Shown here: piece by piece, positions 1 to 64,000 of the stretch
Numbering within the stretch: the stretch's first letter is position 1
Layout: every line of letters starts with the position of its first letter
From: Archangium primigenium
GTDB lineage: Bacteria > Myxococcota > Myxococcia > Myxococcales > Myxococcaceae
Length of the DNA stretch: 64,000 nt
Assembly: GCF_016904885.1 (NCBI RefSeq)
Contig: NZ_JADWYI010000001.1
Coordinates: 248,001-312,000 of the forward strand
Reading direction: 5' to 3'
The notes under the pieces: model-generated
What the model saw: the letters and a program-made list of their open reading frames with translations, nothing else
The model's database searches: none
Told to the model about the DNA's origin: nothing
Made by a program: the position numbers and the translations under genes

Positions 1-874
<874 letters not shown>

Positions 875-1101
875 GTGCTCCCCCTGTCAATCGTGCGTCA
901 TTGGCGACGCCCGCCTACAGGTGTGCACGCAAGGCACCCGGTGACAGACCGCCCCACGTCGGGCCAACCCGCTTGGCTGCGCCCGAGGGGGCTTTCCCGG
1001 CGGAATACCCAGGCCTCCGGGAAAAGCGGGCCGTATCCCCGGCAGGCGAGGAAGAGACCCCCGGCGGTGGGGGGTTGTTCCAGAGCAGGAGGCAGCCCGT
1101 C

Positions 1102-1962
1102 ATGAAGCCCGGAGAACCCAGCGAGACCGCGCTTTGGATGGCTCACGCGCGCGCGGCCCATCAGGTCATCGACGCGGCGCCGCACGTCCTCGAGGACCCC
1201 ATCGCCCCTCGCCTGCTGACCGAGCGGCAACGGGCGGAGCTCACCGAGCAGGACAGCGCGACGACCTTCCGCTCCTCGCGGCCCATCCGGGCCTTCGGGG
1301 TGGCGCGCAGCCGCTACACGGAGGAGGCGCTCGCGCGGGCGGTGGCCGCCGGGGTGCGGCAGTACGTGGTGCTGGGCGCGGGGCTGGACACCTTCGCCTA
1401 CCGCAATCCTTTCCCGCACCTGCGCGTCTTCGAGGTCGACCACCCCGCCACCCAGGCGTGGAAGCGCGAGCGGCTCGGCGCCGCGGGCATCGCCCTGCCC
1501 GACACCGTCACCTACGCCCCGGTGGACTTCGAGTCCCACCCCCTCGCGGAGGGCCTGGCCGCCGTGGGCTTCGCGCCCGATGCGCCCGCGTTCTTCTCCT
1601 GGCTGGGCGTGGTGATCTACCTCCCCCGGGAGTCCTTCCAGAGCACGCTCGGGTACATCGCCGCGCGGCCGCCGGGCAGCGGCGTGTGCCTGGACTACCT
1701 CACGACGCGCGAGGAGATGCGCCCGGTGCAGCAGCGGTCGCTGGACGCGGTGACCCAGCAGGTGGATCGGATCGGCGAGCCCTTGCGGCTCATGTTCCCG
1801 CGCGCGGAGATGGCGGCCGAGCTCACCCGCCGGGGGCTGACGGACCTGGAGGACTTGAATGGCGAGGACCTCCGGGCCCGCTACTTCGCCCAGCGCACCG
1901 ACGGCCTGGACCCGAGTGTCTCGGTGGGCCGGCTCGTCAGCGCGTGGATCCGCGCGCGCTGA
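1102..1962 (+). CDS. Class I SAM-dependent methyltransferase, leucine carboxyl methyltransferase-like
   Basis: 286-residue protein of the TIGR00027/LCMT-like group, which methylates a carboxyl or hydroxyl of an unknown, often polyketide or peptide, substrate. Seen in order: the N-terminal PIAPRLLTERQ region, SRYTEEALARAVAAG, the SAM-binding VLGAGLDTFAYR, then the acidic VFEVDHPATQAWK strand. The start is set by a strong AGGAGG seven bases before the ATG; the frame stays open further upstream but has no ribosome site there. It ends two bases before the stop of the convergent LVIVD gene. The substrate cannot be read from the sequence. Confidence 0.88.
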   Translation: MKPGEPSETALWMAHARAAHQVIDAAPHVLEDPIAPRLLTERQRAELTEQDSATTFRSSRPIRAFGVARSRYTEEALARAVAAGVRQYVVLGAGLDTFAYRNPFPHLRVFEVDHPATQAWKRERLGAAGIALPDTVTYAPVDFESHPLAEGLAAVGFAPDAPAFFSWLGVVIYLPRESFQSTLGYIAARPPGSGVCLDYLTTREEMRPVQQRSLDAVTQQVDRIGEPLRLMFPRAEMAAELTRRGLTDLEDLNGEDLRARYFAQRTDGLDPSVSVGRLVSAWIRAR

Positions 1963-1964
1963 AC

Positions 1965-3614
1965 TCAGCGCTCGCGCAGCAGGAGCAGGCCGCGCGAGGT
2001 GTCCACCGTGTAGATGAAGCCATCCCCGGGCACGCGGATGCCGATGGCGCCCTCGTAGTAGGACTCGCCCCGGTTGGGGTCCGTCTCCCGGAAGGTGTTG
2101 TAGTACGCGGTCTGCCGGGGCTGGGTGGGGTTGGAGACATCCAGCACCCGCACGCCCTCCTGGTACCAGGCGACGTAGAGCTTCTTGCCCACCAGGAGCA
2201 GGTTGTGGATGGAGACCTCCGGGCGGAGCTGGAAGCGGCCGATCTTCACCATCCTCGTCGGGTCCGTGATGTCCAGCACGCGCAGGTGCTCGCCCACGCC
2301 CTCACCGCCCTCGAAGACGAGCGTGCGGCCCGCGAAGACGCCCACCGCGTTCGCATGGCTGTACTGCAAGGCATACGTGTACGCGCCGAGCGTGACCGGG
2401 GCGCGGGGATCCTTCACGTCCACTACGTAGAAGCCAATGTCCGCGAAGTTGACGTAGAGCCGGTCGCCCACGGCGAACATGTCATGGGGATAGGTGTAGT
2501 AGCCCTCGGGCGCGTAGCGGTGGAGCTCGACGGGCTGGAGGGGGTTGGCGATGTCGAAGAGGACCACCGACTCGTCGATCGTGGCGTAGAGCCGGTCGCC
2601 GTCCACGAAGACGGTGTGGTTGTTGGCGACGCCTCCGGGCAGGTTGCTCACCAGACGAGGCTCGGCGGGCGTCGTGATGTCGAAGACGAGCACGCCCCGC
2701 TGGGCGCTGGCGACGTAGAGGGCATCGCCCTGGGCCCAGACGCCATTCCAGTAGTTGTCGCCCTCGAACTGCACGGTCTTCAGCAGCACGGGCGCGGCAG
2801 GGTTCCGCACGTCGAAGACCGTGAGCCCGCCCAGGCGGGGCCCGCGGTTGAGGGACACCACGTAGGCATGGCCCCGATGGACATACACGTCCGCGGGCGT
2901 CCCGACGTCCACGGGGTTCTCCGAGACGAGCTCCAGACCGGAGGCGGCGCCCTCGCCCCGCGCCCCGTTCATGCGCCGGGAGCGGAAGGTGCCCTGGGTG
3001 ATGACCTGGCCATTGCGGCAGCTCGCATAGCAGCCCGTGAACACGCCCTCCGCGGAGGACTCGCACAGCGCCACGCCCGTGCGCCGCGTGCCCCCATCCG
3101 GAAAGCTGCTCGTCGTCACGGAATAGGCCCGCGCGTCGCCCTGCCGCTCCGCGATCGCCGGACGGGTGCCAATGCTCGGCGTGCCGCCATCCCCCCGCAG
3201 CGTGAGCAACGAGGCGTAGAAGTTGAAGGCCGCCTGCCGGTGGAGCAGCACGTGGACCCCCTCGTCGGGCACCCGCGCCAGGCTGGCCGTGTCACACGTG
3301 GACAGGTCGAAGCTGGACAGGCCGCAGTTGCCCGTGCCCGCCGTGAGGGCCCGGCACGTCGCGAACGGCCCGGTGTCCTCGGGCCAGTTGCCCACCTCCT
3401 CGAGCGGCACCGCGCTCCCATCCCACTCGGGCTCCGTGCCCCCGTCCGTGCCGCCATCCAGGCCAGGCTCCGTGCCCGCGTCCGAGGGCGTCTTGCCGCC
3501 CGCGTCGTCCGCCGCGCCCGGCCCCGGGGGCGTCGGCGGCGGGGGCGGCTCACAACCCCCAAGCGCCAGGGACAGCACGAGCAAGGTGAGCGGAACGAGA
3601 CGAGAACAGGTCAT
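1965..3614 (-). CDS. LVIVD-repeat lipoprotein
   Basis: 549 residues with a lipoprotein signal (MTCSRLVPLTLL...LALGGC), so probably anchored to the outer membrane. A Pro/Gly/Asp-rich linker follows, then a cysteine-containing region near residues 80-200. After that come at least six repeats of the LVIVD type, for example GLTVFDVRNPAAP, GVLVFDITTPAEP, FYVVDVKDPRAP and GVRVLDVSNPTQP, which form a beta-propeller-like surface. The start was chosen at the Met directly before the signal peptide rather than 13 codons upstream. Such proteins are common in myxobacteria and have no assigned biochemical function. It is convergent with the methyltransferase gene. Confidence 0.85.
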   Translation of the reverse strand: MTCSRLVPLTLLVLSLALGGCEPPPPPTPPGPGAADDAGGKTPSDAGTEPGLDGGTDGGTEPEWDGSAVPLEEVGNWPEDTGPFATCRALTAGTGNCGLSSFDLSTCDTASLARVPDEGVHVLLHRQAAFNFYASLLTLRGDGGTPSIGTRPAIAERQGDARAYSVTTSSFPDGGTRRTGVALCESSAEGVFTGCYASCRNGQVITQGTFRSRRMNGARGEGAASGLELVSENPVDVGTPADVYVHRGHAYVVSLNRGPRLGGLTVFDVRNPAAPVLLKTVQFEGDNYWNGVWAQGDALYVASAQRGVLVFDITTPAEPRLVSNLPGGVANNHTVFVDGDRLYATIDESVVLFDIANPLQPVELHRYAPEGYYTYPHDMFAVGDRLYVNFADIGFYVVDVKDPRAPVTLGAYTYALQYSHANAVGVFAGRTLVFEGGEGVGEHLRVLDITDPTRMVKIGRFQLRPEVSIHNLLLVGKKLYVAWYQEGVRVLDVSNPTQPRQTAYYNTFRETDPNRGESYYEGAIGIRVPGDGFIYTVDTSRGLLLLRER

Positions 3615-3666
3615 GTGTGGGCCCCCGACGACAAGAGAGCCCCCTGCATACACGGCACGCCCCCGC

Positions 3667-3934
3667 TCAGGCCAGGGCGCGCAGGGTCTCGGCCGCCCGG
3701 CGCACGTCCTCCTCGAAGTGCAGGCGCGCCTGGGCCCGCGCGCGCTCGTCCGGCATGCGCAAGAGCGCCGCGGGGTGGAACGTGGCCATCCACGCCTGCG
3801 CCCAGGGCGTCTCGAACACCTGCCCCCGGCTCAGGTTGATGCGGAAGCCCGGCCCCAGGAAGGACTGCGCCGCCGTGGCCCCCAGGCAGAGAATCATGCG
3901 TGGCTTCACCTGCCGCACCTCCGCCTCCAGCCAC
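3667..3934 (-). pseudogene. Displaced 3' fragment of the UdgX uracil-DNA glycosylase gene
   Basis: Encodes only the last ~88 residues of the UdgX fusion protein found intact at 9899-11299, including MILCLGATAAQSF, the ETPW segment and HPAALLRMP. Over 258 aligned bases it differs from the intact gene at about seven positions, mostly third codon positions, plus Pro/Gln and Ser/Ala changes. It ends in ...LRALA, whereas the intact gene ends in ...LRAMR. Homology stops abruptly at 3934, where island sequence begins. The best reading is the original host 3' end, cut off when the island inserted. It has no start or ribosome site of its own. Confidence 0.85.
3677..3934. repeat. Island-flanking direct repeat, left copy
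   Basis: 258-bp copy of the 3' part of udgX, in direct orientation and about 97% identical by eye to 9909-10166. Alignment is gap-free; homology ends at ...ctccagccac on the island side and at gcgcgcagg on the outer side. Confidence 0.9.
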
Positions 3935-4008
3935 ACAGCCATCGGATCAACGCTCTCGTACAAGACCCGCATCTGCCTGTAAACCCTCGCCCTAAAGGAG
4001 AACACGCC

Positions 4009-4482
4009 ATGCCTAGTCGCAAGAAACGGTACGCCTCCCCCAACAAGCACAATGGACCCCGACGTGGCGAGTCGCTGCAGGAGTGGATGCGTCGCGACAT
4101 CGAGAGAATGCGTCGTGAGGCCGAGAGGAACCCTCGCCCTGCTTACGTGGACGACCGCCAGCCCTCGCCCTGCTTCGACCAAACCAAGGAACAGATCGAG
4201 ACATGGCTCCGAGTCAACGTAAAGATGGGCACCGAGGTCGCGGTGCGGGAAACGCAGGGACACATCCTTCGCTACACTATTGCCTCAGTGAATTATCTCG
4301 GCAAGGGTCGTTTTGGATTGGGAAGCTTCGGTTCCTTCTACTACAACGGCAAAAACTGCTTTCACCCCAAGGGGCAGACCTGCTTGGTCATGCCGACCAA
4401 CGCCGTTCGCGAGTTCATCCAGCGGCACCCACAGGGGGCGTTTTCGCTCGCTAGGGACGGCTACCGAGTTGGGTTTTATTAA
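4009..4482 (+). CDS. Hypothetical protein, island cargo
   Basis: 157 residues; family not recognised. The start is fixed by AAAGGAG nine bases before the ATG. The N-terminal ~60 residues are strongly basic and helical (MPSRKKRY..., EWMRRDIERMRREAER). The C-terminal part is likely a small beta fold with aromatic/glycine runs (GRFGLGSFGSFYYNGKNCF) and two Cys (NCFHPKGQTC) that might pair or bind metal. GC is lower than in flanking host genes. It is the only forward-strand cargo gene, convergent with the subtilase fragment, so it is not co-transcribed with the defence pair. Its role is unknown. Confidence 0.75.
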   Translation: MPSRKKRYASPNKHNGPRRGESLQEWMRRDIERMRREAERNPRPAYVDDRQPSPCFDQTKEQIETWLRVNVKMGTEVAVRETQGHILRYTIASVNYLGKGRFGLGSFGSFYYNGKNCFHPKGQTCLVMPTNAVREFIQRHPQGAFSLARDGYRVGFY

Positions 4483-4594
4483 TACGACCTGATCACATGG
4501 GGCGTCCTTCGAGAAGAATTTCCACTCAGGTTACTGCAGCGCCCCCCCCCCTTGGGACGCGATTGGACAGAATCCAACCACGCCAAACTCCGCA

Positions 4595-5620
4595 CTACGC
4601 ACCTCCTGCGCCCACGTAAGCATCAACAGCAATTTCCTGCTGAATTCGAATAGGCTCATAAATCGAGACATCTCGCTCAAGCGACTCGAATGAGACGGCC
4701 AGGGAGTACGTCGCACTTGCATTGGGATCCTTATCCCAACCTGGGTGTCCGACGACAGCCACACAAAAAGACGAGGGCAACTGGTAGGCACTGACCACAG
4801 CCCAATCCTTCTGCAAGGTTCCCGCGTTTCTTCTTATCCCAGGTAAATAACCATTATCGATACGTTCACCAATAACCCAAGGAATCGAACCTTCGCCATC
4901 AGCCTCGACATCTTGCTGATCATGCAAAATTCGATTAACGAACGACTGTGCGGACTCACCAAGTCGGCTCGACTTCCAGTCAACCCATGTCGATAAGTAT
5001 CCGCGCAGGTTCCTTCTCGTCCTACGAGGCCGCGCAGCATAAGCAAGCGTCACTTCAATTAAAATCCGACTATTCAATCCTGGAGCCCGTAAAGAATCTG
5101 GCACTGCCACCTCATAGACGAGGGCTTCCCTAGCCCTAACAGTTTGTCGGCCGCTCGTCTTCAGAGTTACCCTGAATTCATCATTCTGAGTCGCGCGCTC
5201 AAGACTCGGCACACCAAAGCCCAACGTTCTGAGCACTGCAATTAACTTGTCTTCGGAAAGATGCTGAGCCCAACTTGGCCATCGGGCAGACTGAGCAATC
5301 AGTGCACGACATGTCTGAGCACTATCTTCCGGAAACAACGACTGAAGCGCAGCTGCGATGTGTGCCACTTTGGGTGCAGCAAACGACGTTCCAATCAAAT
5401 CGCGGTCCCACTCGGGACTGGGGGGGAAGCGTGTTGCCCTTACGAGCGGAGGACAAACCTCCACAGGGAAGGAGAGAGATACAGGCTCCGTTTGATTGTT
5501 TACAGAGTAGTTGCCTCCAAACTCGACAACATCTGGCTTAATCGTAGACCAGATCCCAAAACCTGAAGCAGAAAACATAGACGGCCCACCAGGGGCTCTG
5601 TGTTCCTCAGGAGAATGGGC
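4595..5620 (-). pseudogene. ietS: IetS-like S8 subtilase, C-terminal fragment (Ser half)
   Basis: Carries the subtilase serine motif IGTSFAAPKVAHIAAAL (Ser at about residue 599 of the restored protein), preceded by the usual IKPDVVEFGGN strand, then about 220 residues of C-terminal beta-rich domain ending AYVGAGGA. The open frame runs back into IS sequence. Its first native codon is just inside the IS boundary, and the first in-frame Met is at 5578. It is in the same frame as the N-terminal half: removing 5621-6646 (1026 bp) rejoins one 861-codon gene. As it stands the fragment lacks the Asp, His and oxyanion Asn and should be inactive. Confidence 0.85.
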
Positions 5621-6646
5621 CTGACAGCGGGAATCGAATGAGCTGAGGCGCCCAGGGGTTGATCGGGAGCGATGGGAACGACAGCACTCTCGATGGACTT
5701 GAGGCAACGGGTGGTTGAGGCCTTCCAGCAAGGAGAGGGGACGTCCAAGCAATTGGCACGTCGCTTCGGAGTGGGTAGGGCCACGGTCCAACGCTGGATG
5801 CGTCTCACTCGTGAGACGGGAAGCCCTGCTCCGCGGCCGCACGGGGGTGGGCAAACCCACCTAATAGGCGATGGGGAGCTGAGCGCTTTTCGTCGCCTGG
5901 TCGATGAACAACCCGACCGGACCCGAGCCGAGATGGCGCGAGCGTGGACGGAGCGCACAGGCGTGCGAGTGAGCGTGGCAACCATCGGCCGGACGCTGAC
6001 GCGATTGGGCTACACGCTCAAAAAAAGTCCGCTACCCGACCGAACGCGAACGACCCGACGTCCAAGCCCAACGAGAGGCCTTTCACCAACGACAACCCGA
6101 GCTTCCGACTCCCAAGGTGTTGAGCATCGACGAGGCGGGCTGCACCATCGACATGATGCGCGAACGAGCCTGGGCCCCGACGGGACAACGCGTGGCGCAA
6201 GCTGTCCCTCGCAATCGAGGCACCGTGCTGAGCATGATTGGCGCGCTCAGTCTCGATGGGCTGGAAACCGTCATGATGAATGAGGGAGCCACGACTGGGG
6301 ATGTCTTCCTCCATTTCGTCAGCCATTATCTCCTGACGATGCTGCGGCCTGGAGACATCGTCTTGTTGGACAGAGCGGGGGCGCACTTTCGAAAGGAAGC
6401 CATCGCCCTCATTGAGCAGCATGGAGGCCAGGTGCTCTACCTGCCTCCGTATTCACCCGACCTCAACCCCATTGAATTCGCATGGTCCAAGCTCAAGGGA
6501 TTGCTCCGGACGGCAGAAGCGCGCACCGTCACAGCACTTCGTCAGGCGGTCGAGGACGCCATGCTGCTCATTTCTGCCTCGGATGCGGCCCAATGGTTCA
6601 AAGCCTGTGGCTTTCAGCCTCAAGCCACGTGATCTCCGCTGTGAGG
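5621..6646 (+). mobile_element. IS630-family insertion sequence interrupting the subtilase gene
   Basis: Roughly 1.03 kb. The ends are imperfect inverted repeats: left CTGACAGCGGGAATC and right (reverse complement) CTCACAGCGGAGATC, continuing to a shared GCTGAGG/GCTTGAGG. The transposase lies between them and its stop falls inside the right repeat. IS630 elements normally duplicate a TA; no flanking TA is visible, so the exact boundary (give or take two bases) is unresolved. The GC of the IS is higher than that of the surrounding island, so it arrived separately. Confidence 0.85.
5672..6632 (+). CDS. IS630 transposase, two overlapping frames joined by a frameshift at an A7 run
   Basis: Frame one (from 5672) encodes the helix-turn-helix half (LARRFGVGRATVQRWMRL, then RTRAEMARAWTERTGV...TLTRLGYTLKK). 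Frame two, open from about 6021 to 6632, continues VRYPTERERPDVQAQ...LSIDEAGC, IVLLDRAGAH and YSPDLNPIEFAWSKLK, giving the DDE-type D-D-E triad. The junction is seven A residues at 6020-6026. A net shift of one base there restores a complete ~320-residue IS630 transposase. Slippage on A7 is a plausible programmed mechanism for this family; a simple inactivating indel is the alternative. Confidence 0.85.
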
Positions 6647-8206
6647 CGCACCATAGGCAATCGAGCCGACCGTCAGCGCATGCAGACTTTGAGCAGGGTC
6701 CGCAATTCGGCATGAGTCCTCAAGAAGAAAGCGTGGGTAGGTTCGACCTGATTGAAGATGGTTGATGATACCCAATCTATTTGTTCGCGTCTCAAGAGCA
6801 GGAAGATTACCGGCCGACTGCACAAACAACACATCATGCACCGCCGACAGCATATCTATAGACGCAGCCCACGCTGACATATGCCGAAGCCTGCACGGGA
6901 AATAACTCGAAACCGAGTGGTTAAATATCTTAGTACTAGGCGAAGAAGAGTTTAACCTCTCAACAATAGCCGTGAGCGTGGATGGAGGAAAAAGCCCCTT
7001 GGGCAACTGATTTTCCTCATTCAGAATACGCGCATTTTGTATCCAAAAAGGCGCAGCAACTGCTCCAGTTACGGGTATCGAAAAAGGGAAAAGCACAGCA
7101 CCCGCGACTCTGGTGCCATGGCCACCAGGACGCACTCGATCTGATACGTCTGGATCCCCAGGAACGTAACTCAGCGACACAGCAGTGTCGATAGCCGCAG
7201 ACAGAAGCCGATGTTCCTCTTGGATACCGCTATCGATCACACAAACACGAGGAGCGTCGTCCGACGGCGCCAGAATGGCAACGGATTGTGCACCAGCAGT
7301 TCGGACAGCACTCAAGCCCGGATGACTCATTACATCTTGTGGTTCCACCACCTCGAAAACATACGGCATGTTCAGCACGACATCGCGAAGTCCTCTTCCA
7401 CTTATTCGTACTCGCGCCGTAAACCTATCTGGCAACTCAGAAAAACCACCTACCCCACCATCCACATTACTTACAATCTCTCCTTCGTACGCATTAACAA
7501 AGCGCTCAAGAAGTTCTTCACGCTCCATCTTGAGTTCATCCCACTTCACATAAACAGCGTCACGCTTACGCTGCCACGCCGCAAGTCGATTCAAAAAGCG
7601 TGAGTCTTCCTCTTCTTCCTTTTTCTCAGGAGGATCAGGAAGCTCAACACTTCCGAGGCACTCTATGCCTATATCGACAAGGTATATACCGTCCTCAACA
7701 ATCCTAGGCCAAAGAGCGTAAAGCCCTTCTGAAAGAAGGCGCTCTGGGCGCAATACGGCTTCGTCTTGACCATACAATTCGTACAGCTTCGCAGCGCTGC
7801 CGCCCCCTCTTTTCCCTTTAACAAACTTGTCTACACACTGCTCAAGCTTAGAAAAATCAAAGTCTGGAGTAACAGCAACAACGAATCCATTCTCCTGTTC
7901 GCTAACAACCTCCAAGCCAAATGAACTGCGAATGTAGTCAACATCAGCATCAGGATCGACTCTCAACAGCATCGGCCCAGCTGCCGGCAAGACAGGAAGC
8001 CCCTCCGCGGCACGACTTTGCTCGACTGCGCCACGGAGTGCCTGAACGCGTTTCATACTAGCGCTGAGCCGGTTGGCATGCACTACGGGCTGAGACTTAT
8101 TTACATTCGTCTGCTCATTTGTCCGACCTCCGCCACGCAATTTGGGCCTACCCGACTGGCGGGCCAACAGACTCAAATGAGGGAGACCAAGAGATGGAGG
8201 AGTCAC
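6647..8206 (-). pseudogene. ietS: IetS-like S8 subtilase, N-terminal fragment (Asp/His/Asn half)
   Basis: 520 codons of a subtilisin-type protease truncated by the IS. GTG start at 8206, 25 bases after the ATPase stop, with AGAGG upstream. Residues 1-310 form a long N-terminal region with a charged EKKEEEED linker and no signal peptide, so it is cytoplasmic. The catalytic Asp is in VIDSGI (~324), the His in GGHGTRVAG (~364) and the oxyanion Asn in QSAGN (~463). The native frame ends at ...TVGSIAYGA and then reads about nine IS-encoded residues to a stop. Family: partner protease of IetA-type ATPases; the substrate in that system is unknown to me. Confidence 0.85.
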
Positions 8207-8231
8207 GATTTAGCATGCCTCTTCTAATTGA

Positions 8232-9221
8232 TTAAGGTCCACGCGCCAGTGCGGAGAGCGCACGCGCAAAGTGCTTTTGCTCAACTACCCGTCCCCCAGA
8301 CAAAATGCTTTCTTTCGCTGCCTCTTGAGCAACACGAACAATGGTCGCCGCAGACTGCCCTAGCAACTGCTCTTCAATCTCCTGCCAACGGATATCAACA
8401 GAAGCATCGATTGATGACAGTGTAGAGCGAAGCAATTCTTCGACTTGCCCAGTTTCAGGAGGTGGCATCTCTATCGACTCATCGAATCTGCGGAAGACAG
8501 CTGAGTCTAAAACAGTGTGCAGATTGGTTGTGGCGACAACGAGCCCACGACCATTGTAGTCATCTAGCATCTGCAAAAACGTATTAACAATTCGCGGAGC
8601 CTCACCAACATCGTTCTGCTGTAGCCTTGTTCGCGCCACGAAATCACACTCATCCAACAGAAGCACACAGGGCGTATCTTCTGCGGCATCAAATACCTGC
8701 CGAAGGTTCGACGCAGACTCCCCGAACAGGCTAGACATAACCGCATCAAAACGAACCTTAAACAAGGGCAACCCAACACCAAACGCCAAACGCTCCGCCG
8801 CAAGCGTTTTGCCACACCCAGGCGGCCCATACAGCAAAATCTTCTGTTTATTCCTAAGACCAAAACGAGACAATCGTTCACTAGCCGCGAACTCTTTCTC
8901 GATTCGACCAAGTCGATTGTCGATGTCTGAGCGAAGAACCATGTGGCGCCGTAAGCGATCAAGTGGCACCTTAGACATCAGAACTTGGTTACTTCTACGG
9001 TTTCGCGGCAGTTCGCTGAGTGCACTCACCTTACGGGAGGAATCTTGTGCCAGGGGTGGCGCGATGCTCGCACCATCAAATATCCCCTGAAGCTGCTTCA
9101 CAAGCTGCGTGTGTCCCTTTTTCTTCTCTTCAGAGAGGATTACCTGGGAGACCTGAGTGACATCGCTCCAAGAGCGATTGCCGATGGCTCTAAACAGTCG
9201 CTTGAGGGTGTCTGAATGCAC
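8232..9221 (-). CDS. ietA: IetA-like AAA ATPase of an ATPase-subtilase defence pair
   Basis: 329 residues, full length for the family. The N-terminal ~110 residues are helical and probably regulatory. The AAA module shows Walker A GPPGCGKT (~133), Walker B LLLDECD (~190), sensor ATTN and the arginine-finger region FRRFDE, with a small C-terminal lid. It sits immediately upstream of the subtilase in the same operon, the gene order of the IetAS pair reported as anti-phage in bacterial defence surveys (Gao et al. 2020, from memory). It is presumed to sense or remodel a phage-related target and control the protease. The ATPase looks intact although its partner is broken. Composition matches the island, not the host. 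Confidence 0.85.
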   Translation of the reverse strand: MHSDTLKRLFRAIGNRSWSDVTQVSQVILSEEKKKGHTQLVKQLQGIFDGASIAPPLAQDSSRKVSALSELPRNRRSNQVLMSKVPLDRLRRHMVLRSDIDNRLGRIEKEFAASERLSRFGLRNKQKILLYGPPGCGKTLAAERLAFGVGLPLFKVRFDAVMSSLFGESASNLRQVFDAAEDTPCVLLLDECDFVARTRLQQNDVGEAPRIVNTFLQMLDDYNGRGLVVATTNLHTVLDSAVFRRFDESIEMPPPETGQVEELLRSTLSSIDASVDIRWQEIEEQLLGQSAATIVRVAQEAAKESILSGGRVVEQKHFARALSALARGP

Positions 9222-9246
9222 AATCGCTCTCTTGAAGGCGCAGAGT

Positions 9247-9263
9247 AGCAGACTGAATCTGCT
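9247..9263. promoter_or_regulatory. Short palindrome upstream of ietA
   Basis: AGCAGA-N5-TCTGCT lies 26-42 bases upstream of the ietA start, where an operator or promoter element would be expected. No regulator gene is in the island and the arms are short, so this is tentative. Confidence 0.3.
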
Positions 9264-9413
9264 TACTACTGTCAGAGGCAGTTAGCCTTCTCTAGAAAAA
9301 ATCAGCCGGGAGATGTCTCTTGCTCGAATCACCGCCGAGTTCTTGCTGGGCCCCAAAGGAAAGAAGCCCTCCATGAGCCTGCGGACAGCATCCGCACCCA
9401 CACTACCTCAGAC

Positions 9414-9639
9414 AACATCACTGTGCCTCCTGTAGCAAACCGATGTGAACATCTCAGCGAGATTTCATCCTCGAAAGTTACCGTGAACCATTAAAACGCG
9501 TTACAACATAGCTGTCTAGAACACTCCTGCATCAAGGCGCAGCGCACCTGACCATAGCGCACTACGCCCTCGAAGGCACCTCTCATCGAAGACGCAACTA
9601 CCGCCCCATTCGGAACATCCCTGTGCACGGATGTAGCAA
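9414..9639. repeat. Pair of imperfect direct repeats in the island right arm
   Basis: Units at 9414-9438 and 9614-9639 share AACATC-N-CTGTGC-N4/5-TGTAGCAA, separated by about 200 bases. No coding potential lies between them. They could be remnants of recombinase-binding arm sites or chance. Confidence 0.35.
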
Positions 9640-9898
9640 CGTCGCACGGGACCCAATAGCTCTGCACTGGTCTTCAGTATTTCAGTTTAAGTCAGCACAA
9701 ACACTAGGCGTAAAACCGCCAAGCTAAATTCCACAAACAGTGGATCTCAATAAAGCCGAGAGACTGGCCCGCATTTCACTGTTAGAGTAGCGGTCGGGGC
9801 TGGCCTCTGTGGCCATACGCTGCGGCACGAGGCGTCAATAGTCAGCCCTTCAGCACAACTTCATGTCAGATGTAGCCACAATTGAGCACCAACCCATC

Positions 9899-11299
9899 TT
9901 AGCGCATAGCGCGCAGGGTCTCGGCCGCCCGGCGCACGTCCTCCTCGAAGTGCAGGCGCGCCTGGGCCCGCGCGCGCTCGTCCGGCATGCGCAGGAGCGC
10001 CGAGGGGTGGAACGTGGCCATCCACGCCGGGGCCCAGGGCGTCTCGAACACCTGCCCCCGGCTCAGGTTGATGCGGAAGCCCGGCCCCAGGAAGGACTGC
10101 GCCGCCGTGGCCCCCAGGCACAGGATCATGCGCGGCTTCACCTGCCGCACCTCCGCCTCCAGCCACGCCTTGCACGCGAGCACCTCGCGTCGGCCGGGCT
10201 TGGCGTGCAGCCGCTTCTTCTCGTCCCCCTCCATCCAGCCGAAGTGCTTCACCGCATTGGTGACGTACAGCTGCTGGCGGTCGAGCCCCACTCCCGCGAG
10301 CACCTCGTCCAGGAGCTGGCCCGCCGGGCCGATGAAGGGCCGCCCCTCCCGGTCCTCGTTGTCGCCGGGCTGCTCGCCCACGAGCATCAATCGCGCGTCC
10401 ACCGGGCCCTCGCCGAACACCGTCTGGGTGGCGCGCTCGTGCAGCGGACACGCCTTGCACCCGTGCGCCGCTCGCGCCAGCGAGGCCAGGTCCTGGTGCT
10501 CGGGCAGGTACAGGCTCGCGTCGGAGACCTCCATGCGCGGGCGCACCATCTTCGCCGTGCGCTCGGGGGCGCCGCGCACCAGCTCCGGAATCAGCCGAGC
10601 CTCGGGCAGGGTCGCCCAGTGCTTCTGGGGCATCTCCGCGCGCATGGCCCGCACGTTGAGGCGCGCCGGGTTGAAGGTGGAGGCGTAGTACGTGCTCCAC
10701 ATCTCCTCCAGCGCGTCCCCCTCGGGCGCCTCCGAGCGCGGCACCCCGGGCCCGTAGGTGAGCCGCTCCCGGTCCCAGGACACGCTCGCGTCCGGGGTGA
10801 GGATGCTCCAGCGCATGGAGGGAAAGCGCCGCGCGAAGAAGGGCGCCACGTGGCGCACGATGAGGTGGTCCGGCCGGTGCCAGGCGATGAAGTACTCCTC
10901 CCCTTCCCGGTCCACCTTCCGAAAGCGCACGAAGGCCTTCATCTTGTGCGCGTCGCGCTGCACCGCCTTGGCGAGCGTGTGCAGGCGGTACACGTCCTCG
11001 TCGCTCACCACCTCCAGGAGCTTGCGCTCGCCGTGGGTGAGCCGCCAGAGCACCCGGTAGAGCCCGCCCCAGCGCTCGGGGGAGCGGTGACACGCCACGC
11101 GCTCGGCCAGGTCCAGGAACGCCGGGGGCACGCTCAGCCCGGCCACCGGAGCGCTCGACGCCACCGTGTCCGCCCCCAGGAGGGACGCCTGCCGCTCCCG
11201 CTCCTCGGTGAAGAGGACCTTGTCGGGCGGCACGCCCCGCACGAGCAGGCCGCGCGCCGCCTCGCGGAAGGACGCCAGGTCCGACACCTCCACCCGCAT
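9899..11299 (-). CDS. UdgX-type uracil-DNA glycosylase with N-terminal DUF4130-like domain
   Basis: 466 residues. Residues ~1-240 match the DUF4130/TIGR03915 DNA-metabolism domain; ~260-466 are a family-4-like UDG of the UdgX branch (TIGR03914). Seen: Fe-S cysteines beginning with CKACPLHERA, the uracil-pocket GEQPGDNEDREGRPFIGPAG, and EKKRLHAKP. The last corresponds to the KRRIH loop by which UdgX bonds covalently to uracil-containing DNA through histidine. Motif B is HPSALLR. The start ATG follows the radical-SAM stop by one base (tgacATG), so the pair is an operon. The last three codons differ from the displaced copy at 3667, because the extreme 3' end is supplied by the island. Confidence 0.9.
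   Translation of the reverse strand: MRVEVSDLASFREAARGLLVRGVPPDKVLFTEERERQASLLGADTVASSAPVAGLSVPPAFLDLAERVACHRSPERWGGLYRVLWRLTHGERKLLEVVSDEDVYRLHTLAKAVQRDAHKMKAFVRFRKVDREGEEYFIAWHRPDHLIVRHVAPFFARRFPSMRWSILTPDASVSWDRERLTYGPGVPRSEAPEGDALEEMWSTYYASTFNPARLNVRAMRAEMPQKHWATLPEARLIPELVRGAPERTAKMVRPRMEVSDASLYLPEHQDLASLARAAHGCKACPLHERATQTVFGEGPVDARLMLVGEQPGDNEDREGRPFIGPAGQLLDEVLAGVGLDRQQLYVTNAVKHFGWMEGDEKKRLHAKPGRREVLACKAWLEAEVRQVKPRMILCLGATAAQSFLGPGFRINLSRGQVFETPWAPAWMATFHPSALLRMPDERARAQARLHFEEDVRRAAETLRAMR
9909..10166. repeat. Island-flanking direct repeat, right copy (within intact udgX)
   Basis: Counterpart of 3677-3934 in the same orientation, about seven mismatches in 258 bases. Its boundary at 10166 marks the likely recombination point inside udgX. 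Confidence 0.9.
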
Positions 11300-11300
11300 G

Positions 11301-12551
11301 TCAGAGCTCTCCCGTGAGCGCTTCCTGGGCGGCGGTGAAGAGCGAGAGCTGCGTGGGCGCGGGCTTCACCTTCTCCACGAGCCGCGAGGAGTCGAGCAGC
11401 AGCGTGGGCCGGTGGTCCGCTGTCACGATGAAGGGCTTGACGCGCGTGAGGGGCACTCGCAGGCGCGCCAGGTCCGCGAGGGTGATGCGGTGCCAGCGCC
11501 GGATGCGGATGAGCCGGTCCACGGTGCGCACGCCCATGCCCGGCACGCGCAGGAGCAGCTCGCGCGCCGCGCGGTTCACGTCCACCGGGAAGGACTCGCG
11601 GCGGCGCAGGGCCCAGGCGAGCTTCGGGTCCATCTCCAGCGAGAGGTCGGGGTGCTCGGGCGGGGCGAGCTCGTCCACGCGGAAGCCGTAGAAGCGCAGC
11701 AGCCAGTCCGCCTGGTACAGCCGGTGCTCGCGCACGAGCGGCGGGGACTTCGCCGGCAGGCGCGCGTCCACGATGGGAATGGGGCTGTAGGCCGAGTAGT
11801 ACACGCGCTTGAGCTTGAAGCGCGTGTAGAGCCGGCTCGCCGTGTCGAGGATGGTGGCGTCCGGCGTGGGCGTGGCGCCGACGATCATCTGCGTGCTCTG
11901 GCCGGCGGGGGCGAACTTGGGCGCCTTGGGGCTCTCCTCGCGCTCGGCCTTGGACTGGGCCACGCGCGAGGAAATCTCCTTCATCGTCTCGCCCGTGACG
12001 GTGAAGCTCTTCTCCGGCGCGAGCTTCTTGAGGTCCCCATCCGTGGGCAGCTCGATGTTGGCGCTCAGGCGGTCCGCGTACCGCCCCGCCGCGTCGATGA
12101 GCTCCTTGGACGCGCCCGGCACCGCCTTGAGGTGGATGTAGCCCTGGAAGCCGTGCACCTCGCGCAGGGTGCGCGCCACCTCGACGAGCTGCTCCATGGT
12201 GAAGTCCGGGCTCTTGATGACGCCGGAGCTGAGGAACAGGCCCTCGATGTAGTTGCGCTTGTAGAAGTCGAGCGTGAGCTGCACCACCTCCGCTGGCGTG
12301 AAGCGCGCCCGGGCCGTGTCACTGGAGATGCGATTGATGCAGTACTGGCAATCGTAGATGCAGAAGTTGGTGAGCAGGATTTTGAGCAAGGACACACACC
12401 GGCCATCCGGCGTGTAGCTGTGGCAGATGCCCATGCCCTCCACGCTGCCCAGCCCTTCCTTGCCGGCCTTGCGTTTGCCGCCGCTGCTCGAACACGAGGC
12501 GTCGTACTTGGCGGCATCGGCGAGGATCTCGAGCTTCTTGCGTACGTCCAT
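11301..12551 (-). CDS. Putative DNA modification/repair radical SAM protein
   Basis: 416 residues of the TIGR03916 type, the usual partner of UdgX/DUF4130 genes. The radical-SAM cysteines are CIYDCQYC (CxxxCxxC, about residues 64-71), which bind the 4Fe-4S cluster. A TIM-barrel core follows, and a C-terminal helix-hairpin-helix (LLRVPGMGVRTVDRLIRI) suggests DNA contact. The chemistry is unassigned in the family. It is first in a two-gene operon with udgX one base downstream. The start at 12551 is taken as the only Met before the conserved N-terminus (MDVRKKLEILADAAKYDASC). Confidence 0.88.
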   Translation of the reverse strand: MDVRKKLEILADAAKYDASCSSSGGKRKAGKEGLGSVEGMGICHSYTPDGRCVSLLKILLTNFCIYDCQYCINRISSDTARARFTPAEVVQLTLDFYKRNYIEGLFLSSGVIKSPDFTMEQLVEVARTLREVHGFQGYIHLKAVPGASKELIDAAGRYADRLSANIELPTDGDLKKLAPEKSFTVTGETMKEISSRVAQSKAEREESPKAPKFAPAGQSTQMIVGATPTPDATILDTASRLYTRFKLKRVYYSAYSPIPIVDARLPAKSPPLVREHRLYQADWLLRFYGFRVDELAPPEHPDLSLEMDPKLAWALRRRESFPVDVNRAARELLLRVPGMGVRTVDRLIRIRRWHRITLADLARLRVPLTRVKPFIVTADHRPTLLLDSSRLVEKVKPAPTQLSLFTAAQEALTGEL

Positions 12552-12785
12552 GCCGCAAGTCTAACCACCCCGTCCGACGCGCGGCGTCTCGCGCCCACCC
12601 CCTGTTTTCCCTCGGAAGACCCACCTGGGAGGTGACTGCCTGGCCGCCCACCAGCGGGGCACTCGAACGCTGTCGCGACGCGATGCGTCCTGAACGCGTC
12701 AGCACGACGCTCGCCCGGGGAGCGGCTTGCAGGGCCAGGGCCCGGGTGCTCTCCTCGCCGGGCATTCCCCACTCCCGAGGTCCGC

Positions 12786-14314
<1,529 letters not shown>

Positions 14315-14315
<1 letters not shown>

Positions 14316-14707
14316 TGGCGCTCGAGCGCGTCACCGTCACGCCCGCCGCCGAGGCCCTGCTGCGCAAGCTGCAAGGCATTCACGGCCCCCTGATGTTCCA
14401 TCAGTCCGGGGGATGCTGTGACGGCAGCGCGCCCATGTGCTACCCGCGCGGCGACTTCAAGCTGGGCCAGGAGGACGTGTACCTGGGCAGCATCGTGGAC
14501 ACGCCCTTCTACATGGGCGGCGCCCAGTTCGAGTACTGGCGGCACACGCACCTCACCGTGGACGTGGTGAAGGGGCGCGGCAGCGGCTTCTCCGCGGAGG
14601 CGCCCGAGGGCGTGCGCTTCCTCATCCGCTCGCGGGTGTTCACGGACGACGAGTACGCGGCGCTCCAGCGGGAAGGCCCGCCGCCCCGGGGCCCCCCGCC
14701 GGAGTGA
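14315..14707 (+). CDS. DUF779 domain protein
   Basis: 130 residues with the DUF779 hallmarks: FHQSGGCCDGSAPMCYP near residue 30, and the DTPFYMGGAQFEYW and THLTVDVVKGRGSGFS segments. The conserved Cys and His residues suggest metal binding, but the family has no proven activity. The start overlaps the aldehyde dehydrogenase stop (TAATG), implying translational coupling. A Pro-rich tail ends the protein. Confidence 0.88.
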
Positions 14708-14717
14708 GGACGTGAAA

Positions 14718-14751
14718 AAGGCCAGTCCCCGCGTGCGCGGAGGCTGGCCTT
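14718..14751 (-). terminator. Rho-independent terminator for the L,D-transpeptidase-like gene
   Basis: AAGGCCAG and CTGGCCTT arms with an inner CCGCG/CGCGG stem, followed on the minus strand by five T. It lies between convergent genes and may also act weakly on the plus strand. Confidence 0.85.
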
Positions 14752-14775
14752 GGGTGCCTCGGGACCGCGCGCGGA

Positions 14776-15672
14776 CTAGCGCACGGTGAGGGTGTACGAG
14801 CCGCCGTTGCGGCGCAGCTCCGCGTTCATGTCGTCGCGGAAGTTGCGCATGGTCTGCGCATCGCCCACCACGCCGATGCAGCCCGCGGTGCCCGTGGCGC
14901 CACCGTCCGGGTGGATGCGCAGCGCGGTGCGGTCACGGCCCGCGCGCGGGTCGTACATGGCGTCCGAGTTGGGACGGCGCGCGTCCTCCAGGCGGAAGCT
15001 GAAGCCGACGCCGTCGCGCGTGAAGGCCGCCTCGCTGCGGCTGTTGCGGTGCGCCGTCACCCGGTAGGTGCCCTGGGGCGTGGAGAAGAGGTTCCGCGAG
15101 CCGGAGTTGAACTGGTAGGAGCGGCCGTTCACCGTGATGGTGCCGGTGGTCATGCCCTTGCCCGCGGGCTGGTTGTTGAGCCGCGCGGTGCCGTTGGCGG
15201 GCGACCCGGCGGGAGCGCCCGGCGTGGTGCCCGACGTGCCCCCGGCGCCGTTGAGCGCGGCCATGGTGCGGCGGCCGGCGATGCCGTCCACCTGCAGGCC
15301 CCGCGAGCGCTGGAAGTCGCGCACCGCGCTCTCGGTGCGAGGGCCGTACTTGCCGTCGCTGGTGCCCGGGTTGAAGCCCGCCGTGCGCAGCTTGTCCTGG
15401 AGCGAGCGCACCGCGGGCCCGCTCATCCCCGGCTTGAGCGAGCCCGACGCCGGCGCCGCCGCGAAGCTGCTGCGCGCGGTGGAGCTGGTGGCCGCCGTGC
15501 GCGGGGCCGTGGCGGTGCGCGAGAAGGAGCTGGTGCCCGAGAAGCCCGCCGGGGTCGTGCTGGCCGTCCGGGGCGTGCTGGGGGTGCTGGTCGTCCGGGG
15601 CGTGCTGGAGGTGCCCGAGGACCGCGACGTGCTGGAGGAACCCGAGGACCGCGACGAACCCGAAACGTTCAT
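14776..15672 (-). CDS. Peptidoglycan-binding protein with L,D-transpeptidase-like C-terminus
   Basis: 298 residues. Residues 1-85 are a low-complexity Ser/Thr/Pro-rich segment (repeats like TSSTPRT). A PG_binding_1 module follows at ~90-150 (LKPGMSGPAVRSLQDKLRTAGF...RRTMAALNG). The C-terminal ~130 residues contain RIHPDGGATGTAGCIGV, a His...Cys signature like YkuD/Tlde1-type L,D-transpeptidases; activity is inferred. There is no classical signal peptide, which leaves export open. The start was placed at MNVSGSS, since the longer frame upstream has no support. A terminator follows the stop. Confidence 0.75.
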   Translation of the reverse strand: MNVSGSSRSSGSSSTSRSSGTSSTPRTTSTPSTPRTASTTPAGFSGTSSFSRTATAPRTAATSSTARSSFAAAPASGSLKPGMSGPAVRSLQDKLRTAGFNPGTSDGKYGPRTESAVRDFQRSRGLQVDGIAGRRTMAALNGAGGTSGTTPGAPAGSPANGTARLNNQPAGKGMTTGTITVNGRSYQFNSGSRNLFSTPQGTYRVTAHRNSRSEAAFTRDGVGFSFRLEDARRPNSDAMYDPRAGRDRTALRIHPDGGATGTAGCIGVVGDAQTMRNFRDDMNAELRRNGGSYTLTVR

Positions 15673-15808
15673 GGAAGACACCCTGAGGAAGGAGAATTCC
15701 GCGCCCGTGGGCAGGCGGAACAAACGGATTATCGGAAGACGGGGAAGAGAGTTTCCTCCTGTCCGAGAATTCCCTCCCCCCGGACTCCGTTTGCCTTCCA
15801 AGCATCCG

Positions 15809-16531
15809 CTACCGCGCCCGGAACGGAAGGAAGCGGTGGATGAGCACCAGGGCCAGGCCGGGCACGAGCACCATGCCCGCGAAGAAGACGAGGAACGAGC
15901 CGAGCCCCGCGGCGAAGGCGCCCACCGCCGCGTAGGTGCCCGAGACGCCCAGGTTGGCGAGGGCGCAGACCGCGAGGAACGTGCGCGGGGGCATGCGGCT
16001 GGTGCCCGCGAACACCACGGACACCTCCGCCAGCACCGGCACCGCCCGGAAGACGAGCAGGAACGCGGCCCCGTAGCGCTCCGAGACGCGCGCGACGCGG
16101 TCCCACTCCGCCTCCCCCGCCATCTTGCGCAGGGCCGCGCCCCCCGCGTGCGCGCCGAACTGATAGCCCAGCCAGCAGCCCCCCATCATGCCCACCCAGG
16201 AGGTGAGCATGCCGCCCCAGAAGCCCAGCAGGCTTCCGGAGGCCGCGCCCACGAGGCTGGAGGGCACGGGCAGGAAGATGTCCCCGGCCAGCAGCCCCGC
16301 GAGCAGCAGCGACACCTGCCAGGGTGGAGGCGCCGTATCGAGGAAGCCCCGGGCGACCGCCTCCAGGGGTGAGGCGAAGAGGAAGAACGGGACGAGCACC
16401 CCGGCCAGCAGCAGGCCGCAGAAGCACGACCAGCCCAGCAGCACCCGCCAGGGCGGGCGGGCGCCCCGTGCGTTCGTGGGAGTCATCGGGTCGCGGAGGG
16501 GATCCATGCCGGTGACTCTTTCAAACGTCAT
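15809..16531 (-). CDS. DedA/VTT-family membrane protein
   Basis: 240 residues with about five hydrophobic segments and the VTT/SNARE-associated core (GDIFLPVPSSLVGAASGSLLGFWGGML, then AFLLVFRAVPVLAEVSVVFAGTSRMP). DedA relatives are inner-membrane proteins linked to undecaprenyl-phosphate or phospholipid flipping. The ATG overlaps the WD40 gene stop in an ATGA quartet, so the two are translationally coupled. Confidence 0.85.
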   Translation of the reverse strand: MTFERVTGMDPLRDPMTPTNARGARPPWRVLLGWSCFCGLLLAGVLVPFFLFASPLEAVARGFLDTAPPPWQVSLLLAGLLAGDIFLPVPSSLVGAASGSLLGFWGGMLTSWVGMMGGCWLGYQFGAHAGGAALRKMAGEAEWDRVARVSERYGAAFLLVFRAVPVLAEVSVVFAGTSRMPPRTFLAVCALANLGVSGTYAAVGAFAAGLGSFLVFFAGMVLVPGLALVLIHRFLPFRAR

Positions 16532-17463
16532 GGGTCGGGGTCGAGGCCCCAGATGCCCACGGTTCCCTCGGGCTCTCCCCAGGCCAGGAAGTGCCCATCG
16601 GGGGAGAAGACGACGTTGCTGCCATAGAAGTCGTTGTCGACCTCATGGCGGAAGACCCGCTCGCCGTCCTCCACGCCCAGGGCGAGGAAGCCAAAGCGGG
16701 TCACCGTCAAAAGGTCACCCGAGGGGTTGAAGATCGCGCTGCGCGCACCGGCGGCGGGTCCCACCAGCGGCGTCACCAACCGGCCCTCCCGGAGAGAGAA
16801 GCGAAGCAGTCGCGAGCCCCACGTGGTCACCGCCAGGATTTGTCCATCCGGATGAAATGCGACATCGAGACAGCTCGATCCCGCCTCCAGTTCGATGGTG
16901 TGCACCACGCGTCCCGAGTCCGCGTCCCACACGATGGCGCGTCCGGTCAGGCACGCCGCGGCGAAGAGCGTCCCATCCGGAGAGAAGGCCATTCCCGCGC
17001 ATTCCGGCGCCTGCACGGAGGAAATCGCGCACCAGCGCGCGACGTCCCAAAAGAGGATGTTGCCGTCCAGGTCGTTGATGGCCAACCGGGCGCCGTCCGG
17101 TCGAATCACCAGGCGCCAGGGCATGACCTCCGTCTTCGCGTACCGGAGCGCGCCCCCCTCCATTACCTCGTGGATGCGCAAGCCGTAGCGGGTGTCCCCC
17201 GAGATGAAACCCTCGCCGGTCGGCAGCGCCTGGACCGAAAGGCCTCCTGGGACGGCGAGTTCACCCGAGCGTCCGACCGCGGCACCAGGCCATCCCGGGC
17301 CCCAGCGCAGGCGCTCGTCCCCTCCGCGCTCCAGGGAGAACAACAGTCCTCCGTGAAGCGAGCGACTCAGCACCTGATACTCACAGGGCCTCTGGCTCGG
17401 ACTCCCCCACCGGGCAACCCGACGCCACCCAGCCCCATTCATGGGCGTCAGCCGACGTTCCAT
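16528..17463 (-). CDS. WD40-like beta-propeller protein
   Basis: 311 residues with WD40-type blades: LAINDLDGNILFWDVAR, MAFSPDGTLFAAACLTGRAIVWDADSG, VAFHPDGQILAVT and VVFSPDGHFLAWGEPEGTVGIWG. There is no signal peptide or lipobox, so it is probably cytoplasmic. Such scaffolds bind partner proteins; the partner is unknown. Its stop overlaps the DedA start. It lies 71 bases downstream of the pre-toxin-bearing gene on the same strand, the position where an immunity gene would sit, but it has no feature that says so. Confidence 0.75.
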   Translation of the reverse strand: MERRLTPMNGAGWRRVARWGSPSQRPCEYQVLSRSLHGGLLFSLERGGDERLRWGPGWPGAAVGRSGELAVPGGLSVQALPTGEGFISGDTRYGLRIHEVMEGGALRYAKTEVMPWRLVIRPDGARLAINDLDGNILFWDVARWCAISSVQAPECAGMAFSPDGTLFAAACLTGRAIVWDADSGRVVHTIELEAGSSCLDVAFHPDGQILAVTTWGSRLLRFSLREGRLVTPLVGPAAGARSAIFNPSGDLLTVTRFGFLALGVEDGERVFRHEVDNDFYGSNVVFSPDGHFLAWGEPEGTVGIWGLDPDP

Positions 17464-17534
17464 CGTTCCCTTCCCCTTCAGTCACCGTGAACGTCGGCCA
17501 CGCGCCGGGGCGTTCACGGCGACCGTAACATGGC

Positions 17535-19967
17535 TTACGGCAGGAGATTGAAGTGGGTCTGGGAGGCCCACCACTTCCTCATCTCCTCCAATTCCGCGCC
17601 GTGATTGGCCCTGACCTCGGAGACGGACTTCTTGAGCTTGTTGGCGAACCACGCCGTCACTTGAGGGCTCGCGCCGATAGTGCTCTCGGACCACTCAGGC
17701 AGACTCAATACCAGCTCGCCTTCCTCGCTGACCGTACTCGTGACCTTGGCCGCGATGGCATCACGATTGTACTGGCCAGGCGTCATCGAGATTTCCTTTC
17801 GGAAATAGGGAGGAGAGGAGCTTCTCGCGGGTGCGACGCGAATCACTGAGCAATCGACATGAGTCCAGACCTTGTCTCCATTCTCCGCGAGCCCGGCGTT
17901 CTTGAAGCCGAGGCTCTTGAGCGAGTTCTCGAAGTCCGCCAGCCGGGTGCCGTCCATGGCGCCGAGACCCTTGACGGATTGCCCATGGGTCAGCACGTGC
18001 AATCTACGGCTGGGATCCGGAATCGTCAGCATGCTGAGCTTTTCGAGCTCCTGGAGCGCCTTGCCATCGAGGTGGGCCCCGAGCTTCTTGACCGTCTCGG
18101 GCCCAAGTCGCTTGAGCAGGGCCTCCACTTGCTTGCCGGAGATGTTGGTGATGCGCTCGATGACCGGCTCGCCGAGCACGGTGAGCAGCTCCTTGCGCCG
18201 CTCCTTGCTCAGGTCGATCCAGCGCTCGATGAGGTCGGCCGCCTTCTTCGCCACGGTCATGCCGACCGCGCTCACCGTGGAGGCCGCCACGAACCGCCAG
18301 AACTTTCCGCTGCCGCCGACGATGCCCAGCGACGTGACCATCCGGTCACCCGTGGTGAGCTGATTGCCCTGGGGATTGCACGTCTCCCACCCCGTGACGA
18401 CCTCGCAGAGGTCGATGAAGTCCCCCACGGGGGTCAACCCCACGCCAAACAGGGTGACCTCCTTGATGAGGACCTCGGCGGAATCCCCGATGCGAAGCAG
18501 TTGGGTGAGGATGGTGGGGTCCTCCGCGAGCGCGCCCTCGTCCACCGCCCGCCAGCCCCCGGTGAGTGAGTCCAGAGTGTCGAGGATGAGCTTCTGCTGA
18601 AGGCTGGGCTCGGTCCCGCGCCAGTAGTTGAGCTGCGCCTGGAGCGCCTCCGCCTGGGCATTCGTGTCCGGACGCTTGCGCAGGTAGGCGATGAGCGATT
18701 TGGTCGTGGGCCGGACGGGGCTGTCGTGGAACCATCCCTGCTCGTCCATGAAGCCGCGCACGTGCGTCAGCACCATCTGCTGGGCGTTGAGGAACGCGCC
18801 CACTTCCTCCTGGGAGACGACACCCCGGCTCTGGAGGCTTTTCTCCATGACGTTCTGGTTCTGACGCCAGCTGCGGACGATCGACAGGAACGCGCCCCGG
18901 TTCACCACCTCGTCGTTCGCCTCGGTGCCCTGAAGCTGGTTCAGGACGTTCATGGCGTAGGCGAGGTAGGGGTCCTTGCTCTCGTCGAAGTCATCGCCCA
19001 CGTTCACGTCGGGCAGTTGCACCGGAGGCAGGGTCTCGGTCTCCAGGCCAGGCGTGTAGGTCCCCGGCGCGTCCAGGTCCGGAGCACCCGAGGGCGGCGC
19101 GGACACGAGCCAATCATCCAGGGCGCCCATCTGCCCGCGGAAGTCCGCCATGATGCGGTTGAGCTCTGAGCGCAGCGTCTCAATGTCGGCCTTCAGATCC
19201 CGCAGCAATTGCACGAACTCGCGACGGACGCTCGGGTCGATCCCCTCGTACTTCTGAAGCAGGTTTTCGAGGTCCTGCTCGGAGATAGAGTCCAACGGGC
19301 GTTTTGCCAGCTCGTTGATGTCCGCGCGCAGCTTGTCGAGGAGCGCCAGCTCCGCCTTGGCCGCCTCGATGTTGTCCGCGATGGAGGTGAGCTGCAGCTT
19401 GCGCCGCTCGAAAGCGTCCTCCAGCCGCATGATGTTCTCGGACAGCCCCGGGTTGATCTCCCGCAGGTCCAGGGAGACATCCGCGGCGCCATGGAAGGCG
19501 GTGCCCCGGCGCGCGACCATGAAGAGTGGGCGCGCGGTCAGCCCCCCTGTCTCCAGGGTCACGATGTCATCCGCGATGACACACGACTGGGACGGAGACT
19601 GGGCCTGGACGTCGAAGAAGAACTGGTTCGGGCCCCAGCGGAGCAGGGCCGAGCTGAAGGGCGCGCCGTAGAGGTTCTGCTCGTTCTGGTACTGATCCCG
19701 GATGAAGTGGCCTGGAATGGTCCGCGTGGGAATGGGGACTGAATTGACCGCGAAGTTGGCCTGGCCCTCCACGCCCAGGAAGGCGACATCCAGACAGCTT
19801 CCTGCGGCCTTGAATGAGGTGCACTGCCACTTGATTTCGTAGCCACGGGAGCTGGCGCGGGCGGACCCAGCCGCCAGCAACACCGGCCCTGTCAGCAGGA
19901 GGAGGAAGAAGGAAGCGAGGCGTCGCATGGAAGAACTCACGCGCGAGGGGGAAGCAGAAAGAGACAT
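17535..19967 (-). CDS. Large exported protein with pre-toxin-TG-like segment
   Basis: About 810 residues (797 if started at MRRLASFF, 19928). Signal peptide SMRRLASFFLLLLTGPVLLAAGSARAS. Then a beta-rich region, coiled coil at ~180-290 (FERRKLQLTSIADNIEAAKA, LRDLKADIETLRSELNRIM), an acidic linker and a helical domain. Residues ~500-550 read TPVGDFIDLCEVVTGWE...LTTGDRMVTSLGIV, which matches the pre-toxin TG motif of polymorphic toxins. The last ~260 residues (including LHVLTHGQSVKGLGAMDG) are unassigned and would be the toxin module if the analogy holds. It starts eight bases after the upstream lipoprotein stop. Function is not proven. Confidence 0.7.
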   Translation of the reverse strand: MSLSASPSRVSSSMRRLASFFLLLLTGPVLLAAGSARASSRGYEIKWQCTSFKAAGSCLDVAFLGVEGQANFAVNSVPIPTRTIPGHFIRDQYQNEQNLYGAPFSSALLRWGPNQFFFDVQAQSPSQSCVIADDIVTLETGGLTARPLFMVARRGTAFHGAADVSLDLREINPGLSENIMRLEDAFERRKLQLTSIADNIEAAKAELALLDKLRADINELAKRPLDSISEQDLENLLQKYEGIDPSVRREFVQLLRDLKADIETLRSELNRIMADFRGQMGALDDWLVSAPPSGAPDLDAPGTYTPGLETETLPPVQLPDVNVGDDFDESKDPYLAYAMNVLNQLQGTEANDEVVNRGAFLSIVRSWRQNQNVMEKSLQSRGVVSQEEVGAFLNAQQMVLTHVRGFMDEQGWFHDSPVRPTTKSLIAYLRKRPDTNAQAEALQAQLNYWRGTEPSLQQKLILDTLDSLTGGWRAVDEGALAEDPTILTQLLRIGDSAEVLIKEVTLFGVGLTPVGDFIDLCEVVTGWETCNPQGNQLTTGDRMVTSLGIVGGSGKFWRFVAASTVSAVGMTVAKKAADLIERWIDLSKERRKELLTVLGEPVIERITNISGKQVEALLKRLGPETVKKLGAHLDGKALQELEKLSMLTIPDPSRRLHVLTHGQSVKGLGAMDGTRLADFENSLKSLGFKNAGLAENGDKVWTHVDCSVIRVAPARSSSPPYFRKEISMTPGQYNRDAIAAKVTSTVSEEGELVLSLPEWSESTIGASPQVTAWFANKLKKSVSEVRANHGAELEEMRKWWASQTHFNLLP

Positions 19968-19975
19968 GCCCGGGC

Positions 19976-21511
19976 TCACAGGTCGGACGCGCGGAGCGCG
20001 ACATCGTGGGCGATCACGGCCTGACGCAGATTCGCGGCGGTCAGGTACTTCTCGATGTCCTTGAGAAGATTCTCGGAGACACCGCTCCGCCGCAGGCTGA
20101 CGATGTTCGAGCGCACCATGTTCGGCAGGGTCGTGTTGAGGTAGCCGCGCGCGCTGCCGAACTGGCGCCGCAGGGCCACACAGCCCGAATCCATCCAGGG
20201 CGTGGCGTTGAGGCACACGGGCTCGAGTTGGAGGATGCTCTCGAAGTCGACGTGCTTCTGGGCCAGGAAGAAGAGCTTGAGCTTGGAGCTGCGGGGCGGC
20301 AGCTTCCAGAGCGCCTGCGTGCGGGCGTTCGCTTCCGCGAGGAAGTCCTCGGAGGCCTTCAAGGTCGCCGCGTTCGCCAACGACTGGCGCGTGGTCTCGT
20401 CCGACTGCGAGACCACGAGCGCCTCCCGGCGCAGCCGGAGCCCCTCGAGTAGCTTCTTCACGGCGGCCGCGACCCGGGCATACCGCGCATCCGTGTAGCC
20501 GCCCATGGACTGGAGAACCTCCGCGGAGTGCCGGGTCAGGTCGGGCCGGGAAAGGGTGTGCTGCGTCAGGAACTCAGCGTGCTCGACGAGCCGCGGCAGG
20601 TGCGTCTCCTCGATGGAGGCGAGCTGCTGGATGAGCCGCCGGGCGTGGAGCTGCACGTCCTGGGGCCGGGCGCTCTCCTCGCGGGCGAGCGCCACGAGCT
20701 CCAGTTGCAATGGCCCGATGCCATTGAGGTCCGCGGCGGACGCACGCTGGGCGAGGTCCTGGAGCCGCGCGATGACGGCGGCCTCTTGCGCGCGGTAGGC
20801 GAGGAAGTCCGTCAGGGTCGTGGAGAACTCCGGCTGGAGCGCGTCCACCGCGCTCTTGTACGCCGTGAAGTCACGCTGGAAGGCCGCGAGTCGCTCGCGC
20901 TGGGACGCCGCCTCGGCGCTGGCGGCGCCCTTGTCCGCCGTGGCACGCGCCTTGAGCGGATCCGCCACGTGCTGGCGGGCATCCCGCAGCGTCTTGGTCT
21001 TGTCCTCCAGGCTGCGCTCGGAGGGCCCGACGATGTCCTTGGCGATCTGCTCGAGCCGCAGCAGGCTGTTCTCATAGACGGGCATGGAGGCATTGGTCGT
21101 CAGCCGGAAGTGGCGCTGGATGGAGTTGGCGCCCTGCAGCCAGAGGACGGGATCGGACCCCGTGCCCCCCTCGGCGTAGACACGCGCCACCGTGTTCATG
21201 CACTCGGCCTTCCCCGTGGGATTGCCACCGAACAGCAGTTCGCATGCGCCCGGCCGGGCCTCCTCGAGTTCCTGGAGCACCACGCCGGGATCCGTCCCCC
21301 TGGACTTGCAGATGCTCTTGCCCGAGCCGCCCCAGACCCGGAAGTCGGCGCAGATCTCCCCCACGAGGCCCAGCGGTCGAGCCTGGGTGGCGGGCGTCCC
21401 GCCCAGCGCCTCCGACGCCGGGGGCACCTCGTCCTGGCCACACGCGGGTCCCCAGGCCAGCAACAGCATGCCCAGCACGACCGTCCTCGTTCCTCGCTCA
21501 CACGAAATCAC
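19976..21511 (-). CDS. Helical lipoprotein, unknown function
   Basis: 511 residues. GTG start chosen for the GGAG seven bases upstream; it gives a lipoprotein signal (VVLGMLLLAWGPACGQDE, lipobox GPAC). The mature protein is largely alpha-helical and coiled coil (SEAASQRERLAAFQRDFTAYKSAV, ARRLIQQLASIEE), with four or five cysteines likely disulphide-bonded. No family recognised. It is third of four exported genes on this strand, between the secreted 265-residue protein and the pre-toxin-like protein, so it may act with them at the envelope. Confidence 0.75.
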   Translation of the reverse strand: MISCERGTRTVVLGMLLLAWGPACGQDEVPPASEALGGTPATQARPLGLVGEICADFRVWGGSGKSICKSRGTDPGVVLQELEEARPGACELLFGGNPTGKAECMNTVARVYAEGGTGSDPVLWLQGANSIQRHFRLTTNASMPVYENSLLRLEQIAKDIVGPSERSLEDKTKTLRDARQHVADPLKARATADKGAASAEAASQRERLAAFQRDFTAYKSAVDALQPEFSTTLTDFLAYRAQEAAVIARLQDLAQRASAADLNGIGPLQLELVALAREESARPQDVQLHARRLIQQLASIEETHLPRLVEHAEFLTQHTLSRPDLTRHSAEVLQSMGGYTDARYARVAAAVKKLLEGLRLRREALVVSQSDETTRQSLANAATLKASEDFLAEANARTQALWKLPPRSSKLKLFFLAQKHVDFESILQLEPVCLNATPWMDSGCVALRRQFGSARGYLNTTLPNMVRSNIVSLRRSGVSENLLKDIEKYLTAANLRQAVIAHDVALRASDL

Positions 21512-21590
21512 GCGATTGCTCCAGCATTGGCGATGTTTGGAAAGACGCCGCGAAGCAGGCACACGGCCCGGCTCCGCGCGAGCCCCGGCC

Positions 21591-22388
21591 TCACAGGCAC
21601 TGGGCGTTGTTGAAGAAGTCCGGGTAGCACTCCGCGCCGAACATCCGGACCTTCCACAGCATGTATTTGTTCGCGTTACTCGGATGGGCCTTGACCCGAA
21701 CCTCGAAGCGCACATTTTGATAGGGCGCGATGGTCGCCTCGATTTCATGCATCTGACGTATGTTGGTGATGTGGATGACGGAGGAAGTGGCCACATCGCG
21801 CCAGTCCGTCGGCGTCTGCACCTGGAGCGCGACAACGACCTGCCCCTGAGCTGGATCGGGAAGATCCGGCTGATTGGGGATGATCATCTCGACGGACCCC
21901 CGGACCAGACCCGGGTCCACATTCTCGTAGTAGCCCATCACCTGGGCGATGGGGACGTAGCTCGTGCCCGGGTCCACGATGGTCACGATGCGCCCGTGAT
22001 AGAAGTCGTGGGCATCGTACCAACTGTCTTTGATCGCATTGAACACGACGTTGCCACCGCCCCAGTTCATATCGGCCCGGTAGTCGCCTGAGATCGGCCA
22101 GATGTGCCCATCTCCGTAGCCGACTGGCATGAGCATCCAGCCCGGCGGCAACATGTCCATCCGAAGCAGGGGAAGGTTGATCTCGTATCCATGGAGGATG
22201 GGAACGCTCGGCGGATCCGGACTCTCGGGAGGCTCACACCACGGGCACTGCATCGGCGCGTACTCGGCGTCGCGCACGTCCGTGGAGGATTCGGCGTCCC
22301 CTGACAAGGACTGCGCGGAGGCTGGCAGCCCCCCCAGCATGCAAAGCAGGAACAACGGACGGAGGAGGAGGTTCAGGGTCTTGTGCAT
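21591..22388 (-). CDS. Secreted protein of unknown function
   Basis: 265 residues with a clean signal peptide (LLLRPLFLLCMLGGLPASAQS). Contains a CPWC pair near residue 48 and a beta-rich body with many aromatics (YGDGHIWPISGDYRADMNW, DSWYDAHDFYHGRIVTIVDPG), ending CYPDFFNNAQCL. The repeated mention of polar loops and a binding-like beta sandwich suggests a ligand- or carbohydrate-binding fold, but nothing is recognised. It is followed by the lipoprotein at 21511 after about 80 bases. Confidence 0.7.
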   Translation of the reverse strand: MHKTLNLLLRPLFLLCMLGGLPASAQSLSGDAESSTDVRDAEYAPMQCPWCEPPESPDPPSVPILHGYEINLPLLRMDMLPPGWMLMPVGYGDGHIWPISGDYRADMNWGGGNVVFNAIKDSWYDAHDFYHGRIVTIVDPGTSYVPIAQVMGYYENVDPGLVRGSVEMIIPNQPDLPDPAQGQVVVALQVQTPTDWRDVATSSVIHITNIRQMHEIEATIAPYQNVRFEVRVKAHPSNANKYMLWKVRMFGAECYPDFFNNAQCL

Positions 22389-22428
22389 GGCGTTGCGCTC
22401 GTTTTGAAGTGGCGTGAACGAACAGGAT

Positions 22429-23436
22429 TCAAGGAAGGGGAATCCAGGCGGAGAGCTGCTGCCTGGCCAAGAGCAGGTGGTCCTGGGCCTCCTTGACCAG
22501 CGCCGAGGCCACCAGCAGCTGGGCCTGGTACTGGGCGAGGACTTCCGGCGTGGTCCGCAGGGACAGCTTCGCGATGATGTCTCTTGCGGTGCCGCCGCCG
22601 GGCGACGCGCCGATGTACTCCTCCAACGTCATGGGCGTTCCGTCCGGACGCAGGTAGTTGGAGTTGTCTCCGAGCACGCCCAGAGCGAAGTACAGGTTGG
22701 CGAGGCCAATCTTCTCCGTGTCGTTCAGCGCTCCCGAACAGTCCTGGATGGTGGGATCGCACTCACACGGCAGCGTCGCCTTGAAGACGGTGTCGCCGGA
22801 CTCCTTCGCCTGCTCGCGCAGGAAGAGCATCATCTCGTTGTTCAGCTCGGTGAGCAGGCTGTTGCTCAGCGTGCGCATGAAGCTGAAGGCGGAGCTGTAC
22901 TCGACGAGGTTGGAGAGGGCATCGCGGTGGGCCACCTTCGTGGCCAGGTCCGCCTGGAGCCTGCTCAGGATGGCGCTCGCCTGCGCGGCGGAGTCCACGT
23001 CGACCTGGTTCCACTGGATGTTCAGCGAGATGCGGCAGGAGTCGGCGAAGGACGCATAGGGCGTCCAAGAGGAGGAGTCCTTGAGCTCGATCCGCGTCAG
23101 GAGCCGCTGGTTGGCGCCTCGGACGACGGTCTGGGCCTCGGAGATGTAGATGTAGCGTGTGCTGGAGTTCCCCTCGGGCGTCAGGGTCACTTCCAGGGGA
23201 TAGCGCGTGGAGCAATTCCCAGACACCACCCGCTGGAAGACCGTGCGCAGGGGCACCGCGGTCTTGAAATCAGTCCCCTCAAGCAGCCGGGTCGCGACGG
23301 TGCAGTGGGCGAGGCGCCCCCCACCCGGGACACAGGTGGCCGGAGAGATGAGATCCACGGAGACGGTCTCCGCCAGGGAGGAACCACTCCAGAGCGACGC
23401 GACGAGCAAGGAGCCAAGCAGTCTGTGTTTGATCAT
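22429..23436 (-). CDS. Secreted protein, first gene of the exported cluster
   Basis: 335 residues with a signal peptide (LLGSLLVASLWSGSSLAE). N-terminal beta region with cysteines (ATCVPGG, AHCTV, GNCSTRYPLEVTL); a central helical part (AILSRLQADLATKVAHRDALSNL) with PCECDPTIQDCSG; a helical C-terminus. The Met at 23436 directly precedes the signal; the longer open frame has no support. No family recognised. The 40-base gap to the next gene implies a shared transcript. Upstream is a 340-base non-coding stretch with a hairpin. Confidence 0.72.
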   Translation of the reverse strand: MIKHRLLGSLLVASLWSGSSLAETVSVDLISPATCVPGGGRLAHCTVATRLLEGTDFKTAVPLRTVFQRVVSGNCSTRYPLEVTLTPEGNSSTRYIYISEAQTVVRGANQRLLTRIELKDSSSWTPYASFADSCRISLNIQWNQVDVDSAAQASAILSRLQADLATKVAHRDALSNLVEYSSAFSFMRTLSNSLLTELNNEMMLFLREQAKESGDTVFKATLPCECDPTIQDCSGALNDTEKIGLANLYFALGVLGDNSNYLRPDGTPMTLEEYIGASPGGGTARDIIAKLSLRTTPEVLAQYQAQLLVASALVKEAQDHLLLARQQLSAWIPLP

Positions 23437-23775
23437 GATGGAGGACGGATGGGTTTCGAGAAGCCAGCCAGACGGAGGATGCACGGGTGCCCCGGGCGCA
23501 AGCGCCCGCCAACGTCCGCCAGACCTCCGGCGGGCATTGTGATGACCAGGATGAAGTTGGATTCCCCCTAAGGGACACCCGCGCGACGAGACGTCCGCGA
23601 AGTGGATGGCCTTGTACAGGCCCCCCCACCCCGCGGCTTCCATTTAAGCGCCAAAGACTTATCTCTCATGGCGTGAGAGCAACGCCATGTCTGGCTTTCA
23701 CTTTCTTGGAAACGAGACGCGCGGGGAGAGCCAGAGGCGTCCTCACTCGATGGCATCCCCGGGCGTCCGAGCGCC
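23437..23775. other. Non-coding upstream region of the exported-protein cluster
   Basis: 339 bases without a supported gene. It lies between the stop of the 23776 gene and the start at 23436, so it should hold the cluster's promoter. The part 23640-23730 is AT-richer than average. A perfect 7-bp-arm inverted repeat at 23668-23688 (ATGGCGT...ACGCCAT) has no T-run and is more likely an operator than a terminator. Confidence 0.5.
23668..23688. repeat. Inverted repeat upstream of the exported cluster
   Basis: ATGGCGT and ACGCCAT arms with a seven-base loop, about 230 bases before the first start codon of the cluster. Possible regulator site; function not known. Confidence 0.4.
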
Positions 23776-25197
23776 TCACAGCTTGTAGAGACCCACGCCC
23801 ACCCAGGGCAGCGGGAAGGGGTGGCCCCCGCCACCGGACTCCGTGGTCGGCAGAATGGTCCAGAGCGCCGCCAGGTCCAGCCGCACGCGCAGCCGGTCCG
23901 CCGCCAGCGGGCCCCGGGGCTCCGAGCCGCCCAGGAGCCAGCGCACGCCCGTGGTGAGCACGGACTGCTCGAAGGGCGCGCGGGGGAGGAACTCGGCCGC
24001 CAGCTCGCTGTGGGGCCCGAGCACGTACTGGGCCCCGATGAAGCCCTGCACGGAGGTGGGCAGACGCTCCAGCGGCGTGCCCGCGACCACGCCCCCGTTC
24101 ACGTCGTCCACGCTGCCCGCGCCGCCCGCGACCACCGCCGCTCCCTGGGGAATGAGGTGGTGGTTGTCCAGCACGTACGCGCCCGCGGTGAGCTGGAAGT
24201 CCCCGAAGTGCTTGGCCGCCGTGAGGGTGAAGAGGTTGAACTGGAGGTTGGCGCCCCCCGCCCCCGCCGCTCCGCCCGCCGCGACCCCATTGCCCAGCAG
24301 CACCACGCCGCCGCCGCCAATCGCTCCCGCGAAGACGTTGAGGAAGTCATAGGAGAGCGCCAGGCCCGGCACGTAGCGCGACTCCTCCAGCACCTTCACC
24401 TTGAGGCCCAGGTCGAACGTGCCCAGCACGCCCAGCCCCGCCGCGCCCGCGCCGCCCACCGCGTGGATCGCGAAGAGTGGCACGCCGCCCGCCGCCGGAA
24501 TGGGCAGCGCCCCGCCCCACATGTCCAACTGCACGCGCCGGCTCAGGCCCACGCCCAGGCGGAAGAGCAAGAGCTCGTCGTTGCTCAGCACCACCTCGCC
24601 GGGCTCCAGCGTGAGCGCCGTGGGCGTGAGGAACAGCCGCTCGTCGGCCGCCCGCCGGTTGACGAACTCGTCGCGCCGCCGCGCCATCCGCTGGCCCAGC
24701 GCCTCGCCCGCCTCGCGTCCCGCGCGCGCCGCCAGCGCCTCCGGCGTCCCCGCCGACTCCCACCGCACGAGCCCCAGCGCCTTGCCGTCCTCGGGCGCCA
24801 GCAGCACGCCCTCCAGCGCCAGCCGCCCGCTCGACTTCTCGAACGCGGTGAGCCCGAACGCCGTGCGCGCCTGGACGGCCACCCGATCGGCGTCGGTGGT
24901 GGGCGCGGCCTCGGGCGCGAGCGCCTCCAGCACCCGCAGTTCCACGCGCAGCGGCGCGCCCTGGGCCTCCACCGGCCGCCGGGCCCGCGCCTCCACCCCG
25001 CCCTGGAAGGCGCGCTGGAGCGGCTCGGCGAGCGCCGGGGGGACGTCGCCCGTCACCTGGACGTCCACGCCCCGCGCGTCGTCATAGGGCCCCAGCGCGT
25101 CCACCTTCACCTGGCGCACGGAGCCCAGGGCACAGCCCGTGAGCGGCAAGGCGAGTCCCACCGCGAGCCACCGCCGCTTCGTCTTCCGAGTCGTCAC
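23776..25197 (-). CDS. Outer-membrane lipoprotein, probable beta-barrel
   Basis: 473 residues. GTG start gives a twin-basic lipoprotein signal (RKTKRRWLAVGLALPLTGC). Residues 30-200 form a mixed alpha/beta periplasmic part. From ~205 on there are alternating hydrophobic strands (LTLEPGEVVLSNDELLLFRLGVGLSRRVQL, SELAAEFLPRAPFEQSVLTTGVRWLLG) typical of a barrel, with a Gly/Ala-rich loop around 300. It ends in aromatic VGVGLYKL. No named family. It lies 63 bases downstream of the Vgb gene on the same strand, probably co-transcribed. Confidence 0.72.
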   Translation of the reverse strand: MTTRKTKRRWLAVGLALPLTGCALGSVRQVKVDALGPYDDARGVDVQVTGDVPPALAEPLQRAFQGGVEARARRPVEAQGAPLRVELRVLEALAPEAAPTTDADRVAVQARTAFGLTAFEKSSGRLALEGVLLAPEDGKALGLVRWESAGTPEALAARAGREAGEALGQRMARRRDEFVNRRAADERLFLTPTALTLEPGEVVLSNDELLLFRLGVGLSRRVQLDMWGGALPIPAAGGVPLFAIHAVGGAGAAGLGVLGTFDLGLKVKVLEESRYVPGLALSYDFLNVFAGAIGGGGVVLLGNGVAAGGAAGAGGANLQFNLFTLTAAKHFGDFQLTAGAYVLDNHHLIPQGAAVVAGGAGSVDDVNGGVVAGTPLERLPTSVQGFIGAQYVLGPHSELAAEFLPRAPFEQSVLTTGVRWLLGGSEPRGPLAADRLRVRLDLAALWTILPTTESGGGGHPFPLPWVGVGLYKL

Positions 25198-25260
25198 TGC
25201 CAGGCCCCCTTCCGCGCACCGGCGGAGAAAAAGGGCCGCATCCTGCTTCAAGGCGCCGCC

Positions 25261-26154
25261 TCAAGGCGAGAGGCGCACGACGCGCCCCACCTCCAGCGCG
25301 GCCCACACCGCCCCGTCCGGCCCGAGGCACAGGCCATGAGGCTCCGAGGCGGGCGTCGGCAGGGCATGCGTGTGGACCCGTCCCGATGGGGAAATATGCC
25401 CCAGGCGGCCCGTCCCCCACTCCGTGAACCAGCACCCCCCCGAGGGCGCCGCGACGATGGCGTGGGGCCGCGCGGCCCGGTCCGGCAGGGGGAACTCGTG
25501 AATCCGCCCCTCGAGGGTGATGCGGCCGACCTGGCCCGCGCCAATCTCCACGAACCACAGGGCGCCGTCCGCGCCCGCCGTGAGCCCCACGGGCGCCGCG
25601 TTCGGCGTGGGCAGGGGATAGAGGGTGAAGGCCCCCGCCACGCTCAGCCGGCCGATGGCGTTCGCCTGGTTCAGGGTGAACCACAAGGCACCATCCGCTC
25701 CCGGGGCGATCATCGAGGCGAAGGCGCCCGTCGTGGGCAGCGGGAACTCGGTGAGGTCGCCCGCCGGGGTGATGCGGCCGATGCGGTCCGCGTTCATCTC
25801 CGTGAACCACAGGGCGCCATCCGGACCCGGTGTGATGCCGAAGGGCCCGGCGCCCGGCGTGGGCACGGGGAAGAAGGCGCGCTGGCCGTCCGGCGTGAGC
25901 CGCCCAATGCGATGGCCCCGGGACTCGGTGAACCAGAGCGCGCCGTCCGGACCGGGGGTGATGAGCGCGGGCCCGCCCTGGGGCGCCCCGAGGTCATGGC
26001 GCGTCACCTGGCCGTCCACGGTCAGCCGCACCACCGCGCCCGCGTGGACCAGGGTGAGCCACAAGGCCCCCTCCGGACCGGAGGTGATGCCATACGGGCC
26101 CTCGCCGGGAGCGGCCACCGGGAACTCGCGCAACGACGGGACGGGAGGCGTCAT
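25261..26154 (-). CDS. Virginiamycin B lyase homologue (Vgb-like propeller)
   Basis: 297 residues built of seven blades of the form GITPGPDGALWFTE...RIGRITP. Vgb linearises streptogramin B antibiotics. Motifs resembling its active site, RPHAI followed by CWFTEWG, are present near residues 232-255, but the last blade has WAALEVG where a WFTE would be expected. It may be a streptogramin lyase or merely a propeller of the same fold; myxobacteria often carry such genes. No signal peptide is visible from this start (MTPPVPSLREFP). Confidence 0.8.
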   Translation of the reverse strand: MTPPVPSLREFPVAAPGEGPYGITSGPEGALWLTLVHAGAVVRLTVDGQVTRHDLGAPQGGPALITPGPDGALWFTESRGHRIGRLTPDGQRAFFPVPTPGAGPFGITPGPDGALWFTEMNADRIGRITPAGDLTEFPLPTTGAFASMIAPGADGALWFTLNQANAIGRLSVAGAFTLYPLPTPNAAPVGLTAGADGALWFVEIGAGQVGRITLEGRIHEFPLPDRAARPHAIVAAPSGGCWFTEWGTGRLGHISPSGRVHTHALPTPASEPHGLCLGPDGAVWAALEVGRVVRLSP

Positions 26155-26316
26155 GCCCCCGGACGTTAGGGCCGGGAAATCCACGGGGCCCTCTCAATTT
26201 CCTGAGGGGACGGGCCGCCCGCCCGGCCGTGTCCGGAAGGCGATGCCCAGGCGGACGGCGCTGGTCCGGCGCTTGCTCGGGGCTCCCCGCACCTCGAAGG
26301 ACGACAGGACGGCGAC

Positions 26317-26679
26317 ATGCGGATGCGAAGCTGGCTGGTGATGGGACTGATGGCGTGGAGCGTGGCGGGCTGCGGCGACACGGAGGACACGACGAAGACG
26401 GGACGGCTCCAGTTGAGGACGGGCAAGAACGTGGCGGAGGCGCCCGCGTGCACCCTGGAGGGCCCCGCGTGCGCCGCGGGCACCCAGTGCATGTCCTTCA
26501 TGCTGGACGGCAAGCGCGAGCAGCGCTGTCTGGGCACGGAGGTGTGCACCGACTGGCTGCGCTGCTCGGGCGGCACCCAGTGCGTCATCCTGGAGTCCTA
26601 CCCCGCCCAGGTGGCGTGCTCGGGCACCTGCACGGGCTCGGACTGTGACACGGCCGTGTCCAGCCCCGCGACGCCCTGA
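26317..26679 (+). CDS. Small cysteine-rich lipoprotein
   Basis: 120 residues. Lipoprotein signal MRMRSWLVMGLMAWSVAGC. The mature part has nine cysteines arranged in short loops (ACTLEGPACAAGTQCMSF, CTDWLRCSGGTQC, CSGTCTGSDC), so it is probably disulphide-stabilised outside the inner membrane. AGGA lies eight bases before the ATG. It is an isolated gene convergent with cheB. Function unknown. Confidence 0.75.
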   Translation: MRMRSWLVMGLMAWSVAGCGDTEDTTKTGRLQLRTGKNVAEAPACTLEGPACAAGTQCMSFMLDGKREQRCLGTEVCTDWLRCSGGTQCVILESYPAQVACSGTCTGSDCDTAVSSPATP

Positions 26680-26694
26680 GACCCGAGGGGCCGC

Positions 26695-27768
26695 TCAGCC
26701 CTTCATGGCCTGCCGGGCGAGCGACGCCACCAGCGCGCCCATGCCCGCGGGCGTGAGCGACTGGCGCGCGGCGCCCAGGGCCCGGGCCGCGCCCGGCATG
26801 CCATCCACCACGCAGGTGGAGCCCTCCTGCGCCACGGTGAGGGCGCCCGCCTGGCGCATGGCGAGCAGACCCTGGGCGCCATCCACGCCCATGCCCGTGA
26901 GCAACAGGCCCACCGCGCGCGGCCCGTAGAAGCTCGCCACGCTCTCGAAGAGCACGTTCACCGAGGGCACCGCCACGCCCTTGGCGGGCTGGGTGCGCAA
27001 GCGGCCCCCCCGCACGAGCAGGTCGCGATCCGCCGGGGACACGTACACGCTCCCCGCATCCAGCCAGTCCCCGGCCCGCGCCACCACCACCGAGTGCCCC
27101 GTGCCACACAGCCACTGGGCGAAGCCCGGCTCGAAGCCGTGCACGATGTGCTGCGCCACCACCACCGGAAAGGGCGCGGGCGCGGGCAGCGCGCGCAAGA
27201 GCTCGTACACCAGCGGCGGCGCGCCCGTGGAGCCCCCGATGGCCAGCAGCGAGCACGGCGGGGACTCGGCGGGCGCGGGCACGGGCGTGGCGGGCGTGGC
27301 CAGCGGGGTGACCGAGGGCAGGGCGGTCAGCGAGGGGGTGCGGATGGACGTGCGCCGCCGACTGGTGACCCGCGCGTGGGCCATGGTGCGCACCGTGCGC
27401 AGCAGCCGCTCGCGGAACTCGCGCACCGCCTCCACGCCCCCGGCCGTGGGCTTGGCCAGCACGTCCACCGCGCCCGCGCTCAACGACTCGAAGGTCCGGT
27501 CCCGGCCGCGCGTGCCCAGCTGGCCGCTGAGCACGACGATGGGACAGGGCGCGGTGGCCATGATGGCGGCGATGGCCTCCTCGCCCCCCATGCCGCCGGG
27601 GAGCACCAGGTCCATCAGCACGAGGTGAGGCTTCCAGCGCTGCACGGCGAGCACCGCGTCGTGGCCGTTGTCCACGGGCGGCAGCAGCTCGATGTCCGGC
27701 TCCTTGCGCAATATCTGTTCGAGAAACGCGACGACGGAGCGCGAGTCCTCAACCAACAGCAGCTTCAA
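26695..27768 (-). CDS. cheB: CheB-type chemoreceptor methylesterase/response regulator
   Basis: 357 residues. Receiver domain (MKLLLVEDSR..., phospho-acceptor Asp53 in LVLMDLVLP), a linker with Thr/Pro repeats (~135-165), then the esterase domain. The esterase shows the nucleophile in AIGGSTGAP, the His in VAQHIVHGF and the Asp in GMGVDGAQG. It removes methyl groups from (or deamidates) the receptor. Its ATG overlaps the end of cheA by 20 bases. No CheR methyltransferase is in this cluster, which is unusual for a CheB-containing set. Confidence 0.93.
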   Translation of the reverse strand: MKLLLVEDSRSVVAFLEQILRKEPDIELLPPVDNGHDAVLAVQRWKPHLVLMDLVLPGGMGGEEAIAAIMATAPCPIVVLSGQLGTRGRDRTFESLSAGAVDVLAKPTAGGVEAVREFRERLLRTVRTMAHARVTSRRRTSIRTPSLTALPSVTPLATPATPVPAPAESPPCSLLAIGGSTGAPPLVYELLRALPAPAPFPVVVAQHIVHGFEPGFAQWLCGTGHSVVVARAGDWLDAGSVYVSPADRDLLVRGGRLRTQPAKGVAVPSVNVLFESVASFYGPRAVGLLLTGMGVDGAQGLLAMRQAGALTVAQEGSTCVVDGMPGAARALGAARQSLTPAGMGALVASLARQAMKG

Positions 27769-29914
27769 CGAGGTGCTCTCCCGTGTTCGTCAGTTGGCGC
27801 ACCAACCCCAGGAAGGTGGCCTGCTCGAATTCACCTTTTACCACGTAAGCATCCACGCCCGCGTCCAGGGCCCGCCGCCGCGCCTCCACGCCAGACTGGG
27901 AGGTTATCAGGATGACGGGCGTCCGGGGCCGCTCCGAGCGCCGCACGAAGCGGCACAGCTCGGCGCCGTCCATGCGGGGCATGTCCAGGTCCGTCACCAC
28001 CAGGGCGAAGGACTGGCGGGCCCAGAGCTCCGTGGCGGCGAAGCCGTCATGCGCCAGGACGACGGGGTAGCCCGCGGCCCGGAGCACGTTGCGCAGGAGC
28101 GTGCGCAGGGTGGGTGAATCGTCCACCACCAGCACCGTGGCGGGCGCGGCCGGCGCCCGGCGGGCGAGGGACGTCGAGGCGCTGCCCCACCCCACCCCCT
28201 CCCGCGCCCGGGCGAACAGGGCGGCCACCTGGAGCACTGGCAGCACCGCGCCATCCGGCTGCAGGGCCCCCCCGAGCACCAGGGGCGCCCCGGCGAAGGC
28301 GGGCCCCAGGGGCTTGATGACCAGGCGCTCCTCGCCCGGCACGTCGTCCACGAGCACCACCAGCCGCTGGCCGTCGTGCCGCAGCACCACGCCCGTGCGC
28401 CGGGTGCCCCCCGCGTCCGCCTCGCGGGTGCCGAGCAGCGACGCCAGGGCCACGAGCGACACCGGCTCGCCCTCCAGACGCACCGTGGCATGCCCCTCCA
28501 GGTGCGTCACGTCCTGGGGGCCCACCCGCACCACGCGCTCGACGTGGTGCAGCAAGATTCCAAAGCCATCCTCCCCCACCCGCACCACCAGCCCCCGGTG
28601 CGAGGAGGTGGAGACGGGCACCTCGACGAGGAACGCCGTGCCGCGCCCCGGCGTGTGCTCGAGCCGCAGCCGACCTTCCAGCTCGCGCAGGCAGGCGGCC
28701 ACCACGTCCAGCCCCACCCCCCGGCCGGCCCAGGCATCCGCCGCCTCGCGGGTGGAGAAGCCCGGCCGGGTGAGCAGGCCGAGCAGCGTCTCGGGGGAGG
28801 TGTCCTGGAGGTCCACCCGCACGCCGGCCTCCCGGGCCCGCGCGAGCACCCGCGCCACGTCCACCCCCGCCCCGTCGTCCGCCACGCGCAGGAAGGCGCG
28901 CGCCCCCTCGCACCGCGCCTCCAGGGTGAGGGTGCCCGCCTCCGGCTTGCCCGCCGCCCGGCGCTGCTCGGGCACTTCCACCCCGTGCACCACGGCGTTG
29001 CGCACCAGGTGCAGCAGCACGTCCCCCAGCCGCATGAGCACCACCCGGTCCACCTCGGCCCCGGCCGCGCGCACCTCCAGGCGCACCTCCTTGCCGCACG
29101 CGCGCGCCGTCTCGCGCGCCACCCGGGCATACTCCTCCAGGAAGGGCTGCAGGGGCATGAGCCGCAGCTCGCGCAGGCCCGCCTCCAGCTCCCCGTCCAC
29201 CCCCACCCCGTGCGCCAGCAGGCCGGGCGCCTCGCGCGCCACCGCCGAGAGCAACTGCCAGGCGCCCGCCATGGCCGGGCCCAGGGCATCGCGCGCCGAC
29301 TTCACGCTGGCCCACTGCGCCCGGGGCAACGTGCGCTTGCAGGGCTCCAGCCGCGCGCCCAGCTCCCGCCAGCGGTCCATGGCCTCGCCCAGCCGCGCGC
29401 GCGTCTCCAGGAGCCGCCGCGTCAGGCCCTCCTGGCGCAGCCGCGTGAGCACCAGCTCCCCCACCAGCGCGTCCAGGGCCTCCACCCGCGCGGGGGACAC
29501 CCGCAGCAGCTCCCCCTCGGGCAGCGTCGGCGCGGGCAGCCCCACGGGCTCCGTGTCCGCCCCCGGATCCGCCTCCACCGCGAGCGTGCCCAGCGCCTCG
29601 TAGACCTGTTCGAGCCCGCCGAAGAGCCCGTCCAGGCCCTCGCCCTCCAGCGCGAGCCGCCCGTCCTGCACGCCCCGCACGTGCTCCTCGAGCGCGTGGG
29701 TGCGCGCCACCACCGGCTCGCGCCGGGCCGCCGCCGCCGCGCCCTTCAGGGTGTGCAGGCCGCGCAGCATGTCCTGGCAGCGCGCGCCGCGCTCCGTCAG
29801 GTCCCCCCCCACCAGGCCGTGCAGCGCGCGCTCCACCTGGCGCAACAGGTCCTTCGCCTCGGTGGCGAAGGCCCTCTGGATGGCCAGCTCCAACTCCTCG
29901 CTCGTGGGGGTCAT
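27749..29914 (-). CDS. cheA: Hybrid CheA histidine kinase with C-terminal receiver
   Basis: 721 residues. Hpt domain with phospho-acceptor His54 (GLHTLKGAA); P3 dimerisation region ~140-260; HATPase domain with N-box LVRNAVVHG, G1 DDGAGVDV and G2 AGRGVGLDVV; CheW-like domain ~430-560; a receiver domain from ~595 (VLVVDDSPTLR, VVTDLDMPRMDG). The P2 CheY-docking domain seems absent or very short. The start was set at MTPTSEE, 14 bases after the receptor stop; the far longer open frame upstream runs antisense-like through the receptor gene and is spurious. Confidence 0.92.
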   Translation of the reverse strand: MTPTSEELELAIQRAFATEAKDLLRQVERALHGLVGGDLTERGARCQDMLRGLHTLKGAAAAARREPVVARTHALEEHVRGVQDGRLALEGEGLDGLFGGLEQVYEALGTLAVEADPGADTEPVGLPAPTLPEGELLRVSPARVEALDALVGELVLTRLRQEGLTRRLLETRARLGEAMDRWRELGARLEPCKRTLPRAQWASVKSARDALGPAMAGAWQLLSAVAREAPGLLAHGVGVDGELEAGLRELRLMPLQPFLEEYARVARETARACGKEVRLEVRAAGAEVDRVVLMRLGDVLLHLVRNAVVHGVEVPEQRRAAGKPEAGTLTLEARCEGARAFLRVADDGAGVDVARVLARAREAGVRVDLQDTSPETLLGLLTRPGFSTREAADAWAGRGVGLDVVAACLRELEGRLRLEHTPGRGTAFLVEVPVSTSSHRGLVVRVGEDGFGILLHHVERVVRVGPQDVTHLEGHATVRLEGEPVSLVALASLLGTREADAGGTRRTGVVLRHDGQRLVVLVDDVPGEERLVIKPLGPAFAGAPLVLGGALQPDGAVLPVLQVAALFARAREGVGWGSASTSLARRAPAAPATVLVVDDSPTLRTLLRNVLRAAGYPVVLAHDGFAATELWARQSFALVVTDLDMPRMDGAELCRFVRRSERPRTPVILITSQSGVEARRRALDAGVDAYVVKGEFEQATFLGLVRQLTNTGEHLVEAAVG

Positions 29915-29928
29915 GGCGGACCAGACGC

Positions 29929-31380
29929 TCACGTCAGCCGGTATTCGGGGGCCTTGGGCTGTTTGGGCCGCGAGAACGTGTCCACCAGCTGGTTGACGCT
30001 CTGGGTCAGGTCGTTGAGCTGGTGCGCGGACGTCTCCGTCTGGCCCAGGCTCGTGAGCGTGCTGTTCATGGCGTCGCGGATGTCCACCATGGCGTCGGCC
30101 ACCTGCTGCACCCCGGCCGTCTGCTGGCGCGCGGCGCTGGCGATGAGCCGCGCGGCGGACGAGGACTCCTCGATGCTGCCGCCGAGCTGCTGGATGCTCT
30201 GCCCCGCGCGGTTGGCCAGCTCCACCCCGGCCTCCACCTTGCGCGTGCCCGCCTCGGTGGCCACCACCGCCGAGTTCGTGGCCGATTGGATGCTGCCGAG
30301 CAGCTTGCGCACCTGGCTCGTGGCCTGTTTGGACTGATCCGCCAGGCTGCGGATCTCCGTGGCCACCACCGCGAAGCCCCGCCCGTGCTCGCCCGCGCGC
30401 GCCGCCTCGATGGCCGCGTTGAGCGCCAGGAGCTTGGACTGCTCGGCGATCTCGTTCACCGAGGCGATGATCTCCCCGATCTGCTGCGTCTGCTCGCTCA
30501 AGGAGAGGATCTTGTCCGCGATGGCCTCCACCTGCTCGCGGATCTCCCGCATGCCCTGGATGCAGGCCTCCACCGCCTGGCCCCCCAGGCGCGAGGACTC
30601 GATGGAGCGCTCGGACACGGTGATGACGCCCTCGGCCTTCTCCAGGGCCTGCATGGAGGTGAGGCGCAATTCGGACAGGGTGCTCGTCACCTCGGCGATG
30701 GCGCTCGCCTGCTGCTGGGCGGCGCCCGTCTGGCGCGACGTGGCGTCCAGGATGTCCCCCGAGGAGGACGCCAGGCTCGCGGACATGCTCTCCAGGGCGC
30801 TGGCGAAGCGGTTGACCTGCGACGCCTCCCGGTCGCGCATGGCCTCGATGTACGTGTCGATGGCCAGCGACATGTCCAGGCAGATGACCTTCACCAGGGA
30901 CTGGAGCGTGGCGGACAGGGCGCCGGACGGCCCGGGGGCAGCGGACGCCGCCGCCTGGGGCTCGGCCCCGCCGCGCTCGAGCACCAGCGGGATGAGCGAG
31001 CAGAGGTACTGGCTGTAGGCGCCCACGTACCACAGGGGCCCCAGGCCGATGCGCTCGTGGGCGCGGCCCACCCGCAGGCGGTTCTCCACGTAGGCCGGGT
31101 CATACGCCCCCCCGAACAGCTCCAGGAAGTACTGGGACTGGGCGCGCTTGAGCGCCTCGATGTGCTGGGGGCTCTGGAAGTGCGAGCGCATCTCCCCGTG
31201 CGCCATGAGGTGCTCGTAGAAGCGCTCCACGACGGCGCCGTTGCTCGCCTCGGCCATGGGGCGGAAGTCGGCCAGGCGCCGCGCGTCCGCGTCGGAGAAG
31301 TCCAGCACGCGCTTGCGCCGCTCGAGCTCCTCGGCGGCGGAGCCCAGACGACCATCGACATGCGAGGGGGAGGGAGCCAT
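29929..31380 (-). CDS. Globin-coupled (protoglobin) soluble chemoreceptor
   Basis: 483 residues, no membrane segment. Residues ~15-170 are a sensor-globin domain ([39 protein letters not shown]) with probable haem-proximal His108. After a linker comes the MCP signalling domain, whose hairpin tip is the conserved [21 protein letters not shown]-like segment near residue 310. HemAT-type proteins sense oxygen or other diatomic gases and steer CheA. It lies between cheW and cheA and is probably the dedicated receptor for this cluster. Confidence 0.9.
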
Positions 31381-31394
31381 GGGTCACATCCGTT

Positions 31395-31949
31395 TCAGAA
31401 GGCCCGGAAGAAGGCGGGCAGGGAGAAGAGCCGCTCGGGCTCGAGCAGCAGGCGCTGGCCACCGAGCACCCCGCGGAAGCACTCGCCGCGCGCGCCCAGC
31501 GTGAGGGGCACCGGGTGGCAGTCCGCCACGCGCAACCGCTCGATGCCGGCCAGGGAGTCGGCCAGGAGGCCCAGGCGCGCCCCCGCGTGCTCCACCACCA
31601 GCACCCACTCGGCCCGCGCCCCGGGCGTCCCCTCCGGCGTCATCCACGCGGCCAGGTCGTGCGCGCTCAAGGGCTCGCCCCGGAACTGGAAGACGCCGGC
31701 CACCACGGGCGAGGCCCCGGGCACGCGCGCCAGGTGCCTGAGCGGCCGCGCCTCGCGCAGCGACACGAGCGGCAGGGCGTACTGGCCCGCGCCCCGCGCG
31801 AACGCCACGTACTCGGCCACCGCCTCGAGCCCCGGCGTGCCCGGGCGCGCGTAGCGGGCGGCGCGCCGCTCGAGCAGGGCCGCGTCCGCGAGCGCGTCCG
31901 GCGCCTCGTGCGCCACCGCGTCCGGAACCGGGTCGGTCTCAGGCGCCAT
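31395..31949 (-). CDS. cheW: CheW-like coupling protein
   Basis: 184 residues. N-terminal ~40 residues are variable; the rest is a CheW fold (EYVAFARGAGQYALPLVSLREA, VVAGVFQFRGEPLSAHDLAAWM, VLVVEHAGARLGLLADSL). It couples receptor to CheA. The start overlaps the stop of the preceding cheW by 11 bases; the stop is 15 bases before the receptor gene. A second CheW in the same operon may allow mixed arrays. Confidence 0.85.
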   Translation of the reverse strand: MAPETDPVPDAVAHEAPDALADAALLERRAARYARPGTPGLEAVAEYVAFARGAGQYALPLVSLREARPLRHLARVPGASPVVAGVFQFRGEPLSAHDLAAWMTPEGTPGARAEWVLVVEHAGARLGLLADSLAGIERLRVADCHPVPLTLGARGECFRGVLGGQRLLLEPERLFSLPAFFRAF

Positions 31950-32340
31950 GCGCCGCCACCTCGTCGGGCTCCAGGAGGGTGAAGAGCGCGCCGTCCACCA
32001 GCGCCACGTGGCACATCCGGCCCCCGCCCACCGGCCGCGCCGAGAGCTCCGCGTCGGACAGGAAGAGCACGTCGCGCGCCTCGTCCACGATCAGCCCCAC
32101 GCGCCCGCCCGCGCGCTCGCGCAGCACGAGGATGAGCCGCGTGGACGCGAGGGGCGCCTCACCCCCGTTGCCCTCGAACACCGGCACCAGCTCGCCGCGC
32201 AGGTTGAGCAGGCCGCGGCACCCGCCGCCCTGCCCCGCCACGCGGGTCAGCGCCATCATCGGGACGACCTCCTGCAAGTCCTCCACCCGCACCAGCCACC
32301 GCTGGCCGCCGGTGTGCACGCGCACGAGCGGTCGGCTCAT
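31939..32340 (-). CDS. cheW: CheW-like coupling protein, short form
   Basis: 133 residues, a bare CheW domain (VRVHTGGQRWLVRVEDLQEVV, GLLNLRGELVPVFEG, LILVLRERAGGRVGLIVDEA). Its ATG overlaps the cheY stop in an ATGA quartet and its 3' end overlaps the next cheW, so translation of cheY-cheW-cheW is coupled. Confidence 0.87.
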   Translation of the reverse strand: MSRPLVRVHTGGQRWLVRVEDLQEVVPMMALTRVAGQGGGCRGLLNLRGELVPVFEGNGGEAPLASTRLILVLRERAGGRVGLIVDEARDVLFLSDAELSARPVGGGRMCHVALVDGALFTLLEPDEVAAHGA

Positions 32341-32717
32341 CCCATGGGCCTCGCCGTGCGGCGCAGGGCGCTGTTGATGATGCAGCGCGCGGCATCCGCG
32401 GACGCCCCCTTGGGAATGATGCCCACCGCGCCCACCTTCTGCGCCGCGGCCTCCATGGCGTCCCAGGGCTTGTACGAGTGGATGATGAGGGAGAGCTTCT
32501 GCTGGTAGAAGCGCCGCATGTGCGCGGCCCACTCCACCCCCGGCAGGGCCGGCATCTCCAGGTCCAACAGCACCAGGTCCGGCCGCGAGCTGCCCAGGTA
32601 GCCCGGCAGCTCGGCCACGTCGTGCACCGTCTCCACGAGGTGCCCATCGCTCAGCAGCAAGCGGGACATGGACAGCGCGACCGTGGGGCTGTCATCGATG
32701 ACGAGGATGCGGGCCAT
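32337..32717 (-). CDS. cheY: Single-domain response regulator, CheY-like
   Basis: 126 residues. Receiver motifs: acidic pair IDDS (Asp8/9), phospho-acceptor Asp52 (LVLLDLEMP), switch Ser in LIIHSYKPW and Lys in GIIPKG. The start at MARILVIDDS has AGGGA upstream; the extended frame is not supported. It is the first gene of the che operon. The output target is unknown: gliding or pilus control, or a non-motility function, are both possible in myxobacteria. Confidence 0.9.
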   Translation of the reverse strand: MARILVIDDSPTVALSMSRLLLSDGHLVETVHDVAELPGYLGSSRPDLVLLDLEMPALPGVEWAAHMRRFYQQKLSLIIHSYKPWDAMEAAAQKVGAVGIIPKGASADAARCIINSALRRTARPMG

Positions 32718-32999
32718 GGTTTTCCCTGGAGTCGACAGCGGGGGGGCCTTCCAGACAGGAAAGAGCTGGAACTCCAAGAGACTTGTTAATGGACGGGGGC
32801 GCTGTCTGCTGACCCTCGCCCGGTTCGTATCGTCCACTGCTCAGTGCAGGTCAATGAGGCCCCGGGGTGATTCCGGCGTGCGGGGCTGAACTGTTGGGTG
32901 ACGAAACTTCTCGGAAGGCGAGAAGACCGGGCGTGAACTTGCGCGCCGCGTCGGCCTTCCTGAACAATGCCCCTTTCTCATCTCATGGAGTCCAGCGGT

Positions 33000-33911
33000 A
33001 TGGCTTCTCGCATGCTCCTCGTCCTCGGCGCGCTGCTGCTGCCCGGGGTGAGTGGTGCCCAGGGGGCGCGATCGCTGCCCGTCTTCGCGCTCGAGCGGTT
33101 GCGCTTCGACACCTCGGGGCTGGGCTCGCTGGTGGTGGGCACGGGCCGCTCGCTGGAGCCAGGGGTCGTGCGCGTCTCCATGCAGGGGCACTACGAGCAC
33201 CTGCCGCTCAACTTCGCGCGCGACTGGGATCCGGGCGTCACCACCACGTCGCTCATCGAGAACAAGCTGTCGGGCCACCTCACCGCCGCCGTGGGCGTGA
33301 CGCCGTGGCTGCAGGTGGGTGGCCAGTTCGCCTACATCATCGGCCAGCGGGGCCAGAACATCCTCGGGTTGAGCGCGCCGGACGGTGGGGGCCTGGAGGC
33401 GGCCTGGGTGTCGGCGCGGGTGGCCCCCTGGCGCATGCGGGGCGGCTTTCCGCTCAACGTGGCCGCGGAGTTCGCCGCGGCGCTGCCCGTGGGCCAGGCG
33501 CGGCTGCTCGCCCACGACGCCTACGCGCTGCTGCCCCGGGTGCAGCTGGGCTACACGGGCGGCGACTTCCAGGTGGGCGGCGAGCTGGGCCTGCTCCTGC
33601 GCCCGCGCCATGACCTGGGCGCCTTCTCCGGCCGCGCCCACGACGTGCTGGGCAACGAGCTGCGCCTGGGGGCCACCGTCACCGCGCTCGGCCAGAACAA
33701 GACCGCCACCCGGCCCGAGGTGAGCACCCTGCTCAGCGTGCCCACCCAGGGCGGCCGCGTGGGCGTCGAGGTGCTCCTGGGGGTGCGCAAGCACGTCGCC
33801 TCCGCCGTGGACCTCTTCTTCCTGGGCGGCCCCGGCCTGGGCACCGCCGTGGACGTGCCCACCCTGCGGGTGCTCGCGGGCGCGTCCTTCAGCTCCGGCG
33901 CCGCCGACTAG
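33000..33911 (+). CDS. Outer-membrane beta-barrel protein
   Basis: 303 residues. Signal peptide MASRMLLVLGALLLPGVSGAQG with GGAG upstream. The body alternates short hydrophobic strands and loops (VRVSMQGHYEHLPLNFA, LSGHLTAAVGVTPWLQVGGQFAYII, VQLGYTGGDFQVGGELGLLL, VEVLLGVRKHVASAVDLFFLGGPGLG), the pattern of a transporter/OmpA-N-terminal-type barrel. No specific family can be named. Starts further upstream (32967, 32985) are possible but weaker. Confidence 0.7.
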   Translation: MASRMLLVLGALLLPGVSGAQGARSLPVFALERLRFDTSGLGSLVVGTGRSLEPGVVRVSMQGHYEHLPLNFARDWDPGVTTTSLIENKLSGHLTAAVGVTPWLQVGGQFAYIIGQRGQNILGLSAPDGGGLEAAWVSARVAPWRMRGGFPLNVAAEFAAALPVGQARLLAHDAYALLPRVQLGYTGGDFQVGGELGLLLRPRHDLGAFSGRAHDVLGNELRLGATVTALGQNKTATRPEVSTLLSVPTQGGRVGVEVLLGVRKHVASAVDLFFLGGPGLGTAVDVPTLRVLAGASFSSGAAD

Positions 33912-34047
33912 GACCCCGAGCCACCAGGCAGCCATACCCCGCGCGTGGGCCGGGCATCCTCCCGGCGGGTGTCCTCGCGGAATATCCACGGGTTACAGTG
34001 TTCACGGGCCTGGACTCCCCGGCCTGTCCGCGCGCCTTCGCACGAGA

Positions 34048-35232
34048 ATGAGGAAGAACACGTTGATGAGCCGTCACTCCCCGCGCCATTGGCTCTTCGT
34101 GAGTGCCCTCGCCGGTGGCCTCGCCCTGGGCTGCACGAGCGAAGAGGTCTTCCCCTCCGCCGACGAGCTGGAGCTGCTGCAGAGCCTGCACTCGCCCACG
34201 CGCACCCCGCCCGCGGATCCCACCAACCGCTACGAGGGTCGCCCCGAGGCGGCCGTCCTGGGCCTGCGGCTCTTCAAGGATCCGCTCCTGTCCGGCTGCG
34301 GCACCATCTCCTGCCAGAGCTGCCACGACGGCGAGGGCCGCACCGTGGACACGCCCGTGGCCCAGGGCTGCTTTGGCCACGTGACGGGCCGCAACCCGCC
34401 CACGGTCATCAACGCCGCCTACAGCACCTGGTACATGTGGGACGGCCGCGCGGATCGCCTGTGGAACCAGGCCCTGCTGCCGCTGCTCAGCCCCGTGGAG
34501 ATGGCCAGCAGCCCCGCCATCCTGCGCGCGCGGCTGAGCGAGGCCTACACCGCCGAGTACGAGGGCCTGTTCGGCAAGACGCCCGAGGCGGAGACGGACG
34601 ACGACCAGCTGCTCGCCAACTTCGGCAAGGTCATCGCCGCCTACGAGCGCACGCTGGTGCGCAACGACGCGCCCTTCGATCAGGACGTGCGGCGCTTCCT
34701 CGTCGCGGTGGACGCGGGCACCCAGGAGAAGGACCCGGCCTACCTCGGGCTCAAGACGTTCGTGAGAAAGGGCCAGTGCGCCGCGTGCCACAAGGGCCCC
34801 ATGCTCAGCGACGAGCAGTTCCACAACATCGGCGTGCGCGACGACACCGAGGGCCGACGCGGCGTGGCCACCGGCGCGGACCCCATGCTCACGTGGGCCT
34901 TCAACTCGGCGGGGCCCTACAGCGACGCGCCCATCGGCGCCGAGTCCACGCGCCTACAGCGGCTGCGCAGCGACCTGACGAGCAAGGCCGGCGAGCTGGA
35001 GGGCGCCTACAAGACGCCCTCCCTGCGCAACGTGGCCCTCACGGCGCCCTACATGCACCTGGGCGAGCAGAAGACGCTCCTGGACGTCGTGGAGCTGTAC
35101 AACAAGGGCGGCGAGCCCGCGGGCCAGTTCGCCGGTCAGGTCTCCGTGAGCATCAAGCCCCTGGAGCTCACCGACGAGGAGAAGCACGCCCTCGTCGCCC
35201 TGCTGGAGTCCATGACGGGCGCCGCGCCCTGA
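34048..35232 (+). CDS. Di-haem cytochrome c peroxidase / MauG-family lipoprotein
   Basis: 394 residues. Lipobox LALGC after a signal peptide; alternative start at 34066 (MSRHSPRH), which has GAGGA upstream. Two haem-binding motifs are present: CQSCH (~90) and CAACH (~250). A peroxidase-like core follows (RNPPTVINAAYSTWYMWDGRAD, KTPSLRNVALTAPYMHLG). It reduces hydrogen peroxide or oxidises a protein substrate in the periplasm. The stop is one base from the convergent NDH-2 stop. Confidence 0.88.
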   Translation: MRKNTLMSRHSPRHWLFVSALAGGLALGCTSEEVFPSADELELLQSLHSPTRTPPADPTNRYEGRPEAAVLGLRLFKDPLLSGCGTISCQSCHDGEGRTVDTPVAQGCFGHVTGRNPPTVINAAYSTWYMWDGRADRLWNQALLPLLSPVEMASSPAILRARLSEAYTAEYEGLFGKTPEAETDDDQLLANFGKVIAAYERTLVRNDAPFDQDVRRFLVAVDAGTQEKDPAYLGLKTFVRKGQCAACHKGPMLSDEQFHNIGVRDDTEGRRGVATGADPMLTWAFNSAGPYSDAPIGAESTRLQRLRSDLTSKAGELEGAYKTPSLRNVALTAPYMHLGEQKTLLDVVELYNKGGEPAGQFAGQVSVSIKPLELTDEEKHALVALLESMTGAAP

Positions 35233-35233
35233 G

Positions 35234-36589
35234 TCAGTGCATGGGGGGCGTCGAGTGCGCGGGATCCGGCCCCGCGTGGATGCCGTCCCCGGGCGGCTCG
35301 GCGCGGGGCGAGAACGGCGGCAGCCGGGGCGCGTAGGCCCCGGTGATGAGCCGCACGTCGCGCCCCCGGGTGAGGAAGGAGAAGAACCAGTTGAGCAGCA
35401 CCGCGAGCCGGTTGCGGAAGCCCACCAGGTAGACCACGTGCACGCCCGCCCACAGGGCCCACGCCGGGAAGCCGCTCAGCTCCACCTTGCCGAACATGTT
35501 GCCCACCGCGTAGCCGCGGCCAATCACCGCGAAGCTGCCCTTGTCCAGGTAGTGGAAGCGCGAGGGGGCCTTGCCCTCGAGCCGCCCGAGGATGTCCTTG
35601 GCCACGTGCCGCCCCATCTGCAGCGCCGCCGGGGCGATGCCGGGCACGGGCTTGCCGTCCTGCTGCACCGAGGCCACGTCGCCAATCACATACACGTCCG
35701 GCAGCCCCGGCACCGTGAGGCTCGGCTCCACCTTCACCCGGCCCGCCTTGTCCAGCGGCACCCCCAACGAGCGCATCAGCGGCGAGGCCGCCACCCCCGC
35801 GCCCCAGAGCACCGTGTGCGTGGCGATCCGCTCCTCGCCCACCGACACGCTCTCTTCGTCCATGCCGGACACCATGGCGCCGGTGCGCACCTCCACGCCC
35901 AGCTTCACCAGGTCCCGCCGCGCGTCCTCGGACAGCTTCTCCGAGTACGCCGAGAGCACCCGGGGCAGGCCCTCGAGGAGAATCACCCGCGCGGTGCGCG
36001 TGTCGATGCGGCTGAAGTCCTTGGGCACCGAGTAGCGCAGCATGTGCGAGAGCGCCCCGGCCAGCTCCACGCCCGTGGGTCCCGCGCCGATGATCACGAA
36101 GGTGAGCCACTCGGCCTTGCGCGCCGGGTCCGTCTCGCGCTCGGCCGCCTCCAGCGCCAGGAGGATGCGCTCGCGGATGCCCACCGCGTCGTTGATCGTC
36201 TTGAGGCCCGGGGCGATCTTCGACCACTCGGGGTGGTTGAAGTACGAGTGCGTGGCGCCCGTGGCCAGCACCAGCGTGTCGTAGGCGAGCTCGCCGCCGT
36301 CACACACCAGCACCTTGCGCGCCGTGTCCACCTCGCGCGCCTCGGCCAGGAGCACCTGCGTGTTCTTGCCGCGCAGGATGTTGCGGATGGGCGCGGAGAT
36401 GTCCGCGGGGCTCAGCACCGCGGTGGCCACCTGGTAGAGCAGCGGCTGGAAGAGGTGGTGGTTGTAGCGGTCCACCACCGTCACCTTCACGCGCTTGTGC
36501 TCCTTGCCGAGCTTGCGCGCGGCCTCCAGGCCGCCGAAGCCCGCCCCCACCACCACCACGTGATGCACGTCGTCCCGGTTGCTTTCCAT
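35234..36589 (-). CDS. ndh: Type II NADH dehydrogenase (NDH-2)
   Basis: 451 residues. FAD-binding VVVGAGFGGLEAARKL at the N-terminus, the NADH-binding FVIIGAGPTGVELAGAL near residue 165, the quinone-side segment YVIGDVASV, and a C-terminal membrane-anchoring helix region (FPAWALWAGVHVVYLVGFRNRLAVLLNWFFSFL). It transfers electrons from NADH to quinone without pumping protons. The start was set at MESNRDDVHHVVV. The Pro-rich tail after residue 430 is unlike the family and may be lineage-specific. Confidence 0.9.
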   Translation of the reverse strand: MESNRDDVHHVVVVGAGFGGLEAARKLGKEHKRVKVTVVDRYNHHLFQPLLYQVATAVLSPADISAPIRNILRGKNTQVLLAEAREVDTARKVLVCDGGELAYDTLVLATGATHSYFNHPEWSKIAPGLKTINDAVGIRERILLALEAAERETDPARKAEWLTFVIIGAGPTGVELAGALSHMLRYSVPKDFSRIDTRTARVILLEGLPRVLSAYSEKLSEDARRDLVKLGVEVRTGAMVSGMDEESVSVGEERIATHTVLWGAGVAASPLMRSLGVPLDKAGRVKVEPSLTVPGLPDVYVIGDVASVQQDGKPVPGIAPAALQMGRHVAKDILGRLEGKAPSRFHYLDKGSFAVIGRGYAVGNMFGKVELSGFPAWALWAGVHVVYLVGFRNRLAVLLNWFFSFLTRGRDVRLITGAYAPRLPPFSPRAEPPGDGIHAGPDPAHSTPPMH

Positions 36590-36693
36590 GCCGGGAAAAA
36601 TGCGGACAGACGGTGTGTCTGACCAGTTGGCGCACCGAGTCACGTCCACGAGTGGACAGAGGCCCCGGTGCCCCGCCCGCTCCCCCTGTGCCC

Positions 36694-38085
36694 TCAGCGC
36701 ACCAGATGGAAGGCCGTCTGACGGTCCAAGGCCCAACGCACCTGGCCCTGGGCGTCCATCACCACGTCTTCTTCCTGCGCCGAGCGCACCTTCTGGCCGT
36801 CCCACTCCGGCACCGGGCTCGTCACCTGCAACTCGATGGAGAACCACTGGGAGGGGATGACGCGGTGGTCCCCCCGGCCCGGCACGCCCTCCTGCCGGTC
36901 CCACAGGCCAATCATGGGCCCCGCGCCGTGGCCGTTGAGCCCGATGGGGTGCGAGTACACGGTGCCGTCCAGTCCCTCGGCGCTCATGCGCGCGCGCGAG
37001 GCGGCGAGCACCTCGTTGCCCGAGCGGCCCGCCCGCAGCTCCTCCACCACGATGTCCTGCAGCCGGTTGGAGCGCGCGAGCGCCTCGCGCAGCCCCGCGG
37101 GCGCCTCGGTCTCGCCCTCGCGCAGCACGTAGCCCATGTGCTGGGTGTCCGTGTTGAGCCCGAGCGCGGTGATGCCGAAGTCGCAGTGCAGCACGTCCCC
37201 GCGCTCGATGACGGGGTCCTCGCCCAGGTCCTTCTCCGTCTGCCCGCGCCGCTGCACCGACACCGAGGGGTGGAACCAGGTGCCCAGGCCCAGGTCATTG
37301 AGCCGCTGGCGCATCCACCACATCACGTCCGCGGTGCGCGTCTGGCCCGGGGTGATGACTTGATTCGAGAACGCCGTGCCGATGACCTCCCACACGAGCC
37401 GGGTGAGGTCCGTGTAGAAGCGCGCCTCGTCCGCGGTGCGCCAGGCGAGCAGGTCCAGCGCGAGTCCCTCGGCGGGCTTCATCCGCGCCACCCACGCGGG
37501 GCCCAGCACCTCGGCCATGCCCTCGTACTCGCCATGGGTGAGGCCGTCGGCGAACGCGGTGGTGCGCGACACGTCGATGGCGATGACCTTGGGCTTGCGC
37601 TCCTCGATGACCTCCTTGAGCACGTGCCACTGCTCCGTGCCCCACAGCTCCGCCTTGCGCGTGACGCCGCCCCCGTCCACCTGCCGCGTGGAGCGCCACG
37701 CCTCGAACACACCGCCCTGGGTGCCACCGCCGAGCGCGAGCCGCTCCACGCCCTTGTCCGGGCCCCGATCGTGGAACACGTAGATGGTGCGCCGCCGGGC
37801 GGCGAACGTCGTGGGCGCCACGAGCGCGGGGAAGACCGGGTCCTCGTTGTACTCGCGCATGGAGATGACCCACATGTCCACGCCGTACTGGCGCATGAGC
37901 GCGGGCAGGGCCGTGTCCATGCGCTCGCGCAGCCACGCCTGCTGGCGCACGGCCTGCTCGCGCAGGGTGCCGAAGGGCCGCGGGGCCTCGGGGGCCTTGG
38001 ACACGGCGGGCGCGGAGGCCGTGGTGGCGCAGGCGGAGGACAGGAGCAAGAGGGGCGCGAGGAAGCGGAGCCGGGAGGTCTTCAT
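36694..38085 (-). CDS. M24-family metallopeptidase-like lipoprotein
   Basis: 463 residues. Lipoprotein signal ending LLLSSAC, then a creatinase-N-like region (LRERMDTALPALMRQYGVDMWVISMREYNEDPVF) and an M24 pita-bread core. Metal-ligand candidates are CDFGI (Asp), LNTDTQHMGY (Asp), SHPIGLNGHGAGP (His) and the Glu residues in FSIELQV and EEDVVM. It is Xaa-Pro-aminopeptidase-like, acting in the envelope. It is divergent from the esterase gene at 38180 across 94 bases. Confidence 0.85.
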   Translation of the reverse strand: MKTSRLRFLAPLLLLSSACATTASAPAVSKAPEAPRPFGTLREQAVRQQAWLRERMDTALPALMRQYGVDMWVISMREYNEDPVFPALVAPTTFAARRRTIYVFHDRGPDKGVERLALGGGTQGGVFEAWRSTRQVDGGGVTRKAELWGTEQWHVLKEVIEERKPKVIAIDVSRTTAFADGLTHGEYEGMAEVLGPAWVARMKPAEGLALDLLAWRTADEARFYTDLTRLVWEVIGTAFSNQVITPGQTRTADVMWWMRQRLNDLGLGTWFHPSVSVQRRGQTEKDLGEDPVIERGDVLHCDFGITALGLNTDTQHMGYVLREGETEAPAGLREALARSNRLQDIVVEELRAGRSGNEVLAASRARMSAEGLDGTVYSHPIGLNGHGAGPMIGLWDRQEGVPGRGDHRVIPSQWFSIELQVTSPVPEWDGQKVRSAQEEDVVMDAQGQVRWALDRQTAFHLVR

Positions 38086-38179
38086 GGGCGCGCAGCTTCG
38101 CATGGGCCCCGAGGCCCGATGAACGGGTCCGCCACCCATGGTTGAATCGTGGCAAGACGCCTCCCCAGGAGAGCCCCCC

Positions 38180-39010
38180 ATGCCCCACACCGCGCCGACG
38201 CACGCCCCCGAGAGCATTCCCCTGTGGCCTGGGCGCGCGGCCCCGGAGCTGCGGCTGCATCGCCCCCGACGGCCGCGCTCCCGGCCCGCGCCCGCGCTGG
38301 TGGTCCTCCGGGGCGGCGGCTACGCCACCAACGCGGGCAGCGGCGGCGGCTCGGCCGAGTGGCTCGCCAAGAATGGCTTCGTGGGCATCGAGGTGGACTA
38401 CCGCGTGCGCAACGCCCCCGAGGCCTTCCTCGCGCCCTACGCCGACGCCGCCCGCGCCGTGCGGCTCGCGCGCCACCACGCCGCGCGGTGGGAGCTCGAT
38501 CCGACCCGCGTGGGTGTCCTCGGCTACTCGGCGGGGGGACACCTCGCGTCCCTCTTGAGCACCCAGCCCGCGCTCCATCTGGACCCGGCCGATGACCTCG
38601 CGGGCACCGTCTCCGCGCGCCCGGATCTCGTCGTGCTCGGCTATCCGGTCATCTCCTTCGTCGAGGGGTACCGGCCCGGAGGCCTCGCCGGCTCGGCGGA
38701 GAGCTTCTTCAGCCGGAGCGAGTTGCCCGAGGACCTGCGGCGGCGCTTCTCCAACGAACTGCACGTCACGCCGGAGCACCCGCCCGTGTTCCTCTGGACG
38801 ATGCGGGGCGACACCCTGGTGTCCTGGTCGCAGTCCCAGCGCTTCGCCGAGGCGTGCACGGCGGCCGGCGTCCCCGTCACCTTCAAGCTCTTCGAGCAGG
38901 GCGCGCACGGCATGGGGCTCGCCCTGGGGGACCGCTCCGACGCGGGCGCGTGGACGGAGCAGCTGCTCGCGTGGCTCACCGCCCGGTGGCCTCAGTTCCC
39001 CACGGAGTAG
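38180..39010 (+). CDS. Alpha/beta hydrolase (BD-FAE/esterase type)
   Basis: 276 residues. AGGAGAG six bases before the ATG fixes the start. The oxyanion segment is LRGGGYATNAG, the nucleophile elbow GYSAGGHLAS, the Asp lies in RGDTLVSWSQS and the His in GAHGMGLAL: a complete Ser-Asp-His triad. It resembles acetyl-xylan or feruloyl esterase-like hydrolases; no signal peptide, so cytoplasmic. Confidence 0.87.
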   Translation: MPHTAPTHAPESIPLWPGRAAPELRLHRPRRPRSRPAPALVVLRGGGYATNAGSGGGSAEWLAKNGFVGIEVDYRVRNAPEAFLAPYADAARAVRLARHHAARWELDPTRVGVLGYSAGGHLASLLSTQPALHLDPADDLAGTVSARPDLVVLGYPVISFVEGYRPGGLAGSAESFFSRSELPEDLRRRFSNELHVTPEHPPVFLWTMRGDTLVSWSQSQRFAEACTAAGVPVTFKLFEQGAHGMGLALGDRSDAGAWTEQLLAWLTARWPQFPTE

Positions 39011-39029
39011 CGGGCCCCGCGCCGGGACC

Positions 39030-40073
39030 TCACACCTCGAGCGTCACCGCGTAGAACGACAGCGTGCCGGCGGCCTTGCCCTTCGACTGGCTCGGCTCCA
39101 GGGGATCGACCGAATGGCTCGGCGTGAGGGCCTTGAGGTCACGCGTATACACCCCGGACGGACTCCGGGCCGTGCTCGCGTGGATGATGTAGCCCCCCTC
39201 CTGCACGGCGACGCTGTTCGCGTAGGTGTAGCTGAAGTCGGACAGCAGGAAGTGCAGGTGGACCCCACCGCCCGTGGCCGAGTGCTTCAGCTGGCCATCG
39301 TAGTGGTCCGCGCAGATCTCCAGGCCACAGCGGATGCGCGCGTCTTCCGTCAGCGGCACGGTGAAGACGCCCTCTTCATGGCCCGGGATGAACTTGATGG
39401 CCTTGCTCTGCTCCTTGTCCTTCTGCGTGAACTCGCCTGTCTTCCTGCCCCGATTGAGCTTGTACTCGGCCTGCTTGTAGTACTTCAGCAGCTGGGTCTT
39501 CTCGTAATAGGCATACGCGACGTTGCGGACGATGAAGACGTTCTCGCCGTGGGTCCAATCCGCGCGGAGCTTCATGAGCTTCTTCGTCACCTCGCTGACG
39601 CGGGCGTCCCCCACGAGCGTGTGCGTCTGAGGGCTGTACGACAGGTTCTTCTTCCCGGAGAAGTCGAGGCCGCGCTGGTGGTAGCGCTTCAGCTTGCTCT
39701 CGATCCCGTCCAGGCGATTGACCGGAACCTCTCCCGAGGTCTTCACGGCGGGCTTCTTCCAGATGACCGTCCCGGGGATGAACAGGAGCCCGTCACTGGC
39801 CTCCTTGAGCCCCGCGGCCTCCAGCTTGAACTGGTCGTGGCCGATGGCGGCCTCGTCGTCGGATTTGACGAGCACGCCCTCGGGCCCCACGAAGATCTTC
39901 AACACGGGAAGCGACCCGCCCGAGCCCGCGTCCAGCCACTGCTCCCGGGCGACCTTCAGGGCGGTCTTCACGGCCCCCAGGCGCGCGTCGAAGTCGCCCT
40001 CCAGCAGGTGCTTGGGGGCGGAGAGGGGAGCCTCGCCATGCCAGAGCGCGATCCGCAGTTGAACCTGAGCCAT
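39030..40073 (-). CDS. Nitrilase/carbon-nitrogen hydrolase-like protein
   Basis: 347 residues. The N-terminal core has a beta strand ending in Glu (LKIFVGPEGVLV, ~70) matching the nitrilase Glu. Near residue 253, RCGLEICADHY matches the catalytic Cys strand. The middle Lys is less certain, among KKNLSYSPQTHT or LLKYYKQAEY. A ~60-residue insertion rich in Lys is unlike ordinary nitrilases. It hydrolyses an amide or nitrile if active; the substrate is unknown. The start is at MAQVQLR; no neighbour suggests a pathway. Confidence 0.65.
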   Translation of the reverse strand: MAQVQLRIALWHGEAPLSAPKHLLEGDFDARLGAVKTALKVAREQWLDAGSGGSLPVLKIFVGPEGVLVKSDDEAAIGHDQFKLEAAGLKEASDGLLFIPGTVIWKKPAVKTSGEVPVNRLDGIESKLKRYHQRGLDFSGKKNLSYSPQTHTLVGDARVSEVTKKLMKLRADWTHGENVFIVRNVAYAYYEKTQLLKYYKQAEYKLNRGRKTGEFTQKDKEQSKAIKFIPGHEEGVFTVPLTEDARIRCGLEICADHYDGQLKHSATGGGVHLHFLLSDFSYTYANSVAVQEGGYIIHASTARSPSGVYTRDLKALTPSHSVDPLEPSQSKGKAAGTLSFYAVTLEV

Positions 40074-40161
40074 GCGTGCCTTCCTTCGTGGAGTCCATCG
40101 CGGGTGGGTGCTTCATTGGACCACGCCCCGGCTGGAGTACAGTCCCGGGAGCGACGGGCCC

Positions 40162-40431
40162 CTACGCCCCCGGGCCCCAGCCGCCCGACGCGTCGTCGAA
40201 GCGCTGCACCGCCAGCTGGCAGAGCCAGTGCTCCCGCGCCAGCTCGAGCAGGTGACTCCGGAAGCTCGCCGTCTGGTCGCCCTCGTCCTGCATCAACACG
40301 ACGAGGTACTCCGCCATGTCCAACACCCGCGCGGACTCCTGGCTCGACTCCTGCTCGGCCAGGGATCTCGCGGCGATCAAGATGGAATGGAGCGCGGAGA
40401 GCGCGTTGCGCGACTTCTCGGGTGCGATCAC
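40162..40431 (-). CDS. Small helical protein downstream of the Kelch gene
   Basis: 89 residues with a GTG start. The AGGAGG spanning the Kelch stop sits six bases before the GTG, a near-ideal ribosome site and the main reason to accept this gene. The product is alpha-helical (RNALSALHSILIAARSLAEQESSQESARVLDMAEYLVVLM). No family recognised. The three-base gap to the Kelch stop implies coupled translation. Confidence 0.7.
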   Translation of the reverse strand: MIAPEKSRNALSALHSILIAARSLAEQESSQESARVLDMAEYLVVLMQDEGDQTASFRSHLLELAREHWLCQLAVQRFDDASGGWGPGA

Positions 40432-40434
40432 GGG

Positions 40435-41556
40435 TCACCTCCTCAAGGCGTCCACGAGAACCTCCCAGAAGCGCGCCCCGCTCGTCCAGGACACCTCCAC
40501 CGGCGGGGGCGCCTCCCACCGCCCGGGCACGTACGCCTCGCCCGGCGCCGCGCCGCCCCCCACCCACAGCGCGCCCTCCTCCCGCGCGAGCACCCACGCG
40601 TCCCGCCGCGCCTCGCGCAGGGGCGGCGCCTCGCGCCAGGTGTCCGTCTCGGGGTCATACGCCTCCACCGACGCCAGCGGCCCCCGCGCCGCGTGCGCGC
40701 CGCCCACCACCAGCACCCGCCCGTCCGGGAGCACCCACGTCGCATGCGCCTCGCGCGGCGTGCCGGGCGGGGCCACGAGCCGCCACGTCCCGGTCCGCGG
40801 CGCGTACACCTCCGCGGTGGCCGCCGCGCGCGCCATGCCCCCGCCCACCACCAGCACCCGCCCGTCCCCGAGCCGCGTCACCGAGTGCCCCGCGCGGTGC
40901 GTGCCCGCCGCGCCGCCCACCGGCCCCGCCTCGCGCCAGGTGCCGCTCGCGGGCGAATAGCGCTCCGCCTGGAGGCCGCTCACGAAGAGCACGTCGCCGT
41001 CCTCCAGCACCACGCCCGTGCCCGCGCCGCGCCGCGTGGCCCGCGGCGCGCCCGTGCGGGTCCACGTTCCCCGCGTGGGCTCGAACACCTCCGCCGAGCG
41101 CACCGGCAGCCGCCGCGCGTCGAGCCCGCCCACCACCAGCACCCGCCCGTCCGCGAGCACCACCGCCGCGGCGTCCACCCGCGCCTCGTGCATGGGCTCC
41201 ACCCGGATCCACGTGCGGGTCCGGGGCACGTACACCTCCGCGCGCGTGATCGCCTCCGCGGCCGCCGTGGCGCCGCCCACCACCAGCACCCGCCCATCGC
41301 CCAGCCTCACCGCCGCCGCTTGGGTGCGCGCCGTGTGCCCGGGCCCCGAGGCGCGCCAGGTGCCGTGCGCGGGCGAGAACACCCCGCCCCCGCCCGCCGC
41401 CAGCACCCGCCCGTCGTCGAGCACCACATGCGGCCCCACGGCGAGGCCCACGGCCGGGGCCCCGCGCGGGGCGCGCGCGGACGCGGGGCACACTCCCGCC
41501 ACGCAGCCCCATGCGACCACCACTCCCAGCAGGCGTCCCACCCAACCCCGAGCCAT
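40435..41556 (-). CDS. Secreted Kelch-repeat protein
   Basis: 373 residues. Signal peptide (RLLGVVVAWGCVAGVCPASA), then about seven Kelch blades, each with DGRVLVVGG followed by AEVYxPxTxTW (for example AEVYVPRTRTWIRVEP, AEVFEPTRGTWTRTG, AEVYAPRTGTWRLV). It is a probable surface beta-propeller of the kind abundant in myxobacteria; no enzyme residues are recognisable. The start at MARGWVG was chosen because the signal peptide follows it directly. Confidence 0.85.
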   Translation of the reverse strand: MARGWVGRLLGVVVAWGCVAGVCPASARAPRGAPAVGLAVGPHVVLDDGRVLAAGGGGVFSPAHGTWRASGPGHTARTQAAAVRLGDGRVLVVGGATAAAEAITRAEVYVPRTRTWIRVEPMHEARVDAAAVVLADGRVLVVGGLDARRLPVRSAEVFEPTRGTWTRTGAPRATRRGAGTGVVLEDGDVLFVSGLQAERYSPASGTWREAGPVGGAAGTHRAGHSVTRLGDGRVLVVGGGMARAAATAEVYAPRTGTWRLVAPPGTPREAHATWVLPDGRVLVVGGAHAARGPLASVEAYDPETDTWREAPPLREARRDAWVLAREEGALWVGGGAAPGEAYVPGRWEAPPPVEVSWTSGARFWEVLVDALRR

Positions 41557-41795
41557 CCACCCTCCGCGAGAGAACCCCGGAGTTCTACGCGCCCCCTCTG
41601 ACGTGGCGCGGCGGCGTGTGGAGGGATGTCGCATCCCCGCGGGCAAGGGCGGACCTTCACTGGAGGACGATGGGAATGTCTCCCGCCGTGCGACACGGCC
41701 GGGGGGCGATGCACGCTGGTGAAATGTCCGGCATGCTTGGAGGGCAACACGCCGGGGGGGATACTGTGAATCCGGCCATTCCAGGAGGCACCCAC

Positions 41796-44006
41796 GTGAG
41801 CGTTCCGGCCACGCCGATTCGCTTTGTCCTCGCTCCGTCCATGGGCGAGGTGAAGGAGCATGTCCGCGCCGAGCTGTTCGGCCGGGCGCTCACCCAGCGA
41901 CTGGGCCGCGCGGTGGTGGTGGAGATCGCGCCCTCCTTCGAGGCCCTGGAGCGGGAGCTGGCCGAGGAGCGGGCGGAGCTCGTCTGGGGCACCGCGGAGC
42001 AATGCACGGCGTTCGAGCCCCGCGCCCGGGCGGTGCTGCGCGCGGTGCGGGCCGGCCGGGGCGAGTACCACGCGGCCCTCCTGTGCCGCGCCAGTCAGCC
42101 GCTGTCGCTCGAGCGGCTCCAGGGCGCCCGCGCCGCCTGGGTGGCCCCGCGCGCCACCGCGGGCTACCTGTTGCCCATCCGCCACCTGTCCGAGCGGGGC
42201 GTGAGCCTGGCGGAGGCCTTCAGCGAGGAGCGCTTCTTTGGCACCTACCGCAAGGCGCTGCTCGCGGTGCTCTCCGGCGAGGCGGACCTGACAGCCATCT
42301 ACACGAGCCACCCCGAGGAGAGCACCGTGCGCGCCTTCCTCGCCGAGCACCTGGGCGCCGACGAGCGGCGGCTCACCCCGTTCGCCTACACGGGGCCCAC
42401 GCCCGCGGACGGCCTCATCCTCACCTCGCGCCTGACGGAGGACGACGCGGCGGTGCTCGTGTCCGCCCTCACCTCGCTGACCGATCGCACCGGGGGCCTG
42501 GAGCCGCTGCTGGGCCTCTTCGACAGCGAGGGCTTCGTGCCGTCCTCCGGCCGGGGCACGCGCCGGCGCCGCCCGCCGCCCTCGCGGCAGACGGAGTACC
42601 TGGCCGTGGAGCTGGACGCGCACGCGCGCTGCCTCCGGGTGTGGACGCCCGGCGACGAGGTGTTCGGCCAGGACTTGAGGGACGCCGAGGGCCGGAGCCT
42701 GGAGGACGTGCTCGGCCTGGAGGCGGCGGGTCCGCTCGTGGCGCTCGCGCGCGCGGCGCGGCACGGGGGCGGCAGTGGCCGGGTGGAGTACCGCGCCCAG
42801 GTGGCCGGCCGCACGCACTGGTTCGCCGCCGAGGCCAGCGTGCGCGCGCGCGGCCCGGGCGCGGAGACGGCGCCCACCATGCTGCTCGTGCGCGACGTCA
42901 CCGAGCTGCGCGCCCAGGAGGAGCCCCTCTACCGCCTCGCCTCCTTCCCGCTCTTGCACCCCGAGCCCATGCTGGAGGTGGGTCCGGACGGCCTGCTGCG
43001 CTACGCCAACCCCGCGGCGCACCTGGCCTTCCCGGATCTGCTCTCGCGCGGCGCCCGGCATCCGCTCGTGGAGGCGGCGCTCGCCTGGTCGCGCCAGGAG
43101 GTGCCCCCGGACGGGCTCGGCGTGACGCCGGGCGTGCTGCACCTCAACCAGCGCTCCTGGGAGCTCACCGTCTTCCCGCTGCTCGACCCCGAGGGCCTGC
43201 GGGTGTTCGCCAAGGACATCACCGCGCGCAAGCGCATGGAGGCCAAGCTCAAGGCGGATCGGCTCGGCGCGCTGGGCTCGCTCGCGGCGGCGGTGGGCCA
43301 CGAGATGGGCAACCCGCTCGCGTACATGCTGGCCAACCTCGGCTTCGCGCGCGAGGAGCTGCAGCGGGTGGGCGAGAGCCTGCGCGCCCAGGACAACCCG
43401 CTCACGCGGGACGTGGCCGAGGTGGTGGAGGCGCTGGTGGAGGCGGCCGATGGCGCCGGGCGGCTCAAGACGATCGTCCAGGACCTGCGCACCCTGTCGC
43501 GCGCCCCGCTCGAGCACCACCAGACCATCGACGTGACGCCCGTGCTGGAGCACGCGCTGGGCATCCTGCGCGGCGACCTGCGCCCGGGCGTGCGCCTGGA
43601 GCGCGACTTCCGCGAGGTGCCCGCCGTGGTGGGCGACGAGGCGCGCCTGGGCCAGGTGTTCGTCAACCTGCTGCTCAACGCCTCGCAGGCCATGAGCGGC
43701 GGGGCCGAGCACGTGCTCCGGGTGGCCACGTACACGGCCCCCACCGGCGAGGCGGTGGTGGAGGTGCAGGACACCGGCCGGGGCATGCCCCAGGAGGTGC
43801 TCGCCCGGCTGTTCGAGCCGTTCTGCACCATCAGCCCCTCCAGCAAGGGCCTGGGCCTGTCGGTGAGCTACGCCATCGTGACGGGGCTGGGCGGCACCCT
43901 GAGCGCCACGAGCCGCGAGGGCCAGGGCACCACCCTGACCGTGGTGCTGCCGGCCGCGCCCGCCGCCGCCCACGAGGCGCGCCCGCTCGGCTCGGACGCC
44001 ATATAA
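41796..44006 (+). CDS. Sensor histidine kinase with cytoplasmic PhnD-like input domain
   Basis: 736 residues. GTG start fixed by AGGAGG. Residues ~5-265 resemble a PhnD/substrate-binding fold (IRFVLAPSMGEVKEHVRAEL, LVWGTAEQC, AGYLLPIRHLSERG, GEADLTAIYTS), without signal peptide. One or two PAS-like domains follow at ~280-480. The kinase core has HisKA SLAAAVGHEMGNPLAYMLANL (phospho-acceptor His) and HATPase motifs NLLLNASQAM, DTGRGMP and GLGLSVSYAI. Having the binding-protein fold inside the cytosol and fused to a kinase is unusual; it would sense a soluble ligand. The partner regulator is not adjacent. Confidence 0.88.
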   Translation: MSVPATPIRFVLAPSMGEVKEHVRAELFGRALTQRLGRAVVVEIAPSFEALERELAEERAELVWGTAEQCTAFEPRARAVLRAVRAGRGEYHAALLCRASQPLSLERLQGARAAWVAPRATAGYLLPIRHLSERGVSLAEAFSEERFFGTYRKALLAVLSGEADLTAIYTSHPEESTVRAFLAEHLGADERRLTPFAYTGPTPADGLILTSRLTEDDAAVLVSALTSLTDRTGGLEPLLGLFDSEGFVPSSGRGTRRRRPPPSRQTEYLAVELDAHARCLRVWTPGDEVFGQDLRDAEGRSLEDVLGLEAAGPLVALARAARHGGGSGRVEYRAQVAGRTHWFAAEASVRARGPGAETAPTMLLVRDVTELRAQEEPLYRLASFPLLHPEPMLEVGPDGLLRYANPAAHLAFPDLLSRGARHPLVEAALAWSRQEVPPDGLGVTPGVLHLNQRSWELTVFPLLDPEGLRVFAKDITARKRMEAKLKADRLGALGSLAAAVGHEMGNPLAYMLANLGFAREELQRVGESLRAQDNPLTRDVAEVVEALVEAADGAGRLKTIVQDLRTLSRAPLEHHQTIDVTPVLEHALGILRGDLRPGVRLERDFREVPAVVGDEARLGQVFVNLLLNASQAMSGGAEHVLRVATYTAPTGEAVVEVQDTGRGMPQEVLARLFEPFCTISPSSKGLGLSVSYAIVTGLGGTLSATSREGQGTTLTVVLPAAPAAAHEARPLGSDAI

Positions 44007-44018
44007 GGAAGGGCACCC

Positions 44019-44699
44019 ATGATGGTGCACATCCCCCAGGTCCTCTCCGCCGAACAGGTGTCCCACTGCCGCGAGGTCTTCGCCCGCGCCACCTGGGAGG
44101 ATGGCCGCGGCACCGCCGGCCACCAGTCCGCCCGGGTGAAGAAGAACCTGCAATTGCCCGAGGGCGGCCCCGAGGCCCGGGCCCTGGGCGACCTGGTGCT
44201 CGGCGGCCTGGAGAAGAGCCCGCTGTTCATCTCCGCCGTGCTGCCCCGGCGCGTCTTCCCGCCCCTGTTCAACCGGTACGAGCCGCACATGGCGTTCGGC
44301 TCGCACGTGGACAACGCCATCCGCCCCCTGCCCGGCGGCGCCGAGCGCCTGCGCACGGACGTGTCCGCCACGCTCTTCCTGTCCGAGCCGGACAGCTATG
44401 ACGGGGGGGAGCTCGTGGTGGAGGACACCTACGGCAGCCACGCGGTGAAGCTGCCCGCGGGCGACCTCATCGTCTACCCGGCCAGCAGCCTGCACCACGT
44501 GACGCCCATCACCCGCGGCGCCCGCCTGGCCTCGTTCTTCTGGGTGCAGAGCATGGTGCGCGACGTGTCCCAGCGCGCCCTGCTCTTCGACCTGGACATG
44601 GCCATCATGCGGCTCAACCAGGAGGTGCCCCAGAGCCCCTCGCTGGTCATGCTCACCGGCGTGTACCACAACCTCCTGCGCCAGTGGTCCGACCCCTGA
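44019..44699 (+). CDS. PKHD-type Fe(II)/2-oxoglutarate hydroxylase (PiuC/YbiX-like)
   Basis: 226 residues. Iron ligands: His-x-Asp in GSHVDNAI and the distal His in [11 protein letters not shown]; the 2-oxoglutarate Arg follows. Preceded by the family motif [21 protein letters not shown]. PiuC/YbiX proteins are iron-regulated and sit beside TonB receptors, as here. The substrate is unknown. AAGGA precedes the start; Met2 (44022) is an equally likely start. It lies upstream of the Fur-box/tonB block. Confidence 0.9.
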
Positions 44700-44844
44700 G
44701 TCCCTCGGGTGGCGTCGGCCCGCACGTGCGAGCCCCTCACACCCGGAGCACGGGCCGAGGCGGGCTTACCGCCCCCATGAACGATTCAACGCCCCCCCCC
44801 GTTTGACCGGGCGCGGCGCGTGGGATATTCGTTGGGACCGAAAA

Positions 44845-44859
44845 TGAGAATGATTCTCA
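44845..44859. promoter_or_regulatory. Fur box upstream of tonB
   Basis: Perfect 7-1-7 inverted repeat TGAGAAT-G-ATTCTCA within an AT-rich stretch, 15 bases before the tonB start. It matches the 7-1-7 Fur consensus (TGATAAT-N-ATTATCA) at all but two symmetric positions. Iron-bound Fur would repress tonB and the PepSY gene. Confidence 0.88.
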
Positions 44860-44873
44860 ATTTCCCCCTCTCC

Positions 44874-45698
44874 ATGGATGAGACGCCCTCCGAGAGTCCG
44901 GTGCACACCGGGCCGCGTGAACGCCTGTTCCTGATGGGGGAGTCCCCTCGGGGACGGATGCCGGGACTGCGGTGGGCTTGGGCCGTGGGCGTGGCGGTGC
45001 TCGTGCACGTGGGGCTGCTGGGCGCGGGCCTGGCGCTGGCCTCCCCGGCGGTGCGCGAGCCCGAGCCCCCGAAGGAGCCGGAGCTGGTGTTCTTCCAGTT
45101 CGCGCCGCCGCCGCCCCCGGCCGCGAGCGCGAGCGTCACCCGGACGGCGCGCCCGGTGCAGCGCCAGGCCCGGAGCGTGCCCCGGCCGGTGATCCGCCCG
45201 AGCGTGCCCGCGCTCGTGGTGGAGAAGCGTCCGGAGCCGCCGCCCGTGGAGCCCGAGCCCGAGGCGCCCGTGGAAGAGGACGTGCCCGAGCCGAGCGCGG
45301 ACGCGGTGGCGGACGCGGCGGCGGTGGCCAGCGCCCTGGACGGCGTGCTCGGCGGCGTGCTCGGAGGCCGCGAGGGCGGGCTGGTGGGCGCCACCGGCGG
45401 CAATGCGGTGGACCTCAAGCAGGTGGCCCGGGCGCCGCGCGTGCTCGAGCAGGTGCGGCCCCACTACCCCCGGCGCGCCCGGAGCGAGGGCATCGAAGGC
45501 CGCGTGCTGGTGCGCCTCATCATCGGCGTGGACGGGCGCGTGGAGCCCGACAGCCCGCGCGTGGTCGAGTCGGTGGTCGCGCTCGACGCGGCCGCCCTGG
45601 AAGCCGTGCGGCAGTGGCGCTTCACCCCGGCGCTCGGCCATCAGGGCCGGCCCGTGCGCGTCATCGTCGAGATTCCCGTTCAGTTCACCTTGAAGTGA
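44874..45698 (+). CDS. tonB: TonB energy-transducing protein
   Basis: 274 residues. N-terminal membrane anchor (WAWAVGVAVLVHVGLLGAGLALA) preceded by ~30 cytoplasmic residues; a Pro/Glu/Ala-rich periplasmic span; C-terminal TonB domain (PHYPRRARSEGIEGRVLVRLIIGVDGRV...ALEAVRQWRFTPALGHQGRPV). It couples the proton motive force to outer-membrane receptors, here the siderophore receptor at 47211. The start was placed after the Fur box. There is no good ribosome site at any candidate start, and 44934 (MGESPRGR) is possible. Confidence 0.88.
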   Translation: MDETPSESPVHTGPRERLFLMGESPRGRMPGLRWAWAVGVAVLVHVGLLGAGLALASPAVREPEPPKEPELVFFQFAPPPPPAASASVTRTARPVQRQARSVPRPVIRPSVPALVVEKRPEPPPVEPEPEAPVEEDVPEPSADAVADAAAVASALDGVLGGVLGGREGGLVGATGGNAVDLKQVARAPRVLEQVRPHYPRRARSEGIEGRVLVRLIIGVDGRVEPDSPRVVESVVALDAAALEAVRQWRFTPALGHQGRPVRVIVEIPVQFTLK

Positions 45699-45715
45699 AG
45701 GTCAGACGTCACGCC

Positions 45716-47077
45716 ATGCGCCTCACCCTGCACAACGTCCTCTTCTGGCCCCACCTGGTGGCCGGAGTGATCGCCGGACTCGTCATCGCCATCATGTCCT
45801 TCACGGGCGTGGCCCTCGCCTTCGAGCACCAGGTGCTGGACTGGGCGGACCGCGACGCGCGCACCGTCCAGCGCCCCACCCCGGACGCGCCCCGCCTGCC
45901 CGTGGACGAGCTGCTCGCGCGCGTGCGTGCCGCCAGGCCCCAGACGCCCCCCACCGGCGTGACGGTGTACCCGGAGCCGGACGCCGCGGTGCTCGTGAGC
46001 ACCGGCCGCAACGCCGGCGTGTACGTGAACCCCTACACGGGTGAGGTGCGCGAGTGGGGCGCCCAGGGCTGGCGCTCGTTCTTCCAGCTCATGGTGGAGT
46101 GGCACCGGTGGCTCGCCGCCCAGGGCGACAACCGCCCCGTGGGCAAGGCCCTCACCGGCGCGAGCAACGCCGTGTTCCTGTTCCTCGGCGTGTCGGGCCT
46201 GTACCTGTGGTGGCCGCGCAAGTGGACGTGGCGCGCCGTGCGGCCCTCGCTCTGGTTCCGCCGGGGCCTGCAGGGCAAGGCGCGCGACTGGAACTGGCAC
46301 AACGTCATCGGCTTCTGGCTCTTGCCCGTGCTCATCGTCCTGACGGCCTCGGGCATGGTCATCTCCTACCGCTGGGCCTCCAACCTCGTCTTCACCGCCC
46401 TGGGCGAGACGCCCCCCACCGCGGGCGGCCCCGGCGCGCCCCTCACCGCCTCCGTCCCCCCGCCCGCTCCGGGCACCTCGCCCCTGCCGCTCGAGGCGCT
46501 GCTCGCCTCCGCCCAGCAGCGCACCCCCGCCTGGGAGAGCGTCACCCTGCGCCTGGGCGGCGGCGCCCCCGCGCGCGGCCCGGGCGAGGGTCGGCCCCCC
46601 GGTGCCCGCGAGGGTGGCCGTCCCGAGGGCGGTGGCCGTCCCGAGGGCGGTGGCCGTCCCGAGGGCGGTGGCCGTCCCGAGGGCGCCCGTCCCGAGGGCG
46701 GTGGCCGTCCCGAGCGTCCCCCCGCGGGCGAGGCGCGCAAGGAGGGCCCCGCCGCCGTCACGCTCGCCCTGCGCGAGAGGGACGGCTGGCCCCTGTTCGC
46801 CTCCACCCAGGTGGTGATGGATCCCTTCACCGCCCAGGAACTGCGCCGCGAGGCCTTCGCGGACATGTCCACCGCCAGCCGCGTGCGCCGCTGGCTGCGC
46901 TTCCTCCACACCGGCGAGGCGCTCGGCGTGCCCGGCCAGACCGTGGCGGCCCTCGGCAGCCTCGGCGGACTGTTCCTCGTGTGGACGGGCTTCGCCCTGT
47001 CCTGGCGCCGCTTCCTCGCGTGGCGGAGGGCCCGCGCCAGCGTGGCTCCCGTCGACCGCACCGAACCCAGCGTCTGA
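45716..47077 (+). CDS. PepSY-associated membrane protein, iron-uptake linked
   Basis: 453 residues. Four membrane segments: LVAGVIAGLVIAIMSFTGVAL at the N-terminus, AVFLFLGVSGLYLWWPRKW, VIGFWLLPVLIVLTASGMVI and AALGSLGGLFLVWTGFALSW. Between the third and fourth lies a periplasmic PepSY-like region. The family often accompanies siderophore receptors and may reduce or release iron. An in-frame GTG at 45695 overlaps the tonB stop (GTGA) and is an alternative start. A minisatellite encodes the (PEGGGR)n loop at ~residues 300-335. Confidence 0.87.
   Translation: MRLTLHNVLFWPHLVAGVIAGLVIAIMSFTGVALAFEHQVLDWADRDARTVQRPTPDAPRLPVDELLARVRAARPQTPPTGVTVYPEPDAAVLVSTGRNAGVYVNPYTGEVREWGAQGWRSFFQLMVEWHRWLAAQGDNRPVGKALTGASNAVFLFLGVSGLYLWWPRKWTWRAVRPSLWFRRGLQGKARDWNWHNVIGFWLLPVLIVLTASGMVISYRWASNLVFTALGETPPTAGGPGAPLTASVPPPAPGTSPLPLEALLASAQQRTPAWESVTLRLGGGAPARGPGEGRPPGAREGGRPEGGGRPEGGGRPEGGGRPEGARPEGGGRPERPPAGEARKEGPAAVTLALRERDGWPLFASTQVVMDPFTAQELRREAFADMSTASRVRRWLRFLHTGEALGVPGQTVAALGSLGGLFLVWTGFALSWRRFLAWRRARASVAPVDRTEPSV
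46612..46715. repeat. 18-bp minisatellite in the PepSY gene
   Basis: About five to six tandem copies of an 18-bp unit (ggtggccgtcccgagggc) encoding GGRPEG, one copy shortened. Because the unit is a multiple of three, copy-number change stays in frame. Likely a flexible, length-variable loop. Confidence 0.9.
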
Positions 47078-47085
47078 GCCTCTCC

Positions 47086-47117
47086 GGGCGGCGAGTCCCC
47101 CCTCTCGCCGCCCTTTT
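47086..47117 (+). terminator. Rho-independent terminator after the tonB-PepSY operon
   Basis: Perfect 10-bp stem GGGCGGCGAG/CTCGCCGCCC with an eight-base loop followed by TTTT, nine bases after the PepSY stop. Confidence 0.88.
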
Positions 47118-47134
47118 CACGCCGCGTCACTGCA

Positions 47135-47153
47135 ACTGATTCTCACAATCACT
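47135..47153. promoter_or_regulatory. Degenerate Fur-like site upstream of the siderophore receptor
   Basis: AACTGATTCTCACAATCACT-like stretch: one good half-site (GATTCTCA) and a weak second half. It lies 58 bases before the receptor start, in the only AT-rich part of this gap. Confidence 0.5.
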
Positions 47154-47210
47154 TTCCGGTCCGGGAACAGGGAGGTCCTGTCGCCCCGGCCGCCGCACCC
47201 AAGGACCGAC

Positions 47211-49505
47211 ATGTCATCCAAGCATTCCACCCCCCCGGGCATCCGTTCGTCGAAGGGCACGCAGGGAGGCGTCCGTGGCGCGCTGTGGCCCGTGGGCCCG
47301 GTGGCCGTGGGTCTGGCCTCGGCGCTGGCCACCGGTGGCGCGCTCGCCCAGGAGACGCCCGCCACGCCCGGGACGACGCCGCCCGCGAGGACCGAGCCCG
47401 CCGTGCCCGCCACGCCCGAGGCCCCGGGCGCGGAGAACACCTACGTGCTGCCCACCGTGCAGGTGCAGGAGGCGGCCGAGCAGAAGGAGTACAACACGCC
47501 GGAGAGCGCCCTGCCCCGGCTCACCCGGCCGCTGGTCAACACGCCGCAGTCGGTGAGCGTGGTGCCCGAGCAGGTCATCGAGGAGCAGTTCTCCACCACG
47601 GTGCGCGATGCGCTGCGCAACGTGTCCGGCATCACCGTGAGCGCGGGCGAGGGCGGCCGTCAGGGCGACACCTTCAACCTGCGCGGCTTCTCGGCGCAGA
47701 CGGACACGTTCCGCGACGGCGTGCGGGACCTGGGCTGGTTCACCCGCGACACCTTCAACCTGGGCGGCGTGGAGGTCTTCTTCGGCCCGTCCTCGGTGCT
47801 CTTCGGCCGCGGCTCCACGGGCGGCGCCATCAACCTGGTCACCAAGAAGCCGGTCCGGCGCGACCTGCGCAGCGTGAGCCTCACCGGTGGCACGGCGCCC
47901 TCGGGCCGCCTGGAGGCGGACATCAACCAGGTGCTCAGCGAGCGCGTGCAGCTGCGCGTGAACGTGCTCGGCCAGCGCGCCAACATCGCCGGCCGTGACG
48001 AGGTGCAGGAGAACCGCGTGGGCTTCGCGCCCTCGCTCGCCGTGGCGCTGGGGCGGAACACCTCGCTGGAAGTGGACTACTTCTACCAGCACGAGAGCAG
48101 CATCCCCGACTACGGCCAGCCCTACTACCAGGGCTACCCGGTGGGCATCAGCTACGACGTGCCGCGCCAGAACTGGTACGGCGTGGCGGCCGAGGACCGT
48201 GAGCGGGTGAACGCCCACGTGGGCACCGCGCGCTTCCAGCACCGCTTCGGCGAGGGAAGCGCCGCGAGCCCCCGGCTCACCAACACCCTGCGCTTTGGCG
48301 GCGTGGATCGCTTCGCCCGCCCCACGGCCCCGCGCGGCCTGGCGCCCGCGGTGGACCCGAAGACGATCGGCCGGCAGCGCTTCCAGACGAACACCGACAA
48401 CCTCTACCTCATCAACCAGACGGACCTGCGCGGCGAGCTCACCACGGGCATCGCCAAACACGTGGCCAACATCGGCCTGGAGCTGTCGCGCGAGTCGCGG
48501 GATCAGGACCGCGTGAACCTGGTGGGCTCGGGCACCGCGAACATCCCCGCGGACCTGTTCAACCCGGACCCCGCGCCGGACCTGTCCGGCGTGAGCCGCG
48601 TGTCCGCGGGCTCCAACACCAGCCGCCAGTGGGACGTGGGCGTGTACGCCGCGGACCAGGTGCAGCTCACGAAGTACGTGGAGGTGCTCGCCTCCGCGCG
48701 CGTGGACGTCTTCCGCACCCGCTACTCGGCGCTGAGCGCCACCAACGAGCGCACGGACCTGGAGAACAAGGACACGCTGTTCAACTGGCGGCTCGGGCTC
48801 GTGCTCCACCCGCTGGAGAGGACGAGCGTGTACGCCATGTACGGCACGTCCGCCAACCCCTCGGCCGAGGCGGGCACGCTCGCCAACAACACCGCCACGC
48901 TCGCCCCGGAGAAGAACCGCATCTACGAGGTGGGCGCCAAGGCGGACCTGCTCGAGGAGCGGCTGAGCGTGAGCGGCTCGGTGTTCCGCATCGAGAAGAC
49001 CAACGCGCGCGTCACCAACACCGACCCCACCCTGCCCCCCGTCACCCTGGACGGCGCGCAGCGCGTGCAGGGCTTCAACGTGGGCGCCACCGGCACCCTC
49101 AACCGCTACTGGCGCGTGCTGGCCAACTACACCCACCTGAACTCGGAGATCCTCAAGAACTCCAACCCCCTGCTCGTGGGCCAGGAGCTGCCGAGCACCC
49201 CCAAGCGCAGCTTCTCGCTGTGGACCACGGTGCAACCCTTCGAGCAGCTGAGCCTGGGCGGCGGCGCCGTCTACCAGGACGTGACGGTGGTGAACAACCC
49301 GGCCACGGAGACCGCGGTGCTCACAAAGGTGCCCAACTACTGGCGCTTCGATGTCTTCGCGAGCTACTCGCCCCTCACCTGGCTGGACCTGCAGCTCAAC
49401 GTGAACAACCTCACGAACAAGCTCTTCTACGACCAGTACTACGCGGGCCAGGCCGTGCCGACCGCCGCGCGCACGGGCTACCTCACCGCTCGGGTGCGCT
49501 TCTAG
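47211..49505 (+). CDS. TonB-dependent siderophore receptor
   Basis: 764 residues. Signal region (PVAVGLASALATGGALAQE), TonB-box-like YVLPTVQVQEAAE, plug domain with RPLVNTPQSVSVVPEQVIEEQ, NVSGITVSAGEGGRQGDTFNLRGF and the GRGSTGGAINLVTKKP signature of siderophore (FhuA/Fiu-type) receptors, then a 22-strand barrel ending in GYLTARVRF with a terminal Phe. It imports a ferric siderophore, probably catecholate. Functional partner of the TonB at 44874. Confidence 0.92.
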   Translation: MSSKHSTPPGIRSSKGTQGGVRGALWPVGPVAVGLASALATGGALAQETPATPGTTPPARTEPAVPATPEAPGAENTYVLPTVQVQEAAEQKEYNTPESALPRLTRPLVNTPQSVSVVPEQVIEEQFSTTVRDALRNVSGITVSAGEGGRQGDTFNLRGFSAQTDTFRDGVRDLGWFTRDTFNLGGVEVFFGPSSVLFGRGSTGGAINLVTKKPVRRDLRSVSLTGGTAPSGRLEADINQVLSERVQLRVNVLGQRANIAGRDEVQENRVGFAPSLAVALGRNTSLEVDYFYQHESSIPDYGQPYYQGYPVGISYDVPRQNWYGVAAEDRERVNAHVGTARFQHRFGEGSAASPRLTNTLRFGGVDRFARPTAPRGLAPAVDPKTIGRQRFQTNTDNLYLINQTDLRGELTTGIAKHVANIGLELSRESRDQDRVNLVGSGTANIPADLFNPDPAPDLSGVSRVSAGSNTSRQWDVGVYAADQVQLTKYVEVLASARVDVFRTRYSALSATNERTDLENKDTLFNWRLGLVLHPLERTSVYAMYGTSANPSAEAGTLANNTATLAPEKNRIYEVGAKADLLEERLSVSGSVFRIEKTNARVTNTDPTLPPVTLDGAQRVQGFNVGATGTLNRYWRVLANYTHLNSEILKNSNPLLVGQELPSTPKRSFSLWTTVQPFEQLSLGGGAVYQDVTVVNNPATETAVLTKVPNYWRFDVFASYSPLTWLDLQLNVNNLTNKLFYDQYYAGQAVPTAARTGYLTARVRF

Positions 49506-49601
49506 TCGCCCGCCCTCCGGGGGAGGCAGCGGACAGGGGATGCAGCGAAGGGCCGGGGGGCTCTGGTAACCTCCCCCTCCACGGCCTCGCGCCGCCCTCC
49601 C

Positions 49602-52600
49602 ATGCGCTGTCCGGTCTGCTACCGCCGTCTCTCCGTCGGCGTTGCCTGTGCCCTCCATGGAGCGCCCCCCTTGGGGCCCGCCGTGGAGGCCGAGCCGTGG
49701 GTGCCCCCCGAGGTGCCCGGCCTGCGGCTCGGGGCGCCCCTGGGCACGGGCGGCTTCTCCCGCGTCTATGGGGCCGTGCGCGAGGCGGATGGCCGCGAGG
49801 TGGCCCTCAAGGTGTCTCGGGAGGCGTCGCGCGGGGACTTCTCCGAGCGCTTCGCCCGCGAGGCCGCCGCCCTGCGCCGCGTGGGCGCCCCCACCGTGCC
49901 CGCCCTGCTCGGCGAGGGCCAGGTGGCGGGCCACCCCTTCCTCGTGCTCGAGCGGCTGCGCGGCCAGACGCTCGCGGAGGCGCTGGCGGCCTGGCCCGGC
50001 ACCGGCGCCCTGCCCCTGGAGCGGGTGCGCGCCCTGCTCGCGGACGTGGGCGCCGCCGTGGCGCGCGTGCACCAGGCGGGCGTCGTCCACCGGGACCTCA
50101 AGCCGGAGAACCTCTTCCTGCGCGCGGACGGGCCCCTGGGCGTGCTCGACCTCGGCCTCGCGCGCTTCCGGGAAGACGGCGCCGCGCCGGATGCCGCGCC
50201 CGTGCACCTCACCCGCACCGGCCAGCGGCTCGGCACCCCCTTCTACATGGCCCCCGAGCAGTGCCAGGAGTCGCCCGACGTGGACCCGCGCGCGGACCTC
50301 TACGCGCTGGGCGTGCTCCTGTTCGAGTGGCTCACCGGCGCGCCCCCCTTCACCGGCGGCCCGGACGAGGTGCTCCACGGCCACGTGAACCTGCGGCCCC
50401 CCCGCGTCTCCGAGCGCGCGCCGGTGCCCCGGGCCCTCGATGACGTGCTCGCGCGCGCCCTCGCCAAGGAGCGCGCCGCGCGTTTCGGCTCGGTGGCCGA
50501 GCTGCTCGCCGCCTTCGACGCCGCGTGCCAGGCGACGCCGCGCGCACCGGAGGCCGTCCCCGAGCCGACGCCCGCGCGCGCCCGGGGTGTCCGGAGCGTG
50601 GCGCTGCTCGGCGTGGCGGGCGAGGTGGACCTGCTCGCGCTCGCCGAGGCCGTGGCCCCCGAGGGTGGGCTGCTCGCGCGGCTCCACCCCGAGCGCGCCC
50701 TGGTGGCCTTTCCCGAGCACCCCTCGGCCGAGGCGGGCCTGCGTGCCGCCCTGCGCGCCGCGCGAGCCCTGGACGCCCCCGACACCCGGCGCGTGCTCCA
50801 CGTGGCGCCCCTGTGGGTACGGCCCGGCGCCGCCGTGCTCCGGCTGGCGGGCGAGGCCCTGGAGCACCCGGAGCACTGGTGGCCCGTCGACGACCCGGCC
50901 GACTCGGAGACGGCCCCCCGCCCCACCCCCGAGGCCGCCGCGCACCTGACGGACGGAGCGGACGAGGCCACCGCTCCCGTGTCCACCGAGCCCCCGCCGC
51001 TGTTCGGCCGCGAGGCCCTGCTCGACACCCTGGCCGCGCATGCGGCGCGCGCCTTCACCGAGGCCTCGCCGGGCCTCACGCGGCTGCTCGGCGAGCCGGG
51101 CCAGGGCAAGAGCCGCGTCCTGGACGCGCTCGCGCTCCGCCTGGAGCCCGGGGCCCGCGTCGTCCGGCTCACCGCCCCGCCCCCCGACACGGGCGCGCCC
51201 GAGGCCCTGCTGCAGGCCCTGTGGGCCCTCGCCACGCCGGGCCAGCGCCCGCCCGCGACGCCCCCGGGGGCCCGGCGCCACGCGCTCTCCCGCGCCCTGG
51301 CCACGTCCCTCCAGGCCCTCGCGCGGCCCGGGCCCCTCGCCCTGCTGGTGGACGACGCGCACCAGGCGGACCCCACCGCCCTGGAGGTCCTGGAGATGGC
51401 CACCCTGCCCGCGCCGGACACGCGCCTGTGGGTGTGCGCCGCCGCGCGTCCGGAGCTGCTCGGGCCCCGACCCGCGTGGGGCGAGCGCGCGGGCCTCTTC
51501 GCCGCCGTGGACCTCCCGCCGCTCGACGGCGAGGCGCGCCGCGGCCTCCTGCGCCACCTGCTGCACCCCGCCGAGTTCATCCCCGCGCCCGTGCTCGAGC
51601 ACCTGGAGACGCTCACCCAGGGCGTGCCCCTGTCGCTCGTGGAGGTGGCCGAGGCCCTGCGCGCCTCGGGCACGCTGCGCACCGCGGCCGGGGGCGAGGG
51701 CTACGTGGCCGCGGACGCGCTGCTGCACGTGTCGGTGACGCCCCTCTTCGAGCGGCTCGCCGCGCGCGCCCTGGCGCTCCTGCCCGCCTCCCACCGGGGC
51801 CTCGCCGAGCTGTGCGCGGTGCTGGGCCCCGAGCCGACGGTGGCCCGGCTGGACGCGGCCCAGCGCCACCTGGAGCCCCTGCTGGAGTCCTCGCCGGAAG
51901 CCGCGCGGGCGGCGCGGCTGGACGCGGGGGCGGGCCTGGCGCGGCTCGCGCGCGCGGGCCTGCTGCGCGCGGTGGACGCGGAGCGCTACGCCTTCCGTCA
52001 GCCCCAGGTGCGCGAGGCCCTGGAGCGTGCCCTGCCCGGCCCCTGGCGGCGCGCCCTGCACACCGCGGCCCTGCGCGCCCTGGGCCCGGACACCGAGGCC
52101 ACGCGGCGCCCGCGCGCCCTGCACGCCGCGGCCTCGGGCGCGCACGAGGAGGCGTTCCACGCGTGGTTCGCCCTGGGCGAGGCCGCGCGCCGGGCCCACC
52201 GCCACGTGGAGGCCGAGCAGGACTACACCCATGCCCTGGCCCAGTTGCCGGAGACGGAGCCCGCGCGGCGCGCCCAGGTGCTCGCCGGACGGGGCCGGGT
52301 GCGCTACCGCACCCACCGCTTCCGCGAGGCCCTGGCGGACCTGAGCGCGGCGCGCGCGCTCGCCCAGGCGCTTCGCGACACGGCGCTGGAGGTGGACCTG
52401 CTGCTCGAGGAGGCCACGCTGGTGGACTGGCTCGAGGACGCGGAGGGCTCGGCCGCGCGCACCCAGGAGGCCCTGGACAAGGCCGAGGCGCTGGATGACC
52501 CGCGGCTGTCGGTGCGCTGCGCCCTCGCCCGCGCGCGCCACACCTGGCGCCAGGGGGACTGGACGCGCGCCACGCGCCTGCTCACGGCCACGGTGGAGTC

Positions 52601-53405
52601 GGCCACGCTCGCGCGGGACACGGAGACGCGCATCATCGCGCTGATGATGCAGGGCACGGGGCTGGCGCTCGCCGGGGACGAGCCCTCGAGCGCGGCGGCC
52701 TTCGACGAGGCGCTCGGCCTGTGCCAGCGCGAGGGCGACGCCCTGCACCGGGCCGCCACGCTCATCAACCGCACCTTCCTCTGGCGGCTGCGCGGCGACC
52801 TCGCCGGGGCCGAGCGGGAGCTGCGCGAGGCCATCCACCTGGGCCGCGAATTGGGCCACGCGCAGGTGGAGCGCTGGAGCCTCGGCCAGCTCGCCGAGTG
52901 TCTGCACTGGATGGGGCGCGAGCGCGAGGCGCTGGGTCTGGCCGAGCGGGCCCACGCGCTGGGCGAGCGCTTCTTCCGCGAGCACCCCGTGGCGGTGGAC
53001 GCGGTGCTGCTCGCGCGGGTGCACGCGGCGCTCGGGGAGGAGGCCGGGGCGCGCGCCCAACTCGACTGGCTCTCCGCCCACTGCGCCCCCGAGGCCACCC
53101 CGCCCAACACCCGCCTGCTCTGGCGCATGGTGGCCCTGCGGGTGCACGACATGGCCGAGGGCCAGTGGAACGAGGCCGCCTGGACGGCGCTCGCGGCCGA
53201 GGCCGAGCCGGACTGCTCGGGCGACGAGCTCACCGAGGTGTTCCACCAGGCCGCCCTGGGCGCGCGCGCGGTGGGCCGGGCGCCCGAGGCCCACCACTGG
53301 TTGGAACGGGCCCGGAGCACCGCGGCCGCCTCGCCCCTGTGGGGCACCCGCCTCGACGCGCTGCGTGAGGACTGGGAAACCACACCCCTCCCCCCCCGTG
53401 TGTAG
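49602..53405 (+). CDS. Ser/Thr protein kinase with zinc-ribbon start and NTPase-TPR tail
   Basis: 1267 residues. The first 20 residues carry CPVC and a further CALHG, a probable zinc ribbon. Kinase domain ~40-305: glycine loop LGTGGFSRVYG, Lys in VALKVSRE, VVHRDLKPENLFL, DLG, GTPFYMAPEQ. Residues ~330-465 form a linker/sensor region. From ~467 a PknK-like ATPase has Walker A GEPGQGKS and Walker B LALLVDDAHQ. The C-terminal 450 residues are helical TPR-like repeats. It integrates a signal into phosphorylation; substrate unknown. Confidence 0.88.
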   Translation: MRCPVCYRRLSVGVACALHGAPPLGPAVEAEPWVPPEVPGLRLGAPLGTGGFSRVYGAVREADGREVALKVSREASRGDFSERFAREAAALRRVGAPTVPALLGEGQVAGHPFLVLERLRGQTLAEALAAWPGTGALPLERVRALLADVGAAVARVHQAGVVHRDLKPENLFLRADGPLGVLDLGLARFREDGAAPDAAPVHLTRTGQRLGTPFYMAPEQCQESPDVDPRADLYALGVLLFEWLTGAPPFTGGPDEVLHGHVNLRPPRVSERAPVPRALDDVLARALAKERAARFGSVAELLAAFDAACQATPRAPEAVPEPTPARARGVRSVALLGVAGEVDLLALAEAVAPEGGLLARLHPERALVAFPEHPSAEAGLRAALRAARALDAPDTRRVLHVAPLWVRPGAAVLRLAGEALEHPEHWWPVDDPADSETAPRPTPEAAAHLTDGADEATAPVSTEPPPLFGREALLDTLAAHAARAFTEASPGLTRLLGEPGQGKSRVLDALALRLEPGARVVRLTAPPPDTGAPEALLQALWALATPGQRPPATPPGARRHALSRALATSLQALARPGPLALLVDDAHQADPTALEVLEMATLPAPDTRLWVCAAARPELLGPRPAWGERAGLFAAVDLPPLDGEARRGLLRHLLHPAEFIPAPVLEHLETLTQGVPLSLVEVAEALRASGTLRTAAGGEGYVAADALLHVSVTPLFERLAARALALLPASHRGLAELCAVLGPEPTVARLDAAQRHLEPLLESSPEAARAARLDAGAGLARLARAGLLRAVDAERYAFRQPQVREALERALPGPWRRALHTAALRALGPDTEATRRPRALHAAASGAHEEAFHAWFALGEAARRAHRHVEAEQDYTHALAQLPETEPARRAQVLAGRGRVRYRTHRFREALADLSAARALAQALRDTALEVDLLLEEATLVDWLEDAEGSAARTQEALDKAEALDDPRLSVRCALARARHTWRQGDWTRATRLLTATVESATLARDTETRIIALMMQGTGLALAGDEPSSAAAFDEALGLCQREGDALHRAATLINRTFLWRLRGDLAGAERELREAIHLGRELGHAQVERWSLGQLAECLHWMGREREALGLAERAHALGERFFREHPVAVDAVLLARVHAALGEEAGARAQLDWLSAHCAPEATPPNTRLLWRMVALRVHDMAEGQWNEAAWTALAAEAEPDCSGDELTEVFHQAALGARAVGRAPEAHHWLERARSTAAASPLWGTRLDALREDWETTPLPPRV

Positions 53406-53468
53406 CCCCCCGCGCCACAATCTCCCCGCTCCTCCCGCCACACACCTCTCCCTGCCCTGGCCCACCCC

Positions 53469-54965
53469 ATGCATCGATCCCTGAACATGGATTTCCCGCG
53501 AGTTCGGCGCACCCCTCCCTCCGCTTACTCCCCGCGTTCACTGACCGCACTGGCGGTCTCGGCGCTGCTCGGCACGACGGCCTGCCAGCCCGAACTCGGG
53601 GAAGCGCCCCCGGCCGGGCCGTCCACGGTCCAGGCCCAGGAGCTGCGGGTGGCCAACTCGCTGACGACCCAGGCGCTGGTGTTCAACGCCCTCACCACCA
53701 ACGCCCAGGCCATTCCGCTGCTGATCGGCAACGGGCTGGTGCCGCTGTTCTCCGGCGTCTCGGCCAACCCCTACCTCCAGCAGCAGCTGAAGGATCCCGC
53801 CGCGCGCGAGGTCATGCCGTACCTGGTGAGCTGCGCCTTGCCGGTGGGCATCCAGGTGTCCTGGACGGACCCCACCACGGGGCTGCCGGGCACGCCGTGG
53901 GAGGGCAAGCTCGGGCTGTGTCCGCAGTGGAAGACGGGCGCGCCGAGCCCGGCGTGCCTCAACTGGGTGTCCGCGTGCCTGCTGGCGCGCAACAACGCCC
54001 AGGGCCGGCGGGTGGAGCTGTCCCTGCGCGGCCAGGACCCGAGCCGCCCCACGCTCTTCTCCACGGAGAGCGTGACGCGGCCCGTGCTGTACCACCCGGC
54101 CACGGACGCGGCGGTGCCCAGCTACGCGGCCTGCCTCGTCCCGGACGCCACGGAGGGACGGGACTGCGGCTGGAGGCCCGAGGGCCTGGGCCGGTGCGTG
54201 CCGGGCGCCGTGGTGCGTCTGGGCGCGGGGGCGCGGGCGCCGGACCAGTGCGGCACGGGCGGCCTGCTGGGCACCACGGCCGGCGCGCGGATGATGCTGC
54301 GCGTGTGCGACGACATCGCCGGGTGTGACGCCGGGGACGCGCGCAAGCTGGCGAGCAGCGAGGGCGCCTGCGCCACGACGTCCCCCTCGGTGACGTTCAC
54401 CTGCCCGGCGTCGGGCTTCTTCAACGTCATGTCCGCGCCCTACTCCAGCACCCAGTCGGGCTCGGTGGCGGTGCAGGTGGAGACGGGCACGAGCGCGGCC
54501 ACGCGCTACCCCTTGTCGGAGACCGACACCTTCTTCCTGCGCGAGGGCGCCTACTACGGCAACATCTTCGACGCCGAGGCGCTGGCCACCACGGTGTACG
54601 TGGACCGGGACGGCAAGGTGCGTCGCGGGCAGGAGATCGTCGACGGCGCGGTGTACCGCAAGATGTACTCCTGCCAGGCCGCGGGCTGGAGCGGTTCAGC
54701 CGCCTACGCGACCCACCGGCTGTGCGCGCTGCCCGGCTCGGGCGCCAACTGCGCGGCGACGTCCGTGGGCCTGTGCGTCAATCCCAAGGAGCCCCGGACG
54801 AGCCATTGCCAGTATGATGATGGTCCGTTGGTGAAGGGGGACGGGGACTTCGAGATCTGCACCGACACGGGGGGCAATAAATGGATGGAGCCCATCACCG
54901 TCTTCCTCCACAACGCCTGCAGCGCCCTTCCCGGGGCCCCCGGGGACGTCTGCCAGGCCCGGTAG
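53469..54965 (+). CDS. Large cysteine-containing lipoprotein, unknown function
   Basis: 498 residues. Signal with lipobox LLGTTAC. The mature protein has about 20 cysteines in pairs (SCALPVG, PACLNWVSACL, VCDDIAGCDAG), implying disulphides at the cell surface, and a beta-rich C-terminus (TSAATRYPLSETDTFFLREGAYYG). No family recognised; similar proteins recur in myxobacteria. It ends 10 bases before the Ser/Thr kinase gene at 54976 and is likely co-transcribed with it. Confidence 0.75.
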   Translation: MHRSLNMDFPRVRRTPPSAYSPRSLTALAVSALLGTTACQPELGEAPPAGPSTVQAQELRVANSLTTQALVFNALTTNAQAIPLLIGNGLVPLFSGVSANPYLQQQLKDPAAREVMPYLVSCALPVGIQVSWTDPTTGLPGTPWEGKLGLCPQWKTGAPSPACLNWVSACLLARNNAQGRRVELSLRGQDPSRPTLFSTESVTRPVLYHPATDAAVPSYAACLVPDATEGRDCGWRPEGLGRCVPGAVVRLGAGARAPDQCGTGGLLGTTAGARMMLRVCDDIAGCDAGDARKLASSEGACATTSPSVTFTCPASGFFNVMSAPYSSTQSGSVAVQVETGTSAATRYPLSETDTFFLREGAYYGNIFDAEALATTVYVDRDGKVRRGQEIVDGAVYRKMYSCQAAGWSGSAAYATHRLCALPGSGANCAATSVGLCVNPKEPRTSHCQYDDGPLVKGDGDFEICTDTGGNKWMEPITVFLHNACSALPGAPGDVCQAR

Positions 54966-54975
54966 GGAGTCCAGG

Positions 54976-56368
54976 ATGAAGGACGACGGCGCGCGATCCC
55001 TGTATGGCGAGGAGCTCTCCGCTGGAGCGCTCGTGGGCGGGTACGTGGTGGAAGCGGTGCACTACCGCGGCGCCGTCGCGACGCTCTACCGCGCCCGCGC
55101 GGTGCACGGCCCCACCCTGGCGGCGCTCAAGGTGATGCACCCGAGCTTCGCCACGGCGCGCGGCGCGCTGCGCCGCTTCCAGCAGGAGGCCGAGACGCTC
55201 AAGCGCCTGGAGCACCCGCACATCGTGGACGTGCGCGAGCACGGCACGCTGTCGGACGGGAGGCCCTACATCGCCATGGAGTGGCTGGAGGGGCGCGACC
55301 TGGGCGCGGAGCTCCAGGCACGCGGGCCGCTGTCGGGCCACGAGGCGCTGGAGCTGCTCGAGCAGGTGGGCTCGGCGCTGGGCGCGGCGCACGGCGCGGG
55401 CGTGGTGCACCGGGACGTCAAGGCGCAGAACGTGATGGTGGCCCCGGACGGCCAGGTGAAGCTGGTGGACTTCGGCGTGGCCAAGCTGCTCGCGCCGGAG
55501 GACGCCGGCACGGGCGCCACGAGCACCGGCCTGGTGCTGGGCACGCCCCTGTCCATGGCGCCCGAGCAGATCCGCGGCGAGACGCCGGATGCGCGCACGG
55601 ACCTGTACGGCCTGGGGGTGTTGCTCTACCAGTTGCTCACGGGCCAGCCCCCCTTCCTGGGCACCACCCAGTTGGAGTTGGAGGAGCAGCACCTGCACGT
55701 GCCGGCGCCCCGGGCGAGCGAGCGCGTGGCGGTGCCCCGGACGGTGGACGCGGTGATCGCCCGCTGCATGGAGAAGCGGCGCGAGGAGCGCTACCCCACG
55801 GTGGAGGGCATGCTGGACGACTTGCGGCGCGCGGTGCGGGGCCACGGGCCCGGCGCCATCCAGCAGGTGCGCGCGGTGGGCCTCTTCGTGGAGGCGCGCC
55901 TGGAGGGCCCCGTGGACGACACGGTGCTCGACACGGTGGACGCGCGCCTGGAGCACGTGCGCGCGCGCGCGGACGCCCTGGGCCTCAAGGTGCTGGTGGA
56001 GGGCGGCAGCTTCCTGCTCGGCGTGGCGGTGCTGCCGGACGAGCCCGACGCCGAGCGCGAGACGCGGCAGCGGGTGCTGGACATGGCGCTGGCGCTCTCC
56101 GAGGAGCCCTTGTCGGAGACGGGCACGGCGCGGGTGTCGCTCGCGCCCACGCTGCACGTGGACCTGGCCACGCTGCGCGCCGGAGCCCTGGGCCGCAAGA
56201 GCCTGGGCGGCGGCCGGCTCATGCGCCTGTCCTCGTGGACCGGGGGCCACCCGGGCCATGGCGTGGTGGTGACGGAGGCCGCCTTCTCCGGCCTCGCGGG
56301 CGGCTTCCAGACGCGGCACCTGGCCGGCCGCGCCCAGCTGCATCACGTCTGGCGGGACGGCCCGCTCT

Positions 56369-56376
<8 letters not shown>
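54976..56376 (+). CDS. Ser/Thr protein kinase
   Basis: 466 residues, kinase domain ~20-285. The glycine loop is degenerate ([14 protein letters not shown], no GxGxxG), but the ATP Lys (AALKVMHP), the catalytic [13 protein letters not shown] and [10 protein letters not shown] are present, so it is probably active. The C-terminal ~180 residues form an alpha/beta sensory region ([22 protein letters not shown]). No membrane segment. Its 3' end overlaps by eight bases the convergent FHA-sigma54 gene, a likely regulatory partner because FHA domains bind phosphothreonine. Confidence 0.87.
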
Positions 56377-57766
<1,390 letters not shown>

Positions 57767-57883
57767 GACCCCCACGCTATCACGCGGCCTCCCGGGCGCG
57801 TCGGCTGGCGAGCGGGCGGCGCGTGCGCCATGGACGCGGGCGAGCGAAAGAGCGACGCTGCCCCTCGCGGAGAACACACCGGG

Positions 57884-58219
57884 ATGACCTCACCCACCGA
57901 CGAACGCTTCTACATCGAACTGCTCAAGCTGCTGCTCCAGGTCGCCTGGAGCGACGACGAGCTCGACCCGCGCGAGGCCCACGCCTTGATTGGCGCCGCG
58001 CGCCGCTGGAGCGTGCCCCCGCACGAGCTGCAGCGGCTCGAGCGGTGCCTGGAGCTGGGCGAGCCCCTGCCCGTGCCCAACCTGGGCCTCTTGCGCCAGT
58101 CTCCGGAGGAAGTGCTGTCCACGGTGCGCACGCTCATCGCCACCGACAGCCAGGTGCACTTCGCCGAGGAGGAGATGCTCGGCCAGGTGCGCGAGATGCT
58201 GGGCCTGCCGCCCGCCTGA
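57884..58219 (+). CDS. TerB-like tellurite-resistance-domain protein
   Basis: 111 residues, an all-alpha TerB-type fold: [27 protein letters not shown] and [20 protein letters not shown]. The acidic turns likely bind metal. Function of stand-alone TerB proteins is unclear. The start at MTSPTDERF follows a weak GGAG. Divergent from the FHA activator. Confidence 0.8.
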
Positions 58220-58240
58220 GCCCGGCCCGCCCGGACCCGC

Positions 58241-59410
58241 TCAGGCGTCGAGCACCGCCGCCCAGAACGCCGCGAGCCGGAGCACCTCCCAGGGGTCCGC
58301 CACGGCCCCCAGCTCCGCGTGGCCGATGAGCGGCGAGCGCAACAGCCACACCCGGGTCCGGGGCTCGAGCGCGCGCGCCAGGCGCTCGGCCTCGAGGGCG
58401 GGCACCACGGTGTCCTCCGCGCCATGCAGCAGGAACACCCGGTGCGTGGGCGGCGCGGCGCCCTCGGGCGAGAGCGCCCGCGCCCCGGCGAAGTCCTTCA
58501 CGTGGGGCGCGAGCACCGGCCCGAGCGCGGCCACGTCCCGCGCGTTCACATGGCCCAGGAGCGTGCCCGCGGGCTCCGGCAGGCGCTCGCGCTGACGCCG
58601 CGCCTCGGCGAAGGTCTCCTCCGCGCGCCGCGGGTCATGCATCGCCAGGTGCGAGGCGCGCAGGAACGTGCGGATGCCCTCGCGCAGGGGCTCCACCTGC
58701 GCGGGCGGCACGAGCTGATCGGCCAGGTTGAGCAGCAGGATGACGACGCCGTAGTCATGGGGTCGGCGCGCCTGGCCATCCGCCTGGACGCCCGTGCACA
58801 GGAAGGCGAGCACCCGCGCGAGGTCCCCATGACCGCCCAGCGACACGGTGAAGGCGAGCGCGCCCGCGAGCGCGGGCCGCCCCGCGGCCACGAGCGACAG
58901 GCCTCCGGAGAAGCTGATGCCCATGAGCCCCACCCGCCCGTCCGGCGCGAGCGCGGGCTGGCCGGCGGCCCAGCGCACCGCGTCCTCGATCATGTCCGGC
59001 GCGCGGGGCGTGAGTTGGTAGCGCAAGAGGTCCGGCAGCTCGAGCGTGAGCACCGTGAGCCCCTGGGCGGCCAGGTCTCCGGCGAGCCGGTTCAGGCGGG
59101 GCTCGTCGACGCCCTCGGCGTGAACCCCGGGCACCAGGAGGACGGTGCGGCCCCCCGGTCGCGCGGGCCGGTGGAGCCGGGCGCGCAGGGGGCCATGCCG
59201 CGAGGGGACGTCCAAATCCGAGAGGGTGACGGGCCCGCGGTCCCACCGCGCCAGGCGCCCGGCGAGCCCGTCCTGGAAGCCCGCCGCGCGCGCCACGAAC
59301 GACAACCCCGGCCGGATCCAGGCGCCGGCCAGGCCCACCGCGAGCAGCAGCGCGCCCACGCCTCCGAGCCACCACCGCCGCGCGCGTGAACGAGGACGCA
59401 TGGGGGCCAT
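58241..59410 (-). CDS. Membrane-anchored alpha/beta hydrolase
   Basis: 389 residues. N-terminal signal anchor (RWWLGGVGALLLAVGLAGAWI). Hydrolase core: nucleophile GISFSGG (~165), Asp in LHGAEDTVVP and His in SPLIGHAELG. It resembles acyl-hydrolases of unknown substrate. The start could also be MRPRSRA (59401). Convergent with the TerB gene. Confidence 0.82.
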   Translation of the reverse strand: MAPMRPRSRARRWWLGGVGALLLAVGLAGAWIRPGLSFVARAAGFQDGLAGRLARWDRGPVTLSDLDVPSRHGPLRARLHRPARPGGRTVLLVPGVHAEGVDEPRLNRLAGDLAAQGLTVLTLELPDLLRYQLTPRAPDMIEDAVRWAAGQPALAPDGRVGLMGISFSGGLSLVAAGRPALAGALAFTVSLGGHGDLARVLAFLCTGVQADGQARRPHDYGVVILLLNLADQLVPPAQVEPLREGIRTFLRASHLAMHDPRRAEETFAEARRQRERLPEPAGTLLGHVNARDVAALGPVLAPHVKDFAGARALSPEGAAPPTHRVFLLHGAEDTVVPALEAERLARALEPRTRVWLLRSPLIGHAELGAVADPWEVLRLAAFWAAVLDA

Positions 59411-59445
59411 TCAATCAGGCCGAAAGGCCCCCCCACCAGTGCCGC

Positions 59446-60195
59446 TCAGTTGGAGAGGATGCGCTGCAGCTCCTGCTTGTCCTTGGAGAAGGAGAAGGAG
59501 CTGTTGAGCTGGTAGCCGTTCTGCCGGTCCAGCACGCGCGGCCAGAGCAGCCGCACCGCGTTGAGCCGATCCGCGGAGAAGGAGAACAGGGGGAGGATCT
59601 GCTGCACCTGCGACACGAGGAAGGAGTGGCCGCCCATCGCCTGCTCCAGCACGCGCATCTTGTTGTCGGACATGGACTCGCGCGACACGGCGTCCGTGAT
59701 GCGGCGCAGCGCGCCGTCCGCGATGGGCGTGTACATCGGGGGCGGGGGCGGGGCCGGCGTGGGCCGCGGCGGCGGCTGGGGCGGGTAGTACGAGCGCGCG
59801 TCGGGCGCGGACTGGACCACCCGCCGCAGGGCGCTCAGCTCCTGGTAGGCCGCGTTGAGCCGGTCCCGGCCTTCCCACCGGCGGCCGCGCTCCAGGGCCT
59901 CGGCCAGCAACGCCTCCATGCGGGCCATGCGCTGCTCCATCTCCTCGCGCTCGACCACCACGGGCGTGGCGCGCGAGCCGTTGCCATTGCCGTTGCCCCA
60001 CCGGTCGTCATCGCGATCCGAGCCGCCCCCGCGATCCGAGCCGCCCCCGCGGTCCGAGCCGCCCCCGCGGAAGGACGCGGCGCCCGGAGGCGACGCTCCA
60101 GTGGGCTCACCCGAGGGCGGCGCCATGGACGGCGTGGTTTGAGCGGAGGCGGACAGGGCGGCGAGCAACACCAGGGCGGCGAGCAGCGATTTCAT
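59446..60195 (-). CDS. Exported DUF4476 protein with GGGSDR repeats
   Basis: 249 residues. Signal peptide MKSLLAALVLLAALSASAQT, a disordered linker with three GGGSDR repeats, a helical segment (REEMEQRMARMEALLAEALERG), a Pro-rich hinge and the C-terminal DUF4476 domain (ITDAVSRESMSDNKMRVLEQAMGGHSFLVSQVQQILPLFSFSADRLNAVRLLWPRVLDRQN). Myxobacterial family of unknown function. The start is at the Met directly before the signal peptide. Confidence 0.82.
   Translation of the reverse strand: MKSLLAALVLLAALSASAQTTPSMAPPSGEPTGASPPGAASFRGGGSDRGGGSDRGGGSDRDDDRWGNGNGNGSRATPVVVEREEMEQRMARMEALLAEALERGRRWEGRDRLNAAYQELSALRRVVQSAPDARSYYPPQPPPRPTPAPPPPPMYTPIADGALRRITDAVSRESMSDNKMRVLEQAMGGHSFLVSQVQQILPLFSFSADRLNAVRLLWPRVLDRQNGYQLNSSFSFSKDKQELQRILSN
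60015..60068. repeat. Three tandem 18-bp repeats in the DUF4476 gene
   Basis: Three units of gatccgagccgcccccgc (last with one change), encoding (GGGSDR)3 on the minus strand. In-frame and likely length-variable. Confidence 0.88.
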
Positions 60196-60554
60196 GGGCT
60201 CTTCTCTCGGGAAGGATGCGCCGGGCGCATCCACTCCTCCTGACGCGCCCACGGCGTGCGCATTCAAACATTCCCTTCCCACGGCAACCGCGCCCTCGGC
60301 TGGAGGCCGACCAGGCAGGCGAGCGAGCGCATCGAAAACGGGGTCTTTTCGGACTCCAGATGACGCTGGGAACAGAGGCGCGGCGAGCCCTGTTTTCCGG
60401 ATGATCGTGCCCGTGCACCGGATGTCCTGAAAAAGGGGTCGGGAGATTTCCTGCCTCGACTTCAAGACGAGCGGGGTATAGGTCCGATCTGCGCTCGACA
60501 ATGAGCGGACAGTTTGGCGATGGACGCCCTGCTGTACAGGAAAGCATCAAGTCA
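60196..60554. other. Divergent promoter region and cold-shock 5' UTR
   Basis: 359 non-coding bases between the DUF4476 start and the cold-shock gene. A tentative promoter for the latter is TCGACT, 17 bases, GTATAG around 60450-60480, leaving an untranslated leader of about 70 bases, as in cspA-type mRNAs. No other signal seen. Confidence 0.45.
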
Positions 60555-60755
60555 ATGGCATCTGGTACCGTGAAGTGGTTCAACGACGCGAAGGGCTTCG
60601 GGTTCATCGCGCAGGACGGTGGCGAGGACGTGTTCTGCCACCATACCGCCATCAACATGGACGGCTTCCGCACCCTCCAGGAGGGTCAGCGGGTCACGTT
60701 CGACGTGACGAAGGGCCCCAAGGGCCTGCAGGCCCAGAACGTGCGCGCGGAGTAG
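60555..60755 (+). CDS. csp: Cold-shock protein, CspA family
   Basis: 66 residues, the full OB fold. RNP1 KGFGFIAQ and RNP2-like DVFCHHTAI with the leading [10 protein letters not shown]. Binds single-stranded RNA/DNA and melts structures. The start is at [10 protein letters not shown] terminator follows 40 bases after the stop. The leader upstream may carry a thermosensor, but no structure was verified. Confidence 0.95.
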
Positions 60756-60793
60756 CTGAACCCGCGACGCACATGCCTTACTTTTAGTGTAAG

Positions 60794-60828
60794 GGGCCCG
60801 GTCTCCTGTGAGGCCGGGCCTCTTTTTT
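60794..60828 (+). terminator. Rho-independent terminator after csp
   Basis: GGGGCCCGG and CCGGGCCTC arms (one G-U) around a 10-12 base loop, followed by six T. Confidence 0.9.
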
Positions 60829-60848
60829 CCTCTATCCGCGGAGCAACC

Positions 60849-61034
60849 ATGCAGGGAAGGTCGACGAAGCGACAGAAGGAAATGGCTCGCCAGCAGAAGC
60901 AGCGGGACAAGGAGCAGAAGAAGGAGGAGCGCCAGCGTGACCGGGAGGCCCGCCCCACGCGTCAGCCCGGGGACGTGGACCCGGACATCGCCCACATCGT
61001 GCCCGGACCGCAGCCGCTGCCCGAGGGGTTCTGA
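60849..61034 (+). CDS. Small highly charged protein
   Basis: 61 residues. GGAG five bases before the ATG. The first 40 residues are Lys/Arg/Gln/Glu-rich helix (RSTKRQKEMARQQKQRDKEQKK), followed by a conserved-looking DVDPDIAHIVPGPQPLPEGF tail. No known domain. Just downstream of the csp terminator, so transcribed separately. Confidence 0.7.
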   Translation: MQGRSTKRQKEMARQQKQRDKEQKKEERQRDREARPTRQPGDVDPDIAHIVPGPQPLPEGF

Positions 61035-61283
61035 GCCCCCTTCGTATGCGCGGTGAACATTCCGTCCGGGCTCATCCGGGACAGCACCCCAGCACGGGCC
61101 CGCTGTCCTGGATGAGGCACCCGACGGGATGAAGTGAAGCACGGCCGAACTGTCGCCCTCCGTCCTGGCGAGGCAAGCTGCACGCCGCCAGACGCGCGAG
61201 GCGCTGGAACAGCGGTCGATGCACCCTCCCCCACTCCGTGCGCGATCGTGCACCCCCTTGACGGCCACGGCTTCCGGCGTTAA
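61035..61283. other. Non-coding gap, nothing recognised
   Basis: About 250 bases between the small charged gene and the ArsR operator. Both strands were read; no gene, hairpin-plus-T or repeat is convincing. Confidence 0.5.
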
Positions 61284-61315
61284 TTAACCCGCAGGTTAAT
61301 CAACCCGCCGGTTAA
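61284..61315. promoter_or_regulatory. Tandem palindromic operator upstream of the ArsR gene
   Basis: Two abutting 16-bp palindromes: TTAACC-CGCA-GGTTAA (61284-61299, perfect) and TCAACC-CGCC-GGTTAA (61300-61315, one mismatch), ending eight bases before the ATG. AT-rich arms in GC-rich DNA and the position over the start suggest binding by the ArsR-type repressor encoded next. Confidence 0.75.
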
Positions 61316-61322
61316 GTACGCC

Positions 61323-61664
61323 ATGAGCCCAGACCGTCTGAGCACCACCTTCGCCGCGCTGGCGGACCCCACGCGCCGGGCCATCCTCGCGCGGCTGGCC
61401 ACGGGCGAGGCCACGGTGAACGAGCTCGCCGCGCCCTTCGACATGAGCCTGCCGGCCGTCTCCAAGCACCTCAAGGTGCTGGAGCACGCGGGGCTCATCT
61501 CGCGCGGCCGCTCCGCCCAGTGGCGCCCCTGCCGCCTGGAGGGCGAGTCCCTCAAGGAGGTGGCGCACTGGCTCGAGCACTACCGCCGCTTCTTCGACGA
61601 GAGCCTCGATCGGCTCGGCGACTACCTGCAGGAACTCGAGCAGCCCTCGAAAGGAACCAAGTGA
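61323..61664 (+). CDS. ArsR-family transcriptional regulator
   Basis: 113 residues of winged helix (FAALADPTRRAILARLATGEATVNELAAPFDMSLPAVSKHLKVLEHAGLISRGRSAQWR). No metal-binding ELCVCDL cysteines, so it belongs to the AHSA1-linked non-metal branch. It probably autoregulates through the palindromes upstream. Its stop overlaps the next ATG (TGATG). Confidence 0.92.
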   Translation: MSPDRLSTTFAALADPTRRAILARLATGEATVNELAAPFDMSLPAVSKHLKVLEHAGLISRGRSAQWRPCRLEGESLKEVAHWLEHYRRFFDESLDRLGDYLQELEQPSKGTK

Positions 61665-62134
61665 TGATCGACATGAAGCGCGACGTGGTGAGCACCACCG
61701 ACCGGGAAATCCTCCTCACGCGCGTGTACGACGCCCCGCGCGAGCGCGTGTTCGAGCTGTGGACGAAGCCCGAGCATGTCGATCGCTGGTGGGGGCCCCG
61801 GGGCTACTCCACCCAGACCGAGTCCATGGACGCGCGCCCCGGCGGCACCTGGAAGTACCTCATGACGCACGCCCAGCACGGCACCTTCGACAACCTCATC
61901 ACCTACCGCGAGGTCGTCCGCCCCGAGCGCCTCGTCTACGACCACGGCACCTTCACCGAGCACAAGCAGTTCCACGTCACCGTGACGTTCGAGGCCCAGG
62001 GCGACAAGACGCGCCTCACCATGCACCTCGTGTTTCCCAACCCCCAGGTGCTCGTCGAGGCGCGCAAGTACGGCGCCGATCAGGGCGGTCAGGAGACGCT
62101 CGCGCGCCTCGCCGAGCTGCTCGCCACCCTGTAG
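61664..62134 (+). CDS. SRPBCC/AHSA1-family protein
   Basis: 156 residues of START-like fold (EILLTRVYDAPRERVFELWTKPEHVDRWWGPRGY, TFTEHKQFHVTVTFE). Usual partner of ArsR regulators of this branch; probably binds a hydrophobic ligand. AAGGA precedes the ATG, which overlaps the ArsR stop. Confidence 0.92.
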   Translation: MIDMKRDVVSTTDREILLTRVYDAPRERVFELWTKPEHVDRWWGPRGYSTQTESMDARPGGTWKYLMTHAQHGTFDNLITYREVVRPERLVYDHGTFTEHKQFHVTVTFEAQGDKTRLTMHLVFPNPQVLVEARKYGADQGGQETLARLAELLATL

Positions 62135-62138
62135 CGGC

Positions 62139-62672
62139 TCACCCCCGCGAGGCCTCGCGCCGCTGGAACTCCGCGCGCAGGGCCTCCAGGTACACCCGCG
62201 CCTCGGGCGAGCCCTCCGCGGGCGCGAACGGCGCGAAGGTGGTCTCGTTGGCCGGCGCGTACGGGCCCTGCTTGGCCTCGAAGAGCACCGTGTCCGGCTC
62301 GAGCGCCACCAGGCCATGGTAGGGCCCCGGCCCCAGGTCCACGCCGAAGCGCTCGCCGCCCGCCTCCAGCCGCAGGCAGTCGCGCACGCGCCCGTCGTCC
62401 TCGAAGGTGAAGAAGGCCACGGCCCCGCGCAGCACCACCCACGACTCGGCGAGCGGCGGCCGCACGTGCCGGTGGGGCCGCACGTAGCTGCCCGGCTGGA
62501 TGACGTTGAACATGCGCTGCAGCGGCTCCGCCTCGCTCTTGTGCAGGGGCTGGATGACACGCTGGCGGTCACTGGCCCTCGCCGCCTCCGCCGCCGCGTC
62601 CACCTGGGCGCGGGAGAGCACGACGAGGGTTCCTTCGGGAGCATCCAGGGCACGGCGGTGGGGGGCGGTCAT
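62139..62672 (-). CDS. WbuC-type cupin protein
   Basis: 177 residues. Cupin motif with His ligands (PGSYVRPHRHVRPPLAESWVVLRGAVAFFTFED), second motif GPGPYHGLVALEPDTVLFEAKQGPY. The WbuC group is linked to polysaccharide biosynthesis, but no such genes are nearby. Its stop is five bases from the convergent AHSA1 gene. Confidence 0.82.
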   Translation of the reverse strand: MTAPHRRALDAPEGTLVVLSRAQVDAAAEAARASDRQRVIQPLHKSEAEPLQRMFNVIQPGSYVRPHRHVRPPLAESWVVLRGAVAFFTFEDDGRVRDCLRLEAGGERFGVDLGPGPYHGLVALEPDTVLFEAKQGPYAPANETTFAPFAPAEGSPEARVYLEALRAEFQRREASRG

Positions 62673-62684
62673 GGCCCCCCGAGT

Positions 62685-63848
62685 CTACTTGCGCGCGCGC
62701 GCCTCCAACATCGCCACCGCGGGCAGGGTCTTGCCCTCCACGAACTCCAGGAAGGCGCCGCCGCCCGTGGAGATGTAGGAGATCTTGTCCTCGATGCCGA
62801 ACATGTCGATGGCGGCCAGCGTGTCTCCACCGCCCGCGATGGAGAACGCGTCGCTGTCCGCGATGGCCCGGGCGACGACTTCCGTGCCCTTGCGGAAGTT
62901 GGGGAACTCGAACACGCCCACCGGGCCGTTCCAGAGGATCGTCTTGGCGTCCTTGAGCAGCTGGGCCACGCGCTGGGCGGACGCATCCCCCATGTCCATC
63001 ATCTCCTCGTTGTCCTGGATCTGGGACACGGGCTTCACCGTGGCGGCGGCCGTCTCGGAGAACTCCGTGCCCACGCGCGCGTCGGTGGGGACGGGAATCT
63101 TGTACTCATCCCGGAGCTTGCGGGCCGTCTCGACGAAGTCCTTCTCGTGCAGGCTCTTGCCCACCTTGTTGTCGATGGCGACGAAGGTGTTGGCGATGCC
63201 GCCGCCGACGATGACCGTGTCGGCGATCTTCACCAGCGAGTTGAGCACGTCCATCTTGGTGGACACCTTGGAGCCGCCCACCACGGCGACCATGGGGCGC
63301 GCGGGGTTCTTGAGCGCCTTGCCCAGCGCGTCCAGCTCCGCCACGAGCAGCGGGCCCGCGCAGGCCACGGGGGCGAACTTGCCCACGCCGTGCGTGGAGG
63401 CCTCGGCGCGGTGCGCGGTGCCGAACGCGTCCATCACGAAGACGTCACAGAGCGCGGCGTACTTCTGGGCGAGCGACTCGCTGTCCTTCTTCTCGCCCTT
63501 GTTGAAGCGCACGTTCTCCAGGACGACGAGCTCGCCGGGCGCCACCTCCACGCCCCCGAGGTAGTCCTTCACCAGGCGCACCCGGCTGCCGGGCAGCTTC
63601 TCCTGGAGGTAGTCCACCACGGGCTTGAGCGAGAACTCCTCGTTGTACTCGCCCTCGGTGGGGCGGCCCAGGTGCGAGGTGACCATGACCTTGGCGCCCT
63701 GCTTGAGCGCCGCCTCGAGGGTGGGCAGCGTGGCGCGGATGCGCGCGTCCGACGTCACGCGCCCGTCCTTCACCGGCACATTCAAGTCCGCGCGGATGAA
63801 CACGCGCTTGCCCGACAGATCCAGGTCCGCCATCTTGATGACGCTCAT
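62685..63848 (-). CDS. pgk: Phosphoglycerate kinase
   Basis: 387 residues, full length. Substrate-binding RADLNVPV and SHLGRP, the LVVLENVRF...GEKKDS segment, [12 protein letters not shown], the hinge [12 protein letters not shown] and the nucleotide-binding WNGPVGVFE and GGGDTLAAI. It interconverts 1,3-bisphosphoglycerate and 3-phosphoglycerate with ADP/ATP. The start was set at MSVIKMADL with GGAGG eight bases upstream. The cupin gene follows on the same strand after 12 bases and may be co-transcribed. Confidence 0.96.
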
Positions 63849-63886
63849 TGGCACAGCCTCCCGTGGGTGCTTCGACGGGGCCGTGC

Positions 63887-64000
63887 CTAGCACATCTCCG
63901 GGCCCTGTCTGGACGCGCTCTCGCGCCGCGTGGAAGAGGACAGCCCGCTGATGTTCGCCTGGAGCACCAGGCTCGGCACGCTGGGCAGGCCCGAGAACGG
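63887..64000 (-). CDS. Possible 3' end of a gene entering from the right edge
   Basis: An open minus-strand frame of 37 codons ends at 63887 (translation ...[19 protein letters not shown]...). It runs off the window; too short to identify or to be sure it is coding. Confidence 0.3.

Follow-up and report, generated by a model that had tools for sequence, protein, structure and literature searches.

Integrase attachment sites in protein genes can contain blocks of identity that reach ~250 bp with an internal site, and the replacement sequence brought by the element keeps the target gene functional, as described for icd (PMC10111431). Integration of e14 at icd leaves a displaced icd fragment, and the identity block measures 163 bp (PMC6379469). 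In the Vibrio T6SS Aux clusters new cargo is found at a conserved gene, and an old downstream piece is left over (PMC9711863).

Here we describe an island of ~6 kb in the 3' part of udgX of Archangium primigenium (genome of 9.49 Mb, three contigs, GC roughly 70%). The window, which is the whole stretch of DNA analysed, comprises 64,000 nucleotides (G000:C1:248001-312000). Like the e14-type elements at icd, the locus has a long identity block at the 3' end of the target, an in-frame replacement end and a displaced native end (PMC6379469, PMC10111431). It differs from them in its target, in its cargo, which is a defence pair, and in that no integrase or phage genes are left. The likeness to the Vibrio Aux clusters is restricted to the general outcome: no donor cluster is known here, and what was displaced is part of a gene and not an immunity gene.

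The kind of island is known, and its target udgX is apparently unreported. In the papers searched, which did not include the fullest list of targets, udgX is not described as an integration site. Within this coverage, the proposal of the first-pass annotation that the target is undescribed agrees with what was found. If the integrase reading given below is true, udgX, a DNA-repair-type gene, joins the protein genes that serve as landing sites for islands. The significance is modest, since more than a single decayed island lacking a recombinase is needed to establish a site. The displaced native end together with the replacement end would form a readable record of the insertion, and the site can be used to seek intact islands elsewhere.

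The repeated 3' end of udgX

The udgX gene encodes a predicted fusion of a DUF4130/TIGR03915 domain and a UdgX-family uracil-DNA glycosylase. Its 3' end is present in two direct copies at 3677-3934 (left copy) and 9909-10166 (right copy), which share 97.3% identity over 258 bp with 7 mismatches. Re-reading of the copies in register confirmed the coordinates, the length and the count of about seven mostly synonymous differences given in the first-pass annotation. Synonymous differences account for 5/7; the encoded amino acid differs only at codons 423 (Q/P) and 432 (A/S). Identical runs of 89 and 85 bp occur within the repeat, and a further one of 33 bp lies at its gene-internal edge. A chance repeat is ruled out by 258 bp at 97%. 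The GC content is 0.50-0.65 between the copies versus 0.70-0.76 in the flanks, so the description of the intervening DNA as lower in GC was accurate. A tRNA gene was also considered as the target and rejected, as the window contains none. The repeat, udgX and the gene next to the left copy are as follows.

1965..3653, minus strand: LVIVD-repeat lipoprotein gene adjoining the displaced end; belongs to another 6.1-kb block that is specific to this genome and ends at an SNF2 gene
3667..3934, minus strand: left copy (repeat 3677-3934) with native last codons and TGA stop; putative displaced native udgX 3' end, tracking the relatives through the stop
3902..3934, partner 10134-10166, no strand: perfectly identical 33-bp block at the gene-internal repeat edge; candidate crossover core if an integrase acted
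9899..9908, minus strand: substituted terminal codons (..T ATG CGC TAA); the match to the left copy and to the relatives stops at 9909
9899..11299, minus strand: udgX fusion gene, intact, 3' end substituted; Pfam PF13566 and PF03167, TIGR03914 270 bits, TIGR03915 201 bits
9909..10166, minus strand: right copy, 3' end of the intact udgX, from the repeat alignment

The two copies end differently, as had been noted before (ALA versus AMR). The left copy reads ...RALA TGA (stop at 3667) and the right copy ...RAMR TAA (stop at 9899). The ending RAL-G/A-TGA is that of udgX in G001-G003, which belong to the same genus, and in most other relatives; it agrees with the left copy, whose last codons GCC CTG GCC TGA are relative-like through the stop. 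The right copy departs from homology at 9909 and ends with GCT ATG CGC TAA, and an ending of this type was found in none of the relatives compared. One relative, G010, also has ATG at that terminal codon with a different continuation; therefore, the methionine alone is no proof of foreign origin. Together, these comparisons support the view that the left copy represents the native end of udgX, now displaced, and that the right copy's tail is foreign. This bears out the earlier suggestion that the native end was displaced to the far side of the island. The gene remained in frame after the insertion and encodes 466 amino acids with full TIGR03914 and TIGR03915 matches. In the left copy the invariant serine of the HPSALLR motif is an alanine, a loss that is expected of a fragment without function.

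Cargo of the island

The DNA between the copies contains the following features.

4009..4482, plus strand: ORF of 157 amino acids without family match; relatives on alphaproteobacterial plasmids
4595..8206, minus strand: ietS-like subtilase gene, interrupted; N part from 8206 to about 6643, C part from about 5623 to 4595; PADLOC IetS E 5.1e-31 (N) and 4.6e-19 (C)
5624..6642, plus strand: IS630-family element inside ietS; family match, with five further full copies, nearly identical, elsewhere in the genome
8232..9221, minus strand: ietA-like AAA ATPase gene, intact, 329 amino acids; PADLOC IetA E 1.9e-72, NCBIfam IteA 215 bits, under its 510 cut-off
9222..9898, no strand: ~680-bp stretch from ietA to the right repeat in which neither a gene nor an integrase remnant was recognised

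As in described IetAS systems, genes for an AAA ATPase and a subtilase are adjacent on the same strand and match the PADLOC models. Unlike in these systems, ietS is split by IS630, and the IetA- and IetS-like scores are both under the NCBIfam equivalog cut-offs. Based on the PADLOC matches, the cargo is assigned as an IetAS-type anti-phage pair. The pair is probably inactive now, because the IS630 copy splits ietS, and the defence island is thus already decaying. Throughout the genome this IS630-family element is represented by six near-identical full copies and shorter fragments, which points to recent activity.

The closest ietA relative found (46%) belongs to a Burkholderia plantarii plasmid, where an S8 peptidase gene adjoins it and a site-specific integrase gene is nearby; the best match within the family reaches 37%. 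Relatives of the 157-aa ORF are absent from the 194 other genomes of the phylum that were searched (1/195); those found are hypothetical genes on alphaproteobacterial plasmids. Judged from the plasmid relatives of both genes and the low identity of ietA within the family, the cargo of the island is foreign. In the plasmids read, members of the unnamed family of the 157-aa ORF follow other hypothetical genes, and their surroundings include restriction, Abi or toxin-antitoxin genes. Viral contigs gave no match to ietA and phage records none to the island. A matching udgX end was absent from the phage records and viral contigs searched, and the plasmid matches to udgX were ordinary distant udgX genes.

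Mode of insertion

The arrangement is best explained by an integrase-type insertion with a replacement 3' end, which would make the locus a degenerate island in the 3' part of udgX; we give this reading about an even chance. A mobile DNA carrying ietAS, the 157-aa ORF and the 258-bp udgX 3'-end sequence as attachment site would have recombined with the chromosomal udgX, most simply near codons 378-388. By this event udgX would have received the last ~80 codons of the element together with the new terminal Met-Arg-stop, and its native 3' end would have been moved to the opposite end of the island. The integrase gene may have been lost later, or the integrase may have acted in trans. Under this reading a site-specific integrase is the presumed agent, and the 33-bp identical edge block is compatible with a natural place for the crossover or att core; the runs of 89 and 85 bp equally suit a homologous exchange. 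In favour of an integrase is the repeat itself, which brackets a sharp drop in GC. Against it, the island is small at 6 kb, the phage records and viral contigs searched hold no matching udgX end, and homologous recombination would produce an identical topology.

No integrase, excisionase or remnant of either was detected in the ORFs of the island or in the end region 9222-9898, where stop-to-stop pieces were considered as a decayed integrase and rejected, having no meaningful Pfam or PHROG match. The only recombinase in the island is the IS630 transposase, and the tyrosine recombinases of the genome are encoded millions of bases away. The remark that no integrase remains is thereby corroborated by both searches. 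Independent islands ending at the same udgX codon and carrying a recombinase did not turn up among the 195 same-phylum genomes; an additional, nearly identical 3' copy beside an intact udgX occurs in 1/195 only, and no second island was found at this codon. The repeats, the displaced end and the in-frame target speak for the claim that an integrative element had entered a protein gene, and the missing integrase and the missing second island speak against it.

The observations are explained nearly as well by homologous or illegitimate recombination as by an integrase. RecA-type recombination could have acted on a udgX 3' end linked to ietAS, either on a circle by a single crossover or on a linear fragment from a close relative. 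In the latter case the other end would have been joined illegitimately at 3934/3935, and the old 3' end would have been left as an orphan. The lack of a recombinase in the island speaks for this process, the identical runs in the repeat are ample for exchange, and homology-facilitated illegitimate recombination leaving orphan genes was proposed for T6SS clusters (PMC9711863). The two copies are furthermore sister sequences with 100% support, so that a donor allele would have come from a near relative. However, this presupposes a cargo that was already joined to a udgX end, so that the same question arises for the donor, and no such donor was found in the family. We regard this explanation as a real though minority possibility. 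A less probable variant, which we consider unlikely, is an integrase-free defence cassette that would spread with a fragment of the conserved repair gene udgX as its homology arm: host homologous recombination would insert it, the gene would be restored at every insertion, and the repeats would allow its exit.

The branch lengths of the two copies bear on the origin of the replacement allele. Approximately 3 private changes fall on the right copy and 4 on the left; the seven differences gave neither a date nor a polarity for the insertion. The changes on the left branch comprise 3 synonymous and 1 non-synonymous. Under neutrality, at most one non-synonymous change among four has P about 0.05-0.14 depending on the mutation model. 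Mostly synonymous changes on the left branch suggest that two alleles diverged while functional, and they weakly favour an element that carried its own, pre-diverged udgX allele. As both copies carry private changes, the idea that the element brought its own 3' allele has weak support.

These private changes, similar in number on both branches, would also result if 258 bp of the native gene had been doubled in situ during the insertion event, for example by template switching in break repair, and had then drifted. The loss of the invariant HPSALLR serine from the left copy agrees with such a functionless fragment. But a functionless fragment should have collected mostly non-synonymous changes, contrary to the ratio on the left branch, and a target duplication of 258 bp is unusual for transposons. 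In situ duplication is accordingly held to be quite improbable.

The udgX locus in related genomes

G001 and G003, two relatives from the genus, have one udgX each, and an SNF2-helicase gene comes about 50 bp after it; this order is also seen at the decayed locus of G002. Neither the island nor a second udgX 3' copy is present in these genomes. Relatives without the island carry one udgX 3' end, and neither both copies nor the right-type ending was encountered in them, which agrees with the account given by the first-pass annotation. Its predicted empty site, a udgX ending with ALA beside the LVIVD gene, is present in none of the genomes read; the genus has udgX-SNF2 instead.

In the window genome 6.1 kb separate the left copy from the SNF2 gene, which is located about 2.5 kb to the left of the window. 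The intervening GC-rich block comprises the genes for the LVIVD lipoprotein, a methyltransferase and an ADH and two further ORFs (L113:5542-11654, G000:C1 about 245.5-251.65 kb). Its GC is host-like, and solely in the window genome is it located between udgX and SNF2. The ADH of the block is at most 59% identical to proteins of the genus, compared with about 90% for the SNF2 and rSAM proteins. An LVIVD neighbour was also sought in relatives, where the closest genes (58-62% identical) are located elsewhere and none adjoins udgX. A third udgX copy, which would mark tandem integration, was not found at the SNF2 junction; hence the LVIVD block came by another route than the island. From these gene orders, two separate additions sit between udgX and SNF2 in the window genome only, and the LVIVD block is unrelated to the island.

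A special hotspot downstream of udgX was considered and dismissed. The neighbours downstream vary between lineages, but the short upstream stretch varies too, which indicates a general loss of gene order.

The left copy could finally be the remnant of an older, decayed udgX, with an intact rSAM-udgX-ietAS segment having come later by replacement. Relatives G071, G061, G080 and G081 do carry 3'-only udgX remnants without an intact gene, and the operon of G002 is internally deleted. In the window genome, however, the gene order aldh-rSAM-udgX is that of the genus, and with copies 97% identical the replacing segment would have to be long and to come from a very close relative. We judge this course of events very improbable.

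The locus of G071 was inspected as a possible second displaced end and rejected, since an intact udgX is missing there and the sequence resembles what a deletion leaves. The rSAM-udgX operon was lost repeatedly in related genomes, and several keep 3' remnants only, with differing breakpoints. Remnants of the udgX 3' end without the full gene are located at

L124:3339-3566
L148:10012-10209
L149:10219-10389
L150:10836-10946
L044:11854-12593

and those in L044, L148 and L150 are joined to rSAM remnants.
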